A DNA stretch of 64,000 nucleotides from Flavobacteriia bacterium (GTDB lineage Bacteria; Bacteroidota; Bacteroidia; Flavobacteriales_D; Crocinitomicaceae): the NCBI GenBank assembly GCA_947450325.1, contig CANFUT010000002.1, positions 124,001 to 188,000 of the forward strand. Direction: 5' to 3'. Positions 1 through 64,000 of this stretch are shown one piece after another. Within the stretch, counting starts at the first letter, position 1. Every line of letters begins with the position of its first letter. A model generated the notes under the pieces. That model did not search any database. It was given only the letters and a program-made list of their open reading frames with translations, and was not told the DNA's origin. The position numbers were made by a program, and so were the translations under genes.

Positions 1-1
1 A

Positions 2-472
2 ACAATTTCTCCAGGAAGAGTTTATCGCAACGAGGCAATTTCTGCACGTGCACATTGCTTTTTTCACCAAGTGGAAGGTTTATACATCGACAAAAATGTT
101 TCTTTCGCTGATTTGAAACAGACTTTGTTGCATTTTGCTCAAGAAATGTTTGGCGAAAAAGCGCAAATTCGCTTGCGACCATCTTATTTTCCATTCACCG
201 AACCAAGTGCTGAAGTAGATGTTTCTTGCTCAATCTGTAATTCTAAAGGATGCAATGTTTGTAAATATACTGGCTGGCTTGAAATTTTAGGATGCGGAAT
301 GGTAGATCCAAATGTTTTGGAAGCTGCTGGCATCGATTCAAAAGTTTACACGGGATTTGCTTTCGGAATGGGAATCGAAAGAATTACTCAATTAAAATAT
401 AAAGTCAACGATTTGCGTTTGTACTCTGAAAACGACATTCGCTTCTTGAAACAATTTACATCTGTATTATAA
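2..472 (+). CDS. pheS: Phenylalanine-tRNA ligase alpha subunit, 3' part
   Basis: The gene enters from the left edge; 156 C-terminal residues are visible in an open frame from base 2 to a TAA. PheS is the catalytic alpha subunit of the cytoplasmic alpha2beta2 enzyme that charges tRNA-Phe. The visible part holds the class II core: [21 protein letters not shown] (motif 2 region, shown here in part), then [15 protein letters not shown] and [10 protein letters not shown] (motif 3). Between them lies a four-cysteine knuckle, C-x2-C-x4-C-x2-C ([12 protein letters not shown]), where many proteobacterial PheS have a short loop. I infer that it could bind a metal. ytxJ follows 12 bases after the stop. 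Identification is firm; the N-terminal part lies outside the window. Confidence 0.96.
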
Positions 473-484
473 TTTTTATCCAAC

Positions 485-856
485 ATGGGACTTTTTTCAA
501 AATCATCCGCTCCAATTTTTTCTTTTCCTTGGAAAGAAATATCTTCTGTTGAAGAATTCAATGAAATGTTGAACGCGCCGTCAGAGAAAGCAAAATTGTT
601 TTTCAAACACAGTACGCGTTGCAGTATTTCTTCCATGGCTTTGAAAGGCTTTGAAAGAGAATGGAATTTTTCTAACGATGATTTCGAATTGTTTTTTGTC
701 GATTTGATCGCACACAGAGATGTTTCAAACGCAATTTCAGAAATATCACATGTGGTTCATCAATCACCGCAAGTGGTAGTTTGGAGAAATGGTGAAGTGG
801 TTTATGATGCTTCTCACCACCACATTGACGCACAAAAAATTCAACAAACTATCTAA
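485..856 (+). CDS. ytxJ: Bacillithiol-system redox protein YtxJ
   Basis: This 123-residue cytoplasmic protein has a monothiol thioredoxin-like fold. YtxJ-family proteins are linked to bacillithiol redox chemistry in Firmicutes and Bacteroidota and are thought to act like monothiol bacilliredoxins or glutaredoxins. The only cysteine, Cys46, sits in KHSTRCSISSMAL, the family active-site motif. The C-terminal half (SPQVVVWRNGEVVYDASH) matches the strand pair and loop of the thioredoxin fold. The ATG at 485 lies 12 bases after pheS, so the two may be co-transcribed; the next gene starts 9 bases after its stop. The family assignment is good, but the physiological substrate is unknown. Confidence 0.88.
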   Translation: MGLFSKSSAPIFSFPWKEISSVEEFNEMLNAPSEKAKLFFKHSTRCSISSMALKGFEREWNFSNDDFELFFVDLIAHRDVSNAISEISHVVHQSPQVVVWRNGEVVYDASHHHIDAQKIQQTI

Positions 857-865
857 AATTTTGTC

Positions 866-1945
866 ATGAGAAAAATTTTATTTCTTTCTGTAACAGTTTT
901 AATATCAATTGGTTTTCAATCTTGCAACGAGCCCGTTGTAGAAGAGGAGAAAATACCTGCCGAATTTACTTTTGCTGATAATATCGCAGTGGTGTACGAT
1001 CAGGTCGTACCAGTTGGTTTTAAGGTGAATGAAAAAGATGTTTCCAAAATTGAATTGATTTTCAATGACAGTGTTTTTAAAACTTGGGCTAATCCTTCTG
1101 GAAAATTGTCGTTTGATTTAGATGCGAGTTTCTATGGTTTGGGTGCGAAATTATTAACTTTAAAATCTACATTGAAATCAGGTGAATCTTTTACAGACCA
1201 GCGTTTATTGAGAGTTTTATCAGATGTTGCTCCTGAACAATGGATAGTTTCAATTGTGCAGACTTTTCCTCATAATCCATTGAGTTTTACGCAGGGATTG
1301 GAATTCAGCAACGGTGAATTATTTGAAAGTACAGGCGATCCTAATCACGATGGCTCGACAATTGTTTCAAAAGTGAATCTAAAATCCGGAGCTACAATTG
1401 AGAAAAACGGATTAGATGCCAACTATTTTGGTGAAGGAATCACTATTTTGAACAACAAGGTTTACCAAATCACTTGGAGAGAACAAAAGTGTTTCGTGTA
1501 TGATAGCAAATCTTTGCAAATGAAGTTGAAAGATTTCACCTATACAGGAGAAGGTTGGGGACTTTGCAACGACGGGAAAAGTATCATCATGTCTGACGGA
1601 ACAGAAAGAATCACTTTCAGAAATCCAGAGACTTTTCAAATTGAAAAAACGATTGAGGTTTATGACCAAGTGGGACCAAGAGCGAAATTGAATGAATTGG
1701 AATACATAGACGGGAAAATTTACGCCAATGTTTGGATGTTAGATTTGATCTTGGTAATCGATCCTAATACCGGAAAAGTAATTGCAGAAATTGATGCTGC
1801 AAACATCTCTTCTGAAGGAAAAGGTGCTGGAGATGTTTTAAATGGAATTGCTTTCAATCCTGCAACCAAAAAAATCTATTTGACTGGAAAATATTGGAGC
1901 AAATTATTTGAAGTAAAAATTCAAGGCGAAGGCATGGCGATTTAA
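866..1945 (+). CDS. Glutaminyl-peptide cyclotransferase lipoprotein
   Basis: This 359-residue protein belongs to the plant/bacterial-type glutamine cyclotransferase family, a beta-propeller that converts N-terminal Gln of peptides to pyroglutamate. A lipoprotein signal peptide is visible (MRKILFLSVTVLISIGFQSC), with the lipobox cysteine at residue 20, so the protein should be anchored in an envelope membrane. Residues about 25-120 form an extra N-terminal segment with beta-rich character. The catalytic propeller follows, with FPHNPLSFTQGLEF and LFESTGDPNHDGSTI near its start and LNELEYIDGKIYANVW and VLNGIAFNPATKKIYLTGK near its end, all typical of the family. It lies 9 bases after ytxJ. Many Bacteroidota and T9SS cargo proteins carry N-terminal pyroglutamate after signal cleavage, which fits this role; that link is inference. 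Confidence 0.88.
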   Translation: MRKILFLSVTVLISIGFQSCNEPVVEEEKIPAEFTFADNIAVVYDQVVPVGFKVNEKDVSKIELIFNDSVFKTWANPSGKLSFDLDASFYGLGAKLLTLKSTLKSGESFTDQRLLRVLSDVAPEQWIVSIVQTFPHNPLSFTQGLEFSNGELFESTGDPNHDGSTIVSKVNLKSGATIEKNGLDANYFGEGITILNNKVYQITWREQKCFVYDSKSLQMKLKDFTYTGEGWGLCNDGKSIIMSDGTERITFRNPETFQIEKTIEVYDQVGPRAKLNELEYIDGKIYANVWMLDLILVIDPNTGKVIAEIDAANISSEGKGAGDVLNGIAFNPATKKIYLTGKYWSKLFEVKIQGEGMAI

Positions 1946-1963
1946 GTCGCAAGATTCTAAATT

Positions 1964-3091
1964 TTACTTCTTCGACAAAAATCCCCAATACGTTGAGCGA
2001 TTCAACGCATGAATAGAAGCTTCCGGATAAAAATTTTTGAAACTTGCAGGAAATTTAGGTTTTTTGCGTTTGTCCCAAATTGATTTATAAGCTGAAATCT
2101 TCTGATCTTTCACTTCGATAAAATCCATTTGTTGCTTCGTATGAGTGCGCCAAAATGAGTATTGACAGGGATTTTCTTGCTGCTGATTCCATTTGATTCG
2201 TTCCGAAATGAGCCAATTTTTCCAAAGCATATCGACATCATTTCTTAAGTCAATTTCGTTGAAATTTTTGATAATTGCATTTCGAATTCCATTGTCCACA
2301 AAATAAACACAATGCGTTTTTTTCAATTCGTATTTATGTCCATTGTAAAACGACGGAATCTTAATCAAAATAAATGCTTTTTCAAGCAAATCGATGTAAC
2401 GCTCAACTGTTTCGTTGTCCAAACCAGCTTTGAAGCCAATTTCGTTGTAGGAAATCGGTTCGCCAATTTGAAAAGCCAATGCTTGCAACATTTTGAGCAA
2501 TTTTTCAGCTTTGTTGATTCTTTCGTTTGGACTCAAATTTGTAAAAATGGCGTCTTCCAATAAATTGAGGAGAAAATTTTCAGCTTCAGCAGGATTTTCA
2601 AAAACTTGGGGATAATTTCCATAGATTAAACGTTGCGCGATGTTTTTGTCAAACTCAACAATGCCTTGTTGATTAGCTAATTCTTGAAAAAGCAGCGGAT
2701 ATAGTCGCAATTCTAATCCTTGCGTTTGCAAAACTTCGCGCAAAACTTCATCTAAAATCGGTTCGAACGAACAATTCAAAACCAAATTGATTGGATAATC
2801 TTTGAATAAAACCTCTTCAATAATCGTTTGTAAATGAATCAAATATTGCGCGTCTTGAATGACGATGTATTTGTAATTTTCAAAGATGGATTTCAAACTT
2901 GCTTCCGTCGGATTTTCTAGCGATTTTTTTGTTTTTTTCTGATTGGCGTCCAAGTGCAAAATTTCGTCAGGACTTGAAATCACATTTTCAATCAACTGCG
3001 TTTTGCCGACACTTTTAGGTCCAAGAAGCAATAGGATTTTGTTGTTTTCAATGTGCTGTTTTACCTTTTCTTGCAGTTGTCTTTCCATCAT
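1964..3091 (-). CDS. AAA-family ATPase with DUF4143-like C-terminus
   Basis: This is a 375-residue predicted ATPase of the archaeal/bacterial AAA_14-DUF4143 type. A Walker A motif (LGPKSVGKT) lies near residue 24-31, and a Walker B-like strand (YIVIQDAQYL) near residue 80. A winged-helix-like region follows (ISYNEIGFKAGLDNETVERYIDLLEKA, shown here as a landmark only). The C-terminus has an endonuclease-like fold signature (YSFWRTHTKQQMDFIEV). I chose the ATG at 3091 because upstream frame extension starts only with TTG and would place the start beside the promoter-like TATTTTTG. Members are widespread, often mobile or toxin-linked, and their function is not established. The gene converges on the cyclotransferase gene with an 18-base gap and no visible terminator. 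Confidence 0.82.
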   Translation of the reverse strand: MMERQLQEKVKQHIENNKILLLLGPKSVGKTQLIENVISSPDEILHLDANQKKTKKSLENPTEASLKSIFENYKYIVIQDAQYLIHLQTIIEEVLFKDYPINLVLNCSFEPILDEVLREVLQTQGLELRLYPLLFQELANQQGIVEFDKNIAQRLIYGNYPQVFENPAEAENFLLNLLEDAIFTNLSPNERINKAEKLLKMLQALAFQIGEPISYNEIGFKAGLDNETVERYIDLLEKAFILIKIPSFYNGHKYELKKTHCVYFVDNGIRNAIIKNFNEIDLRNDVDMLWKNWLISERIKWNQQQENPCQYSFWRTHTKQQMDFIEVKDQKISAYKSIWDKRKKPKFPASFKNFYPEASIHALNRSTYWGFLSKK

Positions 3092-3112
3092 TTTTTGAAA
3101 AAAAATTCTTTT

Positions 3113-3120
3113 CAAAAATA
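3113..3120 (-). promoter_or_regulatory. Candidate -7 element for the AAA ATPase gene
   Basis: On the minus strand the sequence reads TATTTTTG, an exact fit to the Bacteroidota -7 consensus TAnnTTTG, 21 bases before the chosen ATG. No convincing -33 TTG was found at the usual spacing. Confidence 0.4.
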
Positions 3121-3196
3121 CAGAAATTCGCAGTTTTACCTTGTTTTTTGATTGATTTTTGCGGAAATTGTTGATAAGTTTAGTTTTGGTGGACAG

Positions 3197-4435
3197 TTAA
3201 AATGTCACTACTCGGTCAAAGAATTTCTTGTATCTGTCTGAATTCATGAACTTATTTCCGCCGTAACAGGTCAATTTAAACAATTGATCTTTGTAGATAA
3301 AAACCCTGCGCCAACAATCGCCCAATCCGTAAATATTCGCGATTCCTTCGAATGCTTGAATGTCGTTGGAAACAATTATTTCTTGAATGTTGGAAGATTG
3401 AGAAGTGTAAAATAAATCGTCTACCTTATCACTTAAAGCTTCGGAATTATCAATAGGCAAAACTTCGATGATGTAGGTATTTCCTTGACCCATTTCTTGG
3501 TACACAATTTTGAAATTTTTCGAAGTTGTATCTGCTTTCGGCATTCCTCCAAAAACTGCTGAGAAATGATGTGCTGTATCTGAATATAAGTATGTATTGA
3601 ATTTGCGCAAAGTAATTTCTGACTTTGTTGGCTTGTCGGAAAAAGTCGCGCCCACTTGTCGCACGGTGTAACCTTTGTTTTTTAAAAGCTGAATTATTCC
3701 TTCTTTTCCTGCCAAATGTGCGGCGCCAACTGCTACAAACAAACTGTGTTTTTTGCAAAGTGAATCGATTCCTTTTGCCATCAAAACATTTCGATTGGTA
3801 ATCAACAAATTGTATGCATTCGCAGAAACGGCCAATTGTGCTTTCAAAGATTGACGCATTTGTTCAATATCTCCGCGTAAGTATGTTTGCAAAATATTTT
3901 CCTCACTCAATGAAAGTGTGCTGATGCTGAATTGTTTGTAATTTTGATACGTAATGTTTTCATACGCGTCCATTTGTGATTGCACACTTTCCAAAGGGAA
4001 AAATTTCTTGCCGCTGTTGTACGCAATTTGCTGAAAATAAGCATCCAAAAACTGTGGTCGACCATTTTCGTTTCCGTATTTGGTTGATGAAGCTTTTTTG
4101 TTGGATGTATAGGGTTTTCCGTTGGCGTCGATTTCCAGTTGAATTTTCTCGTCGCGGGAATCATATAAGGTAAATAAACTGTAGATATCTGCTTCTAAAA
4201 CAATCGCTTCTGCATTCAGAATGGCAGAAAATGTACTGTCGGAAAATTCAAACAATCTTGTATCGTTGGAATGATAACTGCCAAAAAGATAACTTGGTTT
4301 TTTGAGTCCTTTCCCAGTAATCTGCCAAAGCAATTGATTGTCAGGGTCATATTGCTGAGAAATTCCAAATACGCAAAACAGTCCAACGAAAACCGCTGAA
4401 AACAAATTTTGAATATGGAAGATTGATTTTACCAT
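3197..4435 (-). CDS. Exported TraB/GumN-family protein
   Basis: This 412-residue protein has an N-terminal signal peptide (a hydrophobic stretch about residues 8-26, FSAVFVGLFCVFGISQQ). The family signature follows: LLWQITGKGLKKPSYLFGSYH early, EAIVLEADIYS, and a C-terminal VAVGAAHLAGKEGIIQLLKN with a GxAHL-type core. These conserved Gly-His and Glu positions relate TraB/GumN to the erythromycin-esterase/Tiki fold, where metal-dependent protease activity has been proposed. Residues about 285-412 form an extra beta-rich domain with no family I recognise. The gene is on its own and lies about 80 bases downstream of the ATPase start on the same strand. The molecular function is unknown; export to the periplasm is inferred from the signal peptide. 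Confidence 0.8.
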   Translation of the reverse strand: MVKSIFHIQNLFSAVFVGLFCVFGISQQYDPDNQLLWQITGKGLKKPSYLFGSYHSNDTRLFEFSDSTFSAILNAEAIVLEADIYSLFTLYDSRDEKIQLEIDANGKPYTSNKKASSTKYGNENGRPQFLDAYFQQIAYNSGKKFFPLESVQSQMDAYENITYQNYKQFSISTLSLSEENILQTYLRGDIEQMRQSLKAQLAVSANAYNLLITNRNVLMAKGIDSLCKKHSLFVAVGAAHLAGKEGIIQLLKNKGYTVRQVGATFSDKPTKSEITLRKFNTYLYSDTAHHFSAVFGGMPKADTTSKNFKIVYQEMGQGNTYIIEVLPIDNSEALSDKVDDLFYTSQSSNIQEIIVSNDIQAFEGIANIYGLGDCWRRVFIYKDQLFKLTCYGGNKFMNSDRYKKFFDRVVTF

Positions 4436-4530
4436 CGAACTGATTCAATTGAGAGGAAAAACAGCAAATTAAGCGTCAATTACTACGAATGTAGTGAATT
4501 TTATGGTTTTGAAATATTTCTTCACATAAA

Positions 4531-5766
4531 TTATAAACCGATAATTCGCTCTATATGATTATCTCCAAACGCATAAGCCATATACGCCAACGACGGAATT
4601 TGTTTGGTTAAAATCAAATTTCCACTTTTTCCTAAACTGATTGTTCCATGCGTATCAGACAATCCCATGGCGTATGCCGCGTTGATCGTCAGTGCATTGA
4701 TTGCTTCTTCTGGTGTCAATTTCATTTTGATGCAAGCCAAACTCATGACCACGCCTAAATTTCCAGTTGGTGTTGTTCCTGGGTTGAAATCGCTCGCAAG
4801 CGCTACGGGTAAATTGGCTTCAATCAACCTGCGTGCATCACCGAATGGAATGGAAATGAAGTGCGAACAACTTGGCAAAAGTGTAGGCATGCATTCGGAA
4901 TTTTGCAATGCAACAATGTCATTTTCATCGATTTCTTCCAAATGGTCAACCGACAAGGCACCTAATTCAATTGCTTTTTGGATGCCGCCCATCACAGAAA
5001 ACTGGTTCACATGTACTTTGGGAACCAAGCCGTATTTTTTTCCTGCCAATAGAATTTCTTCCATTTCTTCGACAGAAAAATAATTTCTTTCGCAAAAAAC
5101 ATCGATGTAATCAGCCAATTTTTCTTCTCCGATTATTGGCAACATTTCGTCGATAATCAAATCAATGTATCCGCGGTGGTTTTCTTTGTATTCCTTTGGA
5201 AAAGCATGTGCGCCCAAAAATGTTGCTTTGATTGGAATTCCAGCCGTTTGCTTCAATCTCTGAATGACGCGCAATATTTTGATTTCAGCTTCGACTGATA
5301 AGCCGTAACCTGATTTGATTTCAATGGCGCCTGTACCATAAGATTTGAGTAATTCAACCCGATTCATTGCATCTTGGTACAATTCATCTTCAGTTTTTTC
5401 GCCCAATCTTCGCGCTGAATTGAGAATTCCACCGCCTTTCAACGCGATTTCTTCGTAAGTAAGTCCTTTGATTCGATCCACAAATTCTTCTTCGCGACTT
5501 TTTGCAAAAACCAAGTGTGTATGAGAATCGCAGAAGGCAGGCAAAACATATTTTCCGTCCGCATCAATGATTTCTAAATCTCTCCAATCAGCAATTCCGC
5601 CCCATTCTTCCATGGTTCCGTAATCAACGATGACATTGTTTTCAATCGCCAAATACGCATTTTCAATCACTGGAAGTTCAGCCATCGCTTTCCCCTTTAG
5701 CGTGTGAGCAAAATTTTCGCCAGCTTGAACAAGTCCTTTAATATTTTTGATCAGAATCTTAGACAT
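4531..5766 (-). CDS. hutI: Imidazolonepropionase
   Basis: This 411-residue amidohydrolase hydrolyses 4-imidazolone-5-propanoate to N-formimino-L-glutamate, the third step of histidine degradation in the cytoplasm. The metal-binding motif SHTHLVF (His82 and His84) is present, with IEIKSGYGLSVEAE, ATFLGAHAFPKEY, VDHLEEID and ASDFNPGTTPTGNL, all diagnostic of HutI. I set the start at the ATG at 5766. The frame stays open 12 codons further upstream, but that extension overlaps a promoter-like element and lacks family similarity. No hutH, hutU or hutG is nearby, so the pathway genes must be scattered or outside the window. It is transcribed divergently from gpsA, with a 156-base shared promoter region. 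Confidence 0.95.
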   Translation of the reverse strand: MSKILIKNIKGLVQAGENFAHTLKGKAMAELPVIENAYLAIENNVIVDYGTMEEWGGIADWRDLEIIDADGKYVLPAFCDSHTHLVFAKSREEEFVDRIKGLTYEEIALKGGGILNSARRLGEKTEDELYQDAMNRVELLKSYGTGAIEIKSGYGLSVEAEIKILRVIQRLKQTAGIPIKATFLGAHAFPKEYKENHRGYIDLIIDEMLPIIGEEKLADYIDVFCERNYFSVEEMEEILLAGKKYGLVPKVHVNQFSVMGGIQKAIELGALSVDHLEEIDENDIVALQNSECMPTLLPSCSHFISIPFGDARRLIEANLPVALASDFNPGTTPTGNLGVVMSLACIKMKLTPEEAINALTINAAYAMGLSDTHGTISLGKSGNLILTKQIPSLAYMAYAFGDNHIERIIGL

Positions 5767-5781
5767 ACTTTGATTTTGATA

Positions 5782-5789
5782 CAAATGTA
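5782..5789 (-). promoter_or_regulatory. Candidate -7 element for hutI
   Basis: The minus strand reads TACATTTG, matching TAnnTTTG, 15 bases before the hutI ATG. This supports starting hutI at 5766. No clear -33 element is visible. Confidence 0.45.
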
Positions 5790-5899
5790 GTGATTTTGGC
5801 AAATAGCGATTTTTGCTAGATTGATTTATTGACTTTTGGAATTAGTTTACTTTTTTGATTCGCACTTTCCGTGAGATACAATTTATACATCAATTTTAT

Positions 5900-5907
5900 T
5901 ACATTTG
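5900..5907 (+). promoter_or_regulatory. Candidate -7 element for gpsA
   Basis: TACATTTG matches the Bacteroidota -7 consensus and lies 15 bases before the gpsA ATG, giving a mirror arrangement with the divergent hutI promoter. Confidence 0.45.
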
Positions 5908-5922
5908 TACACGAACTAGCAG

Positions 5923-6921
5923 ATGGGTAATTCAAGAAAAATAGCAGTAATTGGTGGCGGAAGCTGGGCAACAGCTTTGGTTAAGATCTTGTGTAACAAC
6001 TTAGATACTGTCAATTGGTGGATGCGTGGTCAGGAAGCTGTAGATCATATCTTGAATTACAAGCACAATCCAAAGTACCTGCAATCTGTAGAGTTTAATT
6101 TGGATAAAATCAATGTTTCCAACGATTTGGAAGCGATTATTGCGCCTGCGGATATTGTGATCATTGCAACGCCTTCTGCTTTTTTGGTCAAGATTTTTGA
6201 AAATATCGATAAATCACTTTTTGAGGGAAAAATTGTTTTTTCTGCCGTGAAAGGAATTGTGCCAGAATACAATGCCATTCCAGCGCGATTTATTCACAAA
6301 ACATTTGGAACTCCATACAAGAAAATTGGAATTATCTGCGGACCTTGTCACGCGGAAGAAGTGGCTTTGGAGCGACTTTCATATTTAACCATTGCTTGTC
6401 AGGACGAGCGAATTGCGGGTGAAATGGCCAAATTGTTGGCTTGCAGATATATTAAAACAACTGTTTCAGACGATTTATTTGGCACGGAATTTTCGGCAGT
6501 TTTGAAAAATGTGTACGCTATTGCTTCGGGAATTTGCGCAGGTTTGGGCTACGGAGATAATTTTCAATCGGTATTAATCGCCAACGCCATTCAAGAAATT
6601 GAAAACTTCATCGATGAGGTGAGTCCCATTCATCGCGACGTAAAATCAAGTGCTTATTTAGGTGATTTATTGGTAACAGCCTATTCAAAATTCTCCAGAA
6701 ACCGCACTTTTGGGTACATGATAGGCAAAGGCTATTCAGTAAAAACCGCGCAGTTAGAAATGGAAATGATTGCTGAAGGTTATTACGCCGTCAAATGCGT
6801 TGTTGAAATCAACAAAAAGTTCCAAGTAGAAATGCCGATTGTTGAAGCGGTGAACAACATTCTCTACGAAAAAATTTCCCCAGTAATTGAAATGCGTATT
6901 TTGTCTGATAAGTTGAGCTGA
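5923..6921 (+). CDS. gpsA: NAD(P)H-dependent glycerol-3-phosphate dehydrogenase
   Basis: This 332-residue cytoplasmic enzyme reduces dihydroxyacetone phosphate to sn-glycerol 3-phosphate, the backbone for phospholipids. The Rossmann nucleotide-binding motif is IGGGSWATAL at residues 10-19. The family markers IICGPCHAEEVALERLS and EFSAVLKNVYAIASGICAGLGYGDN (given here as landmarks) contain the substrate-site Lys and Asn region. The C-terminal helical domain has GDLLVTAYSKFSRNRTFG, a classic GpsA signature. Length is normal. It stands alone, divergent from hutI. The sequence GPCHAEEV replaces the commoner GPSFAxEV, a variation also seen in other Bacteroidota. Confidence 0.96.
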   Translation: MGNSRKIAVIGGGSWATALVKILCNNLDTVNWWMRGQEAVDHILNYKHNPKYLQSVEFNLDKINVSNDLEAIIAPADIVIIATPSAFLVKIFENIDKSLFEGKIVFSAVKGIVPEYNAIPARFIHKTFGTPYKKIGIICGPCHAEEVALERLSYLTIACQDERIAGEMAKLLACRYIKTTVSDDLFGTEFSAVLKNVYAIASGICAGLGYGDNFQSVLIANAIQEIENFIDEVSPIHRDVKSSAYLGDLLVTAYSKFSRNRTFGYMIGKGYSVKTAQLEMEMIAEGYYAVKCVVEINKKFQVEMPIVEAVNNILYEKISPVIEMRILSDKLS

Positions 6922-7378
6922 TTTTTTTTTGAAGAAGACATTAGACTTGAGACCAAAGACATTAGACGAAGACTTTCTAATTATCTTATAGTTTGAAGGT
7001 TTGTTCTAAGCTTTTGGGAAAAAGTCCTCCCATTTGATTCCTATCGAAGGGGGAAGAGTGTTTAAAGTACAATTTTCTGAAAAATTTTGAGATAATCTAA
7101 AGTTGCGAAGCAAAAAGAAACTCTAGTCTGATAGTTGCGAAGCAATATTTCTAATGTCTTAAGTCTAATAGAGAAGCAAGTCTTTTTTTAAATATTATTT
7201 AGAATCTTTCTTATTTAGAAAATTTTTACGAAAAATGCGCTTTTAAATAATTGTTTTTATGAACTTTATGCCGTGTAAATTTGTCTATGAACAAAACAGT
7301 TTGAATTAACTTTTAATTTTAGATTTGTTGCTATGTTAATAAGTGCTAATTTTACACCTCAATTTTATTTGTAAACGT
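6922..7378. other. Intergenic region with short direct and inverted repeats
   Basis: There is no credible gene in these 457 bases. The sequence AAGACATTAGACTT (6935-6948), a second GACATTAGAC (6959-6968) and an inverted counterpart around 7151-7169 (CTAATGTCTTAAGTCTAAT) form a broken repeat. A 13-base direct repeat AGTTGCGAAGCAA occurs at 7101-7113 and 7133-7145. The last 60 bases carry the nuoA promoter region. The repeat looks like debris of a dispersed element rather than a regulatory site, but that is inference. Confidence 0.5.
7300..7327 (+). promoter_or_regulatory. Candidate nuo operon promoter
   Basis: TTTG at 7300-7303 and TAGATTTG at 7320-7327 resemble the Bacteroidota -33/-7 pair with a 16-base spacer, slightly short. 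This would give a leader of about 45 bases before the nuoA ATG at 7379. A second TAnnTTTG match, TAAATTTG at 7276-7283, is an alternative. Confidence 0.4.
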
Positions 7379-7744
7379 ATGTCAAGTGCTCAAGATTATC
7401 TGCCCCTCGTTATACAAGGCGTTGTAGCTCTGGGATTTGTGGTATCAGTTTTGATTGTAACTCACTTGTTGGGTCCACGTGTTCACTCCAAGAAAAAAGA
7501 TTCAAATTTCGAATGTGGAATCGAATCTGAAGGAAACGCCCGCTTTCCTGTATCTGTAAGGTATTTTTTGACGGCAATTTTATTTGTATTGTTTGATGTC
7601 GAAGTAATTTTCTTCTATCCGTATGCTGTGAACTTTAAGGCATTGGAATTGGAAGGTCTTTTGGCAGTAATTCTATTCGTAGCCTTCTTCTTGATAGGCT
7701 TTTTGTATGTATTGAAAAAAGGAGCATTAGAATGGGAAAAATAA
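7379..7744 (+). CDS. nuoA: NADH-quinone oxidoreductase subunit A
   Basis: This is a 121-residue inner-membrane subunit of complex I with three membrane helices (about residues 10-32, 62-82 and 88-110). The family loop ECGIESEGNARFPVSVRYF is clear between helices 1 and 2; this loop lines the quinone-site entry in known complexes. I chose the ATG at 7379 (MSSAQDYLP) over an in-frame GTG 36 bases upstream, because the extension adds no family sequence and would start close to the promoter. It is the first gene of a 14-gene operon, and its 3' end overlaps nuoB by 13 bases, which suggests translational coupling. Confidence 0.95.
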   Translation: MSSAQDYLPLVIQGVVALGFVVSVLIVTHLLGPRVHSKKKDSNFECGIESEGNARFPVSVRYFLTAILFVLFDVEVIFFYPYAVNFKALELEGLLAVILFVAFFLIGFLYVLKKGALEWEK

Positions 7745-8283
7745 CTGATGGAAAAGTTGAAACTATTGACTACCAAGGTTTTCAATTAACAACTTTAGAC
7801 AAAGCAATTGGTGCAGCCCGCGCCAACTCTATGTGGCCTTTGCCTTTCGCTACTTCTTGTTGTGGTATCGAATACATGGCAACCATGGGAAGTAACTACG
7901 ATTTGGCTCGTTTCGGAATGGAAAGAATGTCTTTCTCTCCACGTCAAGCCGATTTGTTGATCGTTGCAGGGACAATCTCTAAAAAATTAGCGCCGATTTT
8001 GCGTCAAGTTTACGAACAAATGGCTGAACCAAAATGGGTTTTGTCGGTTGGTGCTTGTGCTTCGAGCGGTGGAATTTTTGATACTTACAGCGTTTTGCAA
8101 GGAATTGATAGAATCATTCCGGTTGATGTTTACGTGCCAGGTTGCCCGCCACGTCCAGAACAAATCATCGACGGAATTATGAATATCCACGCTTTGGTTA
8201 AAGAAGAATCTTTGAGAAGAAGATATTCTGATAAATACAAATCGATGTTGAACGATTATAACATTGAAACAGATGTCAAATAG
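7732..8283 (+). CDS. nuoB: NADH-quinone oxidoreductase subunit B
   Basis: This 183-residue peripheral-arm subunit holds the terminal [4Fe-4S] cluster N2, which passes electrons to quinone. The four ligands are visible: adjacent Cys43-Cys44 (TSCCGIEYMA), Cys109 (VGACASSGG) and Cys138 (VPGCPPRPE). Length and motif order are those of canonical NuoB. The ATG lies inside the nuoA 3' end, and the stop overlaps the nuoC start, so nuoA-B-C form a tightly coupled block. Confidence 0.97.
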   Translation: MGKITDGKVETIDYQGFQLTTLDKAIGAARANSMWPLPFATSCCGIEYMATMGSNYDLARFGMERMSFSPRQADLLIVAGTISKKLAPILRQVYEQMAEPKWVLSVGACASSGGIFDTYSVLQGIDRIIPVDVYVPGCPPRPEQIIDGIMNIHALVKEESLRRRYSDKYKSMLNDYNIETDVK

Positions 8284-8785
8284 TACAATTACTAACGAAT
8301 TTGCGTTGGCAAGATTGTCAGCCAAATTTGGAGATAAAATTATTTCATCAGAAACACCTTTTGATTTATTGACGATTGAAGTTTCTAGTGCAGATGCACA
8401 CGAAATCATTCAGTGGTTGAAGGAAGATGAGGTTTTGAAAGTGAGTTATTTGACAAATTTGGGTGGTGTTCATTATCCAACCGAAAAAGACAGAGAATTT
8501 GCAGTGGTTTACCACATTCACAGTTTGGTCAACAATTTCAGAATCCGTTTGAAATCATTTATACCGTTGAGTAATCCTTCGATTGCAACCATCACAGATT
8601 TATTTGTGGGAGCCAATTGGATGGAAAGAGAAACTTTTGATTTCTACGGAATTATTTTTACGGGTCATCCAAATTTGACAAGAATTTTGAACGAGGAAGA
8701 CATGGATTATCATCCAATGCGTAAAGAATACCAATTGGAAGACGATACAAGACAAGATAAAGACAACCGCTTTTTCGGAAGATAG
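8273..8785 (+). CDS. nuoC: NADH-quinone oxidoreductase subunit C
   Basis: This is the 170-residue 30-kDa-type subunit of the peripheral arm. The signature segment is DLFVGANWMERETFDFYGI, followed by FTGHPNLTRILNEEDMDYHPMRK in the usual place near the C-terminus (quoted as landmarks). It is a separate gene, not fused to nuoD as in Escherichia coli. I chose the ATG at 8273, which overlaps the nuoB stop by 11 bases; an in-frame TTG at 8264 is a weaker option. Confidence 0.95.
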   Translation: MSNSTITNEFALARLSAKFGDKIISSETPFDLLTIEVSSADAHEIIQWLKEDEVLKVSYLTNLGGVHYPTEKDREFAVVYHIHSLVNNFRIRLKSFIPLSNPSIATITDLFVGANWMERETFDFYGIIFTGHPNLTRILNEEDMDYHPMRKEYQLEDDTRQDKDNRFFGR

Positions 8786-8797
8786 AACAGTAGTATT

Positions 8798-10024
8798 ATG
8801 AATGAATGGTTAGACGACGATATTAAGCCGGGAAACAATTTATCGAGAGAGACAATTGACGGTGACATTGCAACGCTCAACTTAGGGCCAACGCATCCAG
8901 CAACACACGGAATCTTTCAAAATATCCTGAAAGTGGATGGAGAAAGAATTTTATCTTCTGAACAAACAGTTGGATATATACACCGTGCTTTTGAAAAAAT
9001 TGCAGAACACAGACCTTACAACCAAATCACTCCTTTAACGGACAGACTTAATTATTGCTCTTCACCGATCAATAACATGGGTTGGCACATGACCGTTGAA
9101 AAACTGATTCAAGCAGAAATTCCTAAAAAAGTGGATTACATGCGTGTAATCATCATGGAATTAGCGAGAATTGCGGATCACTTGGTTTGTAATTCTGTTA
9201 TTGGTGTTGATACTGGTGCTTTGACAGGATTTACTTACGTTTTCCAACAAAGAGAAAAAATATACGAACTTTTTGAAGAAGTTTGTGGTGCTCGTTTGAC
9301 AACAAACGTTGGTCGCATCGGTGGATTTGAAAGAGATTTTTCTCCAACATTCTACAAAAAACTGAAAGATTTCTTGAAAGAATTTCCAAAGGTTTTCAAT
9401 GAATTTGATAATTTGTTGTCAAGAAACAGAATTTTCATGGATCGTACGATCAACGCGGGACCAATTTCTGCGGAACGTGCGTTAGAATATTCATTTTCTG
9501 GACCAAATTTGAGAGCAGCAGGTGTGGATTATGATGTCAGAGTCATGAATCCATATTCTTCTTACCAAGATTTTGATTTCATCGTACCAGTTGGAACACA
9601 AGGAGATACTTACGACCGTTTCCAAGTTCGTCAAGAAGAGATTCGTCAAAGTTTGTCGATTATCAAGCAAGCTTTAGACGCGATGCCAGAAGGTAAATAT
9701 TTTGCAGATGTTCCTGAGTTTTATTTGCCTCCAAAAGAAGATGTTTACAACAAAATGGAAGCATTGATTTACCACTTCAAAATTGTGATGGGTGAAACGC
9801 CTGTTCCAGTTGGAGAAGTTTACCACAGTGTGGAAGGCGGAAATGGTGAATTAGGTTTTTATTTGATCAGTGACGGTGGAAGAGCACCTTTCCGTTTACA
9901 ATTCCGTCGCCCATGTTTTATTTATTACCAAGCATATCCAGAAATGATTACAGGTCAAAGCATCAGTGATGCCGTATTGACTTTAAGTAGCATGAATGTG
10001 ATCGCTGGAGAATTGGACGCTTAG
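8798..10024 (+). CDS. nuoD: NADH-quinone oxidoreductase subunit D
   Basis: This is the 408-residue 49-kDa-type subunit, which with NuoB forms the quinone-reduction site. Conserved landmarks are LGPTHPATHGIFQNIL near residue 28-43, GYIHRAFEKIAEHRPYNQ, DRLNYCSSPINN, and near the end VEGGNGELGFYLISDGG and PFRLQFRRPCF. Its position 12 bases after nuoC and 3 bases before nuoE is the usual operon order. The length is standard and there is no sign of damage. Confidence 0.97.
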   Translation: MNEWLDDDIKPGNNLSRETIDGDIATLNLGPTHPATHGIFQNILKVDGERILSSEQTVGYIHRAFEKIAEHRPYNQITPLTDRLNYCSSPINNMGWHMTVEKLIQAEIPKKVDYMRVIIMELARIADHLVCNSVIGVDTGALTGFTYVFQQREKIYELFEEVCGARLTTNVGRIGGFERDFSPTFYKKLKDFLKEFPKVFNEFDNLLSRNRIFMDRTINAGPISAERALEYSFSGPNLRAAGVDYDVRVMNPYSSYQDFDFIVPVGTQGDTYDRFQVRQEEIRQSLSIIKQALDAMPEGKYFADVPEFYLPPKEDVYNKMEALIYHFKIVMGETPVPVGEVYHSVEGGNGELGFYLISDGGRAPFRLQFRRPCFIYYQAYPEMITGQSISDAVLTLSSMNVIAGELDA

Positions 10025-10027
10025 TTT

Positions 10028-10558
10028 ATGAAAATAGAAGTTACACAAAAAAGCAGACCTGTTCTTAGCGCCGAAAAAATGGCCGAGATTCAAGGTGTAA
10101 TCAGTCAATTTCCTGAAGGGAAGTCAAAAAGCGCGGTAATTCGTATTTTACATATTGTAGAAGAGGAAGCTGGCGGTTGGTTGAGTCCTGATACGATGGA
10201 CATGGTTGCAGAAATTTTAAATATTCAACCAATCGAAGTCTATGAGGTTGCGACATTTTATACGATGTTCAACTTGAATCCTGTTGGAAAATACATTTTT
10301 GAGGTTTGTAGAACTGGACCTTGTATGTTGGTTGGAAGCGACAATATCATTGAATATATCGAGAATAAATTGGACGTTAAAGTTGGAGGTACCACTGCAG
10401 ATGGCATGTTTACATTGAAAACAGCTGAATGTTTGGGTGCTTGTGGTTACGGTCCGATGTTGCAATGCGGAAAACATTATCATGAACATTTAACTCCTGC
10501 CAAAGTTGACGAGCTAATCGACGCTTGCAGAAAAGGAGAGATCAAAGCTAATTTTTAA
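10028..10558 (+). CDS. nuoE: NADH-quinone oxidoreductase subunit E
   Basis: This 176-residue subunit carries the [2Fe-2S] cluster N1a of the NADH-oxidising module. The four ligands are visible as Cys94 and Cys99 (CRTGPC) and Cys135 and Cys139 (CLGAC), with the intervening GG-rich loop. The N-terminal helical part contains the family text EVYEVATFYTMFNL. It forms the electron-input module with NuoF, which follows after 5 bases. Confidence 0.97.
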   Translation: MKIEVTQKSRPVLSAEKMAEIQGVISQFPEGKSKSAVIRILHIVEEEAGGWLSPDTMDMVAEILNIQPIEVYEVATFYTMFNLNPVGKYIFEVCRTGPCMLVGSDNIIEYIENKLDVKVGGTTADGMFTLKTAECLGACGYGPMLQCGKHYHEHLTPAKVDELIDACRKGEIKANF

Positions 10559-10563
10559 TACGG

Positions 10564-11901
10564 ATGGGAAGAAAATTACTTTTAGAACACATTGACGTTC
10601 CTAGTATTGAAACGTTTGATGTATATAGAAAAAATGGCGGTTACCGTTCGGTAGAAAAAGCGTTGAAAACAATGTCTCCTGAAGAGGTTGTAGAAGAAGT
10701 GAAAAAAGCGAACTTGAAAGGCCGTGGTGGAGCAGGTTTCCCTACAGGTTTAAAATGGTCGTTTTTGGCTAAACCAGAAGGTGTTCCAAGATATTTATTG
10801 TGTAATGCAGATGAATCTGAGCCTGGAACTTTCAAAGACAGATATTTGATGGAAAAAATTCCTCATTTATTGATCGAAGGAATGATTGTTTCAAGTTACG
10901 CTTTGGGTTCAAATTTATCTTACATCTATATCCGCGGTGAATACATGTGGGTATTGGAAATATTAGAAAAAGCAATCGCTGAAGCATACGCCAAAGGTTT
11001 CCTAGGAAAAAATATTTTAGGTTCTGGTTTCGATTTAGATTTGCGTGTAGCTCCAGGTGGAGGTGCATACATTTGTGGAGAAGAAACTGCCTTGATTGAA
11101 TCTTTGGAAGGAAAAAGAGGAAATCCTCGTATCAAACCACCTTTCCCAGCTGTTAAAGGATTGTGGGGTTGCCCAACAGTGGTAAACAACGTGGAGAGTT
11201 TGGCAACAGTTGTTCCAATCATTAATGATGGAGCAGAAGAATATACCAAATTAGGAACAGACGCAAGTAACGGAACAAAATTGATTTCTGCTTGTGGAAA
11301 TGTTACCCGCGGAGGTGTATATGAAATTGAATTAGGAATTTCTGTTGAAGAGTTTATCTACGGTGACGAATGGTGTCGTGGAATTGCAAACAACAAGAAA
11401 ATCAAAGCATTGGTTCCTGGAGGTTCTTCAGTTCCAATTTTGCCAGCACATTTGATTACCAAAACAGCAGCTGGAGAAAATCGCTTGATGAGCTACGAAA
11501 GTTTGGCTGATGGAGGTTTCGCTTCAGGTTCTATGCTAGGTTCTGGCGGATTCATTGTTTTCGACGAAGACCAATGTATCGTTAGAAATACATGGAATTT
11601 CGCTCGTTTTTATGCGCATGAATCTTGCGGACAATGTTCACCTTGCCGTGAAGGAACTGGCTGGATGGAAAAAGTATTACACCGTTTAGAAAATGGAAAA
11701 GGAAATATGCGCGACATTGAATTGTTGGCAGACATCAATAAGAAAATCGAAGGAAATACAATTTGCCCATTAGGTGATGCTGCGGCTTGGCCTGTTGCTG
11801 CTGCGATTCGTCATTTCCGTGAAGAATTTGAGTGGCACGTAACGCATCCAGAAGACGCTGTGAAAGGCAATTATGGATTGTTAAAAGGAATTACAGTTTA
11901 A
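10564..11901 (+). CDS. nuoF: NADH-quinone oxidoreductase subunit F
   Basis: This 445-residue subunit binds NADH and FMN and cluster N3. Visible motifs are the NADH/FMN glycine-rich loop GRGGAGFPTGLKW (residues 53-65), CNADESEPGTFKDR, and the [4Fe-4S] ligands in ESCGQCSPCREGTGW with the distal cysteine in NTICPLGDAAAWP. Length and order are canonical. It directly follows nuoE; nuoG starts 44 bases after its stop. Confidence 0.97.
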   Translation: MGRKLLLEHIDVPSIETFDVYRKNGGYRSVEKALKTMSPEEVVEEVKKANLKGRGGAGFPTGLKWSFLAKPEGVPRYLLCNADESEPGTFKDRYLMEKIPHLLIEGMIVSSYALGSNLSYIYIRGEYMWVLEILEKAIAEAYAKGFLGKNILGSGFDLDLRVAPGGGAYICGEETALIESLEGKRGNPRIKPPFPAVKGLWGCPTVVNNVESLATVVPIINDGAEEYTKLGTDASNGTKLISACGNVTRGGVYEIELGISVEEFIYGDEWCRGIANNKKIKALVPGGSSVPILPAHLITKTAAGENRLMSYESLADGGFASGSMLGSGGFIVFDEDQCIVRNTWNFARFYAHESCGQCSPCREGTGWMEKVLHRLENGKGNMRDIELLADINKKIEGNTICPLGDAAAWPVAAAIRHFREEFEWHVTHPEDAVKGNYGLLKGITV

Positions 11902-11945
11902 TCAACTTTTTGGGTCAAACCAAAAACGATAATAAAATAATAACC

Positions 11946-12914
11946 ATGGTCAAAGTAACCATTGATGGCATAGAAGTAGAAGTAGAAGCTGGAACAACGG
12001 TTTTGAATGCTGCTCGCAAAATTGGAGGAGATGTTGTTCCGCCAGCGATGTGCTATTACAGTAAATTAGAAGGAAGCGGAGGTAAATGCCGTACTTGTTT
12101 GGTTGAAGTTGCAGCTGGTTCTGCAAACGATCCAAGACCGATGCCAAAATTGGTCGCTTCTTGTTCAACACCCGTGCAAGACGGTATGGTAATCAAAAAT
12201 AAAACCAGTGAAAAAGTGCACGTGAATCGTGGCGCTGTTACTGAGTTTTTGTTGATTAATCACCCTTTGGATTGTCCGATTTGTGATCAAGCTGGAGAAT
12301 GTCATTTACAAGATTTAGGTTTTGAACATGGCGCTTCAGGAACACGTTACGAGGAAGAAAGAAGAACTTTTGATCCAATCGATATTGGTAACAAAATCAA
12401 ATTGCACATGAATCGTTGCATTTTGTGCTACAGATGTGTGATGGTTGCCAATCAATTGACCGATAAACGTGTTCACGGAGTTTTAGGTCGTGGAGATCAC
12501 GCTGAAATCAGCACTTACATTAGCAATGCGATCGACAATGATTTCTCTGGAAACATGATTGATGTATGCCCAGTAGGAGCATTGACAGATAAAACTTTCA
12601 GATTTAAATCTCGTGTTTGGTTCTTGAAACCAATGGAAGCTTCTAGATCTTGTACAAAATGTGCTGGTAAAGCAGTAGTTTGGATGTTTGGTGAAGAAAT
12701 TTACCGTGTGACTGCTAGAAAAGACAAATATGGTGAAGTTGAAGACAATGATGGTAAACCAGCTTGGATTTGCAACGATTGTCGTTTTGACCACAAAAAT
12801 GTTTCAGATTGGAACATCGAAGGGCCAAGAAAAATCAACCGCCATTCTGTTATTTCTGCTAATCACTATGAGAAAGCGAATCCATTGGAAAACAATACTA
12901 AAAAAATCAAATAA
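11946..12914 (+). CDS. nuoG: NADH-quinone oxidoreductase subunit G, short form
   Basis: This 322-residue iron-sulfur subunit of the peripheral arm starts at the ATG at 11946; the frame is open upstream into nuoF, but MVKVTIDGIEVEVEAG is the family N-terminus. Cluster ligands are visible in order: a [2Fe-2S] plant-ferredoxin-like set (CYYSKLEGSGGKCRTC), a His/Cys segment (HPLDCPICDQAGECHLQD), and a [4Fe-4S] set (CILCYRC with IDVCPVGAL). A further four cysteines follow (CTKC and CNDC). The large molybdopterin-oxidoreductase-like C-terminal domain of typical NuoG (about 700-900 residues) is absent. Short NuoG is usual in Flavobacteriia, so I treat it as a lineage form and not a truncation. The stop overlaps the nuoH ATG by one base. 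Confidence 0.94.
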   Translation: MVKVTIDGIEVEVEAGTTVLNAARKIGGDVVPPAMCYYSKLEGSGGKCRTCLVEVAAGSANDPRPMPKLVASCSTPVQDGMVIKNKTSEKVHVNRGAVTEFLLINHPLDCPICDQAGECHLQDLGFEHGASGTRYEEERRTFDPIDIGNKIKLHMNRCILCYRCVMVANQLTDKRVHGVLGRGDHAEISTYISNAIDNDFSGNMIDVCPVGALTDKTFRFKSRVWFLKPMEASRSCTKCAGKAVVWMFGEEIYRVTARKDKYGEVEDNDGKPAWICNDCRFDHKNVSDWNIEGPRKINRHSVISANHYEKANPLENNTKKIK

Positions 12915-14044
12915 TGGATACTGGATTATTGATAGAAAAAACGATTCTTGTTGTCGTGATTTTTGCAATTACATTGTTTATTGCAACTTATCAAACTTAC
13001 ATGGAACGTAAAGTTGCTGCGTGGTTGCAAGACCGTGTAGGACCAGATAGAGCAGGACCATTTGGAATTTTGCAACCAATTGCAGATGCTGGAAAAATGT
13101 TTTTCAAAGAAGATTTCATTCCTGCAAATGCTGACAAATGGTTGTTTATCATGGGACCTGGAATTGCAATGTTCACCGCTTCGATGACTGGTGCAGTAAT
13201 TCCTTGGGGACCACCATTGGAAATGTTTGGAAGAACAGTTGTTTTACAAGTTGCTGATATCAACATCGGAATTTTATTCATCATGGGATTTGCGTCTATT
13301 GGTGTTTACGGAATTATGATTGGTGGTTGGGCTTCTAACAACAAATTCTCTTTGTTTGCTGCGATTCGTGCTTCTTCTCAAATGATTTCTTACGAATTAG
13401 CCATGGGGATTTCAATCATCACCTTGGTTTTGATGTCAGGAAGTTTGAGTTTGGGAGAAATCGTTCAACAACAACATGGAATGAATTGGAACATTTTGTA
13501 TCAACCAGTGGCATTCATCGTTTTCTTTATTTGTTCAATTGCTGAATGTAACAGAGCACCTTTCGATTTGGCTGAATGTGAAAGTGAGTTGATTGGAGGG
13601 TACCACACAGAATACGGTTCAATGAAATTAGGATTCTTCTTATTCGCTGAATATGTGAATCTATTTATTTCATCTGCAGTAATTTCAGCATTGTTCTTTG
13701 GAGGATACAACTTCCCAGGAATGGATCATTTCTCAGGAAATGCCTTGGCTATTTTAGGAACAGCAGCGTTTTTTGCAAAAATCATCTTCTTTATTTTTGT
13801 GATTATGTGGATTCGTTGGACTTTACCAAGATTCCGCTACGATCAATTGATGCACTTAGGATGGAAAAAATTAATTCCAATTGCGATGATCAATTTGTTG
13901 ATTACAGCGGTTGTGATTGGTTTCAACTCAGGTTGGTTTACTAAAAAATCAGCAAAAGTGAAACAAACTGAAAAAAGTGTTGCAATGATGCCAAAAGCGA
14001 AAGTTGATGCTCAGGCGAATTACAAAATCAATTTCAATAATTAA
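12914..14044 (+). CDS. nuoH: NADH-quinone oxidoreductase subunit H
   Basis: This 376-residue membrane subunit links the peripheral and membrane arms and helps form the quinone channel. The first helix is followed by the signature ERKVAAWLQDRVGPDRAGP; EYGSMKLGFFLFAEYVN and IAECNRAPFDLAECESELI hold the conserved acidic residues of the E-channel. About eight membrane segments can be seen. The C-terminus has a charged tail after the last helix (about residues 345-376) that is longer than in E. coli. The ATG overlaps the nuoG TAA. Confidence 0.96.
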   Translation: MDTGLLIEKTILVVVIFAITLFIATYQTYMERKVAAWLQDRVGPDRAGPFGILQPIADAGKMFFKEDFIPANADKWLFIMGPGIAMFTASMTGAVIPWGPPLEMFGRTVVLQVADINIGILFIMGFASIGVYGIMIGGWASNNKFSLFAAIRASSQMISYELAMGISIITLVLMSGSLSLGEIVQQQHGMNWNILYQPVAFIVFFICSIAECNRAPFDLAECESELIGGYHTEYGSMKLGFFLFAEYVNLFISSAVISALFFGGYNFPGMDHFSGNALAILGTAAFFAKIIFFIFVIMWIRWTLPRFRYDQLMHLGWKKLIPIAMINLLITAVVIGFNSGWFTKKSAKVKQTEKSVAMMPKAKVDAQANYKINFNN

Positions 14045-14065
14045 ACAGAAAGCATACCCAAAGAT

Positions 14066-14608
14066 ATGGAGAGTTTATCAAATCGAAAAAAGGTAGTTTC
14101 TAACAAAAAAATGAGTTTTGTTGAGAGTCTATATTTGCCAGCAATCGTTGGTGGAATGTGGATTACGATAAAACACATGTTCAAGAAACACAATACGCTT
14201 AAATATCCAGAACAACAACGTGTTTTTGCTCCAGTTTACCGAGGAATGCACGTGTTGAAACGCGATGAGCAAGGCCGTGAAAACTGTACAGCTTGCGGTT
14301 TGTGCGCTGTTGCTTGTCCTGCTGAAGCAATCACCATGGTGGCTGCAGAAAGACAAAAAGGCGAAGAAAATTTATACCGAGAAGAGAAATACGCTGAATC
14401 CTATGAAATCAACATGTTGCGTTGTATTTTTTGTGGTTTGTGCGAGGAAGCTTGTCCAAAAGAAGCGATTTTCTTGACAGATAGAATTGTTCCTACCAAT
14501 TTTGACCGTGACGAATTTATCTACGGAAAAGATCGTTTGGTTGAGCAATTGGACAATAGAATAGACATCACAGTAAGACAAAATACTGGTAAAAGAGGTG
14601 AAAAATGA
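14066..14608 (+). CDS. nuoI: NADH-quinone oxidoreductase subunit I
   Basis: This 180-residue ferredoxin-like subunit carries clusters N6a and N6b, passing electrons from NuoG to NuoB. Two canonical CxxCxxCxxxCP sets are visible: CTACGLCAVACP and CIFCGLCEEACP. An amphipathic N-terminal segment precedes them. The stop codon overlaps the nuoJ start by 4 bases (ATGA), a typical coupling arrangement. Confidence 0.96.
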   Translation: MESLSNRKKVVSNKKMSFVESLYLPAIVGGMWITIKHMFKKHNTLKYPEQQRVFAPVYRGMHVLKRDEQGRENCTACGLCAVACPAEAITMVAAERQKGEENLYREEKYAESYEINMLRCIFCGLCEEACPKEAIFLTDRIVPTNFDRDEFIYGKDRLVEQLDNRIDITVRQNTGKRGEK

Positions 14609-15117
14609 GTAGTTTAGAAATTATCGCAACGGTTTTAGGCGGACTAACGATTGGCTCTGCGCTGATGGTGGTCTTGAGTCCTCATCCCGTGAGAAGTGTC
14701 TTGTATTTGATACTTACTTTTTTCCTGATTTCAGGGAATTATATTTTGATGAATGCACAGTTTATCGCAGTGGTAAACATCATTGTTTATGCGGGTGCAA
14801 TCATGGTTTTGTTCTTATTCGTATTGATGCTCTTGAATTTGAGTAAAGACAACGAGCCAAAATCTTCTATCAAAATGAAAATTGCCGCAACGTTTGCTGG
14901 CGGTGCACTTTTGACAGTTTTGATTGCTGCTTTGAAAGACAGTGTGATTTTACCAAAAACAGAAATGTTGGAAAATCAGCAAGGAATGGTTGAGAATTTA
15001 GGACAATTGCTGTTTACTAAATATGTACTTCCATTTGAAATGTCTTCCATTTTGTTTATCGCTGCCATGGTGGGAGCTGTATTATTAGCAAAAAGAGAAA
15101 AACAAATAATCGAGTAA
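14605..15117 (+). CDS. nuoJ: NADH-quinone oxidoreductase subunit J
   Basis: This 170-residue membrane subunit has five predicted helices. Family landmarks are SPHPVRSVLYLILTFF and VVNIIVYAGAIMVLFLFVLML, the latter holding the conserved pi-bulge region of helix 3. The length is normal. It overlaps nuoI by 4 bases and is followed by nuoK after 2 bases. Confidence 0.95.
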   Translation: MSSLEIIATVLGGLTIGSALMVVLSPHPVRSVLYLILTFFLISGNYILMNAQFIAVVNIIVYAGAIMVLFLFVLMLLNLSKDNEPKSSIKMKIAATFAGGALLTVLIAALKDSVILPKTEMLENQQGMVENLGQLLFTKYVLPFEMSSILFIAAMVGAVLLAKREKQIIE

Positions 15118-15119
15118 GA

Positions 15120-15449
15120 ATGATATTAGCTTCTATTTTTGAATCCGGAGTATCGATACAGTTTTACATTGTATTATCAACGATACTTTTTGCGATTGGT
15201 GTTTTGGGTGTTTTGATAAGAAAAAACGCCATTATTGTGTTGATGTGTGTTGAAATCATGTTGAATGCTGTAAACCTTTTGATGGTTGCTTTCTCCACTT
15301 ATTTTGGAAATGGCGATGCGCAGGTTTTTGTGTTTTTCATCATGGTTGTTGCAGCTGCAGAAGCTACCATTGGTTTATCCATTTTGGTACTGCTTTACAG
15401 AAACAACAGATCAGTAGATATCGGATTGTTTAACAAATTAAAAGGATAA
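15120..15449 (+). CDS. nuoK: NADH-quinone oxidoreductase subunit K
   Basis: This 109-residue subunit has three membrane helices and is homologous to the MrpC antiporter subunit. Conserved acidic residues are visible in VLMCVEIMLNAVNLL (helix 2 Glu) and VAAAEATIGLSILVLLYR (helix 3 Glu), both part of the proton path in known structures. It is tightly packed between nuoJ and nuoL, with gaps of 2 and 4 bases. Confidence 0.96.
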   Translation: MILASIFESGVSIQFYIVLSTILFAIGVLGVLIRKNAIIVLMCVEIMLNAVNLLMVAFSTYFGNGDAQVFVFFIMVVAAAEATIGLSILVLLYRNNRSVDIGLFNKLKG

Positions 15450-15453
15450 TCAG

Positions 15454-17373
15454 ATGTCAGTACAACAACTCGTACCCTTAATCTTATTGTTTCCTCTAAT
15501 CGGAGGAATCATCAATGGTATATTCGGGAAAAAATTGCCAAAAGCATTGGTTGGTTCTTTAGCAACTTTGGCTTCAACTTTATCATTCGCAACAGCGTTG
15601 ATGGTTTTTTTCCAATTAAATGAACCAGTTAAAATTCATTTATTTAGAATGATTGACCTAGAAGATTTGCGTTTAAGCGCAAGTTTATTGGCCGACAATC
15701 TTTCTTTGTGGATGGTCCTAATCATCACAGGAATTGGATCTTTGATTCATTTGTTCTCCATGGGTTATATGAAGCACGATGCAGGATATTCTAAATTCTT
15801 TACGTATTTGAATCTCTTCATCTTCGCGATGTTAATCTTAGTTTTGGGAAGCAACTATTTCATGTTGTTCTTCGGTTGGGAAGGTGTAGGTATCTGCTCT
15901 TATTTCTTAATCGGTTTCCATTACAGCGATGCTGAAAAAGGAATGTTGAACGGAATTGCTGCTAGAAAAGCTTTCATCATGAACCGTATCGGGGATTTAG
16001 GATTGCTAATTGGTTTATTCTTGATTCTTTCTCAATTCGGTACGTTGGAATACCAAGAATTAGCAAATATCGTAACGGTTGACAAAATTCTTGGAACGCC
16101 TTGGATGATGTTCGGAATCACTATGTGCTTATTCATTGGTGCGACTGGAAAAAGTGCGCAAATTCCATTGTTTACTTGGTTGCCAGATGCGATGGCGGGA
16201 CCAACTCCGGTTTCTGCTTTGATTCACGCCGCTACGATGGTAACTGCAGGTATCTTTTTGGTTGTTCGTTCAAATTTCTTTTTTGAACATGCACCAATGA
16301 CGCAAGAAATCATGTTGTATATCGGTTTGGCAACTTCATTGGTTGCAGCTTTCATCGCCATGCGTCAAAACGATATCAAAAAAGTATTGGCTTATTCAAC
16401 TGTTTCTCAATTAGGATTGTTATTTGTTGCACTTGGAATGGGTGCTTATACAGCAGCGATTTTCCACGTTACAACGCACGCATTCTTCAAAGCATTACTT
16501 TTCTTAGGTTCGGGAAGTGTGATTCACGCCATGTCAGACGAACAAGATATTCGCAAAATGGGTGGTTTGCGCAAGAAAATTCCATTGACACATTTGACTT
16601 TCCTTATCGGAACATTGGCAATCACTGGTTTCCCATTGTTGTCAGGTTTCTTCTCTAAAGATGAAATTGTTGGACACGCCTTCAGCCACAATGTAGTGAT
16701 TTACGGAATTTTGATGTTCAGCATTTTATTGACAGCAATTTACATGTTCAGAATGTATTTCGTGGTTTTCTTTGGAACATTCAGAGGAACACACGAACAA
16801 GAGCACCACGTTCACGAAGGACCAGCTTCAATGACTTTACCTTTAGTGATTTTAGCTATTTTATCTGTTTTTGGTGGTTTACTAAACTTACCAGGAATTT
16901 GGTTGAAAGGTCAAGCGCATTGGTTGTCTCATCACTTGGAGCACAATACTGGCGGATTGAATTTGATTGAAGCAGAACATGCAGACAATGGCATTACATT
17001 GATGTTGATGATTATTGCAGTAGCAGTTTGTTTGGGAGCATTGGTTGTTTGTTACTTAGTTTATGGTAAAAAACAAAACGTTCCAGTTGAAGACGCTGAA
17101 CTAAGCGGATGGCAAAAAATCTCTGCAAACAAATTGTACATTGATGAAATTTACAATTTCTTATTTGTTCGTCCTACAGAATGGCTTTCAGTTGTTGGAC
17201 ATAAATTCATTGAAATTATGTTCTTGAATGGAATCATTCTTGGATTTGCAAAAGGAATCGGAGCATCCGGTGAATTGGTTAAAAAATGGCAAACTGGACG
17301 TGTGAACTGGTACATCCTTTGGATGGTTGGTGGAATCGTTGGTTTGATCGTGTATTATCTTGTTAAAATATAA
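15454..17373 (+). CDS. nuoL: NADH-quinone oxidoreductase subunit L
   Basis: This 639-residue antiporter-like subunit lies at the distal end of the membrane arm and carries one proton channel plus the lateral helix. Visible landmarks are FFGWEGVGICSYFLIGFHY (conserved Glu of the channel), IPLFTWLPDAMAGPTPVSAL (conserved Lys region is upstream), RQNDIKKVLAYSTVSQLG and HAFFKALLFLGSGSVIH. The C-terminal part after about residue 500 forms the lateral helix and last anchor. A histidine-rich loop (EQEHHVHEGP) lies near residue 450. The length is typical. Confidence 0.96.
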   Translation: MSVQQLVPLILLFPLIGGIINGIFGKKLPKALVGSLATLASTLSFATALMVFFQLNEPVKIHLFRMIDLEDLRLSASLLADNLSLWMVLIITGIGSLIHLFSMGYMKHDAGYSKFFTYLNLFIFAMLILVLGSNYFMLFFGWEGVGICSYFLIGFHYSDAEKGMLNGIAARKAFIMNRIGDLGLLIGLFLILSQFGTLEYQELANIVTVDKILGTPWMMFGITMCLFIGATGKSAQIPLFTWLPDAMAGPTPVSALIHAATMVTAGIFLVVRSNFFFEHAPMTQEIMLYIGLATSLVAAFIAMRQNDIKKVLAYSTVSQLGLLFVALGMGAYTAAIFHVTTHAFFKALLFLGSGSVIHAMSDEQDIRKMGGLRKKIPLTHLTFLIGTLAITGFPLLSGFFSKDEIVGHAFSHNVVIYGILMFSILLTAIYMFRMYFVVFFGTFRGTHEQEHHVHEGPASMTLPLVILAILSVFGGLLNLPGIWLKGQAHWLSHHLEHNTGGLNLIEAEHADNGITLMLMIIAVAVCLGALVVCYLVYGKKQNVPVEDAELSGWQKISANKLYIDEIYNFLFVRPTEWLSVVGHKFIEIMFLNGIILGFAKGIGASGELVKKWQTGRVNWYILWMVGGIVGLIVYYLVKI

Positions 17374-17378
17374 AGGCT

Positions 17379-18839
17379 TTGGAACTTCTTATAATACCTA
17401 GTTTATTTGCGCTTGCGGCGCTAGTGATTCCACGAAATTTCATGCGATACTTCGGTTTAGCTGGTGGAGTTACTTCGGCAGTGGTTGCTATTGTACATGC
17501 TGTATATTATGCACCGACTACGAAATACGTTTCTTTATTTGATCCAAATTGGACTTCAACTTTCGGGTTGAGCTACAAAATGGGTTACGATGGAATCAGT
17601 TTAATCATGGTGGTTTTGACCAATGTCATCACGCTTTTGATTCTCTTGAGTAATTTCAACAAAGAATTGGCTTCCAATAAAATGTTTACCGCCATGGTTT
17701 TTTTCATGCAAGTAGCATTATTGGGTGTTTTTACTTCGATGGACGGATTGTTGTTCTACATTTTCTGGGAAATAACTTTGATTCCAGTGTTCTTAATCGC
17801 TTTGTGGTTTGGAGCTCCTGGAAGAAAACAAGCATTGATCAAATTCTTTATCTACACTTTCGTTGGATCATTAGCGATGTTATTGGCTTTGATGGCAATC
17901 AAAACTGGAATTTGCGGAAATCTACCAGCTGCAAGTTTTGCGGTTGAAGATTTAATGGCAGTTCAATTGTCAGCTTGCTCAGCATGTTGGATTTTCGGAG
18001 GTTTCTTATTCGCTTTTGCAGTGAAAATTCCTTTGTTTCCTTTCCACACATGGCAACCTGATACTTACACCAATTCTCCGATGGCTGGTACCATGTTGCT
18101 TTCAGCATTGATGTTGAAAATGGCGTTATACGGGATGATTCGTTGGATGATTCCTTTGGCTCCTGAATCTTTAGAATCTTATAAATTACCAATCATCATT
18201 TTGGGAACAATTGGCGTAGTTTACGCAGCGATTTTGGCAATCAAGCAAAACGATATCAAACGAACTTTTGCTTTTGCATCTATTTCACACGTTGGATTGA
18301 TTGCTGCAGGAATTGTTTTGTTGAATGTAGATTCAACCATGGGAGTTTTTGTTCAGATGATCAACCACAGTTTGGTTGCAGTTGGACTTTTCTTAGCAGT
18401 GGATATCATTGAAAGCAGAACAGGAATTAGAAACATGAGCGAATTGGGTGGAATTGCGAAGCAAGCACCGAAATTTGCTTTCTGGTTTGGAGTGGTTGCT
18501 TTGGCATCGATTTCAGTTCCATTGACAAGTGGTTTCATTGGTGAGTTTTTATTGGTTCGTGGTGTTTATTCTTACAATTGGATTATCGGTTTAGTGATTG
18601 GTTCAACGTTGGTTTACGGTGCAGTTTACACCTTGCGTGCTTACCAACTTTCAATGTACGGTCCTTCAAAGAATTTCAATTTCCCAGATTTAACATGGAA
18701 TGAATGGTTGGTATTTTTCATTCTGATGGTTTTAATTGTGATTTTGGGTGTATATCCGCAATTGGTGATTGATTTTGTTCAACCAAGCGTTACACGATTA
18801 TTCGAAAATATTCATTCTTCAAAAATTTTAGTTCAATAA
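17379..18839 (+). CDS. nuoM: NADH-quinone oxidoreductase subunit M
   Basis: This 486-residue antiporter-like proton-pumping subunit has about 14 helices. Landmarks are FYIFWEITLIPVFLIALWFG with the channel Glu, KIPLFPFHTWQPDTYTNSP, and IKQNDIKRTFAFASISHVGL. The start appears to be TTG at 17379, giving MELLIIPSLF; no ATG or GTG exists between the nuoL stop and the first helix, so the non-ATG start is well supported. It lies 5 bases after nuoL and one base before nuoN. Confidence 0.94.
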   Translation: MELLIIPSLFALAALVIPRNFMRYFGLAGGVTSAVVAIVHAVYYAPTTKYVSLFDPNWTSTFGLSYKMGYDGISLIMVVLTNVITLLILLSNFNKELASNKMFTAMVFFMQVALLGVFTSMDGLLFYIFWEITLIPVFLIALWFGAPGRKQALIKFFIYTFVGSLAMLLALMAIKTGICGNLPAASFAVEDLMAVQLSACSACWIFGGFLFAFAVKIPLFPFHTWQPDTYTNSPMAGTMLLSALMLKMALYGMIRWMIPLAPESLESYKLPIIILGTIGVVYAAILAIKQNDIKRTFAFASISHVGLIAAGIVLLNVDSTMGVFVQMINHSLVAVGLFLAVDIIESRTGIRNMSELGGIAKQAPKFAFWFGVVALASISVPLTSGFIGEFLLVRGVYSYNWIIGLVIGSTLVYGAVYTLRAYQLSMYGPSKNFNFPDLTWNEWLVFFILMVLIVILGVYPQLVIDFVQPSVTRLFENIHSSKILVQ

Positions 18840-18840
18840 T

Positions 18841-20208
18841 ATGGTAGCTCTAATTGTAATATTCATCAGCGGTTTACTTTCACTTTTCTTGGCTTTTGCA
18901 AAAAAACCATGGTTAGTTTTGTTAACTGCTTCAGCTGGATTGATTGCTGGTGGAATTTCACTTTTCACTCAGTTTTATTATCAGTACGATTTCATTCACT
19001 ATGAAGGACTAAAATTTGATGGTTTTGCCGTTGCATTTGGTTTAATTGCGATTCTATTCACTTTACTGGTTGTTTTAACTGGTTACAGTTCTTTCAAAGA
19101 TAAACCACAGCATACAGGTGATTATATCGCCTTATTGTTGTTTTCATTGACTGGTGCATTGTGTATGTTATCATTTACAGACATGTTCATGTTCTTTTTA
19201 GGATTAGAAATTCTTTCGATTCCAATTTACGTAATGGCTGGAAGTAACAAAGACGATGTGCGTTCTTCAGAAGCTTCTTTGAAATATTTCATGACAGGTG
19301 CTTTCGCGACAGGTGTTTTATTGTTCGGAATCGCTTGGATTTACGGAGGAACAGCTTCTTTCAAATTGGATGAAATCACCGCGTTTATTTACAATGCAGA
19401 AGGAACACATTCTTCTTTGATTTACATCGGTTTATTGATGATTTTGAGTGCTTTCTTGTTCAAAGTTGGTGCAGCGCCTTTCCATTTTTGGAGTCCTGAT
19501 GTGTATGACGGAAGTCCGCACATTGTAACAGGTTTCATGGCAGCGGTAGTGAAATTAGGAGCATTTGGTGCATTCATGAAAATTTTCTCTGTAACATTTG
19601 CAGGTTTACACGATTTTTGGGCGCCAGCGTTGTCTGTACTTGCAATTTTGACCATGTTCGTAGGTAACTTGTCAGCGTTGAAACAAATTCGTTTCAAAAG
19701 ATTATTGGCTTATTCAAGTATCACGCATGTAGGTTATGCTTTGTTGACAATCATCGTTCAAAGTCCTGACAGTGCATTCAATCTTTGGGCTTACATTTTC
19801 TCTTATGGTTTTTCAACGATTGGTTTGATTACAGTGGCGATCATCATTCACGATGAAGAAGACAGAATCGAGGCATTTAGAGGATTGGTGAGAAGAAATC
19901 CATTTACAGGATTTGTGGCTATTTTAGGTTTATTGTCTTTAGCTGGTGTTCCGCCATTGATGGGATTCTTTGGAAAATTCTTGGTTTTCTCAGAAGCAAT
20001 TACACAATATCCATGGTTGGTTGCAATTGCGATTATCAATTCTGGAATCGGTATTTTCTATTATTTGAGAATGGTCATTTTAGTGCTTCAAAAAGAAGAT
20101 GATGACAAGCCAAAAACACCAAGACATAAAGTGCCAGTTTTGCAAATGATCGTTTTAGCGATTTGCGCGTTGGCTTTGTTGTTTGGAGGAAATATGTTGA
20201 TTTTCTGA
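18841..20208 (+). CDS. nuoN: NADH-quinone oxidoreductase subunit N
   Basis: This 455-residue antiporter-like subunit is the last gene of the operon. Conserved parts include FFLGLEILSIPIYVMAG (channel Glu), SSEASLKYFMTGAFATGVLL, FKVGAAPFHFWSPDVYDGSP and KQIRFKRLLAYSSITHVGY. The length is normal for NuoN. A strong hairpin and T-run begin about 20 bases after its stop, so the whole nuoA-N unit probably ends here. Confidence 0.96.
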   Translation: MVALIVIFISGLLSLFLAFAKKPWLVLLTASAGLIAGGISLFTQFYYQYDFIHYEGLKFDGFAVAFGLIAILFTLLVVLTGYSSFKDKPQHTGDYIALLLFSLTGALCMLSFTDMFMFFLGLEILSIPIYVMAGSNKDDVRSSEASLKYFMTGAFATGVLLFGIAWIYGGTASFKLDEITAFIYNAEGTHSSLIYIGLLMILSAFLFKVGAAPFHFWSPDVYDGSPHIVTGFMAAVVKLGAFGAFMKIFSVTFAGLHDFWAPALSVLAILTMFVGNLSALKQIRFKRLLAYSSITHVGYALLTIIVQSPDSAFNLWAYIFSYGFSTIGLITVAIIIHDEEDRIEAFRGLVRRNPFTGFVAILGLLSLAGVPPLMGFFGKFLVFSEAITQYPWLVAIAIINSGIGIFYYLRMVILVLQKEDDDKPKTPRHKVPVLQMIVLAICALALLFGGNMLIF

Positions 20209-20229
20209 GAAAAAGCAATTTAGATATTC

Positions 20230-20267
20230 AATCCACTTCAGAGAAATTTGAAGTGGATTTTTATTTT
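20230..20267 (+). terminator. Intrinsic terminator of the nuo operon
   Basis: AATCCACTTCA (20230-20240) pairs perfectly with TGAAGTGGATT (20249-20259), an 11-bp stem with an 8-base loop, followed by a T-rich tail (TTTTATTTTT). It stands 22 bases after the nuoN stop. Confidence 0.88.
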
Positions 20268-20314
20268 TAAGTATATTGAGGGGCTAGTCCTCTTTTAAAT
20301 GGATGTTTTTCAAC

Positions 20315-20322
20315 TAATTTTG
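20315..20322 (+). promoter_or_regulatory. Candidate -7 element of a small RNA
   Basis: TAATTTTG fits TAnnTTTG exactly and is followed about 70 bases later by an independent terminator, with no open reading frame between them. No good -33 TTG is visible, so this is tentative. Confidence 0.35.
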
Positions 20323-20327
20323 TAGCA

Positions 20328-20396
20328 TTAAATTGAAATTAATTTAGTGTTTGACAACACCAAACCCGCGTCATTAATTGATGCGGGTTTTTTATT
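20328..20396 (+). ncRNA. Candidate small RNA between nuoN and a convergent gene
   Basis: The predicted transcript of about 65-70 nt begins just after a -7-like element and contains two hairpins. The first is GTGTT-TGAC-AACAC (20347-20360). The second is AAACCCGC (20362-20369) paired with GCGGGTTT (20383-20390), extended inward by a G-U and two more pairs around a 7-base loop, then a run of T. The second hairpin is a good intrinsic terminator on the plus strand. The nuo operon already has its own terminator 100 bases upstream, so this one needs another transcript. It could also simply act as a backup nuo terminator. The 3' end overlaps the end of the convergent gene. No match to a known RNA family is claimed. 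Confidence 0.35.
20362..20396 (+). terminator. Intrinsic terminator downstream of nuoN
   Basis: The 8-bp perfect GC-rich stem AAACCCGC/GCGGGTTT is extended by three inner pairs, with a 7-base loop and a following T6-A-T3 tail. The T-run lies on the plus strand only, so it ends plus-strand transcription and is not a terminator for the convergent minus-strand gene. Confidence 0.8.
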
Positions 20397-20727
20397 TGTT
20401 TTCTTTTTCTTTTTGAGCTTCTAGTTGATTCGCTACATGAACCCTGTAAGCTATCAAAATTGGGAATGCGACTAACATCAAAAACACCAAAAAATATCCC
20501 ATTGGCAATAATCTAAACCCAACAACATCTTTCAAATCTTCAGGACTTGTGCCAATACCAATGAAATAAGACAAACTCATTTTGGCTTCCTCTGAAAATA
20601 CAATTCCATTCACTTTGAATGTGTATTCACCGTCAAAAATATTAATAGGAACTAGAAAGAAAATGGCAGAAAGCCCAATCATCGCCATAAAAAACACAAC
20701 CACCGGTTTGCGCAAAAAACTACCCAT
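20392..20727 (-). CDS. Small two-helix membrane protein, unknown function
   Basis: This 111-residue protein is one I do not recognise. It has two strongly hydrophobic segments, about residues 9-28 (VVVFFMAMIGLSAIFFLVPI) and 74-93 (GYFLVFLMLVAFPILIAYRV). Between them lies a soluble stretch of about 45 residues containing FDGEYTFKVNGIVFSEEAK, likely exposed on one side of the membrane. The C-terminus is short and charged (EAQKEKENK). It stands alone, convergent with the nuo operon. The hydrophobic pattern and normal codon use support a real gene, but the function is unknown. Confidence 0.72.
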   Translation of the reverse strand: MGSFLRKPVVVFFMAMIGLSAIFFLVPINIFDGEYTFKVNGIVFSEEAKMSLSYFIGIGTSPEDLKDVVGFRLLPMGYFLVFLMLVAFPILIAYRVHVANQLEAQKEKENK

Positions 20728-20935
20728 TTGTTTTAGAGTTTAAATTCATTTTCAAAGGTGAGAATTTTAAAGGAAAAACGAATGATTTAATTCAGCTGTT
20801 TTTTAAAATCGTTTTTTTGTCCGACTTAATGGTTTGATTAAGAATTTGATTCATTTTAAAATGGGATTCTTAATAAATCAGCGTTGATAAGTAAAGGTTC
20901 ACCGTAATTTTTCATTCTTTCTGCGTTGTACCTTT

Positions 20936-23608
20936 ATGTCGATGAAAAGATTTTTGTGGAAATTTACCAAATGGTTTTTCGGAATCATCGTTGGGCTTTG
21001 CCTTACAATTTCCTTGTTGCTTTATATTTTCAAAGACGACATCATCAATTATGTAGTTGGAGAAGTCAACAAAAACCTCAACGCAAAAGTCACCGTTTCT
21101 AAAATCGATTTGACATTTTGGGCAACGTTCCCCAATGTTTCGCTCGATTTTAATGATGTTTTCATCCAAGACGCTTTGCCAAATGCAACGAAGAGCGACA
21201 CACTGTTGTATTCAGATTTAATTCGTCTAAAATTCAATCCCATCGATTTATGGAATGAAAAATATGATGTCAAACGGGCAGAAATTCATCCAGGAACGAT
21301 TCAGTTGAAAATTGATTCAACGGGAAAAGTAAATTACGATATTCTCAAAAAAAGTAAATCTTCAGCCAAATCTAAATTCAAACTGAAATTAAAAGAAGTT
21401 CAATTCGATCAAATTAAATTCGCCTATTCAAATCAAGCAACAGGTCAGTTTTATAAAACAAAGGTCAATGAATTGAATCTTTCTGGAGAATTTACCGAAA
21501 AACAATTTACACTCAATGCCAAAAGCGATTTGTTTATCAATTCGTTGAAAAGTGAAAGCGTCGCCTTGTTAACCAATAAACCAGTTGAATTTGACTTGCA
21601 AATTAAAGTCAATCAAGAGGAAAATACTTTTGAACTTCCAAATACCGTATTGTTCATTTCCAAATTGCCGTTTCAGGTAACCGGTTTCGTCAATCCTGAA
21701 GAAATCAAATTTGATATTTCTGCTAAAAAATTGAGACTGGAGGAAGTGGCTTCAAAATTATCTAATAAACTAGATCAAATTAATTCTTTCGAAGGGCAAG
21801 GATTTTTCAATTTTGACATGAAAATCGCCGGAAAAAACGATAAAAATGTCGCGCCTAATGTGATTTGTAATTTTGATGTACAAAATGGTTCATTGCGCGA
21901 ACCAACGCAAAAGTTACGATTCACTGGAATCAATCTGAAAGGCAAATATTCCAATGAAGCAGGTAAAAATGCAGAATTTTTAAAATTGTGGAATTTGAAA
22001 TTCAATACCAGCTCCGGACCTTTTCAAGGAGAATTTTTACTGACCAATTTTGCATTGCCACATTATGAAGGAAAGGCCAAAGGAAATGTTGATCTGGCCA
22101 GTATTCACGGACTTTTTCATTTGCCACAAATTGATCAAATTACTGGAAATTTAGATATCAATAGTCAATTTGACATTCAAACCCTAGAAGATGAATCTGG
22201 ACAAAAAGAACTGGATTTTGTTAAGTGTTCAGCGTCGCTAAATCTGCAAAATATCAATGCGAGCGTAATTAACGATACCAGAACTTTCAAATCTTTGAAT
22301 GGTTTTGTGGGCATTGAAGGCGATGAAGCAGCAGTGCAAGACGTCCGTGTCAAAATTGGACAATCTGATTTTAAACTGAATGGAATTTTCCAAGAAATCG
22401 CGCCTTTTATTGAAAAGAAAGGAAAATTGATAGCGAATGTTGATTTACAAAGCAATTTCATTGATGTTGAAGATTTGAGTTCAAAACACATTCAAAAGGG
22501 AGTGACCATCGAGCCAGAAAGGGATTTCGTTTTGCCAAATAATGTGGATGGAACCGTTTTGTTGAATATCGGACAATTGAAATACGAAAAACACCATTTC
22601 AATCAGTTGAAAAGCAACTTGACTGTAGAGGAAAGAAAGTTGACATTCAGAGAATTGACTTTACAAAATGCTGGAGCAACAGTAGATGGAAATTTAGTCA
22701 TAGAAGAAAAGTCGCCTGAATATTTGGTGTTACAATCTGTTGTTGAATCCAATAATATTTATTTCAAACCGCTATTTCAAGAATGGAATAATTTTGACCA
22801 AGAAGTCATCACTGAAAATAACATTTCGGGCAAGGCACACATCAATTTGCAATTTCAGGCACCTTTTGATTTGCGCTCGGGAATTATCAAAAATGCGATT
22901 ATCGCCAAGGCACATATTTCGATTACAGACGGCGCGCTGAAGTCTGTTTCTACTTTCAAATCTATTACCGAAAGTTTGAAAACTTCTCCAGTGCGGTTTT
23001 TGCTTAAGAAAAGAAACATCAACGATTTCGAGAAGAAATTGCTCGATTTGAGATTTCAAACCTTGGAAAATACCATCGTAATTCAAAATGGAAAACTCGA
23101 AATACCGCTGATGGAAATCAAGTCCAACGCTTTGGACATTGAAACATTTGGTTGGCATACATTTGACAATCAGATTGATTACCATTTTGCGTTCCGTTTC
23201 AGAGATTTGATGACCGCTGAGAGAGAGACTGAATTTGGAATCATCGAAGACGACGGCACAGGATTGATGATTTTCATGCGCATGCACGGTACCACGGATA
23301 AACCAATTATCGAGTGGGACGAAAAAGCCAAGAAAGAGCAAGCCAAAGAAAATAGAGAAGCTGCCAAGATGGAAGCACTTTCTATTTTGAAAACGGAGTT
23401 TGGATTCAGGAAAAACGACACGACGATTGGTATTTATCAACCTATCAAAAAACCAACTGAAGAATTGCGCATTGAATTCAATAACACCAAAGAAACTCCA
23501 GCTCCTGAAGAACCCAAAGAGTCTGAACTCAAGAAAAAAATGCGAGAGAAAATCAACAAGCTCAAGGAATCGACGAAAGAAGAGGAAATTGAGTTTGAGG
23601 TGGATTGA
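20936..23608 (+). CDS. AsmA-family envelope protein
   Basis: This 890-residue protein has one N-terminal membrane anchor (about residues 12-30, FFGIIVGLCLTISLLLYIF) and a long beta-rich repeat region, the layout of AsmA/TamB/YhdP-like proteins, which are thought to form bridges for lipid transport between the inner and outer membranes. The N-terminal AsmA signature is seen in NKNLNAKVTVSKIDLTFWATFPNVSLDFNDVFI (quoted only in part below: AKVTVSKIDLTFWATFPNVS). The AsmA-like C-terminal region is around residues 590-770. A charged, Glu/Lys-rich tail follows residue 800. The start is the ATG at 20936; a second ATG two codons later is equally possible. A TACCTTTA element overlaps the first ATG, so transcripts may be nearly leaderless. 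It is a single gene. Confidence 0.82.
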   Translation: MSMKRFLWKFTKWFFGIIVGLCLTISLLLYIFKDDIINYVVGEVNKNLNAKVTVSKIDLTFWATFPNVSLDFNDVFIQDALPNATKSDTLLYSDLIRLKFNPIDLWNEKYDVKRAEIHPGTIQLKIDSTGKVNYDILKKSKSSAKSKFKLKLKEVQFDQIKFAYSNQATGQFYKTKVNELNLSGEFTEKQFTLNAKSDLFINSLKSESVALLTNKPVEFDLQIKVNQEENTFELPNTVLFISKLPFQVTGFVNPEEIKFDISAKKLRLEEVASKLSNKLDQINSFEGQGFFNFDMKIAGKNDKNVAPNVICNFDVQNGSLREPTQKLRFTGINLKGKYSNEAGKNAEFLKLWNLKFNTSSGPFQGEFLLTNFALPHYEGKAKGNVDLASIHGLFHLPQIDQITGNLDINSQFDIQTLEDESGQKELDFVKCSASLNLQNINASVINDTRTFKSLNGFVGIEGDEAAVQDVRVKIGQSDFKLNGIFQEIAPFIEKKGKLIANVDLQSNFIDVEDLSSKHIQKGVTIEPERDFVLPNNVDGTVLLNIGQLKYEKHHFNQLKSNLTVEERKLTFRELTLQNAGATVDGNLVIEEKSPEYLVLQSVVESNNIYFKPLFQEWNNFDQEVITENNISGKAHINLQFQAPFDLRSGIIKNAIIAKAHISITDGALKSVSTFKSITESLKTSPVRFLLKKRNINDFEKKLLDLRFQTLENTIVIQNGKLEIPLMEIKSNALDIETFGWHTFDNQIDYHFAFRFRDLMTAERETEFGIIEDDGTGLMIFMRMHGTTDKPIIEWDEKAKKEQAKENREAAKMEALSILKTEFGFRKNDTTIGIYQPIKKPTEELRIEFNNTKETPAPEEPKESELKKKMREKINKLKESTKEEEIEFEVD

Positions 23609-23959
23609 GATCGACGTTTCAGATAAGTTGATTTTCAATTTCCTCTTTTTCGGATCCAATAATATACCTTCTACAAAATCATTTTCCGTCATATAATTTG
23701 TTAAATCAAACCAAAACTCTTTTCCTGTCTGAAGCTGATTCATAATTACCGAGATTTTTATTCGATTTAGGAAATATCATACAAATGAATTTTTTTCAGA
23801 ATGGCGATTCTTGCTCTAGCACCGTTGAAAAAAAGAGATTAATTTCAGTTCATTGTAAATGACCTATTTCCTTTACTTATGCTTTCGACCAAGCGCGTTA
23901 TTTATAATTTGAGACTGTAAATCTCTTTAAAAAAATTCAAAATAATATAAAATTTAGCT

Positions 23960-23967
23960 TACCTTTG
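23960..23967 (+). promoter_or_regulatory. Candidate -7 element for imuA-imuB-dnaE2
   Basis: TACCTTTG matches TAnnTTTG, 40 bases before the imuA ATG, and overlaps the 17-base palindrome at its right end. Confidence 0.5.
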
Positions 23968-23982
23968 ATTAATAATTAATCA
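23966..23982. promoter_or_regulatory. 17-nt palindrome, candidate repressor operator of the imu operon
   Basis: TGATTAAT-A-ATTAATCA is a perfect 8-1-8 inverted repeat starting inside the -7 element and covering the expected transcription start. This position suits a repressor. In other bacteria imuA-imuB-dnaE2 cassettes are usually SOS-induced and LexA-controlled, so an SOS repressor is the obvious candidate, but the sequence is AT-rich and does not match LexA boxes I know. The binding protein is unknown. Confidence 0.45.
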
Positions 23983-24007
23983 TTTATTGACGTTATTTTA
24001 ATCAAAA

Positions 24008-24745
24008 ATGAATCAACCATCGAAGCAAGACATTGTACAACAGTTGCGTACACGCATTTTGGCGATGCAGGGAATCAATAAGCCCGGCAACGACCACTGT
24101 TCAATTGGTCTCGGTGATATTGAAAAAGCATTTCCTGAAGGTATTTTTCCAAAGAATGCAATCCATGAATTTACAAGCCATGAACCCGAATCAGCAGCTG
24201 CCACCAGTGGATTTCTATCCTGCTTATTGCATAGCTTGATGAATCGAAAGGGGTTTTGTTTGTGGGTAAGTTCACGTCGCATGATATTTCCACCAGCATT
24301 GAAGTTGCTCGGAATCAATCCTGAGTGCGTAATCTTTGTAGATCTTCAAAATGATAAAGATGTATTGTGGGTGGTTGAAGAAGGTTTGAGATGTAGTGCT
24401 TTGGTCGCTGTTGTAGGCGAATTAAAAGAATTGACCTTCGCACAATCTAGACGACTGCAACTTACCATTGAAGAAAGCAATGTAACAGGTTTCATTCATC
24501 GTGTTTTACCCAAAAGTGAAAACACAACAGCCTGCGCTGCCCGTTGGAAAATCAGTCCATTGTCTGGTATCATTGAACCGGGATTACCTGGAATCGGGTT
24601 TCCAAGATGGCGTGTCGAATTGGCAAAGGTCAAAAACGGTCGTCCTGGAACCTGGGAGTTGGGATGGACACCAACTGGCTTTGAACATTTTTCTAAAACA
24701 TCGTCCAAAACGGACAATACAGAAGGAGCAGCACAATATGCGTAA
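24008..24745 (+). CDS. imuA: ImuA-like translesion mutagenesis accessory protein
   Basis: This 245-residue protein is related to RecA/SulA-like ImuA, the accessory factor of the ImuA-ImuB-DnaE2 mutasome. The family layout is visible: LGDIEKAFPEGIFPKNAIHEF, then LWVSSRRMIFPPALKLLGIN and RRLQLTIEESNVTGFI, followed by RWKISPLSG and PRWRVELAKVKNGRPG. The position of the RecA Walker A loop reads HEPESAAATSGF, without the GKT lysine, so ATP binding of the usual kind is doubtful; this degeneracy is common in ImuA. It is the first gene of a three-gene operon and overlaps imuB by 8 bases. Confidence 0.85.
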   Translation: MNQPSKQDIVQQLRTRILAMQGINKPGNDHCSIGLGDIEKAFPEGIFPKNAIHEFTSHEPESAAATSGFLSCLLHSLMNRKGFCLWVSSRRMIFPPALKLLGINPECVIFVDLQNDKDVLWVVEEGLRCSALVAVVGELKELTFAQSRRLQLTIEESNVTGFIHRVLPKSENTTACAARWKISPLSGIIEPGLPGIGFPRWRVELAKVKNGRPGTWELGWTPTGFEHFSKTSSKTDNTEGAAQYA

Positions 24746-26237
24746 GCGGTTTGTATCTATATGGTTTCCTTTTCTCGTCACCGATTGGATGGCACGGCGG
24801 GACGCTAAGTTGAAAAACGAGCCGTTTATCCTTTATGCTCCCGAACGCGGGCGTATGGTAATTAAAGCTTCAAGTAAATCCGCTCACTCAAAAGGAATCT
24901 TTCCGGGAATGGTGGTTGCGGATTGTCGTGCTATCTTTCCAGATATAACCGTGATGGAATATCCGGCAGGAAAAGCTGAACAGTTGTTGGAAGCGTTGGC
25001 ACTTTGGTGCGTTCGTTTTACGCCCATATCGGCTACGGATCTTCCTGATGGAATTGTACTTGATTGTAGCGGTTGCACCCATCTTTGGCAAGGTGACGAA
25101 TCCTATATAGCACACATTCTCAAACGACTCGAAAATTTCGGATACCACGTTCGTGCAGCTATGGCTGATACCGTAGCATCAGCTTGGGCTGTTTCACGCT
25201 ATGGTAAAAATCAAACAATTATACCTACTGGAGAACAGTTGTCTGCATTGCTCGACCTTCCAGCGGCCGCCTTGCGCTTGGAATATACAATTACAGAAAA
25301 GTTGGAGAAATTGGGCTTAAATAAGATTGGTCAGTTTGCAAATCTTCCGCGAACAGCATTACGGAAACGATTTGGTATTGAATTACTTAAAAGGCTCGAT
25401 CAAGTTTCAGGTTTTGAAATGGAATTCGTGCAACCAGTTCAGCCACCGAAGCAATACTTAGAACGTTTGACCTGCCTAGAACCTATCTCCACAGCAAAGG
25501 GAATTGAAATCGGTCTTGAACGTTTGCTGAATACATTGTGCGAACGCCTAGCTTCCGAAGGAAAAGGATTGAGAATCGCAACATTGCGTTGTCACCGTAT
25601 AGACGGCGATGAACAAGAAATAAGGGTAGGAACAAATCTTCCCTCTCGCAGTGCAAGGCACTTGATGAAATTGTTTGAGCTAAAAACAAGTCAGTTACAA
25701 CCAGATCTTGGATTCGAACTTTTTGAATTGGAAGCAAATGCTGTGGAACCGCTTGCATTCGATCAAACCGCCATGTGGGTAGAAACGAACACTGCTGATA
25801 CGAGCGCCGTAGCAGAATTGCTAGACAAGATTGTCAGTAAGCGCGGAATAAAAGTGATTCATCGTTACCTTCCAGCTGAACACTATTGGCCTGAACGTTC
25901 TTATGAGTTGGCATCTTCCATAAACGCAAAAAAAGAAATTGAATGGCGTATAGATCAGCCGCGCCCCATTCATTTGTTGCCGATTCCCCACGTAATAGAG
26001 GTTACAGTTCCCTTGCCGGATTATCCGCCCATGTTGTTTTTTTACAAAGGACAACGTCACCAGATAAAAAAAGCAGACGGACCAGAACGCGTTGAACAAG
26101 AATGGTGGTTGCAACAAGGAGAATTCCGCGATTATTATTGCGTGGAAGATGAAGAGGGAAAACGGTATTGGTTGTTCCGTTCAGGTCACATTGATGGGGG
26201 GAATTCCCGCTGGTATATTCACGGTTTTTTTGCATGA
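24738..26237 (+). CDS. imuB: ImuB, Y-family polymerase-like protein
   Basis: This 499-residue DinB/Y-family homologue starts at the ATG at 24738, preceded by an unusually good AAGGAG 15 bases upstream; the frame is open further upstream but only as an overlap with imuA. ImuB proteins are thought to be inactive polymerases that bridge DnaE2 and the sliding clamp. The first catalytic position, normally a DxDxFFA-type motif, reads VSIWFPFLVTDW, and the second (normally SxDE) reads LPDGIVLDCSG, so the acidic catalytic residues appear missing, as expected for ImuB. The helix-hairpin-helix-like part (LEKLGLNKIGQFANLPRTAL) lies near residue 195. The stop is 3 bases before dnaE2. Confidence 0.88.
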   Translation: MRKRFVSIWFPFLVTDWMARRDAKLKNEPFILYAPERGRMVIKASSKSAHSKGIFPGMVVADCRAIFPDITVMEYPAGKAEQLLEALALWCVRFTPISATDLPDGIVLDCSGCTHLWQGDESYIAHILKRLENFGYHVRAAMADTVASAWAVSRYGKNQTIIPTGEQLSALLDLPAAALRLEYTITEKLEKLGLNKIGQFANLPRTALRKRFGIELLKRLDQVSGFEMEFVQPVQPPKQYLERLTCLEPISTAKGIEIGLERLLNTLCERLASEGKGLRIATLRCHRIDGDEQEIRVGTNLPSRSARHLMKLFELKTSQLQPDLGFELFELEANAVEPLAFDQTAMWVETNTADTSAVAELLDKIVSKRGIKVIHRYLPAEHYWPERSYELASSINAKKEIEWRIDQPRPIHLLPIPHVIEVTVPLPDYPPMLFFYKGQRHQIKKADGPERVEQEWWLQQGEFRDYYCVEDEEGKRYWLFRSGHIDGGNSRWYIHGFFA

Positions 26238-26240
26238 AGT

Positions 26241-29200
26241 ATGAAGTACACGGAATTACAAGTTACCAGCAACTTCACCTTTTTGCGTGGTGGTTCACAT
26301 CCAGAAGAATTGGTAGAACAGGCGGCGCTCTTGGGCTACAATGCCATCGCAATCACAGATCGCAATACACTTGCTGGCATTGTGCGGGCCCACGCAGCTG
26401 CACGTATTCATTCCGTGCGCTTAATCGTTGGTTGCCGATTGGAATTATTGGACGGTTCACCATTGCTCGCTTTTCCAACCGATTTGCCAGCCTATGCGCG
26501 ATTGTCAGCATTGCTTTCCGAAGGAAATATGCGAACTGAAAAAGGGAGTTGCCATTTGTATAAAGCAGATATTTACAAACAGATTGAAGGAATAAAATTC
26601 GTTGCGATACCGCCTGATTCGCTGAATGCCTCATTTGAGTTCGATACTTCTTTTCATACCAATTTACAGGAATACCGCCAACGGCTAGGAAAGAATTTAT
26701 ACTTGGTCGCGAACCGCTCGTATCTCTCTAATGATGCAAAACGAATGTTCCGTTTGGCAGCGCTTGCAGAACAGTTGGAAATTCCTTTGATCGCTACCAA
26801 TGATGTACATTACCACATTCCTGCACGTCGCGAATTGCAAGATATTCTGACCTGCATACGCGAAAAATGCACCATTCAGAAAGCAGGATTTCGCTTGCAC
26901 CAAAATGCTGAGCGCTACCTGAAGCCCATAGAAGAAATGCAGCGACTTTTCGCCCAATATCCCAAAGCCATTGAGCAAGCACAGGAATTGGCTGATGCTT
27001 GTAAGTTCTCGCTGGACGAACTGAAATACCAATATCCTGAAGAAATCACATCTGATGGACGCACACCGCAAGAAGAATTGGTGTATCTTACTTGGAAAGG
27101 AGCCAATGAACGTTTCGACGGAAATATACCCGACGCTGTCAGAAAAACCATTGAAATGGAATTGGAGTTCATGGAACGAAAAAACTATGCTTCTTATTTT
27201 TTGACGGTCTACGACTATGTCCGCGAAGCAAAGGAAAGAAAAATCCTTTGTCAGGGGCGTGGCTCTGCGGCGAATTCAGTAGTGTGTTATTGCCTTGGAA
27301 TTACTTCGGTTGACCCGTCAAAATTCAAGCTGCTTTTTGCCCGATTTATGAGTGACGCGCGCAATGAACCTCCAGATATTGACGTCGATTTTGAGCATGA
27401 ACGTCGGGAAGAAATCATGCAGTACATCTACAATAAATATGGACGCGATCGCTCGGGAATTGTCGCAACTGTTACACAAGTTCATTGGAAAGGAGCCATT
27501 CGAGATGTTGGAAAAGCCATGGGATTGTCAACTGATGCGATTAATGTACTTTCTTCAACCCGCTACGAATTCACGGAGGAATGGTACGAAGGAAAAAAGG
27601 CAACATCCGAAGGTTTCGATGCAAACGATCCACATTTGCGAAAGGTAGTAGAGATTACAAATCAATATATCGGTTTCCCTCGCCAGTTAGGACAGCATAC
27701 AGGTGGTTTCGTTATTACACAAGGAAAACTCACTGAACTGTGTCCAGTATTGAATGCACGAATGGCAGGCAGAACCAATATTGAGTGGAACAAAGACGAC
27801 ATAGAAACATTGGGTTTCCTGAAAGTAGATGTGTTGGCTTTGGGAATGCTAACCTGTATCCGCAAAGGATTTGACCTTGCCGAGAAGCATTACGGCTTAA
27901 ATCTCACCCTTGCAAATATTCCGCAGGATGACCCGAAAGTGTATGATATGATTTCCCATGCGGATACAATAGGCGTTTTCCAAATCGAAAGTCGTGCGCA
28001 AATGTCTATGCTTCCGAGATTAAAACCTCAATGTTTTTATGATTTGGTAATTGAAGTGGCTATCGTGCGCCCAGGACCAATCCAAGGTGATATGGTTCAT
28101 CCCTATTTACGCAGACGCGAAGGGAAAGATCTGGTGGAATATCCTTCCGAAGAATTAAAGGAAATATTGGGTCGTACACTTGGCGTTCCGCTGTTCCAAG
28201 AACAAGCTATGGAAATAGCGATTGTAGCAGCAGGTTTTACGCCAGCAGAAGCAGACGGATTACGTCGAAGTATGGCTACTTTCAAGGCAAAGGGAAAAGT
28301 AAGCGATTGGGAAAAAAAGCTAGTAGAAGGCATGATTAAAAATGGCTATCAAGAAGATTTTGCACGCAGGGTTTTTAGACAATTGGAAGGCTTTGGTTCA
28401 TACGGTTTTCCTGAAAGTCATGCTGCCAGTTTCGCCTTGCTCGTTTACATTTCTTCGTGGATCAAGTGCTATTATCCTGATATTTTTGTTGCGTCTCTAC
28501 TAAACAGCCAACCGATGGGCTTCTATCAACCAGCGCAGCTCGTGCGTGATGCACGTGACCATGGTGTTGAAGTACGTCCTGTAGATGTGAACCATTCAGA
28601 ATGGGACAATATATTGGAAGAAAAAGTTGGAAATTTTTACGCGCTTCGTTTGGGATTCAGACAAGTAAAAGGATTTCGAGTCGACGAAGCAGAACTCTTG
28701 TTGTTCAATCGGAATTCTCCATACACCACCATTCAGTCTGTCTTTGAAGCAGGTGTCTCAAGTGCGTCACTGGAACGGCTCGCGGATGCAGATGCTTTTC
28801 GATCTATCGGACTCGACAGACGACAAGCCTTGTGGGATGTTTCCGCATTGCAAAGTGCTCCGACAGGCATGTTCTCCAATCAGCAGGACGAAAATGAAGC
28901 ACAAAAAGTACAGTTGCCACAAATGGAATTTTCACAGCACATTTTCCAAGATTATGCAACAACCGCGTTGTCGTTGAAAGCGCATCCCGTCAGCTTGGTT
29001 CGCCAGCAACTTTCCTTGTTCGGAGTTCATCCTGCGGCGTCGTTGAAAGAACTCCACGACGGAATGAAAGTTAAAGTAGCTGGATTGGTACTCGTGCGCC
29101 AACGTCCAGGCACGGCGAGTGGTATTTTGTTTATTACTTTGGAAGACGAAACAGGCGTCGCAAATTTGGTTGTATTCAGCAAGTTGTTTGAGCAATTTCG

Positions 29201-29426
29201 CAAAGAAATCCTGCAAGCAAAGTTGTTGATGGTAGAAGGGAAAGTGCAAATCGAAGGAGAGGTAATACACATTGTGGTACAGCGTTGCATGAATATGTCA
29301 GGCTTGTTTGATAAAATACAGGCAACTGTAAAAGTCGCCAATTCAGATGACGAGCTTAATTTGGGTACTTCCAGTAAAAAAGAGTCAGGAAAGAAAGCGC
29401 TACCAAAGGGAAGGGATTTTCATTGA
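26241..29426 (+). CDS. dnaE2: Error-prone DNA polymerase DnaE2
   Basis: This 1061-residue C-family polymerase performs damage-induced, mutagenic lesion bypass. An N-terminal PHP domain begins at residue 1 (LQVTSNFTFLRGGSHPEEL, AIAITDRNTLAG). The catalytic acids are in the DIDVDFEHERREE motif near residue 379, preceded by CQGRGSAANSVVCYCLGI. Further landmarks are LGQHTGGFVIT, VRPGPIQGDMVHPYLRRR and PESHAASFALLVYISSWIK. The C-terminal OB domain (about residues 930-1010) is present. The N-terminus MKYTELQVTSNF and the length fit DnaE2, not the replicative DnaE1. It is the last gene of the imuA-imuB-dnaE2 operon. G+C is somewhat higher than in some flanking genes, which allows, but does not prove, past transfer of the cassette. 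Confidence 0.93.
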   Translation: MKYTELQVTSNFTFLRGGSHPEELVEQAALLGYNAIAITDRNTLAGIVRAHAAARIHSVRLIVGCRLELLDGSPLLAFPTDLPAYARLSALLSEGNMRTEKGSCHLYKADIYKQIEGIKFVAIPPDSLNASFEFDTSFHTNLQEYRQRLGKNLYLVANRSYLSNDAKRMFRLAALAEQLEIPLIATNDVHYHIPARRELQDILTCIREKCTIQKAGFRLHQNAERYLKPIEEMQRLFAQYPKAIEQAQELADACKFSLDELKYQYPEEITSDGRTPQEELVYLTWKGANERFDGNIPDAVRKTIEMELEFMERKNYASYFLTVYDYVREAKERKILCQGRGSAANSVVCYCLGITSVDPSKFKLLFARFMSDARNEPPDIDVDFEHERREEIMQYIYNKYGRDRSGIVATVTQVHWKGAIRDVGKAMGLSTDAINVLSSTRYEFTEEWYEGKKATSEGFDANDPHLRKVVEITNQYIGFPRQLGQHTGGFVITQGKLTELCPVLNARMAGRTNIEWNKDDIETLGFLKVDVLALGMLTCIRKGFDLAEKHYGLNLTLANIPQDDPKVYDMISHADTIGVFQIESRAQMSMLPRLKPQCFYDLVIEVAIVRPGPIQGDMVHPYLRRREGKDLVEYPSEELKEILGRTLGVPLFQEQAMEIAIVAAGFTPAEADGLRRSMATFKAKGKVSDWEKKLVEGMIKNGYQEDFARRVFRQLEGFGSYGFPESHAASFALLVYISSWIKCYYPDIFVASLLNSQPMGFYQPAQLVRDARDHGVEVRPVDVNHSEWDNILEEKVGNFYALRLGFRQVKGFRVDEAELLLFNRNSPYTTIQSVFEAGVSSASLERLADADAFRSIGLDRRQALWDVSALQSAPTGMFSNQQDENEAQKVQLPQMEFSQHIFQDYATTALSLKAHPVSLVRQQLSLFGVHPAASLKELHDGMKVKVAGLVLVRQRPGTASGILFITLEDETGVANLVVFSKLFEQFRKEILQAKLLMVEGKVQIEGEVIHIVVQRCMNMSGLFDKIQATVKVANSDDELNLGTSSKKESGKKALPKGRDFH

Positions 29427-29567
29427 TGGACTGAAATTTTTCCGTTTTTTCCTTCCTTCTTTTGAAATAATCGCAAGAAGCGAAACGACGTATAATGGTG
29501 AGCGAATTTTGAGAAATTAAATATTGATTAAAACGAGATATAGGTTCGGTTTTTAATTTTTAGATTC

Positions 29568-29602
29568 TTTGTCCCACAAGTAAAACTGCTTTCGTATATT
29601 TG
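29568..29602 (+). promoter_or_regulatory. Promoter of the RidA-family gene
   Basis: TTTG at 29568-29571 and TATATTTG at 29595-29602 are separated by 23 bases, within the spacing reported for Flavobacterium promoters. The ATG follows 19 bases later. Confidence 0.6.
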
Positions 29603-29621
29603 CAACGTTAAAATTCAGTAT

Positions 29622-30056
29622 ATGTCAGATAATTCTCGCATTTCTACTTCGAAAGCACCAAAACCTGTTGGTTTGTATCCGCACGCGCGCCGTGTTGGGA
29701 ATTTACTTTTTTTATCAGGAGTTGGTCCGCGAACTGCGGGTTCTGATGCAACAGATTCTGAAGTTCCAGGGTTGAAATTAGACAAGAACGGTAATTTTAT
29801 AGAATTTGATTTCGAAGCACAATGCAGAAGCGTTTTCGACAATGTTCGCGTGATTTTGGAAGAATCGGGTTCAAGCTGGGAGAATTTGGTTGATGTGACG
29901 GTTTTTTTGGTGAACATGAAAAGAGATTTCCATACCTACAACAGATTATATGCTGAATATTTCAAAGACAACTTGCCTTGTAGAACAACCTGCGAAATCA
30001 ATTCTTTGCCAACGCCTATTGCCATTGAATTAAAATGTATAGCAACAATTGATTAA
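29622..30056 (+). CDS. RidA/YjgF family deaminase
   Basis: This 144-residue cytoplasmic protein belongs to the Rid family of enamine/imine deaminases. The fold landmarks are GNLLFLSGVGPRT near residue 26, QCRSVFDNVRVILEESGSSW, and the terminal CRTTCEINSLPTPIAIEL, where the conserved Arg and Glu of the active site sit. Extra residues around PRTAGSDATDSEVPGLKLD resemble 2-aminomuconate deaminase (kynurenine-pathway Rid proteins) more than RidA itself. No other tryptophan-degradation gene is nearby, so the substrate stays open. It starts a three-gene run with the TPR-like protein and a methyltransferase, with gaps of 3 and 2 bases. Confidence 0.85.
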   Translation: MSDNSRISTSKAPKPVGLYPHARRVGNLLFLSGVGPRTAGSDATDSEVPGLKLDKNGNFIEFDFEAQCRSVFDNVRVILEESGSSWENLVDVTVFLVNMKRDFHTYNRLYAEYFKDNLPCRTTCEINSLPTPIAIELKCIATID

Positions 30057-30059
30057 ATT

Positions 30060-30641
30060 ATGATCGGATTTATTATTCGCTGTTTTGTAGCAGCAGCTTC
30101 TTTATTTTTAAACGTTTATGCCTTCGCTTCAGGTCACTGGGGTTGGGGAATTGTAATGATTTTTGTTTCGGCGATTATCATTTTGAGTTTTTTCAGAAAT
30201 GAAAATATGATTTTAGCATTAAATCAAATGCGTGTAGGAAATCACGAAAAAGCAGCCAAATATTTGAATCGCATTTCAAGACCAGATTTGATGCCTAAAA
30301 AACAACACGCGTATGTAATTTATTTGCAAGCGATGTTGAACACACAAGCTTATGGTTTTGCAAAAAGTGAACAAATGTTGCGTAAAGCGTTGGCTTTGGG
30401 CTTGAGAACAGCGCAAGACAAGGCAGTAGCAAAAATGCATTTGGCAGGAATTTGTGCGCAAACAGGACGTAAAACTGAAGCAGCAACTTTACTTTCAGAA
30501 GCTAAAAAATTAGACAACAATGGGGTGATGAGAGACCAAATCAACACCATGCAAAAACAAATGACGCAAGTGGTTTCTAAAAATCAAATGCGCATGGCTC
30601 AAATGTCTAAAGGCCGTCAAAAAACGCCTAGAGCGAGATAA
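30060..30641 (+). CDS. Membrane protein with TPR-like repeats
   Basis: This 193-residue protein has two N-terminal membrane helices (about residues 2-22 and 26-46, with a short GHWGWG turn between them) and a soluble C-terminal part built of helical pairs. The pairs resemble tetratricopeptide repeats: MILALNQMRVGNHEKAAKYL, then AKSEQMLRKALALGLRTAQ and KMHLAGICAQTGRKTEAATL. The tail is basic. I infer a cytoplasmic-facing scaffold, but no function is known. It is sandwiched between the Rid gene and the methyltransferase with almost no intergenic space, so co-expression is likely. Confidence 0.72.
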   Translation: MIGFIIRCFVAAASLFLNVYAFASGHWGWGIVMIFVSAIIILSFFRNENMILALNQMRVGNHEKAAKYLNRISRPDLMPKKQHAYVIYLQAMLNTQAYGFAKSEQMLRKALALGLRTAQDKAVAKMHLAGICAQTGRKTEAATLLSEAKKLDNNGVMRDQINTMQKQMTQVVSKNQMRMAQMSKGRQKTPRAR

Positions 30642-30643
30642 TT

Positions 30644-31492
30644 TTGGATTTCGAAAGACAATATTCTTCCCACTGGGAATCGTATGAATTGCTAGATGCT
30701 GGCGGCGGAAAAAAGTTAGAACGTTTTGGCGAGGTGATTACCATTCGTCCAGAGTTACAAGCTTATTTCAAATCAGAATGGCCATTTGAAGAATGGTACA
30801 ATTTGGCGCATTGGGAATTTGTTGAACAATCCAATACCAAAGGTTCTTGGAAAAAACTCAAAGATTCGAGCGATAAATGGCAAATCCAATTTCATGATTT
30901 ATCATTTTGTTTGGAATTAACGAAGTTCAAGCACGTTGGTATTTTTCCAGAACAAGTTTCCAATTGGGAATACATCATTGGAAATTTAAAACCAAATCAA
31001 AAATTCTTAAATCTATTTGCCTACACTGGTGCTGCATCTTTGGTTGCAAAATCAACTGGCGCAACTGTTCTTCATGTCGATTCAGTGAAACAATTAATCT
31101 CTTGGGCGAACGAAAATCAAGAGGCGAGCAATTTATCTGCCATAAAATGGGTGCTTGAAGACGCTTTGAAATTTGCACAAAGGGAAGTCAAGCGCGGAAA
31201 TTTTTACGATGGAATCATCATGGATCCACCCGCGTTCGGTTTGGGTGCCAAAGGTGAAAAATGGATTTTGGAAGAAAAATTGCCTCATTTATTAGACGCA
31301 GCAAATCAATTGCTGAATAAAAATGGATTTTTGATAGTGAATACTTATTCACCGAAATTATCCGCCAAAGATTTAAGAAATGCAGCAGGAAGATATTTCG
31401 ACCTAAATAAATTATCCGTCAACGAATTGTGGATGAAAACCAAAACCGGCAAAGATTTATTTTACGGCAATGTTTTGAAGGTTGTTAAGTGA
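30644..31492 (+). CDS. Class I SAM-dependent RNA methyltransferase, RlmI-like
   Basis: This 282-residue enzyme resembles the methyltransferase half of RlmI-type 23S rRNA cytosine methyltransferases. The SAM-binding motif is LNLFAYTGAASLVAKSTGA, followed by VLHVDSVKQLISWANEN, and the catalytic-loop motif is IIMDPPAFGLGAKGEKW (DPPxF). The N-terminal PUA domain of RlmI is absent; a shorter segment rich in Trp and Glu precedes the catalytic domain. The start is TTG at 30644, 2 bases after the upstream stop; no ATG gives a complete N-terminus. The exact RNA target is not known. Confidence 0.82.
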   Translation: MDFERQYSSHWESYELLDAGGGKKLERFGEVITIRPELQAYFKSEWPFEEWYNLAHWEFVEQSNTKGSWKKLKDSSDKWQIQFHDLSFCLELTKFKHVGIFPEQVSNWEYIIGNLKPNQKFLNLFAYTGAASLVAKSTGATVLHVDSVKQLISWANENQEASNLSAIKWVLEDALKFAQREVKRGNFYDGIIMDPPAFGLGAKGEKWILEEKLPHLLDAANQLLNKNGFLIVNTYSPKLSAKDLRNAAGRYFDLNKLSVNELWMKTKTGKDLFYGNVLKVVK

Positions 31493-31822
31493 TGTTTGAA
31501 AATAGCCACGGATGCATGGATTTTAAGGTAGATTTTTAGACGTTTGGATTTATGGATTATTAGATTTATGGATTTTTTAAAATCCTTTAAAATACACGTT
31601 CGTCGACCAATGTAAAATCTAATAAACGAAAAACACCTAATGTACCCCAAACAACCATTTCAAAACGTTAGATACAATTAATTGAAAACAAAAGATTTAT
31701 TCAATAAACCATTGAAAATAAATCGTTTTTGATGAAGATTAAAGATAATTGAATGATTTTTACAAAAGATATCAACATTGTTTGTTTAATTTTATTACCT
31801 TTGCCCTCCTTAATTTTGAATC
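31493..31822. other. AT-rich intergenic region with short repeats
   Basis: No gene is seen in 330 bases. GATTTATGGATT occurs twice (31547-31558 and 31563-31574), and a small hairpin GGATTTT-TT-AAAATCC lies at 31570-31585. The final 30 bases carry the promoter of the ribosomal/fatty-acid operon. Confidence 0.5.
31796..31803 (+). promoter_or_regulatory. Candidate -7 element of the yceD-rpmF-plsX-fabH operon
   Basis: TACCTTTG matches the consensus, 19 bases before the GTG start. TTG at 31778-31780 is a possible but closely spaced -33 element. Confidence 0.5.
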
Positions 31823-32413
31823 GTGAAAAGTTCTAAACAAGATTTTATAATTCCGTTTATCGGATTGAAAATAGGAACTTACACGTTCGAATATAAGATT
31901 GATGACTCGTTCTTTGAATCCATGGAGTATTCCATGATCCACAAAGGTGATTTAAACGTCACTTTAGAATTTGAAAAAAGAGAAACAATGATGACTGCGC
32001 ATTTTATCGCAGAAGGAATTGTTTCAACAAATTGTGATCGTTGTGATACACCGATGGAATTACCCATTTCAGGTGAATTTAAACTCGTTTATAAATTCGG
32101 TTTAGAAGAATCTGAAGATGAATCATTGGTTGTGTTGCATCCTGAAACATTTGAAATAGATGTGAGAGATGCAATTTACGAATTAGCCATCGTTTCTTTG
32201 CCTGCTAGAATGGTTCATTCTGTGGGAGAATGTGATGAAGAAATGTGGAAATTGATTCAGCAATATACTGTAAATGCTACGGAAATTGATGAAGACGACG
32301 ATGATGAAGATTGGGACGACGAAGAAGACGATGAGCCAGGACCTGATGATTTTGATCCAAAAGATCCGAAGTGGGCAACATTGAGAAATTTGACCGCTGA
32401 AAGTAGTAATTGA
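31823..32413 (+). CDS. YceD/DUF177 ribosome-associated protein
   Basis: This 196-residue protein is of the DUF177 family, required for 23S rRNA accumulation in bacteria and plants and almost always found directly before rpmF. A CDRCDTPME knuckle (part of the C-x2-C zinc-like motif) lies near residue 72, followed by LVYKFGLEESEDESLVVLHP and DVRDAIYELAIVSLPARMVH. The C-terminal tail is very acidic (residues about 152-180, runs of D and E). The start is GTG at 31823. It is the first gene of the operon, 30 bases before rpmF. Confidence 0.88.
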   Translation: MKSSKQDFIIPFIGLKIGTYTFEYKIDDSFFESMEYSMIHKGDLNVTLEFEKRETMMTAHFIAEGIVSTNCDRCDTPMELPISGEFKLVYKFGLEESEDESLVVLHPETFEIDVRDAIYELAIVSLPARMVHSVGECDEEMWKLIQQYTVNATEIDEDDDDEDWDDEEDDEPGPDDFDPKDPKWATLRNLTAESSN

Positions 32414-32443
32414 TATAAATAAAGAATATATAAATAAAGTAAA

Positions 32444-32635
32444 ATGGCACATCCTAAGAGAAGAACCTCGACGACAAGAAGAGACAAGAGAAGAACGCAT
32501 TTTAAAGCTGTTGCTGATAATATCGCGATCTGTCCAACAACTGGTCAGCCTCACTTGTTCCACCATGCTCACTGGCATGAAGGAAAACTTTACTATAAAG
32601 GTAAAGTAGTAGCTGAGAAAGAAGTAGCGATTTAA
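32444..32635 (+). CDS. rpmF: 50S ribosomal protein L32
   Basis: This is a 63-residue basic ribosomal protein. The N-terminus [19 protein letters not shown] is diagnostic. Only one cysteine is present ([19 protein letters not shown]), so the four-cysteine zinc ribbon of some L32 proteins is absent and His-rich sequence replaces it. The gene lies between yceD and plsX, the standard order that ties ribosome and membrane-lipid synthesis together. Confidence 0.97.
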
Positions 32636-32658
32636 GCTACCCCACTAATTTCTTCCTG

Positions 32659-33597
32659 ATGAAGATAGGAATAGATATTTTAGGAGGCGATTTTGCTCCA
32701 GACGCTAATATTTCTGGAGCAATTTTAGCCCAAAAAGAACTTCCTCAGGATGTAACGCTCGTTCTGATTGGCGACCAAGAGCAAATCTTGAGTGGCCTTT
32801 TGAGCCGTGGAGCAAATCCTGAAGATTTTGAGATTGTGCATGCACCTGATATTATCACGATGCATGACCACCCAACGCGTGCCATTCCGCAAAAGCCAAA
32901 TAGTAGTATTGCTGTAGGGTTTGATTTGTTGGCATCTAAAAGTATTAGTGTTTTTGCAAGTACTGGAAATACAGGCGCTATGCTTGTTGGGTCAATTTAT
33001 AAAATCAATACAATTCCTGGGATTATTCGTCCATGTATTACTTCTGTTTTACCAACGATTGACGGTGGTAATTCAATTTTATTAGATGTTGGTTCAAATG
33101 CGGATTGCAAAGCGGATGTTTTGTATCAATTTGCATTATTGGGTTCTTTATATTCCAAAAATGTTTACGGAGTAGAAAGCCCTAAAGTAGCATTGCTTAA
33201 TATTGGTGAAGAAGAATCCAAAGGAAATTTATTGACCATTGCGACATATAAATTGCTCAAAGAATCTGATGAAATCAATTTTATTGGTAATATTGAAGGT
33301 AGAGATATATTTTCAGGCACTGCAGATGTAGTTGTTTGTGATGGTTTCACTGGAAATGTTGTTTTAAAAGAGGCAGAAGGAATTTATACTTTGATGAAAA
33401 AACGTGGTATCAAGGATGAATATTTCGACCGTTTTAATTATGAAAATTATGGCGGTACTCCTATTTTGGGAGTGAAAGGAAATGTAATCATTGGTCATGG
33501 AATATCAAATGATAAAGCAGTTAAAAGCATGTTGATGCATTCTTTTGAAGTTGCAAAATCAGGGTTGGCAAACAAAGTTAACGAAGCATTTAATTAA
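32659..33597 (+). CDS. plsX: Phosphate acyltransferase PlsX
   Basis: This 312-residue soluble enzyme converts acyl-ACP to acyl-phosphate, the first step of phospholipid synthesis through PlsY. Diagnostic segments are IDILGGDFAPDANISGA at the N-terminus, ASTGNTGAMLVGSIYKINTI, LLDVGSNADCKADVLYQFA and VALLNIGEEESKGN, and near the end the glycine-rich GVKGNVIIGHG. The length is slightly short, as in other Bacteroidota. It is followed by fabH after 4 bases. Confidence 0.96.
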   Translation: MKIGIDILGGDFAPDANISGAILAQKELPQDVTLVLIGDQEQILSGLLSRGANPEDFEIVHAPDIITMHDHPTRAIPQKPNSSIAVGFDLLASKSISVFASTGNTGAMLVGSIYKINTIPGIIRPCITSVLPTIDGGNSILLDVGSNADCKADVLYQFALLGSLYSKNVYGVESPKVALLNIGEEESKGNLLTIATYKLLKESDEINFIGNIEGRDIFSGTADVVVCDGFTGNVVLKEAEGIYTLMKKRGIKDEYFDRFNYENYGGTPILGVKGNVIIGHGISNDKAVKSMLMHSFEVAKSGLANKVNEAFN

Positions 33598-33601
33598 ACT
33601 T

Positions 33602-34591
33602 ATGAGTAAAATGACAGCGGCGATTACTGGTGTTCAAGGATATTTACCAGATAACATTGTTACTAACAATGATTTGGCTAAAATTGTAGATACTTCTGAT
33701 GATTGGATCTTGACCAGAACTGGAATTTCTGAAAGAAGAATCATGAAAGATGGTGCTTCGTCAGATATGGCAGCCGAAGCTGTGAAAGGTTTACTTGCAA
33801 AAAAAGGCTTGAGTCCATTAGATATCGAATTAGTCATTGTTGCTACAGTTACACCAGATTTTCCATTTCCAAGTACTGCAAATGTTGTTTGCGATAAAGT
33901 TGGAATGACAAATGCTTGGGGTTTTGATTTGAAAGCTGCTTGTTCAGGTTTCATTTTTGCATTGCAAACAGGAGCCAAATTCATTGAATCAGGAACGCAT
34001 AAACGTGTCATTGTAGTTGGTGTTGACAAAATGAGTTCAATCATCGATTATCAAGACAGAACAACTTGCGTTATCTTTGGAGATGGTGCTGGAGCAGTTT
34101 TATTAGAGCCAAATGAAGAAGGAAATGGAATCATTGATGCCATTTTGAGAACAGATGGTTCGGGAAGAAAATATTTGATTCAACCTGCTGGTGGTTCTGC
34201 TAACCCTCCAACGATTCAAACAGTTGAAGAGCGCATGCACTTCGTAAAGCAAGAAGGAAAAGCTGTTTTCAAATTTGCAGTGACAAACATGGCTGAAGTT
34301 TCTGCGGAAATCATGGAAAAGAATAATTTAACAAGTGAAACTGTTGATTGGTTGGTTCCACACCAAGCTAATTTGCGTATTATAGATGCAACTGCTGATA
34401 GAATGGGCTTGCCTAAAGAAAAGGTGATGATCAATATACAGCGTTATGGAAATACAACTGCTGGAACTTTGCCACTTTGCTTGTGGGATTGGGAAAGTCA
34501 ATTGAAAAAAGGAGATAATATCATTCTTTCTGCCTTTGGTGGAGGATTTACTTGGGGAGCTATTTACTTGAAATGGGCTTATAACTCCTAG
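33602..34591 (+). CDS. fabH: Beta-ketoacyl-ACP synthase III
   Basis: This 329-residue enzyme starts fatty-acid synthesis by condensing an acyl-CoA with malonyl-ACP. The catalytic triad is visible as Cys114 (DLKAACSGFIFAL), His254 (VPHQANLRI) and Asn284 (RYGNTTAGTL). The C-terminus FGGGFTWGAIYLKW is typical. I take the ATG at 33602; the frame extends upstream into plsX only as an overlap. It works with the biotin carboxylase pair that follows, since accB-accC supply malonyl-CoA. Confidence 0.97.
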   Translation: MSKMTAAITGVQGYLPDNIVTNNDLAKIVDTSDDWILTRTGISERRIMKDGASSDMAAEAVKGLLAKKGLSPLDIELVIVATVTPDFPFPSTANVVCDKVGMTNAWGFDLKAACSGFIFALQTGAKFIESGTHKRVIVVGVDKMSSIIDYQDRTTCVIFGDGAGAVLLEPNEEGNGIIDAILRTDGSGRKYLIQPAGGSANPPTIQTVEERMHFVKQEGKAVFKFAVTNMAEVSAEIMEKNNLTSETVDWLVPHQANLRIIDATADRMGLPKEKVMINIQRYGNTTAGTLPLCLWDWESQLKKGDNIILSAFGGGFTWGAIYLKWAYNS

Positions 34592-34629
34592 AATAAAAAT
34601 AACTAACGAAAAATTAAAATCCAAAAATT

Positions 34630-35106
34630 ATGAATCTGAACGAAATCCAAGATTTAATCAAATTCGTTTCAAAATCAGGCGTAAGCGAGGTTGAAATCGA
34701 AAGAAAAGATTTTAAAATAATCATCAAAGCTGAATCTAAAGTGAAAGCTGAGCAACAAATTGTATATCAGGCTGCTGCTCCACAAGCTCCTGCTCAGATT
34801 GCTGCTCCTGCTGCTGCACCAGCCGCTCCGGTTGCTGACGCTCCAGCTGTTTCTGATGATTCTAAATACATTACTGTTAAATCTCCAATGATTGGTACTT
34901 TTTACCGTTCTACATCTCCAGATAAAGATCCATTTGTATCTGTTGGAAGTACAATTCAAAAAGGTTCTCCAGTTTGCATTATTGAAGCAATGAAATTGTT
35001 CAATGAAATTGAATCTGAAGTTGCTGGTAAAATTGTGAAAGTATTGGTTGACGATGCTTCTCCAGTTGAATATGATCAACCATTATTTTTGGTAGATCCA
35101 GCTTAA
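34630..35106 (+). CDS. accB: Biotin carboxyl carrier protein of acetyl-CoA carboxylase
   Basis: This 158-residue carrier has the biotin lysine at Lys122 in IIEAMKLFNEI. The N-terminal segment resembles the AccB dimerisation/linker part, and residues about 48-73 form an Ala/Pro-rich flexible linker. The C-terminal lipoyl-like domain starts near residue 80 (YITVKSPMIGTFYRS). It lies 38 bases after fabH and 79 bases before accC, within one transcription unit. Confidence 0.97.
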   Translation: MNLNEIQDLIKFVSKSGVSEVEIERKDFKIIIKAESKVKAEQQIVYQAAAPQAPAQIAAPAAAPAAPVADAPAVSDDSKYITVKSPMIGTFYRSTSPDKDPFVSVGSTIQKGSPVCIIEAMKLFNEIESEVAGKIVKVLVDDASPVEYDQPLFLVDPA

Positions 35107-35111
35107 TTAAT

Positions 35112-35162
35112 TTAAATTTTGAAATTCGAAACTGGGTTTTCATTTTCGATCTGAAAATTTAA
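35112..35162 (+). repeat. Inverted repeat in the accB-accC spacer
   Basis: TTAAATTTT at 35112-35120 is complementary to AAAATTTAA at 35154-35162, and the inner arms (GAAATTCGAAA against TTTTCGATCTG) continue an imperfect stem. It could form a hairpin in the mRNA between the two genes. There is no T-run in the right place for a terminator. Confidence 0.5.
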
Positions 35163-35185
35163 AGTTTAAATCTTAAATTGTAGCT

Positions 35186-36520
35186 ATGTTTAAAAAAATA
35201 CTCATCGCAAATAGAGGAGAAATCGCTTTGCGCATTATCCGCACTTGTAAAGAAATGGGAATCAAAACGGTTGCTGTTTACTCTACTGCAGATAAAGATA
35301 GTTTGCCTGTAAGATTTGCAGACGAAGCAGTTTGCATAGGACCAGCCGTAAGTTCAAAATCTTACTTATCAATTCCTAACATTATCGCTGCAGCTGAGAT
35401 CACAAATGCAGATGCAATTCACCCAGGATATGGTTTCTTGTCTGAAAATGCAAGATTTTCTGAAATTTGTCAAAAACACAACATCAAATTTATCGGTGCT
35501 TTGCCTGAGCAAATTGATGGAATGGGAGATAAAGCAACAGCTAAAGCGACAATGATTGCTGCTGGTGTGCCATGTATTCCAGGTTCTGTAGGTTTATTGA
35601 AAGATTTGGAAGATGCAAAAGCACAAGCTGCTAAAATCGTTTATCCAGTGATAATGAAAGCTACTGCCGGTGGTGGTGGTAAAGGAATGAGAATCGTCTG
35701 GAAAGAAGAAGATATCGAACATGCTTGGGATTCTACACGTCAAGAAGCTGCTGCAGCTTTCGGAAATGATGGAATTTACATGGAGAAATACATTGAAGAG
35801 CCACGTCATATTGAAATTCAAATTGCAGGTGATCAATATGGAACAGCTTGTCACATGTCTGAAAGAGATTGCTCTATTCAACGTAGACATCAAAAATTGG
35901 TTGAAGAAACGCCTTCTCCATTCATGACTGATGATTTACGTGAAAGAATGGGTCAAGCGGCTATTAAAGCGACGAAAGCAGTAAATTATGAAGGTGTAGG
36001 AACTGTCGAGTTTTTGGTTGACAAAAATCGCGATTTCTATTTCATGGAAATGAATACGCGTATTCAAGTTGAACACACAATTACTGAAGAAGTAATCAAC
36101 TTCGACTTGATAAAAGAGCAAATTAAAATTGCTGCTGGACACACAATTTCAGGTAAAAATTATTATCCTCAATTGCACGCGATTCAATGTCGTATTAATG
36201 CAGAGGATCCTTATGCTGATTTTAGACCGTCTCCAGGAAAAATTACTTCATACCACTCTCCAGGTGGTCACGGTGTGAGAATTGATACACATGCATATGC
36301 AGGTTATACAATTCCACCAAATTACGATTCAATGATTGCAAAATTGATCGTAGTTGCTCAAACCCGTGAAGAAGCCATTTTAAAAATGAAAAGAGCGTTG
36401 GATGAATACATTATTGAAGGTATTAAAACAACAATTCCTTTTCACCAAAAATTGATGGAAAATCCTGATTTTAACACAGGAAATTTCACAACAAAATTCA
36501 TGGAAACTTTTGAATTTTAA
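35186..36520 (+). CDS. accC: Biotin carboxylase subunit of acetyl-CoA carboxylase
   Basis: This 444-residue ATP-grasp enzyme carboxylates biotin on AccB. Landmarks are [20 protein letters not shown] at the N-terminus, [18 protein letters not shown], the glycine-rich ATP loop [29 protein letters not shown], and [18 protein letters not shown] near residue 335. The length is standard. A clear terminator follows its stop, closing the operon that begins at yceD. Confidence 0.97.
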
Positions 36521-36540
36521 ATTTAAATTCCAAATATTTG

Positions 36541-36572
36541 AAAGCCTGAGGATTATTTTTCAGGCTTTTTTG
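36541..36572 (+). terminator. Intrinsic terminator after accC
   Basis: AAAGCCTGA (36541-36549) pairs with TCAGGCTTT (36560-36568) around a 10-base loop, followed by more T. It lies 20 bases after the accC stop. Confidence 0.88.
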
Positions 36573-36656
36573 TTTATTTTTGATAGTAGTATTGTAGCAA
36601 ATAAACTTCGTTTAAAAGTTTAATATGCACTTTACACGATTCAATTTCATTTACTG

Positions 36657-36664
36657 TAGTTTTG
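36657..36664 (+). promoter_or_regulatory. Candidate -7 element of the phosphodiesterase gene
   Basis: TAGTTTTG matches TAnnTTTG but is only 7 bases before the ATG, so the transcript would have almost no leader. Confidence 0.3.
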
Positions 36665-36671
36665 AAAGAAA

Positions 36672-37529
36672 ATGCACAAATTTTCCTTTCTAATATTTGC
36701 TGTTTTGACACACTTAATTGTTTCTAGTCAAGTAGATTCCGTTTCCTATTTTGGTCACAGAGGTTGTCGTGGATTGTATCCCGAAAACACCATTGTTGGC
36801 TTTCAGAAAGCAATGGCTTTAGGAGTAGATGGAGTTGAATGGGATGTCGTGGTAAACAAAGACAAACAGTTGGTCATTTCTCATGATCAATTTTTCGAAA
36901 AAGAATTTTGTTTAATGCCAGATGGTTCTGAAATTTCTGACGAAAAAGCGACGAATATTTATCAAATGACTCAAGATCAAATTGAGCAATATGACTGCGG
37001 CACAAAAGTACATAAACGTTTTCTGGAACAACAAAAGATAAAGGAAACCAAACCATTGTTGCAAACGGTTTTTGATTCCATAGATTTCTCTAAAACAACG
37101 ATTTTATTTGAAATCAAATCAGACAAAGATTTAGATAGTACTTTTCAACCGGCTCCTGCTGAATATGTATCAATTATTTTGAATGAAGTAAAAGATTTTA
37201 AGTACAAGGAAAACATCATTTTCATGAGTTTTGATTCTAGGATTTTAGAGGAATTACATCAGAAAGCTCCTAGTTTTAGATTGGTTTATTTGACTGAATC
37301 TCCGTTTCGATCAACCTCAAATTTCATTGCTAATTTTTCATTTAAACCTTATGCAATCGGCATATTTTATCCGATGATTTCTAAAGCAAATGTGAAAACC
37401 TTAAAGAAACTTGGAATTAAGACTTTCGCTTGGACGGTAAATGATCCAAAGGTTAGCAAAAAGTTGGTTGGCAAAGGTGTTGATGGAATTATAACTGATT
37501 ATCCTAATTTGGTTAAGTGCGGAAATTGA
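36672..37529 (+). CDS. Exported glycerophosphodiester phosphodiesterase
   Basis: This 285-residue enzyme hydrolyses glycerophosphodiesters to glycerol 3-phosphate and an alcohol. An N-terminal signal peptide is visible (FSFLIFAVLTHLIVSSQ), so it acts in the periplasm or outside. The GDPD TIM-barrel signatures are FGHRGCRGLYPENT (catalytic His), GVDGVEWDVVVNKD with the metal-binding acids, ISHDQFFEKE (second catalytic His), FEIKSD, and the last strand KTFAWTVNDPKV with GVDGIITDYP. The length is normal. It is a monocistronic gene; the next gene is over 400 bases away. Confidence 0.92.
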   Translation: MHKFSFLIFAVLTHLIVSSQVDSVSYFGHRGCRGLYPENTIVGFQKAMALGVDGVEWDVVVNKDKQLVISHDQFFEKEFCLMPDGSEISDEKATNIYQMTQDQIEQYDCGTKVHKRFLEQQKIKETKPLLQTVFDSIDFSKTTILFEIKSDKDLDSTFQPAPAEYVSIILNEVKDFKYKENIIFMSFDSRILEELHQKAPSFRLVYLTESPFRSTSNFIANFSFKPYAIGIFYPMISKANVKTLKKLGIKTFAWTVNDPKVSKKLVGKGVDGIITDYPNLVKCGN

Positions 37530-37946
37530 TTTATTCCATTTTTCGTAAATTCAGGTACTTTTTTCATTTTCAAACTGCTATTGATATTTTTATCCACTAA
37601 AAAGTTCTGGTTTCAACATTATTTTACGCCAAATCAATTATGTATAATATCCCCAAATTATTCGTGGTAGTTTTGTCAAAGTGCGATTCCAAGTGAAGCG
37701 GATTATATTTGATGGTTAGAATATTTTTGTTATTTTATTTTTTTAATTTCACTCGTCTTTTGTTGCAGAATACGTCTCAAAAATACTTAGATTTGAAATT
37801 AAGTAATTAGTAAACAACGCTATATGTAATCTTAGTTAGTAGAATAATTACTAGTGGTTTTTTAAAAAAATAAATTTTGGATTAATTTTTTCGTTTTGTG
37901 AAGGGAAAAAAGTAAAATTAGCGTCAAATGAAGTAAACATTTTAAG
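37530..37946. other. AT-rich intergenic region with a possible tiny ORF
   Basis: No family-recognisable gene is seen in 417 bases. TATATTTG at 37704-37711 is directly followed by an ATG that opens a 32-codon frame to 37810 (MVRIFLLFYFFNFTRLLLQ and onward). It would be a hydrophobic peptide without a leader; I do not annotate it as a gene. The remaining sequence is AT-rich without clear repeats or hairpins. Confidence 0.45.
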
Positions 37947-39662
37947 ATGAAAAAAACAATATTCGCATTCTTCGTAATACTCACTCATATCGGGTTCTCT
38001 CAAAGTTATAATACGATGTGGATTCCTGATACATTAATTGGCACAAACTTCTCCTTAAACATTAAGGATACTTTTGCTCAAATCGTGAATTCTGGAAATC
38101 AAACAATCACTGGAGGAATAAACGGTAAATTTTGGGGTCCTACACTCATAATAAATAAAGGAGATGTTGTTCATATGAATGTAACAAATCATCTGAATGA
38201 TTCAACAACGATTCATTGGCATGGGATGCATTTACCTGCAGTGATGGATGGTGGTCCTCATCAAATTATTCCCCCAGGTACTATTTGGCAACCTTATTGG
38301 GAGGTTAAAAACCAAGCATCTACTCTTTGGTATCACCCGCACATGCATGAAATGTCACAAACACAAATAACCAAAGGACTTGGGGGTTTTATAATTGTTA
38401 GAGATGCTGAAGAATCTGCGCTTGCTTTACCAAGAAAATATGGGCTGGATGATATTCCGATAGTAATAACTGACAGAGATATTAATTCGCAAAACCAATT
38501 TGCAATAGTTCCATACGGAGATAGCATTATGGCAAACATGACCTTGCGTGCTCAATATTCTGTTCCTGCTCAATTCGTGAGAATGAGATTATTAAATGGT
38601 GCAATCGAAACGTCTTATAATCTTGGATTTAGCGATAATAGATCTTTTTACATAATTGGAACAGACGGTGGATTATTAGATTCACCAGTATTGATAAGTG
38701 GTGCAACACCACGCTATATTTTATCGGCAGGAGAGCGGGTAGAAATTTTGGTCGATTTTTCAGGACAAACGGGGAGTTCTGTTTTTTTGAAAGCATATAA
38801 TCAGAGTTTAGCAAATTTTACCCCAGGTAGCGAAAGCTTTCCAAATGGTCCTTTTGCAAGTTATCTTGGGCATACCAATTACAATATAGTTAAATTAAAC
38901 ATTTCAAGTCCTACGTCAAATCCGATTACTTCTGTTCCGACAACTTTGGTAAACAATGTCTATCCCTTAGAACAAGACGCAGTATTTACTAGAACAATTA
39001 CCCTAAGCGATAGTACAGGTGTGACAAGTGTTCCGATTCTCGGGCCAAATGCATTTATTCTTGGACATCATCTTTTTGATATTAATACCATTAATCATAA
39101 TATTCCATTAAATCAAACTGAAATTTGGGAATTGAAAAGTTCCTCTGTTTTTGCACATCCATTTCATATTCATGATGTTGAATTTAAGATATTGACGATC
39201 AATGGTACTCCTCCTCCAACACAACAACAAGGATGGAAGGATGTTATTCTCGTTGAAGGTGGAAAAACAGTGCGATTTATTGCAAAATTTCAAGATTATG
39301 CAGATGCAGTGCATCCATTTATGTATCACTGCCACATCGCACTGCATGAAGATGAGGGAATGATGGGACAATTTGTGGTAACTGAATCTGCAGGAACAGA
39401 TCAAATAACTTCGACGAATATTGATTTTAGAGTGTATCCAAATCCAACTAATGACAAGATTTTCTTCTCCTTTCCAACTGATAATAATGAGATTTATTAT
39501 TTGTCAGTTAAAAACGTAAATGGTAAAACTGTGCTCATGCTACCAAAACCAAAGTTGGAAAATGGGATAGACGTTTCTCACTTTGCAAAAGGAGTTTATT
39601 TTGTTGAACTCACAGACAATAAATCCAAATTGAAGACAACAAAGAAAATAATAATAGAATAA
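37947..39662 (+). CDS. Secreted multicopper oxidase with T9SS sorting domain
   Basis: This 571-residue protein has a signal peptide (residues 1-18) and the full set of copper motifs. These are HWHGMHLP (His90, His92), WYHPHMHEMSQTQ, HPFHIHDVEF and HCHIALHEDEGM (His461 to Met472), giving type 1, 2 and 3 sites with a Met as likely axial ligand. It belongs with CotA/CueO/bilirubin-oxidase-like laccases that oxidise phenols, Cu(I) or other reductants with O2. Residues about 488-571 form a T9SS type A C-terminal domain (VYPNPTNDKIFFSF, GVYFVELTD, KKIIIE), so it is exported across the outer membrane and probably attached to the surface. Two thioredoxin-like genes follow immediately. The substrate is not evident from sequence. 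Confidence 0.92.
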   Translation: MKKTIFAFFVILTHIGFSQSYNTMWIPDTLIGTNFSLNIKDTFAQIVNSGNQTITGGINGKFWGPTLIINKGDVVHMNVTNHLNDSTTIHWHGMHLPAVMDGGPHQIIPPGTIWQPYWEVKNQASTLWYHPHMHEMSQTQITKGLGGFIIVRDAEESALALPRKYGLDDIPIVITDRDINSQNQFAIVPYGDSIMANMTLRAQYSVPAQFVRMRLLNGAIETSYNLGFSDNRSFYIIGTDGGLLDSPVLISGATPRYILSAGERVEILVDFSGQTGSSVFLKAYNQSLANFTPGSESFPNGPFASYLGHTNYNIVKLNISSPTSNPITSVPTTLVNNVYPLEQDAVFTRTITLSDSTGVTSVPILGPNAFILGHHLFDINTINHNIPLNQTEIWELKSSSVFAHPFHIHDVEFKILTINGTPPPTQQQGWKDVILVEGGKTVRFIAKFQDYADAVHPFMYHCHIALHEDEGMMGQFVVTESAGTDQITSTNIDFRVYPNPTNDKIFFSFPTDNNEIYYLSVKNVNGKTVLMLPKPKLENGIDVSHFAKGVYFVELTDNKSKLKTTKKIIIE

Positions 39663-39672
39663 TTTTAACTTC

Positions 39673-40143
39673 GTGTTTTTACCCTTAATTAAAAATTATT
39701 TTTTCAAGCTAATTTGTTTAGGATTAATTTTGTTTTGCTTTAGTTCAAAATTAGTTGCTCAAAAACTTCCTTTGTGGGAAGGGTATGAGGCTAATGAAAA
39801 AATTCAGCTTGTTCACTATTTTGCCACTTGGTGTAAACCTTGTATGCAGGAATTGCCTATTTTTGATACATTACGAAATTTGTATTCTTCAGAAAAAATT
39901 GAATTCACTTTTGTCTGTATGGATATGAAAAACTCAAATAAACTCAGAAAAGAGATTTCGAGGTTAAATCTTCCAGGAAGTGTTTATTTTTTGGAACCAT
40001 CGCAAAATGCAATCCAATTGATTCACCCAAATTGGATAGGTAGTATACCTACAACCACAATTTGTTTTCAAAATGTCGTTCAAAATCAATTTGTTGAAGG
40101 CGCAAAAAATGTTCTTTTTTACCGAAATTTACTAGAAAAATGA
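39673..40143 (+). CDS. Exported TlpA/ResA-like thioredoxin
   Basis: This 156-residue thioredoxin-fold protein has an N-terminal hydrophobic signal or anchor (about residues 9-29) and the active-site motif FATWCKPCMQELP with Cys54 and Cys57. It resembles TlpA/ResA-type periplasmic thiol reductases used in cytochrome maturation, metal-site assembly or oxidative-folding control. The cis-Pro loop reads GSIPTTTICF. The start is GTG at 39673, 10 bases after the oxidase stop; no ATG gives the signal peptide. Its coding end overlaps the next gene by 4 bases. Co-transcription with the copper oxidase suggests it reduces cysteines or copper sites outside the cytoplasm; this is inference. Confidence 0.85.
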   Translation: MFLPLIKNYFFKLICLGLILFCFSSKLVAQKLPLWEGYEANEKIQLVHYFATWCKPCMQELPIFDTLRNLYSSEKIEFTFVCMDMKNSNKLRKEISRLNLPGSVYFLEPSQNAIQLIHPNWIGSIPTTTICFQNVVQNQFVEGAKNVLFYRNLLEK

Positions 40144-40724
40144 AGTACTTTATTTATTGTTTGTTTCTGATATTTCCACTGAAATCTATTTGTCAAATAA
40201 TTGAGAATAATGATTTTTCACTAAAAAATGTTAATGGTCAATTTGTTTCCCTTTCGGATTATCCAGAAGCGAAAGGATTCATAATTATTTTTACATGCAA
40301 TCACTGTCCATTTGCGAAACTCTATACAGACCGATTAAATAAATTGAACGAAATATATAGCGAATTAGGTGTTCCATTAATTGCGATAAGTTCAATGGAT
40401 ACAATAAGCTATGAAGAAGATACTTATTTAAAGATGATTCAAAAATCAGAAAAAGAGAAGTATAATTTTCCCTATTTATACGACGCAGATCAATTGGTTG
40501 CTAAACGCTTTGGCGCTCAAAAAACACCACATGCTTTCGTTATTTGGAAAAACCAAAATTATTTTGAAATAAAATATAGCGGAGCAATTGACGATAATGG
40601 TATGCATCCCAAACAGGTAAAAGATGAATACGTCGCTGTCGCAATAGATGAATTATTGCAAGGAAAATCAGTTACAGTAACCGAAACAATTAGTATTGGA
40701 TGTCAAATTTATTTTAGAAAATAA
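40140..40724 (+). CDS. Exported peroxiredoxin/thioredoxin-like protein
   Basis: This 194-residue AhpC/TSA-thioredoxin superfamily protein has an N-terminal signal peptide (about residues 1-19). The redox motif is IIIFTCNHCPFAK with Cys53 and Cys56, typical of the thioredoxin-family group that carries CNHCP in many Bacteroidota. Further landmarks are AISSMDTISYEEDTYLKM and YDADQLVAKRFGAQKTPHAFV with the cis-Pro loop. Overlap with the preceding gene (ATGA) indicates coupled translation. A role in thiol redox alongside the copper oxidase is likely but unproved. Confidence 0.85.
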   Translation: MKYFIYCLFLIFPLKSICQIIENNDFSLKNVNGQFVSLSDYPEAKGFIIIFTCNHCPFAKLYTDRLNKLNEIYSELGVPLIAISSMDTISYEEDTYLKMIQKSEKEKYNFPYLYDADQLVAKRFGAQKTPHAFVIWKNQNYFEIKYSGAIDDNGMHPKQVKDEYVAVAIDELLQGKSVTVTETISIGCQIYFRK

Positions 40725-40880
40725 AACTCCCAATTCCATTTAGATATATTTTGACTTAAAATCGTAGAGAAGATTATTTTTGAAAATCTGCTAATGTAGT
40801 CGAACAATATCAAAATTTGAAAGTGCTGGTAAAAAAATTATTTTCTATAAAAGTTTTATGTATTTCAATTTGATTTCAAC

Positions 40881-42554
40881 ATGCACGATTCGTATGTTTA
40901 TGATTTTTTATCACCGATAGATTCGATGAATCTGCCGAAAAAATTTACATTTCCTCATTATTATATGCCTCATCCGTTAGCGGTTGCGGCTGCTAAGGAG
41001 CTTCAACTATTTTTATCAAAGCAAGATTTAAATCATGATTTTGGATTAAATCCAACTTCAGCGGAATTGAATTCGGCGATTGGTAAGATGTTTGGTGTTT
41101 TAGTTGTCGAAAATCAAGCTGGTCAATTGGGTTATTTGCGCGCTTTTTCAGGAAAATTAGCCAATAGCAATCAGCACAAAGGTTTTGTTCCACCGGTTTT
41201 TGATACTCTAAATCAAGAAGGTTTTTATAAAAAAGGTGAAGCAAAATTGAACAAATTGAATCTAAGAATTGATGAAATTGAAAGTTCAAGCGAATTCATT
41301 GCGGGCGAAAAAACGTTGTTTCAAGTTAAATCTGAATTTGCAAGTTTATTGGAGCAAACGAAAAGTAAAATGAAAGCTGACAAACTTGAAAGAAATATTC
41401 AACGTCAAAAACAGCTGAAATTGCTTTCTGAGATAGAATTTGAAGTTTTTTCAACACAACTGAATCATCAAAGTGCTAGACAAAATATCGAATTAAAGCA
41501 ATTAATTAAAAGTTGGACTTCGATAATAGATGTCATGACACAAGAATTGTACGCTGACGTTACTTCGTTAAAAAATGAAAGAGCTACATTATCTGCGAAA
41601 CTTCAACTGCAATTGTTTGAAAGTTATACTTTTCTGAATCAATTTGGTGAAGAAAGCAGTTTGCTTGATATTTTTAGTGAAACTGTTTTGCAAAAACCAC
41701 CTTCAGGCGCTGGAGAATGTGCTGCACCCAAATTGTTGCAATATGCATTTCTTAATCAATTGAAACCAATTTGTATGGCTGAGTTTTGGTGGGGGAAATC
41801 ACCGGCTTCTGAAATTCGCGTACATCAACAATTTTATCCCGCCTGTCGCGGCAAATGTGAACCGATTTTAAATCACATGCTGAAAGGAATTCCAATGGAT
41901 CAAAATCCGATGGAATCTCAAGCTGCTGTCGATCAGATTGAAATTGTTTTTGAAGATGATTCGATCGCCATTTTTAATAAACCTCCAGATTTTTTGTCTG
42001 TACCAGGAAAAACATTGACAGATTCCGTCTACTCAAGAGCAAAAAAACTGTTTCCGAATGCTACAGGACCTTTGTTGGTGCACCGACTAGATATGTCTAC
42101 TTCTGGCTTAATTTTAATGGCCAAAACTAAAGCTATCCACCAAGCTTTGCAACGACAATTTATCCAAAGAACGATTTCAAAGCGTTATGTTGCTATCTTA
42201 AACGGAGAGCTGAACGGAACATTTGAAGGCGAAATCAATTTACCTTTACGATTGGATTTAGATGATCGACCGAAACAAATTGTTTGCAATGATTTTGGAA
42301 AGCCAGCCAAAACGAGATTTGAAGTAATTGAAAAAAAGAATAGAAGAACGAAAGTGTATTTTTATCCAATTACGGGTAGGACGCATCAATTGCGAGTTCA
42401 TGCGGCACATGCGCGAGGACTAAATTCTCCCATTGTTGGAGATGATTTATATGGAACGAAAGCTGAGCGATTATTTTTACATGCCGAGCGATTGACCTTT
42501 TTTCATCCAGTTTTAAAGAAGGAAATGACAGTTTATTGTCCGTGTGATTTCTAG
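40881..42554 (+). CDS. RluA-family pseudouridine synthase with long N-terminal extension
   Basis: The C-terminal 200 or so residues form the pseudouridine synthase domain. They include VHRLDMSTSGLILMAKT with the catalytic Asp404, KRYVAILNGEL, KTRFEVIEKKNRRTKVYFYP and GRTHQLRVHAAH. The enzyme isomerises uridine in rRNA or tRNA. About 350 extra N-terminal residues include a coiled-coil-like stretch (about residues 120-230) and a second conserved part, PPSGAGECAAPKLLQYAF and FYPACRGKCEPILNHML. Such long RluA proteins exist in Bacteroidota and gammaproteobacteria; the extension's function is unknown to me. No S4 domain is seen. The 557-residue length is much greater than RluA (about 220). Confidence 0.87.
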   Translation: MHDSYVYDFLSPIDSMNLPKKFTFPHYYMPHPLAVAAAKELQLFLSKQDLNHDFGLNPTSAELNSAIGKMFGVLVVENQAGQLGYLRAFSGKLANSNQHKGFVPPVFDTLNQEGFYKKGEAKLNKLNLRIDEIESSSEFIAGEKTLFQVKSEFASLLEQTKSKMKADKLERNIQRQKQLKLLSEIEFEVFSTQLNHQSARQNIELKQLIKSWTSIIDVMTQELYADVTSLKNERATLSAKLQLQLFESYTFLNQFGEESSLLDIFSETVLQKPPSGAGECAAPKLLQYAFLNQLKPICMAEFWWGKSPASEIRVHQQFYPACRGKCEPILNHMLKGIPMDQNPMESQAAVDQIEIVFEDDSIAIFNKPPDFLSVPGKTLTDSVYSRAKKLFPNATGPLLVHRLDMSTSGLILMAKTKAIHQALQRQFIQRTISKRYVAILNGELNGTFEGEINLPLRLDLDDRPKQIVCNDFGKPAKTRFEVIEKKNRRTKVYFYPITGRTHQLRVHAAHARGLNSPIVGDDLYGTKAERLFLHAERLTFFHPVLKKEMTVYCPCDF

Positions 42555-42666
42555 ACTATCATTCCTTTTTTGCTCAATTTTCTGCTTTTTGCTTTCTTTT
42601 TATCATTAATTTTAGACTTAGTTAAATAGACGAATATAAAATCAAAACATACCAATTTATCTAATC

Positions 42667-43071
42667 ATGAAACCAGATATTAACCTTTTACTCACAGAAA
42701 TTACTTTTAAAACCAGCCGGAGCGGAGGAAGTGGAGGACAAAATGTAAACAAAGTTTCTACCAAAGTGGAACTCAATTTTGATGTAATAAATTCGCAATA
42801 TTTGGATGAACATCAAAAGGAAATTATTCAAATAAAATTATCCAATAAGATTACGACTGACGGCATTTTGCAAATCATATCTCAAGTTGAAAGGAGTCAA
42901 CTTGGAAACAAGAAATTAGTCATTTCAAAGTTCAAAGAGGCAATTGAAACCAGTTTTAAAGTTCAAAAAAAACGAAAGGAAACCAAAGTTCCATTTGCAG
43001 TGAAAGAAAAACGATTGCTCGCGAAAAAGCGCAAAGCTGAAATTAAGAAAATGAGAAAAGTAGATTATTGA
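42667..43071 (+). CDS. arfB: Peptidyl-tRNA hydrolase ArfB, ribosome rescue factor
   Basis: This 134-residue protein has the catalytic GGQ motif at residues 23-25 (SGGSGGQNVNKVSTKVEL). It lacks the codon-recognition domains of RF1/RF2, and its basic C-terminal tail (KKRKAEIKKMRK) would enter the mRNA channel of stalled ribosomes. This architecture is that of ArfB/YaeJ. It releases peptides from ribosomes stalled without a stop codon. Its 3' end overlaps the end of the convergent antiporter gene by 7 bases. Confidence 0.94.
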   Translation: MKPDINLLLTEITFKTSRSGGSGGQNVNKVSTKVELNFDVINSQYLDEHQKEIIQIKLSNKITTDGILQIISQVERSQLGNKKLVISKFKEAIETSFKVQKKRKETKVPFAVKEKRLLAKKRKAEIKKMRKVDY

Positions 43072-45266
43072 TTCTTTTCGTTGCCTTTGAAAATACTTCC
43101 AACTTCTTTACCGATTTTTTGAATTGTCTCCATACCTTTAGTAATAGGACTAGTTGTGATGTCGTCGTAAGAGTTGAATAAATTATCAGAAAATTGAGAT
43201 GGATAAATCAAAATTCTATCATTGTTTGGGAAAGCTTTTTCTAATTTATTTAAGAAGAAATCTACACTTGGAGTATATGAAATAGCACCTTTTCTAGCTG
43301 AACAATAGATGATTAAGTCAGTGGGTTCTACTTTATAATTCAACAAGAAAAATTCGTCTAACTCATTGATTTGCTTTTGCTCCAATGCAACGTTGAATTT
43401 TCGTTGTTCAACGTACAAATTGATTTTTTCAAAGGTTTGTTCTCCAGAAAAAACAATAGTCGGTAAGTTTAATTCACGAGATAAACGCATCACGCGATCA
43501 AGCCAATTCGTGAAACTATTCTCTAATTCCGCCAATTCAGGACAAATCAATATAATTCGTCTTTTCGAGATAAAAGGCATGTCTAATTGACAGAAGAATA
43601 CAGTTTTATCACAAACATCTAACAAATGTTCACGGTCATCGCCAACGATTCGCATGATTAAATTCATTTTGTCACTGTCGTTTATTACTACAACATCAGC
43701 GGCCAATTCTTTGGACGTTCGTGCAATTCCACTCGATAAATTATGGTCAATTGTAGCGATCGTATTCACTTTTGTTTCTCCACTTGAATAATGTTTGATT
43801 ATATCATTCATGTGATTACGAGAGCGATGAATCCTACTTTCCGCTTGTTGATCATCCGGAAGTACGCTAACCACTGAAATAGGATTAATCACTTTTTTAT
43901 CTGTAATCAAAATGGAAAGGTCGAGAATATTTTCATTTCCTTTCAATTCATTCAAAGCGACGAGTAAATGTTGCGTTCTTTTTTGTGGAGCGGTCAATAA
44001 ATCGCCGTCTTCAGCTTGTTCAACTAATAGTCTTCGACCGGCATTTTCTGTCACAAAAGACGCAGTCATACAAGTAATTAAAATTAAAATGACAGTTCCG
44101 TTCAAAATGTTTTCATCCAAAAGTCGTATCGGCTCACCAGTTGACGTTGTGCCTGTAATGGTGTTGTAACCAACGATGATAATGGCAAGTGTTGCAGCAG
44201 CGTGGGCGGTACTTAAACCGAAAATCACTTGACGTTCTGCTCCTGACATTTTAAAGATTAATTGAGTTGCCAGTGCTGCCAACCATTTCGAAAAAATAGC
44301 AAAACTGGTCAAAACTGCAGCAGTAATCAAGGCCCAATATCCATCAAAAAGGACTCTGATGTCTACCACCATTCCTACTGAAATTAAAAAGAAAGGAATG
44401 AAAATCGCATTTCCAATGAAATCAATTCGGTTCATTAATGCCGATGAATGCGGAATCAGACCATTCAAAACTAATCCTGCAACGAAGGCTCCGATAATGT
44501 GTTCCACACCAGCCATTTCAGCCAAGAACGCGGCAAAGAAAATGATGGACAAGACGAAAATGTAATGTGAAGATTTTTCACTTTCGAGTTTGCTGAAAAA
44601 CCAACGAGCAATGCGTGGAATTATCAAAAACATGATCAAAGTGAAAATGGTTAACGACGTTATAAGTCGAACCCAAAATTCAGTGTTTAATTCTCCTTTC
44701 GCAGAGCTAGAAATAACGGCCAATATAATCAATACCGCAGTGTCAGTTAAAATCGTTCCTCCAATAGTAATCGCAACTGCTGGTTTTTTCGTTATCCCAA
44801 ATTTACTAGCAATTGGATATGCTACCAATGTGTGCGTAGCAAACATGGATGCGGTCAAAATACTCGCGGTCATTCCTAAATGTAAACCGTAGTAGCAAAT
44901 GGGAAAACCGAGTAAAATCGGAATTGAAAATGTTAGAAATCCGAAAGTAAAACTTTTGTTTCTGTATTTTTTGAATTCCTTCATATCGAGCTCTAATCCA
45001 GCCATAAACATGATGTACAACAATCCAATCGTCGAAAACAATTTAACAGAACCTTCAGATTCAAGTAGTTTTTCTCCAATTAGATTGAAGCCTTTTGGAC
45101 CAATAATTACGCCCGAAATAATCAGACCGATGATAGATGGTATTCGGATTTTTCTGAGTAAAATAGGTGATAAAAGGATGATGAAAAGAATTAGCGAAAA
45201 AATCAAGACTGGATTCTTTAAGGGCAATTGAAATGCTTGCCAAAGGTGACTGAAAAAGTAATCCAT
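43065..45266 (-). CDS. CPA2-type cation:proton antiporter with C-terminal USP-like domain
   Basis: This 733-residue protein has an N-terminal Na+/H+ exchanger domain of about 12 helices (residues about 15-410), with IIGLIISGVIIGPKGFNLIG and the family motif AGVEHIIGAFVAGLVLNGL. A cytoplasmic part of about 300 residues resembles universal-stress-type regulatory domains and not the usual TrkA-N/RCK domain. It likely exchanges K+ or Na+ for protons. It is a single gene divergent from mgtE. A TACTTTTA element close to consensus lies before its start. Confidence 0.87.
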   Translation of the reverse strand: MDYFFSHLWQAFQLPLKNPVLIFSLILFIILLSPILLRKIRIPSIIGLIISGVIIGPKGFNLIGEKLLESEGSVKLFSTIGLLYIMFMAGLELDMKEFKKYRNKSFTFGFLTFSIPILLGFPICYYGLHLGMTASILTASMFATHTLVAYPIASKFGITKKPAVAITIGGTILTDTAVLIILAVISSSAKGELNTEFWVRLITSLTIFTLIMFLIIPRIARWFFSKLESEKSSHYIFVLSIIFFAAFLAEMAGVEHIIGAFVAGLVLNGLIPHSSALMNRIDFIGNAIFIPFFLISVGMVVDIRVLFDGYWALITAAVLTSFAIFSKWLAALATQLIFKMSGAERQVIFGLSTAHAAATLAIIIVGYNTITGTTSTGEPIRLLDENILNGTVILILITCMTASFVTENAGRRLLVEQAEDGDLLTAPQKRTQHLLVALNELKGNENILDLSILITDKKVINPISVVSVLPDDQQAESRIHRSRNHMNDIIKHYSSGETKVNTIATIDHNLSSGIARTSKELAADVVVINDSDKMNLIMRIVGDDREHLLDVCDKTVFFCQLDMPFISKRRIILICPELAELENSFTNWLDRVMRLSRELNLPTIVFSGEQTFEKINLYVEQRKFNVALEQKQINELDEFFLLNYKVEPTDLIIYCSARKGAISYTPSVDFFLNKLEKAFPNNDRILIYPSQFSDNLFNSYDDITTSPITKGMETIQKIGKEVGSIFKGNEKNQ

Positions 45267-45486
45267 GAATTATTATTAACGCTTGTTTTAAATCTTTTGT
45301 AAAAGTAGAATTTTATTTAATTCATGAACTTTTTTCAAATTTTTATCTGGAAAAAAAAGAAGGATTTGAACATTTTTTTTGAATCTGTATTAACTCAACA
45401 GAAAGTGGGCGACAAGAATTAATTTGACAATCTTGGAAAATAAAATACAATAATTTTATCTTTTCTTTATTTTTCTGCGAAATGCC

Positions 45487-45494
45487 TACCTTTG
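45487..45494 (+). promoter_or_regulatory. Candidate -7 element of mgtE, very close to the start
   Basis: TACCTTTG is an exact consensus match ending only 4 bases before the mgtE ATG. If used, the mRNA would be leaderless or nearly so. Confidence 0.4.
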
Positions 45495-45498
45495 TGTT

Positions 45499-46848
45499 AT
45501 GCGTTTCGAGTTAACCAAGGATTTTTTAGAGCAATTGCGTCGTGCGATTCAAGCAGAAGACACTGTTTGGATTGACGAGCATATTCTAGGGTTGCACTTC
45601 GCGGATATTGCCGAGTTGTTGGATGAGTTGACAAAAGAACAAGCCAAATTTGTCTATTTCCGTTTGGATGAAGATCTTCAAGCAGATGTATTGATGGAAT
45701 TGGAAGAAGATGTTCGTGATCGATTCATCAAAACACTTTCGTCAAAAGAAATTGCAGAACAGCTTGAAAACTTAGATTCTGATGATGCTGCCGACATTCT
45801 CGGTGAACTTACAGATAAAGAAATTCAAGAAGTTATCTCCCACATGGAAGATGACGAAGCCGCAGAAGACATTGTCGATCTTTTGAATTATGACGAAGAT
45901 ACTGCCGGAGGTTTGATGCAAAAAGAATTTATTCAAGCAAATTTGAGTTGGCCAGTGGATCGTTGTATCGTTGAATTGCGCCGACAAGCGGAAGATGTTG
46001 AGCAGGTTTACACGATTTATGTCGTAGATCAACTTAATAAATTAGTTGGATTATTGTCATTAAAAAGATTACTTTTTGCAAGTCCAAAAACGAAGATTAG
46101 TGATCTTTACCAAGATAAAAATATTATTTCCGTAAAAACCACTGACAGCAGCGAGGAAGTTGCCCGAGTGATGGAAAAGTATGATTTAGTTTCCATTCCT
46201 GTTGTTGATTTTCAAAACAAATTAGTCGGTCGAATCACCATTGATGATGTTATGGATATCATCAAAGAAGAAGCTGACAAAGACTTCCAATTGGCTTCGG
46301 GGATTTCTGAAAAAATTGAAGCAAATGCAACCGTTTGGAGAATGTCTCGAGCTCGATTGCCTTGGTTGTTGATTGGAATGTTAGGTGGAACTTTAGGTGC
46401 ACAAGTAATTTCAACATACGAAGGAAGCATCAGTAAAATTCCTGCATTGGCATTTTTCATTCCACTAATTACCGCAATGGGCGGAAATGTGGGTGTTCAA
46501 TCATCGGCGATTGTAGTTCAATCATTAGCTAGAGGGAATCAATTCGATTCTATCACCTCTAAATTAGCGAAAGAAACGCTTGTTGGTTTGTTAAACGGTT
46601 TGATCTGCTCGATTTGTATTTTCGGAATTGCCACAGTTTTTGAAAATCAAACGCTTGGAATAACGGTTAGTATAGCTCTTTTTGTAGTAATTCTCTTTGC
46701 TGCCATCATGGGTTCTATGATTCCATTGATTTTAAATAGATACAAAATTGATCCAGCGCTTGCAACAGGACCCTTTGTGACAACTTTGAATGACGTTTTG
46801 GGATTGTTCATCTACTTCACAGTAGGAATGATTTTGTACGGACTATAA
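45499..46848 (+). CDS. mgtE: Magnesium transporter MgtE
   Basis: This 449-residue inner-membrane Mg2+ channel has an N-terminal MgtE-N superhelical domain (about 1-130, with EIAEQLENLDSDDAADILGE). A tandem CBS pair follows (about 135-255, with GLLSLKRLLFASPKTKISDL and GRITIDDVMDIIKEEADKD). Five C-terminal membrane helices begin near residue 282 (RARLPWLLIGMLGGTLGA). The pore signature ITAMGGNVGVQSSAIVVQSL and the terminal TTLNDVLGLFIYF are diagnostic. The acidic CBS and N domains sense cytoplasmic Mg2+. The gene is followed after 9 bases by a dehydrogenase gene. Confidence 0.96.
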   Translation: MRFELTKDFLEQLRRAIQAEDTVWIDEHILGLHFADIAELLDELTKEQAKFVYFRLDEDLQADVLMELEEDVRDRFIKTLSSKEIAEQLENLDSDDAADILGELTDKEIQEVISHMEDDEAAEDIVDLLNYDEDTAGGLMQKEFIQANLSWPVDRCIVELRRQAEDVEQVYTIYVVDQLNKLVGLLSLKRLLFASPKTKISDLYQDKNIISVKTTDSSEEVARVMEKYDLVSIPVVDFQNKLVGRITIDDVMDIIKEEADKDFQLASGISEKIEANATVWRMSRARLPWLLIGMLGGTLGAQVISTYEGSISKIPALAFFIPLITAMGGNVGVQSSAIVVQSLARGNQFDSITSKLAKETLVGLLNGLICSICIFGIATVFENQTLGITVSIALFVVILFAAIMGSMIPLILNRYKIDPALATGPFVTTLNDVLGLFIYFTVGMILYGL

Positions 46849-46857
46849 ATTTCAGTT

Positions 46858-47796
46858 ATGAAAATCATTTTTTTGGACACCGTTCATCCAATTTTAGAAG
46901 AACGTTTAGTCGCAGCTAATCATGAATGTATTCAAGTAATTGACTCTGATTTTGAATCTACGAAAAATTTAATTTCAAATGCTGATGGAATAGTGATTCG
47001 TTCACGTTTTCCAATGGATGTAAAATTGCTAGATTTTGCGCCTAATTTGAAATTTATCGCGCGTTCGGGTGCCGGAATGGAAAACATCGATTTAGATTAT
47101 TGCACAAAAAGAAACATTCAACTTTTCAATGCTCCTGAAGGAAATCGAAACGCGGTAGGAGAGCATGCGTTGGGCATGTTGTTGGCACTAATGAATCATT
47201 TGGTTACAGCTGATGCTGAAGTGCGCTCAGGTAAATGGGATCGCGAAGGAAATCGAGGAATCGAATTGGATGGTAAAACTGTTGGAATTATCGGTTACGG
47301 AAACAATGGTGAAGCTTTCGCTAAAAAACTCAGAGGATTTGATGTCCAAATTTTGGCCTACGATAAATACAAAAGCAATTTCGGGAACGAATTTGTGAAA
47401 GAATCGACCTTGGAAGAATTGTATGCGAATGCAGATGTAATCAGTTTTCACATTCCGCAAAATGAAGAAACACTTTTTTGGGCGAATGAGCTTTTTTTCG
47501 AAAGCATTCAAAAACCTTTCTTTTTACTCAATCTTTCTAGGGGAAAAATAGTTGAATCAAAAGCCTTGTTAAATGCCATTGAAAACGGAAAAGTGTTCGG
47601 CGCAGGATTGGATGTGTTGGAATTTGAAAAATCAAGCTTTGAAAACTTTTTCGATGGAAATATGCCTGAAGCATTTCAACAATTACTGGCATCAAAAAAA
47701 GTCATTTTATCGCCACATGTGGGCGGTTGGACCGACGAAAGTTATTTCAAATTGAGTGATGTTTTAGCAGATAAAATTCTGGAACATTTTCAATAG
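46858..47796 (+). CDS. D-isomer-specific 2-hydroxyacid dehydrogenase
   Basis: This 312-residue NAD-dependent dehydrogenase is of the SerA/hydroxypyruvate-reductase family. The Rossmann motif GYGNNG sits at residues 146-151. Catalytic-site sequences are ARSGAGMENIDLDYC, FLLNLSRGKIVESKAL (Arg), GAGLDVLEFE (Glu) and LSPHVGGWTDES (His). It lacks the ACT domain of long SerA. Phosphoglycerate is a plausible substrate, but similar enzymes act on other 2-hydroxyacids. It lies 9 bases after mgtE, and a bidirectional terminator separates it from ileS. Confidence 0.87.
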   Translation: MKIIFLDTVHPILEERLVAANHECIQVIDSDFESTKNLISNADGIVIRSRFPMDVKLLDFAPNLKFIARSGAGMENIDLDYCTKRNIQLFNAPEGNRNAVGEHALGMLLALMNHLVTADAEVRSGKWDREGNRGIELDGKTVGIIGYGNNGEAFAKKLRGFDVQILAYDKYKSNFGNEFVKESTLEELYANADVISFHIPQNEETLFWANELFFESIQKPFFLLNLSRGKIVESKALLNAIENGKVFGAGLDVLEFEKSSFENFFDGNMPEAFQQLLASKKVILSPHVGGWTDESYFKLSDVLADKILEHFQ

Positions 47797-47838
47797 CTCG
47801 AATAGAAATCAATTAAAAAATTAGTCTTTGTATAAAAC

Positions 47839-47873
47839 AAAAGGTCAAACTCTTAAGTAGAATTTGACCTTTT
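47839..47873. terminator. Bidirectional terminator between the dehydrogenase and ileS
   Basis: AAAAGGTCAAA (47839-47849) pairs perfectly with TTTGACCTTTT (47863-47873), an 11-bp stem with a 13-base loop. The stem ends in A and T runs, so it can stop transcription from both convergent genes. Confidence 0.85.
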
Positions 47874-47888
47874 AATATTTTGGGATTT

Positions 47889-50800
47889 TTATCCTTTTTT
47901 CAGAGCAATTTTTGCATCGCCTTCTTCAACTAAATCTATAATTAAAGAATCAGTTCCCAAGGTTTCAAATTGAATGTTATTTGCTAAAACTTCGTTGCAA
48001 ACGTATTCGCCATTCTTTTGAATTGCATTTTGTAATTCTGACGAACATTCAACGAATAAATTAATTTTATCAGTAACCTCAAGTCCAGAGTCTTTACGTA
48101 AGTTTTGAACACGATTTATTAACTCTCTTGCTATTCCTTCTTGGCGCAATTCGTCTGTCAATGTAATGTCTAACGCAACAGTAATCCCATTTTCACTACT
48201 CACCAACCAACCTGGAATATCTTGCGCGATGATTTCAAAGTCGCCTCCATCTAAATTGATTTCAGTTCCCTCGATTTCGCCGCTCCAAGCATTGGTGCTT
48301 TCAATCGAAGCAATATCTTCTTGCGTAAATCCAGCAACCAATGTTGCAATCGCTTTCATTTGTTTACCGTATTTCGGTCCAATGGTTTTGAAGTTTGGTT
48401 TGATGCTTTTCACCAACATGCCATTTCCTTCTTCCAACAATTCCAATTCTTTCACATTGACTTCAGATAAAATCAATTCGGAAATGTGTTGAATATTTTT
48501 AGCAAAATCAGCACTCAATGCTGGAACCATGATTTTTTGCAATGGTTGACGCACTCTCAAACGCTCCTTTTTACGCAATCCAAGTACTAAAGAAGAAACA
48601 CGTTGCGCAATTTCCATTTGAGCTTCTAAGTCTGTGTTTATCATGGTTTCGTTCACTTTAGGGAAATCAGCCAAATGCACTGAACTTACCGAATGACGTT
48701 TCGTAACCGCATTCAAATCTGAAAACAATTGATCCATGAAAAATGGTGCAATCGGCGAGCCTAGAATGGCTACTGTTTCCAAACAAGTATAAAGCGTTTG
48801 GTATGCAGAGATTTTGTCTTGTGAATCTTCTGATTTCCAGAATCTTCTTCTACACAAACGTACATACCAATTCGACAATTGATCATTCACAAAATCTTGA
48901 ATCAATCGGCCAGCTTTCGTTGGTTCGTATGTTTCGTATGATTCATCTACTTGTTGAATCAATGTATTTAATTTCGATAAAATCCATTGGTCAATTTCTG
49001 GTCGATTTTCCAACGCGATTTCTGCTTCAGAATAATCGAAACCATCAATGTTTGCATACAATGTAAAGAAAGAATAGGTATTGTACAAAGTTCCGAAAAA
49101 TTTGCGTTGAACTTCTGTAATTCCGTCTAAATCAAACTTCAAATTGTCCCACGGTTGCGCATTTGTAATCATGTACCAACGCGTCGCATCTGGGCCATAT
49201 TTATCTAATGTTTGGAAAGGATCAATCGTATTTCCTAAACGTTTCGACATTTTTTGACCATTTTTGTCAAGCACCAAACCGTTAGAAATTACATTCTTGT
49301 AGGCAACGGAATCAAAAACCATCGTTGCAATCGCGTGTAAGGTATAAAACCATCCTCTCGTTTGGTCAACACCTTCAGCAATGAAATCTCCTGGAAATCC
49401 TTTGTGATTGTCAATCAATTCTTTGTTTTCAAACGGATAATGCCATTGAGCATAAGGCATGGCACCTGAATCAAACCAAACGTCAATCAAATCAGCTTCG
49501 CGTTTCATTGGTTTTCCAGATGCAGAAACCAAAGTGATTGTATCAACGTAATTTTTGTGCAAATCAATCTGTGCGTAGTTCGCTTCAGACATGTCACCAA
49601 CTATAAAATTAGCCAATGGATTTTCAGTCATATAGCCAGCTTTCACTGATTTATCGCATTCGTTTTTCAATTCTTCAACCGAAGAAATAATGAGTTGTTC
49701 ATCGCCTTCTTCTGTTGCCCAAATTGGAATTGGAATTCCCCAATAACGTGAACGAGAAAGGTTCCAATCGTTGACATTTTCCAACCATTTTCCAAAACGT
49801 CCAGTTCCAGTTGATTCTGGTTTCCAATTGATGGTATTATTGAGTTCCATCATGCGTTCCTTCACGTTTGAAGCGCGCACAAACCATGAATCTAATGGAT
49901 AATATAAAATCGGTTTATCAGTTCGCCAGCAATGCGGATAACTGTGTTCGTATTTTTCAACTTTAAATGCTTTGTTTTCCGTTTTCAGTTTAATGGAAAT
50001 TTGAACATCGGCAGATCTTTCAGGTTCTGTTCCAGCATCGTAATATTCATTTTTCACGAACATTCCAGCAAATTCTCCCATTTCTGGTCTGAATTTTCCT
50101 TGTAGATCCACCAACGGAACAGCTTTTCCTGTATCGTCTAGTACCAACATTCCTGGAACACCGGCTTCCGCAGCAACTTTGGCATCATCAGCACCAAAAG
50201 TAGGCGCGATGTGTACAATTCCAGTTCCATCTTCTGTAGTCACAAAATCACCAGGAATCACGTGGAAAGCTTTATCAGCATTTTCATGTGGCAAAGCATA
50301 TGGAAGTAATTGTTCATATTGAATCCCAACCAAATCTTTTCCTTTAAATACAATTCCTTTTGTTTGATTAATAAGATCATTTATCCATCGAACTTCAATT
50401 TTCTTATCAAATTTTAAGTTAAAACTTTCAATTTCTTGATTCAAATTATCAATTTCAATCTTGTAAAAAGTATAAATAACTAAATCATCAATTTTATTGT
50501 CTATTAATTTTTGGTAATACGTTTCAATGGATGCTTTACTAATAATAGTTTTAATTTCAACATATTTTAATACTTCATTTTCTTGATAATAACCATCAAA
50601 AATAGAATGATCGAGTGTTCCTTTTAATAGGTTTAAAATAACCCATTTTTCTAAATTAATTCCTGTTATTAACTGAGGTATTTTTTCTTTTGCTAGGATT
50701 AAACTTCCAATTTCACCAGTGTATTGATTTTCTTGATTTTCAACCAACACGTATTCGATATTCGGTCCAACTGCCAACGCAGTATTGGAAGACAATGTCC

Positions 50801-51533
50801 AAGGTGTTGTGGTCCAAGCGAGGAAATAAATTGAATATTGCAAATTTGGAATTTTCCAATCTGCAATTTGCAATTGAGAATCAGAAATCTTAAATTGTGC
50901 AACAACCGTCGTGTCTTTCACATCGCGGTAACATCCCGGTTGGTTCAATTCGTGCGAAGACAATCCTGTACCTGCCTTCGGAGAATAAGGTTGGATCGTG
51001 TAACCTTTGTACATCAAATCTTTGTTGTACAGTTGACCCAACAACCACCAAACGGATTCCATGTATTTCGGTTCATAAGTGATGTATGGATTTTCCATAT
51101 CCACCCAATAACCCATTTGTTTGGTCAAATTATTCCAAATATCCGTATAACGCATGACCGCTTCGCGACACGCTTTGTTGTAGTCTTCTACAGAAATTTT
51201 CTTCCCAATATCTTCTTTGGTGATTCCCAATTCTTTTTCAACGCCTAATTCGACTGGTAAACCGTGTGTATCCCAACCAGCTTTGCGTTTTACTTGAAAT
51301 CCTTTCAATGTTTTGTAACGACAAAAAATATCTTTGATTGAGCGCGCCATCACATGGTGAATTCCAGGCAAACCATTCGCAGATGGTGGACCTTCGAAAA
51401 ACACGAATGGAGTTTTACCTTCTCTTGAAGTAATGGAAAGGTCAAAAATGGAATTATCGTCCCATTTCTTCATCACTTTTTCTGCTACTTCTGGAAGATT
51501 TAAACCTTTGTACTCTTGATATTTTGAACTCAT
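47889..51533 (-). CDS. ileS: Isoleucine-tRNA ligase with two unusual insertions
   Basis: This 1214-residue class I synthetase charges tRNA-Ile and edits valine. The start is the ATG at 51533 (MSSKYQEYKG). The HIGH-equivalent motif is SANGLPGIHH at residues 51-60, the KMSKR loop is at 761-765, and the CP1 editing site shows AWTTTPWTL and GTGIVHIAPTFGADD. Two insertions stand out. Residues about 217-234 (SDSQLQIADWKIPNLQYS) are encoded by a palindromic element within FKI-YFLAWTTTPW. Residues about 285-395 form an AT-rich insertion in CP1 between LILAKEKIPQ and FKGKDLVGIQYEQLLP, with a helical, Lys/Ile/Asp-rich composition. The rest is intact, including the C-terminal anticodon-binding part, so it is expected to be functional. 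It has its own promoter. Confidence 0.95.
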   Translation of the reverse strand: MSSKYQEYKGLNLPEVAEKVMKKWDDNSIFDLSITSREGKTPFVFFEGPPSANGLPGIHHVMARSIKDIFCRYKTLKGFQVKRKAGWDTHGLPVELGVEKELGITKEDIGKKISVEDYNKACREAVMRYTDIWNNLTKQMGYWVDMENPYITYEPKYMESVWWLLGQLYNKDLMYKGYTIQPYSPKAGTGLSSHELNQPGCYRDVKDTTVVAQFKISDSQLQIADWKIPNLQYSIYFLAWTTTPWTLSSNTALAVGPNIEYVLVENQENQYTGEIGSLILAKEKIPQLITGINLEKWVILNLLKGTLDHSIFDGYYQENEVLKYVEIKTIISKASIETYYQKLIDNKIDDLVIYTFYKIEIDNLNQEIESFNLKFDKKIEVRWINDLINQTKGIVFKGKDLVGIQYEQLLPYALPHENADKAFHVIPGDFVTTEDGTGIVHIAPTFGADDAKVAAEAGVPGMLVLDDTGKAVPLVDLQGKFRPEMGEFAGMFVKNEYYDAGTEPERSADVQISIKLKTENKAFKVEKYEHSYPHCWRTDKPILYYPLDSWFVRASNVKERMMELNNTINWKPESTGTGRFGKWLENVNDWNLSRSRYWGIPIPIWATEEGDEQLIISSVEELKNECDKSVKAGYMTENPLANFIVGDMSEANYAQIDLHKNYVDTITLVSASGKPMKREADLIDVWFDSGAMPYAQWHYPFENKELIDNHKGFPGDFIAEGVDQTRGWFYTLHAIATMVFDSVAYKNVISNGLVLDKNGQKMSKRLGNTIDPFQTLDKYGPDATRWYMITNAQPWDNLKFDLDGITEVQRKFFGTLYNTYSFFTLYANIDGFDYSEAEIALENRPEIDQWILSKLNTLIQQVDESYETYEPTKAGRLIQDFVNDQLSNWYVRLCRRRFWKSEDSQDKISAYQTLYTCLETVAILGSPIAPFFMDQLFSDLNAVTKRHSVSSVHLADFPKVNETMINTDLEAQMEIAQRVSSLVLGLRKKERLRVRQPLQKIMVPALSADFAKNIQHISELILSEVNVKELELLEEGNGMLVKSIKPNFKTIGPKYGKQMKAIATLVAGFTQEDIASIESTNAWSGEIEGTEINLDGGDFEIIAQDIPGWLVSSENGITVALDITLTDELRQEGIARELINRVQNLRKDSGLEVTDKINLFVECSSELQNAIQKNGEYVCNEVLANNIQFETLGTDSLIIDLVEEGDAKIALKKG
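50837..50867. repeat. Palindromic element inside ileS
   Basis: ATTGCAAAT at 50837-50845 is repeated inverted as ATCTGCAAT at 50859-50867 (8 of 9 positions match). TGGAA at 50847-50851 pairs with TTCCA at 50854-50858 around a 2-base loop. The hairpin is read in frame as the SQLQIADWKIPNLQ part of IleS. Confidence 0.6.
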
Positions 51534-51560
51534 TACAGGGTATTTTGTCGAATAAAGATG

Positions 51561-51568
51561 CAAAGATA
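51561..51568 (-). promoter_or_regulatory. Candidate -7 element for ileS
   Basis: The minus strand reads TATCTTTG, matching TAnnTTTG, 27 bases before the ileS ATG. This supports the ATG at 51533, since the upstream in-frame start would overlap the promoter. Confidence 0.5.
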
Positions 51569-51652
51569 ATCCAAAATTGTAAATTTTAGTTTTCCTGAAC
51601 AGAGTTTGAATGCTTGAAATTCTGTAAAAACTAGAATTAAACGATTTATATT

Positions 51653-51660
51653 TACATTTG
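51653..51660 (+). promoter_or_regulatory. Candidate -7 element of the MFS permease gene
   Basis: TACATTTG matches the consensus, 17 bases before the ATG. No -33 element at normal spacing is evident. Confidence 0.45.
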
Positions 51661-51677
51661 AAATCAAATCGAAAACC

Positions 51678-53441
51678 ATGTCACAAGCAAAAACAAATTA
51701 CGGCGCATTGTCAACTATTATTACTGTTTTCTTTTTCTGGGGATTTATCGCTGCGGGAAATAGTGTATTTATTCCATTTTGTAAGCATTTTTTCAAATTG
51801 GATCAGTTTCAAAGTCAGTTGATTGATTTTGCATTTTACTTCGCTTACTATTTAGGAGCATTGATTTTATATGCAGTAGGAGTGAAGCGTGGCGAAGATC
51901 CAGTTTCCAAATGGGGATATAAAAAGAGCATCGTTTATGGATTACTTTTTTCCGCATTAGGCGCAGTAGCAATGATTATTTCGCTTTATTTCGGTGTGTT
52001 TGTTGGAATGTTGGTTGGACTTTTCATTGTAGCGCTTGGTTTTTCCTTGCAACAAACTTCAGCGAATCCATTTATGATTTCGTTGGGAGATGAATCAACT
52101 GGTTCAAACCGTGTGAGTTTAGGTGGAGGAATCAATAGTTTAGGAACTACCATCGGTCCATTGGTTGTAGCATTTGCACTTTTTGGTGCTGGAAGCATGA
52201 GCGATGAAATGATTCAATCATTGAGCATGGACAAAGTAATTATTCTCTATGTTTTTGTTGGTTTATTGTTTTTGGGAATTGCAGCATTATTTCATTTTTC
52301 AAAAAAATTGCCGTCAGGAAAAAAGGAAGTCTCAGCAGATGAAAATGTTGGTAAATCGAATAAAGCATTGGCTGCTTTGTTACTAATTACTGGATTATTG
52401 ATTGGATGTTTTTCTCCTGTTTTTAGTAGCTACAGAAGCGCTGAAGCCAAAAAAATTGAAATCATTGAAAAACAACTCAAAGAAACTGAAGAAATAATTG
52501 GCAATGAAAAAAGTCAAATTATTCTCCAAAATGAAATCAAATCGCTAAAAAAACCTTTGGAACAAAAACGCATGATTTGGTTTTCTATGGGCTTGGTAGT
52601 TGTTGTGGGTGGATTGGCAACGTCATTCGTGCTTTCCAAAAAACAAAAATCTGGTTGGGGAGCGATGCAATATCCGCAGTTGATTTTAGGAATGTTGGCG
52701 ATTTTCGTTTATGTCGGCGTTGAAGTAGCGATGGGCAGTAATTTGGGCGAATTGCTCAAACAAAAAGAATTTGGAAATTATTCTTCATCTCAAATTGCGC
52801 CATTTATTGCGATGTATTGGGGAAGTTTAATGATGGGACGTTGGGCGAGCGCTGTGCATGTTTTCAATCTTTCCAAAACCATGAAAAATGTGTTAACTGC
52901 TGCCTTGCCATTGGTAGCTTTTGGAGTTGTTTTGTATTTCACGCATTTGGCGGGTCACAATATCAATCCACTATACGCTTACGGAATTTGTGTAATTGTG
53001 CAGATTTTAGGCTTTTTCTTAGGTCAGAATAAACCTGCGAAAACCTTGATGATTTTCGGATTTTTAGGAGTAGTTGCGACACTTATCGGATTAATTCCGA
53101 CAGCAAGTTTAAATCCAGTTTATGAAATGTTTGGAATGAAAAACACGGGAATCATTTCTGTGTATGCTTTTTTGAGTGCTGGATTATTTTGTTCAATCAT
53201 GTGGCCTTGTATTTTTTCACTTTCCTTAGCTGGACTTGGAAAATACCAATCTCAAGGTTCTGCATTTTTGATTATGATGATTCTTGGAGGAGCAATTATT
53301 CCGCCTTTACAAGGTAAAATTAGTGATTTAACGGGAATTCAATCTTCGTTTTTTGTAGGGGTAATTTGTTTTGCTTACTTGACAATTTTTGCCGTTTTGG
53401 TGCGCTCAATCTTGAAAAAACAAGGTGTGACAATGGAATAA
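51678..53441 (+). CDS. FucP/GluP-type sugar:proton symporter (MFS)
   Basis: This 587-residue inner-membrane transporter is of the fucose-glucose-galactose FHS subfamily. The N-terminus FFFWGFIAAGNSVFIPFCKHF, LIDFAFYFAYYLGALILY and LQQTSANPFMISLGDESTG are typical, and the C-terminal half has GLFCSIMWPCIFSLSLAGL. About twelve helices are visible, but the central loop after helix 6 holds an extra hydrophobic segment and a coiled-coil-like stretch (near residues 255-295, KKIEIIEKQLKETEEII), making the protein 150 residues longer than FucP. The sugar specificity cannot be read from the sequence. It stands alone between ileS and xseA. Confidence 0.86.
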   Translation: MSQAKTNYGALSTIITVFFFWGFIAAGNSVFIPFCKHFFKLDQFQSQLIDFAFYFAYYLGALILYAVGVKRGEDPVSKWGYKKSIVYGLLFSALGAVAMIISLYFGVFVGMLVGLFIVALGFSLQQTSANPFMISLGDESTGSNRVSLGGGINSLGTTIGPLVVAFALFGAGSMSDEMIQSLSMDKVIILYVFVGLLFLGIAALFHFSKKLPSGKKEVSADENVGKSNKALAALLLITGLLIGCFSPVFSSYRSAEAKKIEIIEKQLKETEEIIGNEKSQIILQNEIKSLKKPLEQKRMIWFSMGLVVVVGGLATSFVLSKKQKSGWGAMQYPQLILGMLAIFVYVGVEVAMGSNLGELLKQKEFGNYSSSQIAPFIAMYWGSLMMGRWASAVHVFNLSKTMKNVLTAALPLVAFGVVLYFTHLAGHNINPLYAYGICVIVQILGFFLGQNKPAKTLMIFGFLGVVATLIGLIPTASLNPVYEMFGMKNTGIISVYAFLSAGLFCSIMWPCIFSLSLAGLGKYQSQGSAFLIMMILGGAIIPPLQGKISDLTGIQSSFFVGVICFAYLTIFAVLVRSILKKQGVTME

Positions 53442-53491
53442 TTTTTTTCAGAGATTCAGTTTTTAGACTAGAATTTATTCCAAATCTTGAT

Positions 53492-53499
53492 TATCTTTA
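53492..53499 (+). promoter_or_regulatory. Near-consensus -7 element for xseA
   Basis: TATCTTTA differs from TAnnTTTG at the last base and lies 6 bases before the xseA ATG. Weak support. Confidence 0.25.
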
Positions 53500-53505
53500 A
53501 TCTCC

Positions 53506-54963
53506 ATGTCTGAAGAAAAGCAAATTTTTACGCTCAAACAAGTTGCCCAGTCGATTCAAAAAGTGATTTCTGAACGATATAGTCGTTTGTATTGGGTTCA
53601 GGCTGAAATGCACAAGCTGAATTACACCAACAAAGGACATTGTTATCCAGAATTGGTGCAAAAAGAATATGGAAAAATTGTGGCAGAAATGCGCGGAACG
53701 ATTTGGAAAGCGCAGTTTGATAAAATCAGTAAATCTTTTTCAGAAGTTGTCAAGGAGCCATTGAAAGATGGAATGAGTTTGCTTTTTTTGGTAAAAATTA
53801 GTTTTCATCCTTTGTATGGAATGGGATTGGAGGTAGTTGATATCGACCCAACTTTTGCCTTGGGAGAATTACAAAAAGAAAGGGAAGAAACGCTCAAAAG
53901 ATTGACTAAAGAAGGAATTTTAAACGCCAATCAGCGCTTAGATTTTCCTTTATTACCGCAAAGAATCGCTGTTATTTCAGTTGAATCAAGCAAAGGATTG
54001 TCAGATTTTTACAGCGTTGTACAAGGCAATCAATGGAATTATACTTTCTTTTTCATGCTTTTTACCGCTCAATTAAACGGCGATTTAGCGGTCGATTCGA
54101 TTCAAAACCAATTGCGCAAAATTGAAAAAGTAAAACACCATTTTGACGCTGTGGCCATTATTCGTGGTGGTGGAGGGGAAATTGGTTTGTCGTGCTACAA
54201 CAACTATGAATTGTCGAAAGCAATTGCCACTTTTCCCTTACCTGTTTTGACAGGAATTGGACATTCCACTAATATTACCGTTTCGGAGATGGTCGCGTTT
54301 CGAAATGCGATTACGCCGACTGAATTGGGTGAATTTTTGATCCAATGTTTTCACAATTTTTCGGTTCCTGTTAAAGATGCGCAGAGATCTTTGAAAATGG
54401 AAGTGAATCAATTTATGCAAGACCAAAAGATTGAACTGGCAAATGAATTGAGGATTTTTAAAAATGTTAGCTATCAACGCTTGTTTCAAACCAATCAGAT
54501 TTTGAATTCAACTACCAAAAATCTTTCGTTGCATTCCAGATTTAGGTTTAATAACGAACGAAAAGTGTTGGATTCTTCTGCTGACCAACTTAAGTCGCAT
54601 GTCAGAAGCAAGAAAAATTTTGAGAATCAAAGAATCAATCAGTTACAATTGAATTTAGTAAAACACGTAAAGGTAAATTTCAATGTTAGTCAGAATCAAG
54701 TTCGAGATACACATACTTTTATGATGCAGCAATTGCCGAAATTTTTCATTAAAACGGAGCAAACAATTATAAATTTAGAGAAAAATGTGAAGTTGATGGA
54801 TCCAACTTTGTTGCTCAAACGCGGATATTCCTTAAGTTTATTCCAAGGTAAAATTATCAATGCCAAAAATCCTGTAAAATCAGGCGACATAATTGAAACA
54901 GTCACATTTGAAAATCGAATCACAAGTGAAGTAAAAGAAATTAAAAAAGAAGATAATGAGTGA
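53506..54963 (+). CDS. xseA: Exodeoxyribonuclease VII large subunit
   Basis: This 485-residue catalytic subunit of the nuclease degrades single-stranded DNA to oligonucleotides. The N-terminal OB fold is at about residues 5-110 (LKQVAQSIQKVISERYSRLYWV). The catalytic domain carries LPQRIAVISVESSKGLSDF, AVAIIRGGGGEIGLSCYNNY, and TGIGHSTNITVSEMVA with the conserved Gly-His. A long coiled-coil region (about residues 290-430) follows, then the terminal LKRGYSLSLFQGKII motif. The sequence is typical of Bacteroidota and somewhat divergent from E. coli XseA. It overlaps xseB by 8 bases. Confidence 0.93.
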   Translation: MSEEKQIFTLKQVAQSIQKVISERYSRLYWVQAEMHKLNYTNKGHCYPELVQKEYGKIVAEMRGTIWKAQFDKISKSFSEVVKEPLKDGMSLLFLVKISFHPLYGMGLEVVDIDPTFALGELQKEREETLKRLTKEGILNANQRLDFPLLPQRIAVISVESSKGLSDFYSVVQGNQWNYTFFFMLFTAQLNGDLAVDSIQNQLRKIEKVKHHFDAVAIIRGGGGEIGLSCYNNYELSKAIATFPLPVLTGIGHSTNITVSEMVAFRNAITPTELGEFLIQCFHNFSVPVKDAQRSLKMEVNQFMQDQKIELANELRIFKNVSYQRLFQTNQILNSTTKNLSLHSRFRFNNERKVLDSSADQLKSHVRSKKNFENQRINQLQLNLVKHVKVNFNVSQNQVRDTHTFMMQQLPKFFIKTEQTIINLEKNVKLMDPTLLLKRGYSLSLFQGKIINAKNPVKSGDIIETVTFENRITSEVKEIKKEDNE

Positions 54964-55156
54964 AGAAATAAAATACACCGATGCTTTTGAAGAATTGCAA
55001 CAAATTGTACTTGAGATCGAAGAAGGGGAAATTACGGTCGATGAATTGGCTGTAAAAGTCAAACGCGCGGCACAATTGATCAAAATTTGTAAAAATAAAT
55101 TAGCTACAACGGAAGAAGATGTCAATGAAATCTTGAAAGAATTGGAAGGCGAATAA
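54956..55156 (+). CDS. xseB: Exodeoxyribonuclease VII small subunit
   Basis: This 66-residue helical subunit binds the XseA coiled coils in a multimeric complex. YTDAFEELQQIVLEIEEGEI and TVDELAVKVKRAAQLIKICK are the family helices. The ATG lies within the xseA 3' end, and the overlap implies coupled translation and fixed stoichiometry. Confidence 0.94.
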   Translation: MSEEIKYTDAFEELQQIVLEIEEGEITVDELAVKVKRAAQLIKICKNKLATTEEDVNEILKELEGE

Positions 55157-55211
55157 GAAACTTTTTGGTCTTAATTTTTGACTTATTCCAATTATTCCTA
55201 ACTTCGTAGCG

Positions 55212-56102
55212 ATGAGTGCAAGTGCAGAAAAGTATAATCAACGTGGATTAAGAACGAGTTATGTATCAACCGTGATCGGAATATCATTGGTTTTGTTCAT
55301 GATTGGCTTGGTTTTAGGAGGCGTTTTGGCGCTTAATTCTGTGCAAACTCAAGCAAAAGAAAATCTGCAAGGCGATTTGTTTTTTAACGCTGAAATGAAC
55401 GAGGCGGACATCAAACAGATTGAACAAGAATTGAAAACTTGGCCCGAATTCAAAGAAGTTTATTTCGTTTCGCCAGAAAGAGCGATGGAAGAGTTCAGCG
55501 GGTTAAACAGCGATACCAAAGAAATTGAAAGCATTTTTGATGGCGAAAATTTTTTCCCGCCAAACATTGGCTACAAACCAAAGGCTGAATTCGCCAATAA
55601 AGAAGGAATGAAGGCGTTGAAAACAAAATTGCTTAATGCCTATCCTGAAGAAATCGATGAGGTAAATTACGATGAAGCAAGTGTTGAAAATGTAAATTTA
55701 GGATTTCGTCAGTTTGCTGTGTTGATTTTGCTGGTTGCTGTTTTACTGATTATCGTTGCTGTTGCGATGATTAACAACACCATTCGTTTGGCTTTGTATT
55801 CAAAAAGATTTACAATTAAAACAATGCAATTGGTTGGTGCGACTTCAGGCTTTATTAGAAAGCCATTTTTATTGCAAGCCATTTTACAAGGATTGATTTC
55901 CGCGATTATTGGAATGGCTTTGTTGATGTCACTATTTTATGCTTTGGACAATATTCTTAAAACCATCGAAATTGGATTCGAATTTAATACCTTCTTGATA
56001 CTATTTTTAGCGATTTTGAGTTTAGGTATTATCATCACTTGGATTTCAACGTGGTTTGCGCTCAATAAATATTTGCGCATGAAATTAGATGACCTTTATT
56101 AA
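55212..56102 (+). CDS. ftsX: Cell division protein FtsX
   Basis: This 296-residue ABC-transporter-like membrane protein works with FtsE to activate peptidoglycan hydrolases at the septum. Four membrane helices are seen: about residues 24-44 (VIGISLVLFMIGLVLGGVLA), 168-190, 218-240 and 258-285. An extracytoplasmic domain lies between helices 1 and 2 (with PEFKEVYFVSPERAMEEF). The ATP-coupling loop KTMQLVGATSGFIRKPFLLQ is a clear FtsX signature. ftsE is not in the window, as is common in this lineage. The gene heads the ftsX-DUF3098-uppP-truB run. Confidence 0.94.
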   Translation: MSASAEKYNQRGLRTSYVSTVIGISLVLFMIGLVLGGVLALNSVQTQAKENLQGDLFFNAEMNEADIKQIEQELKTWPEFKEVYFVSPERAMEEFSGLNSDTKEIESIFDGENFFPPNIGYKPKAEFANKEGMKALKTKLLNAYPEEIDEVNYDEASVENVNLGFRQFAVLILLVAVLLIIVAVAMINNTIRLALYSKRFTIKTMQLVGATSGFIRKPFLLQAILQGLISAIIGMALLMSLFYALDNILKTIEIGFEFNTFLILFLAILSLGIIITWISTWFALNKYLRMKLDDLY

Positions 56103-56143
56103 TCTTTTTTTAGAAAAATATTTAATCAATTTAAGTTTCAAAA

Positions 56144-56398
56144 ATGAAAAATAACATGTTTGCTTTCGGAAAAGAAAATTACAGAATCTTATTGATTGGA
56201 TTGGTAATCAATGTAATTGGTTTTGTGTTGATGATTGGCGGTGGATCAGAAGATCCAAGTAAATTTGATGCAGACGAACTTTTTAGCCCTGTAAGATTGA
56301 CGATTTCTCCGATTCTAATTGTTGCTGGTTATGTTGTCATGATTTATGCAATTATGAAAAAACCAAAATCTGACAGTAAAGAAATTACCAAGGATTAA
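56144..56398 (+). CDS. DUF3098 small membrane protein
   Basis: This 84-residue protein has two helices (about residues 13-32 and 53-73) and a polar N-terminus (FAFGKENYRILLIGL). It fits the Bacteroidota DUF3098 family, which is consistently found between ftsX and uppP. A role in division or wall synthesis is inferred only from this position. A conserved loop GGGSEDPSKFDADELFSPVR joins the helices. Confidence 0.85.
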   Translation: MKNNMFAFGKENYRILLIGLVINVIGFVLMIGGGSEDPSKFDADELFSPVRLTISPILIVAGYVVMIYAIMKKPKSDSKEITKD

Positions 56399-56408
56399 TC
56401 TTATAAAA

Positions 56409-56425
56409 TGACAATTTAATTGTCA
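56409..56425. promoter_or_regulatory. 17-nt palindrome upstream of uppP
   Basis: TGACAATT-T-AATTGTCA is a perfect 8-1-8 inverted repeat, 17 bases before the uppP ATG. It lacks a T-run and so is not an obvious terminator. It could be an operator or an mRNA hairpin near the ribosome-binding region. Confidence 0.4.
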
Positions 56426-56442
56426 ATCATTCAATACTTTAT

Positions 56443-57237
56443 ATGGGAATTATAGAAGCCATTATCCTAGCCATCGTTGAAGGCCTAACGGAGTTTTTAC
56501 CAGTTTCTTCTACTGGTCACATGATTATTGCATCGTCAATGATGGGTATCGCAACTGAAGAATTCGTGAAACTTTTTACAATCGTGATTCAATTGGGAGC
56601 AATACTTTCTGTGTTTGTTTTGTATTTCAAGAGATTTTTTCAATCGGTTAATTTTTATTTGAAGTTGATTGTTGCATTCATACCTGCGGCAGTTTTCGGT
56701 GTTCTTTTGAGCGATAAAATTGATCAATTGATGGAAAGTCCTTTGGCTGTAGCGATATCTTTGCTCGTCGGAGGTGTAATTTTATTGTTTGTTGACAAAT
56801 GGTTTAATCGTCCAACAGTGCATGAAGAGGAAAATATTGACTTTTTGACTGCTTTTAAAATTGGATTATTTCAATGTATCGCCATGATTCCTGGAGTTTC
56901 TCGTTCTGGAGCCACAATTGTAGGTGGGATGAGCCAGAAGTTAAGCAGGAAAGTCGCAGCAGAATTCTCTTTTTTCTTGGCTGTTCCAACAATGTTGGCT
57001 GCAACAGGAAAGAAATTGTACGACTTTTTAAAAGAAGGAAATTCATTTACTTCGGAAGAAATAAAGATTTTAGCTATTGGAAATGTCGTAGCATTTGTTG
57101 TGGCACTTTTGGCAATTAAAACTTTCATAGGATTTTTGAATAAAAATGGATTCAAAATTTTTGGATGGTATAGAATTGTTGTTGGTTTAGCAATCATCAT
57201 TTTGTTAGCTGTTGGCTACGAACTGAAGGTAGTTTAA
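56443..57237 (+). CDS. uppP: Undecaprenyl-diphosphatase UppP (BacA)
   Basis: This 264-residue inner-membrane enzyme removes a phosphate from undecaprenyl diphosphate, recycling the lipid carrier for peptidoglycan and other polymers. The two active-site motifs are [17 protein letters not shown] near residue 13 and [14 protein letters not shown] near residue 150. About eight hydrophobic segments are present. The gene confers bacitracin resistance in many bacteria. It is preceded by a 17-base palindrome and followed by truB after 38 bases. Confidence 0.96.
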
Positions 57238-57275
57238 ATCGCGTCATTTCCTAAATTTCTCACTCACTTTTTATC

Positions 57276-57965
57276 ATGATAGATTTTCAAGAAGGATTCA
57301 CCATGTTGGTTGATAAGCCTTATAAATGGACTTCCTTCGATGCGGTAAATAAACTTCGCTGGAATATCAAACAAAAACTTGGTGTCAAGAAAATCAAAGT
57401 TGGTCATGCGGGCACTTTAGATCCTTTAGCAACTGGTTTATTGGTGATTTGCACGGGTAAAAACACCAAATTGATAGAGTCATTTACTGCAGATGAAAAA
57501 TCTTATACTGGTACTTTTTTGATTGGAAAAACAACGCCTTCTTACGATTTGGAATCTGAATATGATGCAGAATTTCCGACCGAACACATAACAGAAGAAT
57601 TGATTGATTCAGTGCGTGCTTCGATGATTGGAGTGCAGCAACAAGTGCCACCAATATTTTCGGCCAAACAAGTAGATGGACAAAGAGCTTACGATTTAGC
57701 TAGAGCTGGAAAAACGGTTGAATTGAAAGCAAATACAGTTGAAATCATAGATTTTCAAATCACAGCAAATAGATTTCCAGAAGTTGATTTTTTTATAAAA
57801 TGCAGTAAGGGAACTTATATTCGTTCAATTGCAAGAGATTTTGGTTTAGCATTGCAAAGTGGAGCAACAATGATTGCTTTGCGAAGAACTGCTTCAGGAG
57901 ATTTCAAGATTGAAGACTCAAAAACGGTTGATGAATGGCTAGAATTAATAAAGAACGACAAATAA
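57276..57965 (+). CDS. truB: tRNA pseudouridine-55 synthase TruB
   Basis: This 229-residue enzyme makes pseudouridine 55 in the T loop of tRNAs. The catalytic Asp49 is in VGHAGTLDPLATGLLVI. Other landmarks are LVDKPYKWTSFDAVNKLR, QQVPPIFSAKQVDGQRAYDLAR and KCSKGTYIRSIARDFG. The C-terminal PUA domain of longer TruB proteins is absent, which is usual in Bacteroidota. It converges on the HNH gene with 9 bases between their stops. Confidence 0.96.
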   Translation: MIDFQEGFTMLVDKPYKWTSFDAVNKLRWNIKQKLGVKKIKVGHAGTLDPLATGLLVICTGKNTKLIESFTADEKSYTGTFLIGKTTPSYDLESEYDAEFPTEHITEELIDSVRASMIGVQQQVPPIFSAKQVDGQRAYDLARAGKTVELKANTVEIIDFQITANRFPEVDFFIKCSKGTYIRSIARDFGLALQSGATMIALRRTASGDFKIEDSKTVDEWLELIKNDK

Positions 57966-57974
57966 AGTTCTTTT

Positions 57975-58571
57975 CTATTGCGCTTCTTCTTCGGTAAATG
58001 TTTTTAGTGTTTTGTGAATATGTGAAACACTGCATTCATATTTTGTTGCTAATTGTTGCAAAGTAAAACCTTTTTCTTCTCTCAAATATTTGATTCTTTT
58101 TTTCTTTCCGAAATCCAACGGATCTGGTCTTCCCATTGATTTATTACCACCTTTTGGACCGTATTTTAATCTTCTTTTAAGCCAAAGTGTTGAATTGTCT
58201 CTCTTTCCAGTTTCAAAACCAATGCGAATGGATTCACTGTATGAACTCCATCTTAAGTTTTCAATATTATTATTTGAAATATCACCGTCGATGTGAATAA
58301 CGATTTTCTGTTTTCTTGGAAAATTATTTTTGATAAATGCCAAAGCAAGCGCTTTATGAGGATAAACGGTATTTCGTTTTCCTTTGTCATCAATCAAATC
58401 AGTCATTAAAAATCCATTTACAGGATGTTTTCTGAGCTTTTTTGTTTTTGATTTTAATTCAATTACCCTTCCTGATTTGTATTTTTTTGTTCTTTCGATT
58501 GAACGAATTTCTCCAGCATTTGAAATTTCATAATCAGAATAACCAGGTATTGTTTTCCATTCTGTTGACAT
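57975..58571 (-). CDS. NUMOD4/HNH endonuclease-like protein
   Basis: This 198-residue protein has the modular layout of phage and intron homing endonucleases. An N-terminal NUMOD4 module (WKTIPGYSDYEISNAGEIRS) comes first, then an HNH region with VYPHKALALAFIKN and IVIHIDGDISNNNIENLRW (His, Asp and Asn positions conserved). A C-terminal helix-turn-helix-like part follows (REEKGFTLQQLATKYECSVS). Such proteins nick or cut specific DNA sites and are mobile. No intron, intein or phage gene is adjacent, so it is free-standing. It could be a stray mobile gene; whether it is active is unknown. The gene is AT-rich. Confidence 0.82.
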   Translation of the reverse strand: MSTEWKTIPGYSDYEISNAGEIRSIERTKKYKSGRVIELKSKTKKLRKHPVNGFLMTDLIDDKGKRNTVYPHKALALAFIKNNFPRKQKIVIHIDGDISNNNIENLRWSSYSESIRIGFETGKRDNSTLWLKRRLKYGPKGGNKSMGRPDPLDFGKKKRIKYLREEKGFTLQQLATKYECSVSHIHKTLKTFTEEEAQ

Positions 58572-58810
58572 GTTTCTGCTTAATTTTTAGAATAACATTT
58601 ATCTACAGTGTATTGTTTGGTAAAATCTTTAAAAAAAATAATTGTTTTTAAAAAAAGTGTGAAAAATAATAACTTTATTATTATATCTTAAGTTTTGGGA
58701 AAAATAATTATTTGCAGATTAATTCATTAATCAATTAATTTCAAAAAAAAATAAGAGAAGCATTGTAACTTTTTTATATTTAAACTGTCCTAACTATTGA
58801 AAACAAATTA

Positions 58811-59296
58811 ATGAACGCTATAGAATATAATTTTGCAGTTGATACATATTCAGATAATGTGTATCGTTTTGTCTTGAAACATCTTAAGAATGAGATGTCG
58901 GCAAAAGACATTGTGCAAGATACCTTCTTGAAAGTTTGGTTGAAACATGAAGAGATACAAGCCGATAAAGTGAAGTCTTATTTATTCACAACAGCATATC
59001 ACTGTATCATTGATTGGATCAACAAAGAAAAAAGAAATGGAGATTTTGAAAAAGTATCGGAGAATTTGTCAAGTCCACGTAGTTTAGAGTTTGATGTTTC
59101 TTCAATTTTAGACGAAGCATTAAATAGACTGCCAGAAATTCAAAAAACTGTGGTACTTTTAAGAGATTATGAAGGTTATAATTATGCAGAAATTGCAGAA
59201 ATAACTAAATTGAACGAATCTCAAGTGAAAGTTTATATTTTTAGGGCACGTCAAGCGTTAAAAGTTTATTTAAAGTCAAGAGAATTAGTCGCATGA
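58811..59296 (+). CDS. ECF-type RNA polymerase sigma factor
   Basis: This 161-residue sigma-70-family factor has region 2 (YRFVLKHLKNEMSAKDIVQD, TFLKVWLKH) and region 4 (EALNRLPEIQKTVVLLRDY, EGYNYAEIAEITKLNESQVK), and no region 3 or 1.1. It directs transcription of a specific, unknown regulon. Its stop overlaps the next gene by 4 bases, and that gene encodes a likely anti-sigma protein. The promoter region is AT-rich with a TATATTTA near 58777-58784, which is close to but not a consensus -7. Confidence 0.92.
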   Translation: MNAIEYNFAVDTYSDNVYRFVLKHLKNEMSAKDIVQDTFLKVWLKHEEIQADKVKSYLFTTAYHCIIDWINKEKRNGDFEKVSENLSSPRSLEFDVSSILDEALNRLPEIQKTVVLLRDYEGYNYAEIAEITKLNESQVKVYIFRARQALKVYLKSRELVA

Positions 59297-60297
59297 GCAG
59301 AATAATTAACATAGAAAATTATGAATCTTTTTATTTGGATTTCTTAGATGGAAATTTAAATGAAAATGATACTGCTCTTTTGTTGGCTTTTCTTGAAGAA
59401 AATCCTTCGTTGAAAGTGAATGATTCTGAGTTCGCTTATTTTTCTTCCGAAGAATCAGTGCAACTAGATGGTTTCTCCAAGTCGCTGCTTAAATTTCAAG
59501 GGTTTGATCAGATAATCGATGCACAAAATATTGAATATTTTTTAATCGCTTCTGTTGAAAAGCAACTTTCGGAAGAAAAAGCAAGAGAATTGCAACAATT
59601 TTTAATTGAAAATCCTTCTTTTTTAATCGATTTGCAACAATTTGAAAAATCGCATTTGATTGCTGATAAGTCGATTATTTATCCAGATAAACAAAAATTG
59701 AAACGTGGAATTGTTATTCCAATGTATGCGAGGTTCTTGGCTGCCGCAGCTGGAATCGCTTTGTTTTTTAGCATTTTAAACTTAAATCAAACTGATCAAC
59801 CAAAAAGATTGGCGCATGGAGGAGGCAATAATTCAGTACAAGTAAATTCTAATCCGGAAGTTAAAAAAGAAATACAAACTGAATTGATTGCTACAACGAC
59901 ATCTGCTATTGTGAATCATTTTTTAACACAGGAAGTAGAAACAAGAAGAGAAAAGTTATTGGAGAATACTCAACTAGAAAATATTGAACCATTAGGATTC
60001 AAATCAATTCAAAAGATAAATAATCAGCCATTATTAAATGACATTGCAATTGCTTACATCAAACCTTTTGCAGCTGAAAAAATATCCGATGATTTGAATG
60101 AAAATACTTTCGCAGCGGTAGAAATGAAAAATCCAATTCTCTCTGTTACCAATAAAATTGGCGAAGCAATCAATCAACAAGTGGAATTTAAAACATCAAA
60201 AGCAGCAAAGAAGAAACCTGGTGGATTTCTTTTTAGAATAGGAAAATTTGAAATTTCAAGAAAAGTTTACGACAATACTTCTATAGCTGTAAAGTAG
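59293..60297 (+). CDS. Probable anti-sigma factor, single-pass membrane protein
   Basis: This 334-residue protein has a cytoplasmic N-terminal part (residues 1-140) with repeated short helical segments (YESFYLDFLDGNLNENDTAL, LLAFLEENPSLKV) like anti-sigma proteins of Bacteroidota. One membrane helix follows at about residues 142-162 (FLAAAAGIALFFSILNL), then a periplasmic segment of about 170 residues of low-complexity, Asn/Glu-rich sequence. Direct overlap with the ECF sigma gene (ATGA) supports its role in holding that sigma factor inactive. No zinc-binding ZAS motif is seen. The signal it senses is unknown. Confidence 0.75.
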   Translation: MSRIINIENYESFYLDFLDGNLNENDTALLLAFLEENPSLKVNDSEFAYFSSEESVQLDGFSKSLLKFQGFDQIIDAQNIEYFLIASVEKQLSEEKARELQQFLIENPSFLIDLQQFEKSHLIADKSIIYPDKQKLKRGIVIPMYARFLAAAAGIALFFSILNLNQTDQPKRLAHGGGNNSVQVNSNPEVKKEIQTELIATTTSAIVNHFLTQEVETRREKLLENTQLENIEPLGFKSIQKINNQPLLNDIAIAYIKPFAAEKISDDLNENTFAAVEMKNPILSVTNKIGEAINQQVEFKTSKAAKKKPGGFLFRIGKFEISRKVYDNTSIAVK

Positions 60298-60657
60298 TTA
60301 AACCAAAGGATAAAAAGCATCTTCAATGTGCTCAATGTCTGAACGATAACCGTTGTGAACAATAGAAATAATATCAAATCTTGTTTCACTGTGAATATTT
60401 TTTTCAAAAATATAGGCATTTGCTACTTTGATGATTTGTTTTTGTTTACTGCGTGTAACCGCTCTCCAAGGTTCACCTATTTCAGCAGTTTGTCTTGTTT
60501 TAACCTCTACGACAATTAATTTTCCATCAGCTTCGCAAATAATATCAGCTTCAAGTTTTCCGAAACGATAATTTCTTGCTAAAATCTTGTATTTTTTCAT
60601 CAATAGATATTCGGCAGCTTTTCGTTCGCCCAAAATACCAAGTTCTTGTTGTGTCAT
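60298..60657 (-). CDS. yraN: YraN/UPF0102 endonuclease-like protein
   Basis: This 119-residue protein has a PD-(D/E)xK nuclease-like fold. The conserved acids and lysine are in LEADIICEADGKLIVVEVKT (Asp38, Glu51, Lys53). The N-terminus LGILGERKAAEYLLMKKYKI is the family mark. Its biological role is uncertain. The stop abuts the end of the convergent anti-sigma gene with no gap. Confidence 0.93.
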   Translation of the reverse strand: MTQQELGILGERKAAEYLLMKKYKILARNYRFGKLEADIICEADGKLIVVEVKTRQTAEIGEPWRAVTRSKQKQIIKVANAYIFEKNIHSETRFDIISIVHNGYRSDIEHIEDAFYPLV

Positions 60658-60749
60658 TGTAAAAGGTTTATTGTCCTACTTATATAAAGTTAAGTATTCT
60701 GTTTTAAATCGCAATACTTGAAAATCTTTTTTTAATTAAAGTGATCTTT

Positions 60750-60780
60750 TTTGGAATTTAAATATAAATTTCTATCTTTC
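60750..60780 (+). promoter_or_regulatory. Promoter of the T9SS cargo gene
   Basis: TTTG at 60750-60753 and TATCTTTC at 60773-60780 are 19 bases apart, the typical spacing; the last base of the -7 element differs from consensus. The ATG follows 20 bases later. Confidence 0.5.
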
Positions 60781-60800
60781 CATTAATTAATTGACAATTC

Positions 60801-62240
60801 ATGAGAAAACTATTACTTTTTTTAAGCATAACAACTGTTGTGACTTTAAATTCTCAAACTACGTTATTTCAAGATGATTTTGAAGCTGTTAACAACAATT
60901 GGAGTTTAAATGGTGGTGCGGGTGACAATCAATGGATTATTAGCAATGTTTTTACTGGTGATGCTTTTGGTGGAATAATCATTGTTCCAACTCCCAATGA
61001 ACCGTCATCTTTTAATGGAGGCATCAATAGTAATTATTTGCATATTTATAATCAGCCGATTTGCGGCACAATTGCTTGCAACGCTAATTTTGATACTGGT
61101 TCTATTTCGGATCAAGTGGCAACAATGACAAATTCTATAAATACGGTTGGGAAGAGTAATATCAACTTCAATTTTTGGTATTTGTGCGCAGGCGATCCAT
61201 CTATTTCTTATGGATTTGTCGAATATTCTACAAATGGGACTACTTGGACGCAAATAGGAGGAGAATTAAGTGGTGTTTCGACTTGGACACAACTGAACTT
61301 AACAGATGTTGCGTTTGACAATCAAGCAAATTTGAAATTCAGATTTCATTGGATTAACGGCGCTACTGGTGCAGATCCTGCTTTTTCTGTTGATGAATTG
61401 AAGATTACAGGAGTTGACAATAATCAAGCTGTTATCGCAACGAGCACACCTAGTCTTTTAAGCGCTTGTTATGGGACAGACATCAATCTTTCTGTTCCTT
61501 TTTCAGCGATGGGAAGTTATGGTGCAGGGAATATTTTTACTGCTGAACTTTCAAATGCAACAGGTTCATTTAATTCTCCAACAATCATCGGAAACTTGAA
61601 TTCGGCTTCCAACGGTAATCAAACGATTGATGCAATCATCCCTTCAGGCACAGTGGCAGGAAATGGTTACCGAATAAGAGTCACTTCTTCTTCTCCTTCA
61701 GCAATTGGGACAGATAATGGGCTTGATTTTGTGATTCATTCACTTCCATTTATCGTGGTAACTTCTGATCCAGCAAACGGAACAATAAATCAAGGTGAAA
61801 CAATCTATTTAACTGCAAACGGTGCAATAGATTATCTGTGGAGTCCATCATCCATTTTAAGCAGTACTGTAGGTGCTTCGGTTTTTTCTTCACCGTCAGT
61901 ATCAAGTATAGTATCAGTTGTAGGAACGGATCAAAATGGTTGTTCTAGTTCATCAGTGTTTAACGTCACAGTGAATTCAACATCAGGAATTATTGAAGAA
62001 AAAAACATTTTAAATTTGGTTATTTATCCTAATCCAACAAATGCTTATTTTGAGATTCTAAGAAGTTCTACTGATCCAATTGATAAATTGATTATCAAAG
62101 ATAATAAAGGAAAAAAGGTGAAATCCTATGATAAACCTAAACCTGAAATGTTTTTTGTAGACGGATTGTCTTCAGGAGAATATTTCGTTTCAGTTAAAAT
62201 TGGAACAGTTATAAATGTCTTGAAGCTCATTGTACCTTAA
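60801..62240 (+). CDS. Secreted protein with T9SS type A sorting domain
   Basis: This 479-residue protein has a signal peptide (about residues 1-19) and then a jelly-roll-like segment (about 25-215, with LFQDDFEAVNNNWSLNGG and FNFWYLCAGDPS) resembling MAM/choice-of-anchor domains. Ig-like beta-sandwich repeats follow, with GNGYRIRVTSSSPSA and ATGSFNSPTIIGNL-type text. Residues about 400-479 form the T9SS C-terminal domain (VIYPNPTNAYFEIL and FVDGLSSGEYFVSVKIG). The passenger binds or displays something unknown. No catalytic motif is seen. It is a single gene with its own promoter. Confidence 0.87.
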   Translation: MRKLLLFLSITTVVTLNSQTTLFQDDFEAVNNNWSLNGGAGDNQWIISNVFTGDAFGGIIIVPTPNEPSSFNGGINSNYLHIYNQPICGTIACNANFDTGSISDQVATMTNSINTVGKSNINFNFWYLCAGDPSISYGFVEYSTNGTTWTQIGGELSGVSTWTQLNLTDVAFDNQANLKFRFHWINGATGADPAFSVDELKITGVDNNQAVIATSTPSLLSACYGTDINLSVPFSAMGSYGAGNIFTAELSNATGSFNSPTIIGNLNSASNGNQTIDAIIPSGTVAGNGYRIRVTSSSPSAIGTDNGLDFVIHSLPFIVVTSDPANGTINQGETIYLTANGAIDYLWSPSSILSSTVGASVFSSPSVSSIVSVVGTDQNGCSSSSVFNVTVNSTSGIIEEKNILNLVIYPNPTNAYFEILRSSTDPIDKLIIKDNKGKKVKSYDKPKPEMFFVDGLSSGEYFVSVKIGTVINVLKLIVP

Positions 62241-62262
62241 ATATTTCTAAAGAATTGGATTT

Positions 62263-63672
62263 CTATTTGTGAATATATCCCTGTTCACCTTTTCTAATAT
62301 TGTCAAACATCCACATGTAATTGTAGAGCATGTGACTATCAATAAAATTCTTAATTGGCCAATAATCTGGGAAAAACACCCTTCCGCCTTTGTCGCTAGG
62401 AACTTTTTCAAGTCCAAAAACTTGACTTTGAGGTGCAATTCCATCTTGTTGCCAAACTGGGTCAGCATTTGGTTGATCTAAATTTGTACCGTACTGCCAA
62501 ACTTCTTCAAACATCGACCAATCTGCACCTCCAACACAAGCACTCTCTGGAGCGATGATATACATTTTTCCAAAAATTACTTTCCCTTTCAGTTCATCTA
62601 TAAAACCTAATGCATAAGAATATCCCATGCTGTGACATACAATGTCAACTGTATCCAATGTTTTGTTGCAATCCAATGAGTTACATTTCGCAATCAAAAA
62701 AGCTTTCCCTGCGATTTTTCCTTGTTCTCGGCGTTCATTGAATCCTCGAATATTCGGCTTTGAATTCAAGATTTTGTAAAAGTCTTTTTTAGAAAATGTC
62801 TTTACAGCGGCGATGCTAATGCCAAAATTTACCATCGATTTGTGACCAGAAGTCCGAATGGTTTGATTTCCGTCGATGTAAAAACTCTCGTCAGGTTCAA
62901 GCCTCTTTTTGAATGCTTTGTCGATTCCCAACCAATATCCAAATCTATCGTTGCACGTAACAATGTTATCACTGTTGTCGTTGTTTTTATTCGGTCCTCG
63001 ATAGCCATTTGAAAACACTAAAAATCTTCTTGGATTGGATTTTCCTTCTCCAAGGAATGATTTTGTAACATTCTCTTTTAAATAATTGAAGATTTCTTGT
63101 TTGACAATTTCCGAATTTTGATTGAAGTACGAATGAATCGTATAGTGATTTTCAGCTAAGATTCTATTTTCAAACGGAATCAATTGAATAGAGTCACTCG
63201 ATTTGACAAACTGGATGGAAGAATCCGAATAATGATTGAAATACAATACTGGTTTTTCAATTGTACTAGACCATTTGTTGTTCTTTTTATAAAATATAAC
63301 GCTAGATAATTCTGTATATTTAGTTGATTTTATCGGAAATTTGTATTTTTTTATTTTAGTTGAATCAATGTTGTATTCGAAGTGTTTTCCACATTTTTTG
63401 TTGTTTGTTTTTTCAATAAGCGACAAAACAGCATATTGTGCATCAAATAAATACAAAGATTCGCTTTGCTTTTTGCAATTCAGTTCAACCTCGTGATTTC
63501 TTTTGTATGGCTGATTTATTTTTGCATTTAATATTGTACTGTCGTTTTTTATTTCCCAAAAATAGTAGGCAACCATACCACCAATTTTTTTATTTTTGGA
63601 GTTTTGGTTTTCTTGACTAAATATCAAGAGATTACAACAAAAGATTAATATAAGTCCTAACCAATATTTCAT
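62263..63672 (-). CDS. Exported alpha/beta-hydrolase-like protein, unknown function
   Basis: This 469-residue protein starts at the ATG at 63672, where a signal peptide is seen (MKYWLGLILIFCCNLLIFSQ). The upstream open frame adds 35 residues that are not signal-like. The C-terminal half has lipase/hydrolase features: RRFLVFSNGYRGPNKNND, and a nucleophile-elbow-like VDIVCHSMGYSYALGF with Ser348 as candidate nucleophile (C-H-S-M-G in place of G-x-S-x-G). YIIAPESACVGGADW and a late IDSHMLYNY could supply the acid and His. The N-terminal half is beta-rich and unrecognised. Substrate unknown. Confidence 0.7.
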   Translation of the reverse strand: MKYWLGLILIFCCNLLIFSQENQNSKNKKIGGMVAYYFWEIKNDSTILNAKINQPYKRNHEVELNCKKQSESLYLFDAQYAVLSLIEKTNNKKCGKHFEYNIDSTKIKKYKFPIKSTKYTELSSVIFYKKNNKWSSTIEKPVLYFNHYSDSSIQFVKSSDSIQLIPFENRILAENHYTIHSYFNQNSEIVKQEIFNYLKENVTKSFLGEGKSNPRRFLVFSNGYRGPNKNNDNSDNIVTCNDRFGYWLGIDKAFKKRLEPDESFYIDGNQTIRTSGHKSMVNFGISIAAVKTFSKKDFYKILNSKPNIRGFNERREQGKIAGKAFLIAKCNSLDCNKTLDTVDIVCHSMGYSYALGFIDELKGKVIFGKMYIIAPESACVGGADWSMFEEVWQYGTNLDQPNADPVWQQDGIAPQSQVFGLEKVPSDKGGRVFFPDYWPIKNFIDSHMLYNYMWMFDNIRKGEQGYIHK

Positions 63673-63854
63673 ACTTAAGTTATTCAACGAAAATAGATGG
63701 TAATAAGTATAATGAAAAAAGAATTCGTGTTGTAAAAGTATAAATTTAGTCCACAATAAACCGTTTTCAACTTTCATTTTTAAAAAGTCTTTTGAATGAG
63801 CATGTTTTTAGATTTGATTCTTTTCGTAAATGTATTTTTCAAATAAAATTCTCT

Positions 63855-63862
63855 TAAATTTG
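63855..63862 (+). promoter_or_regulatory. Candidate -7 element of yebC
   Basis: TAAATTTG matches TAnnTTTG, 27 bases before the ATG. Confidence 0.5.
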
Positions 63863-63889
63863 CGCACTTGAAACAGAAATAAAAATACC

Positions 63890-64000
63890 ATGGGAAGAGC
63901 GTTTGAATACCGCAGAGCATCTAAAGAAAAGCGTTGGGACAAAATGTCTAAATTATTTCCAAAACTTGGAAAAGCAATCACAATGGCTGCTAAAGAAGGA
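63890..64000 (+). CDS. YebC/PmpR-family protein, 5' part
   Basis: The first 37 residues are visible, [20 protein letters not shown] and [16 protein letters not shown]; the gene runs off the right edge. The pattern GRAFEYRR with a basic N-terminus and [10 protein letters not shown] is diagnostic of the YebC/PmpR family. Members bind DNA as regulators, and some family members relieve ribosome pausing at proline stretches. Confidence 0.93.

Follow-up and report, generated by a model that had tools for sequence, protein, structure and literature searches.

A probable copy of a dispersed palindromic repeat family read in frame in the isoleucyl-tRNA synthetase gene of a flavobacterial genome

Palindromic repeats that are read in frame are already known: Rickettsia has them, and so do scattered genes with REPs in other bacteria. 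The Rickettsia palindromic element (RPE), as described in PMC10969869, is a palindrome of about 150 bp which encodes a conserved peptide and lies in frame within housekeeping genes. An earlier note on the DNA studied here, a stretch of 64,000 nucleotides (hereafter the window), had compared a palindrome in its isoleucyl-tRNA synthetase gene (ileS) to these elements. The comparison stands in so far as the two work alike: the ileS element too is a palindromic dispersed repeat, in frame in a housekeeping gene. It does not extend to membership, given that the described RPE measures about 150 bp and encodes a conserved peptide, whereas the ileS element spans about 40 bp (with a palindrome of 38 bp) and belongs with arrays of degenerate 7-8 bp units in variable number. 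GTAG/CGTC REPs have been reported inside ORFs, including those for unspecified tRNA synthetases of X. oryzae, E. lithoralis, and S. alaskensis, and an intragenic REP occupies a shared recB site in two Xanthomonas; the main text of that paper does not name ileS (PMC3733652). Like these intragenic REPs the ileS element is a short palindrome in coding DNA, but it has neither a GTAG nor a CGTC tag. The short tandemly repeated repetitive (STRR) heptamers of cyanobacteria are likewise spread through the genome as tandem units of seven bases with degenerate sequence; the units described here differ in occurring in both orientations, as palindromes, and in another phylum. We found no report of GCARATT palindromic arrays, or of a recurrently filled ileS loop, in the open-access literature, which is weak evidence of novelty.

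The host genome (G000) is a 3.44-Mb draft of 42 contigs, and the window lies in contig C2 (table 1). The ileS reading frame is open throughout the palindrome, and the 18 in-frame codons read by the earlier note are confirmed; the paired part (50837-50874) encodes residues 219-232, QLQIADWKIPNLQY. On the coding strand, the inverted AATTTGC comes after the direct units. In an AlphaFold model of the CP1 fragment (mean pLDDT 60.8, pTM 0.57, ten-residue blocks near the loop 64-77), the loop is flanked by predicted strands at residues 209-215 and 234-240 (36-42 and 61-67 in fragment numbering), its placement being based on a sequence alignment and this middling model. By alignment, the same loop is a turn of only a few residues in the solved IleRS 8c8w.

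Table 1. Coordinates in the window of ileS and of the palindromic element within it
Feature	Position	Strand	Remarks
ileS, isoleucyl-tRNA synthetase	47889-51530	minus	1213 aa counted from the conserved start; Pfam tRNA-synt_1, Anticodon_1, DUF5915
18 codons SDSQLQIADWKIPNLQYS, residues 216-233	50832-50885	minus	Loop in the CP1 editing domain, with a predicted beta strand on either side
Imperfect palindrome, 38 bp (paired region of the predicted hairpin)	50837-50874		GCARATT-family 7-8 bp units in both orientations
Match to GCARATTN{0,1}RMARATTN{0,1}RMARATT (GCAAATTGCAGATTGGAAAATT)	50850-50871	minus	One of 10 matches in the genome; contig C2:174850-174871

The hairpin itself is weak for its length and only modestly stable. 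As DNA it reaches -9.3 kcal/mol (z -1.6), with 13 of 200 shuffles equally good, and as coding-strand RNA -13.3 kcal/mol (z -1.8), with 10 of 200. Over the whole 64 kb, 172 of 12,792 44-nt windows fold as well as the ileS element; among those with at most 14 G+C the figure is 17 of 4,193, three of the 17 being the element itself. The 23-nt left part of the palindrome has no second copy within 3 mismatches in the 64-kb window. Energy by itself is not decisive, and the above-chance evidence is membership in a dispersed repeat family, not hairpin strength. Just past the ileS stop codon, at 47826-47880 around AAAAGGTCAAA..TTTGACCTTTT, there is a strong hairpin, of -19.0 kcal/mol for 44 nt, which is probably the ileS terminator.

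Other parts of CP1 also vary. A second stretch, 50340-50700, is very A+T-rich (17-29% G+C vs about 37-48% in most of the surrounding gene) and stands where G004 has a shorter segment; downstream of it, the two IleS are otherwise 99% identical. The IleS of G013 has CP1 segments enlarged differently, and two further proteins (L116, L129) carry short Pro/Gly-rich inserts (DNQPAGKAGN, TVPPSGVRGP) before IPYQ/IPFQ, at a second variable CP1 place; these may be further repeat-derived residues.

A search of the host genome with the 131 bases around the ileS element returned weaker matches (best 83% over 46 nt, E 4.8e-6), the better of which consist of 7-8 bp units in arrays (GCA[A/G]ATT, in some cases extended by a base), with inverted units coming next in most of them; both unit orientations are present at most fetched sites. 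We define a dispersed GCARATT heptad/octad palindromic array as at least three consecutive units plus adjacent inverted units, a composition which the ileS element has. The strict three-unit pattern (table 1) matches 10 times at 8 sites in the host genome, against none for the same pattern reversed; the motif, taken for a repeat in the earlier note, is indeed not unique. Matches number 7 in G001, 1 in G003, 13 in G004, and 44 in G011. None was found in G002, a genome only 73% complete, so that absence elsewhere in it says little; its ileS was read. Overall, 14 of 59 genomes including the host contain the strict pattern, corresponding to 14 of the 36 from family f1 and none of the 23 from other families. 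The reversed control gave three matches over the 59 genomes, one in G012 and two in G036, both of which are without the strict pattern. When another copy (L004) served as the query in a looser DNA search (E <= 0.1), 29 of the 59 genomes matched; seven of these lie outside f1, where the best E is 0.0026, and the sharp family limit thus rests on the strict pattern. Since records of Fluviicola and Lishizhenia (Crocinitomicaceae) fall among the f1 genomes on the IleS tree, we take f1 to be Crocinitomicaceae.

We consider it probable, with good confidence, that the ileS element is a small member of a non-autonomous palindromic repeat family, dispersed in genomes of this bacterial family, and that it entered ileS and was tolerated there. 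Against this reading, the ileS copy is short and has only units, no long consensus, in common with the other copies. Nor did the sites compared show a transposition event, a donor copy, or a target duplication.

The family is mostly found between genes. Of the 22 pattern sites in G000, G001, G003, and G004, 18 are intergenic, three of these touching the start of an ORF as called by length, and only four are coding. Thirty loci were fetched by pattern, with ORFs called by length only; three lay in ORFs, namely the ileS of G003 and one G017 site fetched twice. The latter (L219) holds an in-frame GCAGATT array (LQIADCRLQITQ) in the gene for an efflux protein of the CusA-like RND type, within residues 422-451, opposite which a single alignment places four residues of the solved ZneA. 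Set against the frequent in-frame insertion of RPEs, the coding sites are all ileS, one gene in four genomes, plus this one G017 gene; they bear out the earlier suggestion that the repeat is tolerated in coding DNA.

Arrays also differ in length between near relatives. Nine site pairs were compared, seven between G000 and G004 and two between G000 and G001. Three differ strongly: 121 vs 152 nt and 104 vs 120 nt at two intergenic G000-G004 sites, whose flanks are 97-100% identical at aligned positions, and 123 vs 166 nt at one G000-G001 site. The remaining pairs differ by 0 to 8 nt, which points to whole-unit turnover at some sites only. Identity inside arrays is 81-96% at aligned positions, with substitutions not much above those of the flanks. 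Regarding readability, arrays of GCAAATT, GCAGATT, GCAAATTG, and GCAGATTG (heptad, GCARATTG-type) contain no stops in any of the six frames, while stops do arise in those of GCAAATTA and GCAGATTA, whose eighth base is A (GCARATTA). Because 7 mod 3 = 1, a pure heptad array gives, as a matter of arithmetic, the same heptapeptide cycle whichever of a strand's three frames is read.

The earlier note had supposed the insert to be strain-specific, which it is not: G004 (one substitution) and G001 (two substitutions) share it, and the ileS of G003 has a different array built from the same units; altogether, ileS matches the unit pattern in four of the five genus genomes. Nor do all relatives have these residues: the congener G002 is without the insert and has MRAGQDTPFGNSLP there, a state resembling that of the outgroups G022 and L071. 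The IleS tree was built from 57 of 106 proteins with the segment removed, by a quick method without bootstrap, on a hand-chosen sample of family f1 and a subset of other Flavobacteriales. With labels set by eye (the weakest cases being L083, counted as heptad, and L040), the heptad label changes 3 times, the GTAG label 5 times, and other hairpins 6 times. Most simply, one array would have entered ileS in an ancestor common to three of the five genus genomes examined. Alternatively, slippage may have built the array within ileS itself, starting from a few units present by chance.

To place this loop in a wider context, 110 IleS were gathered (the host and L032-L140), of which four (L057, L089, L094, L138) gave no segment by the search expression. 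The remaining 106 include near-copies, L036 and L071 being identical outside the segment. The segment preceding the WTTTPWT motif ranges from 9 to 49 residues (median 19), and the normally compact segment of the earlier note is thus true of 8c8w but not of this sample. Perfect stems of at least 12 bp occur in the segment in five of the 106 genes (7.0 kb in total) and nowhere in the other 359 kb; for at least 10 bp the counts are six vs three, and for at least 9 bp seven vs 14. Similarly, a G+C-corrected folding score of -5 or below is reached by 14 of 708 segment windows, from eight genes, vs 3 of 34,787 elsewhere; the ileS element of the host, at z -3.3, is outside these eight. Other palindromes occupy the same loop in Flavobacteriaceae. 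The ileS insert of G032 has further copies in G032 and G005, that of L134 recurs at three more places in its own genome, and that of L129 at two more in its own. In the cases tested, a set outside which the inserts of L040, L065, L085, and L118 fall, the inserts, judged by sequence matches, are repeats of their own genomes, and the CP1 loop of ileS appears to be a recurrent landing site for palindromic repeats.

REPs of the GTAG type provide the largest set of such inserts. Among 399 genomes of the order, 17 gave a match when GTAG..CTAC was searched for directly ahead of the WTTTPWT codons. In sixteen of these, which all belong to family f1 and represent six genera, the match is a 28-nt GTAG unit; the seventeenth (G102, of another family) does not have such a unit. 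Among 395 genomes of the phylum, only two of them from f1, one match was found, again not a 28-nt GTAG unit; as far as sampled, the GTAG insert is thus a feature of f1. The search pattern, which served for both samples, misses cases, for example the GTAG palindrome in the ileS of G032, whose gap exceeds the allowed length. The units pair at 10-12 of 12 positions in 15 of the 16 genomes, with that of G339 decayed (7/12). Eleven of the 16 inserts, from five genera, end at the identical nucleotide (CTAC then T[G/T]GCATGG). Besides independent insertions, one early insertion, followed by losses and by replacement between REP copies, could equally account for the shared end point. G005 and G027, which are close in IleS, have different REPs at the loop. 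The host shows no match to the ileS GTAG pattern, against 16 relatives that do.

Matches to a GTAG model were counted in 19 genomes (strands counted apart). As the ileS inserts themselves went into the model, they match by construction. Counts are 51 in G005, 36 in G027, 17 in G032, 134 in G014 (from 150 of 482 candidates scored), and 5, 26, and 20 in the genomes of L073, L090, and L092. Genomes without a GTAG insert in ileS match as well (G000 18, G001 4, G003 39, G004 10, G033 6, G013 5, G018 6), and 5 of 19 genomes (G002, G009, G021, G022, G025) have none. Of 20 GTAG sites fetched from G005 (L285-L304), 17 lie outside ORFs (again called by length only) and three inside, including ileS. At 10 of these 20 sites at least 9 of 12 flanking bases are mutually complementary, vs 3 of 380 swapped pairs (mean 8.65 vs 4.13 of 12), which places the REPs at half of the sites at the tips of longer hairpins. 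REPs inside small palindromes have been reported in other species (PMC3733652). In the ileS of G362 (L307), the 12 bases on one side of the REP pair at 11 positions with the 12 on the other, those after it being host codons for NIHF, as if the insertion had also copied the host flank backwards. By comparison, complementarity is 1-3 of 12 in the eleven ileS inserts with the shared end.

Could the segment simply be ordinary IleS sequence, a hypervariable loop in an A+T-rich gene which forms a palindrome and matches the units by chance? The 9-49 residue spread over 106 IleS and hairpin z values of only about -1.6 to -1.8 would agree with this. Nonetheless, the pattern that matches in ileS does so nine more times in the same genome with zero reversed matches, it is present in the ileS of four of five genus genomes, and the stems of at least 10 bp in other lineages (six of 106 genes in 7.0 kb of segment vs three in 359 kb) fall in this very place; we regard coincidence as improbable. 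A second possibility is that the element is a REP, moved by a Y1 (HUH) transposase of the RAYT type. The host has three Y1_Tnp genes besides its 18 strand matches to the GTAG model, and its relatives have GTAG REPs at the same ileS loop. The end tags speak against such an identity, as neither GTAG/CTAC nor CGTC/GACG occurs on either strand of the element (50831-50892), and so does the RAYT association, the three-unit pattern being found in none of 12 Y1_Tnp loci of G000, G001, G003, and G004 (2.2-3.4 kb each). On both counts we hold this origin to be highly improbable. Single units do occur at Y1_Tnp loci, two of them 27 bp apart in L186. The RAYT-like Y1_Tnp genes of the host (L179-L181) have open frames of 157-188 aa, and some lie, by eye, beside other palindromes.

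An adaptive role, with an mRNA hairpin tuning ileS translation, for instance, or the loop tuning the editing domain, would fit the filling of the same loop again and again in different lineages. Such a role is hard to reconcile with inserts that vary in sequence, length, and peptide, with their absence from the close relative G002, or with the different REPs of G005 and G027, and appears to us very improbable. A stronger version of the landing-site reading is that the CP1 hairpin tip acts as a safe harbour, where GTAG REPs, C+T-rich palindromes, and GCARATT arrays entered independently in many lineages; the identical end of GTAG REPs in five genera would then suggest site- or structure-directed insertion of single-stranded palindromes beyond mere tolerance. 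We put this forward tentatively and think it rather unlikely.

Returning to the reading of a dispersed family copy that entered ileS and was tolerated, copies would consist of tandem degenerate units (GCA[A/G]ATT with an optional extra base), usually then inverted and mostly intergenic, whose number can change between close species. The distribution of the family is suggestive of mobility. As to how it spreads, our preferred explanation is that unit arrays would be copied through template switching or slippage on single-stranded DNA, for which no dedicated transposase would be needed. The ileS copy would have survived because the tip of the CP1 beta hairpin tolerates changes in length and because heptad and GCARATTG-type units are free of stops in all six frames. 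The repeat-encoded residues are presumably translated in the cell, and the inserted peptide would be neutral.

One loop of one essential enzyme appears to have received several unrelated kinds of palindrome repeatedly, so that presence, absence, and replacement can be compared directly between near relatives. Two old questions can thereby be put to the test: how such tiny palindromes spread when no enzyme of their own is evident, and to what extent their arrival shapes protein length.
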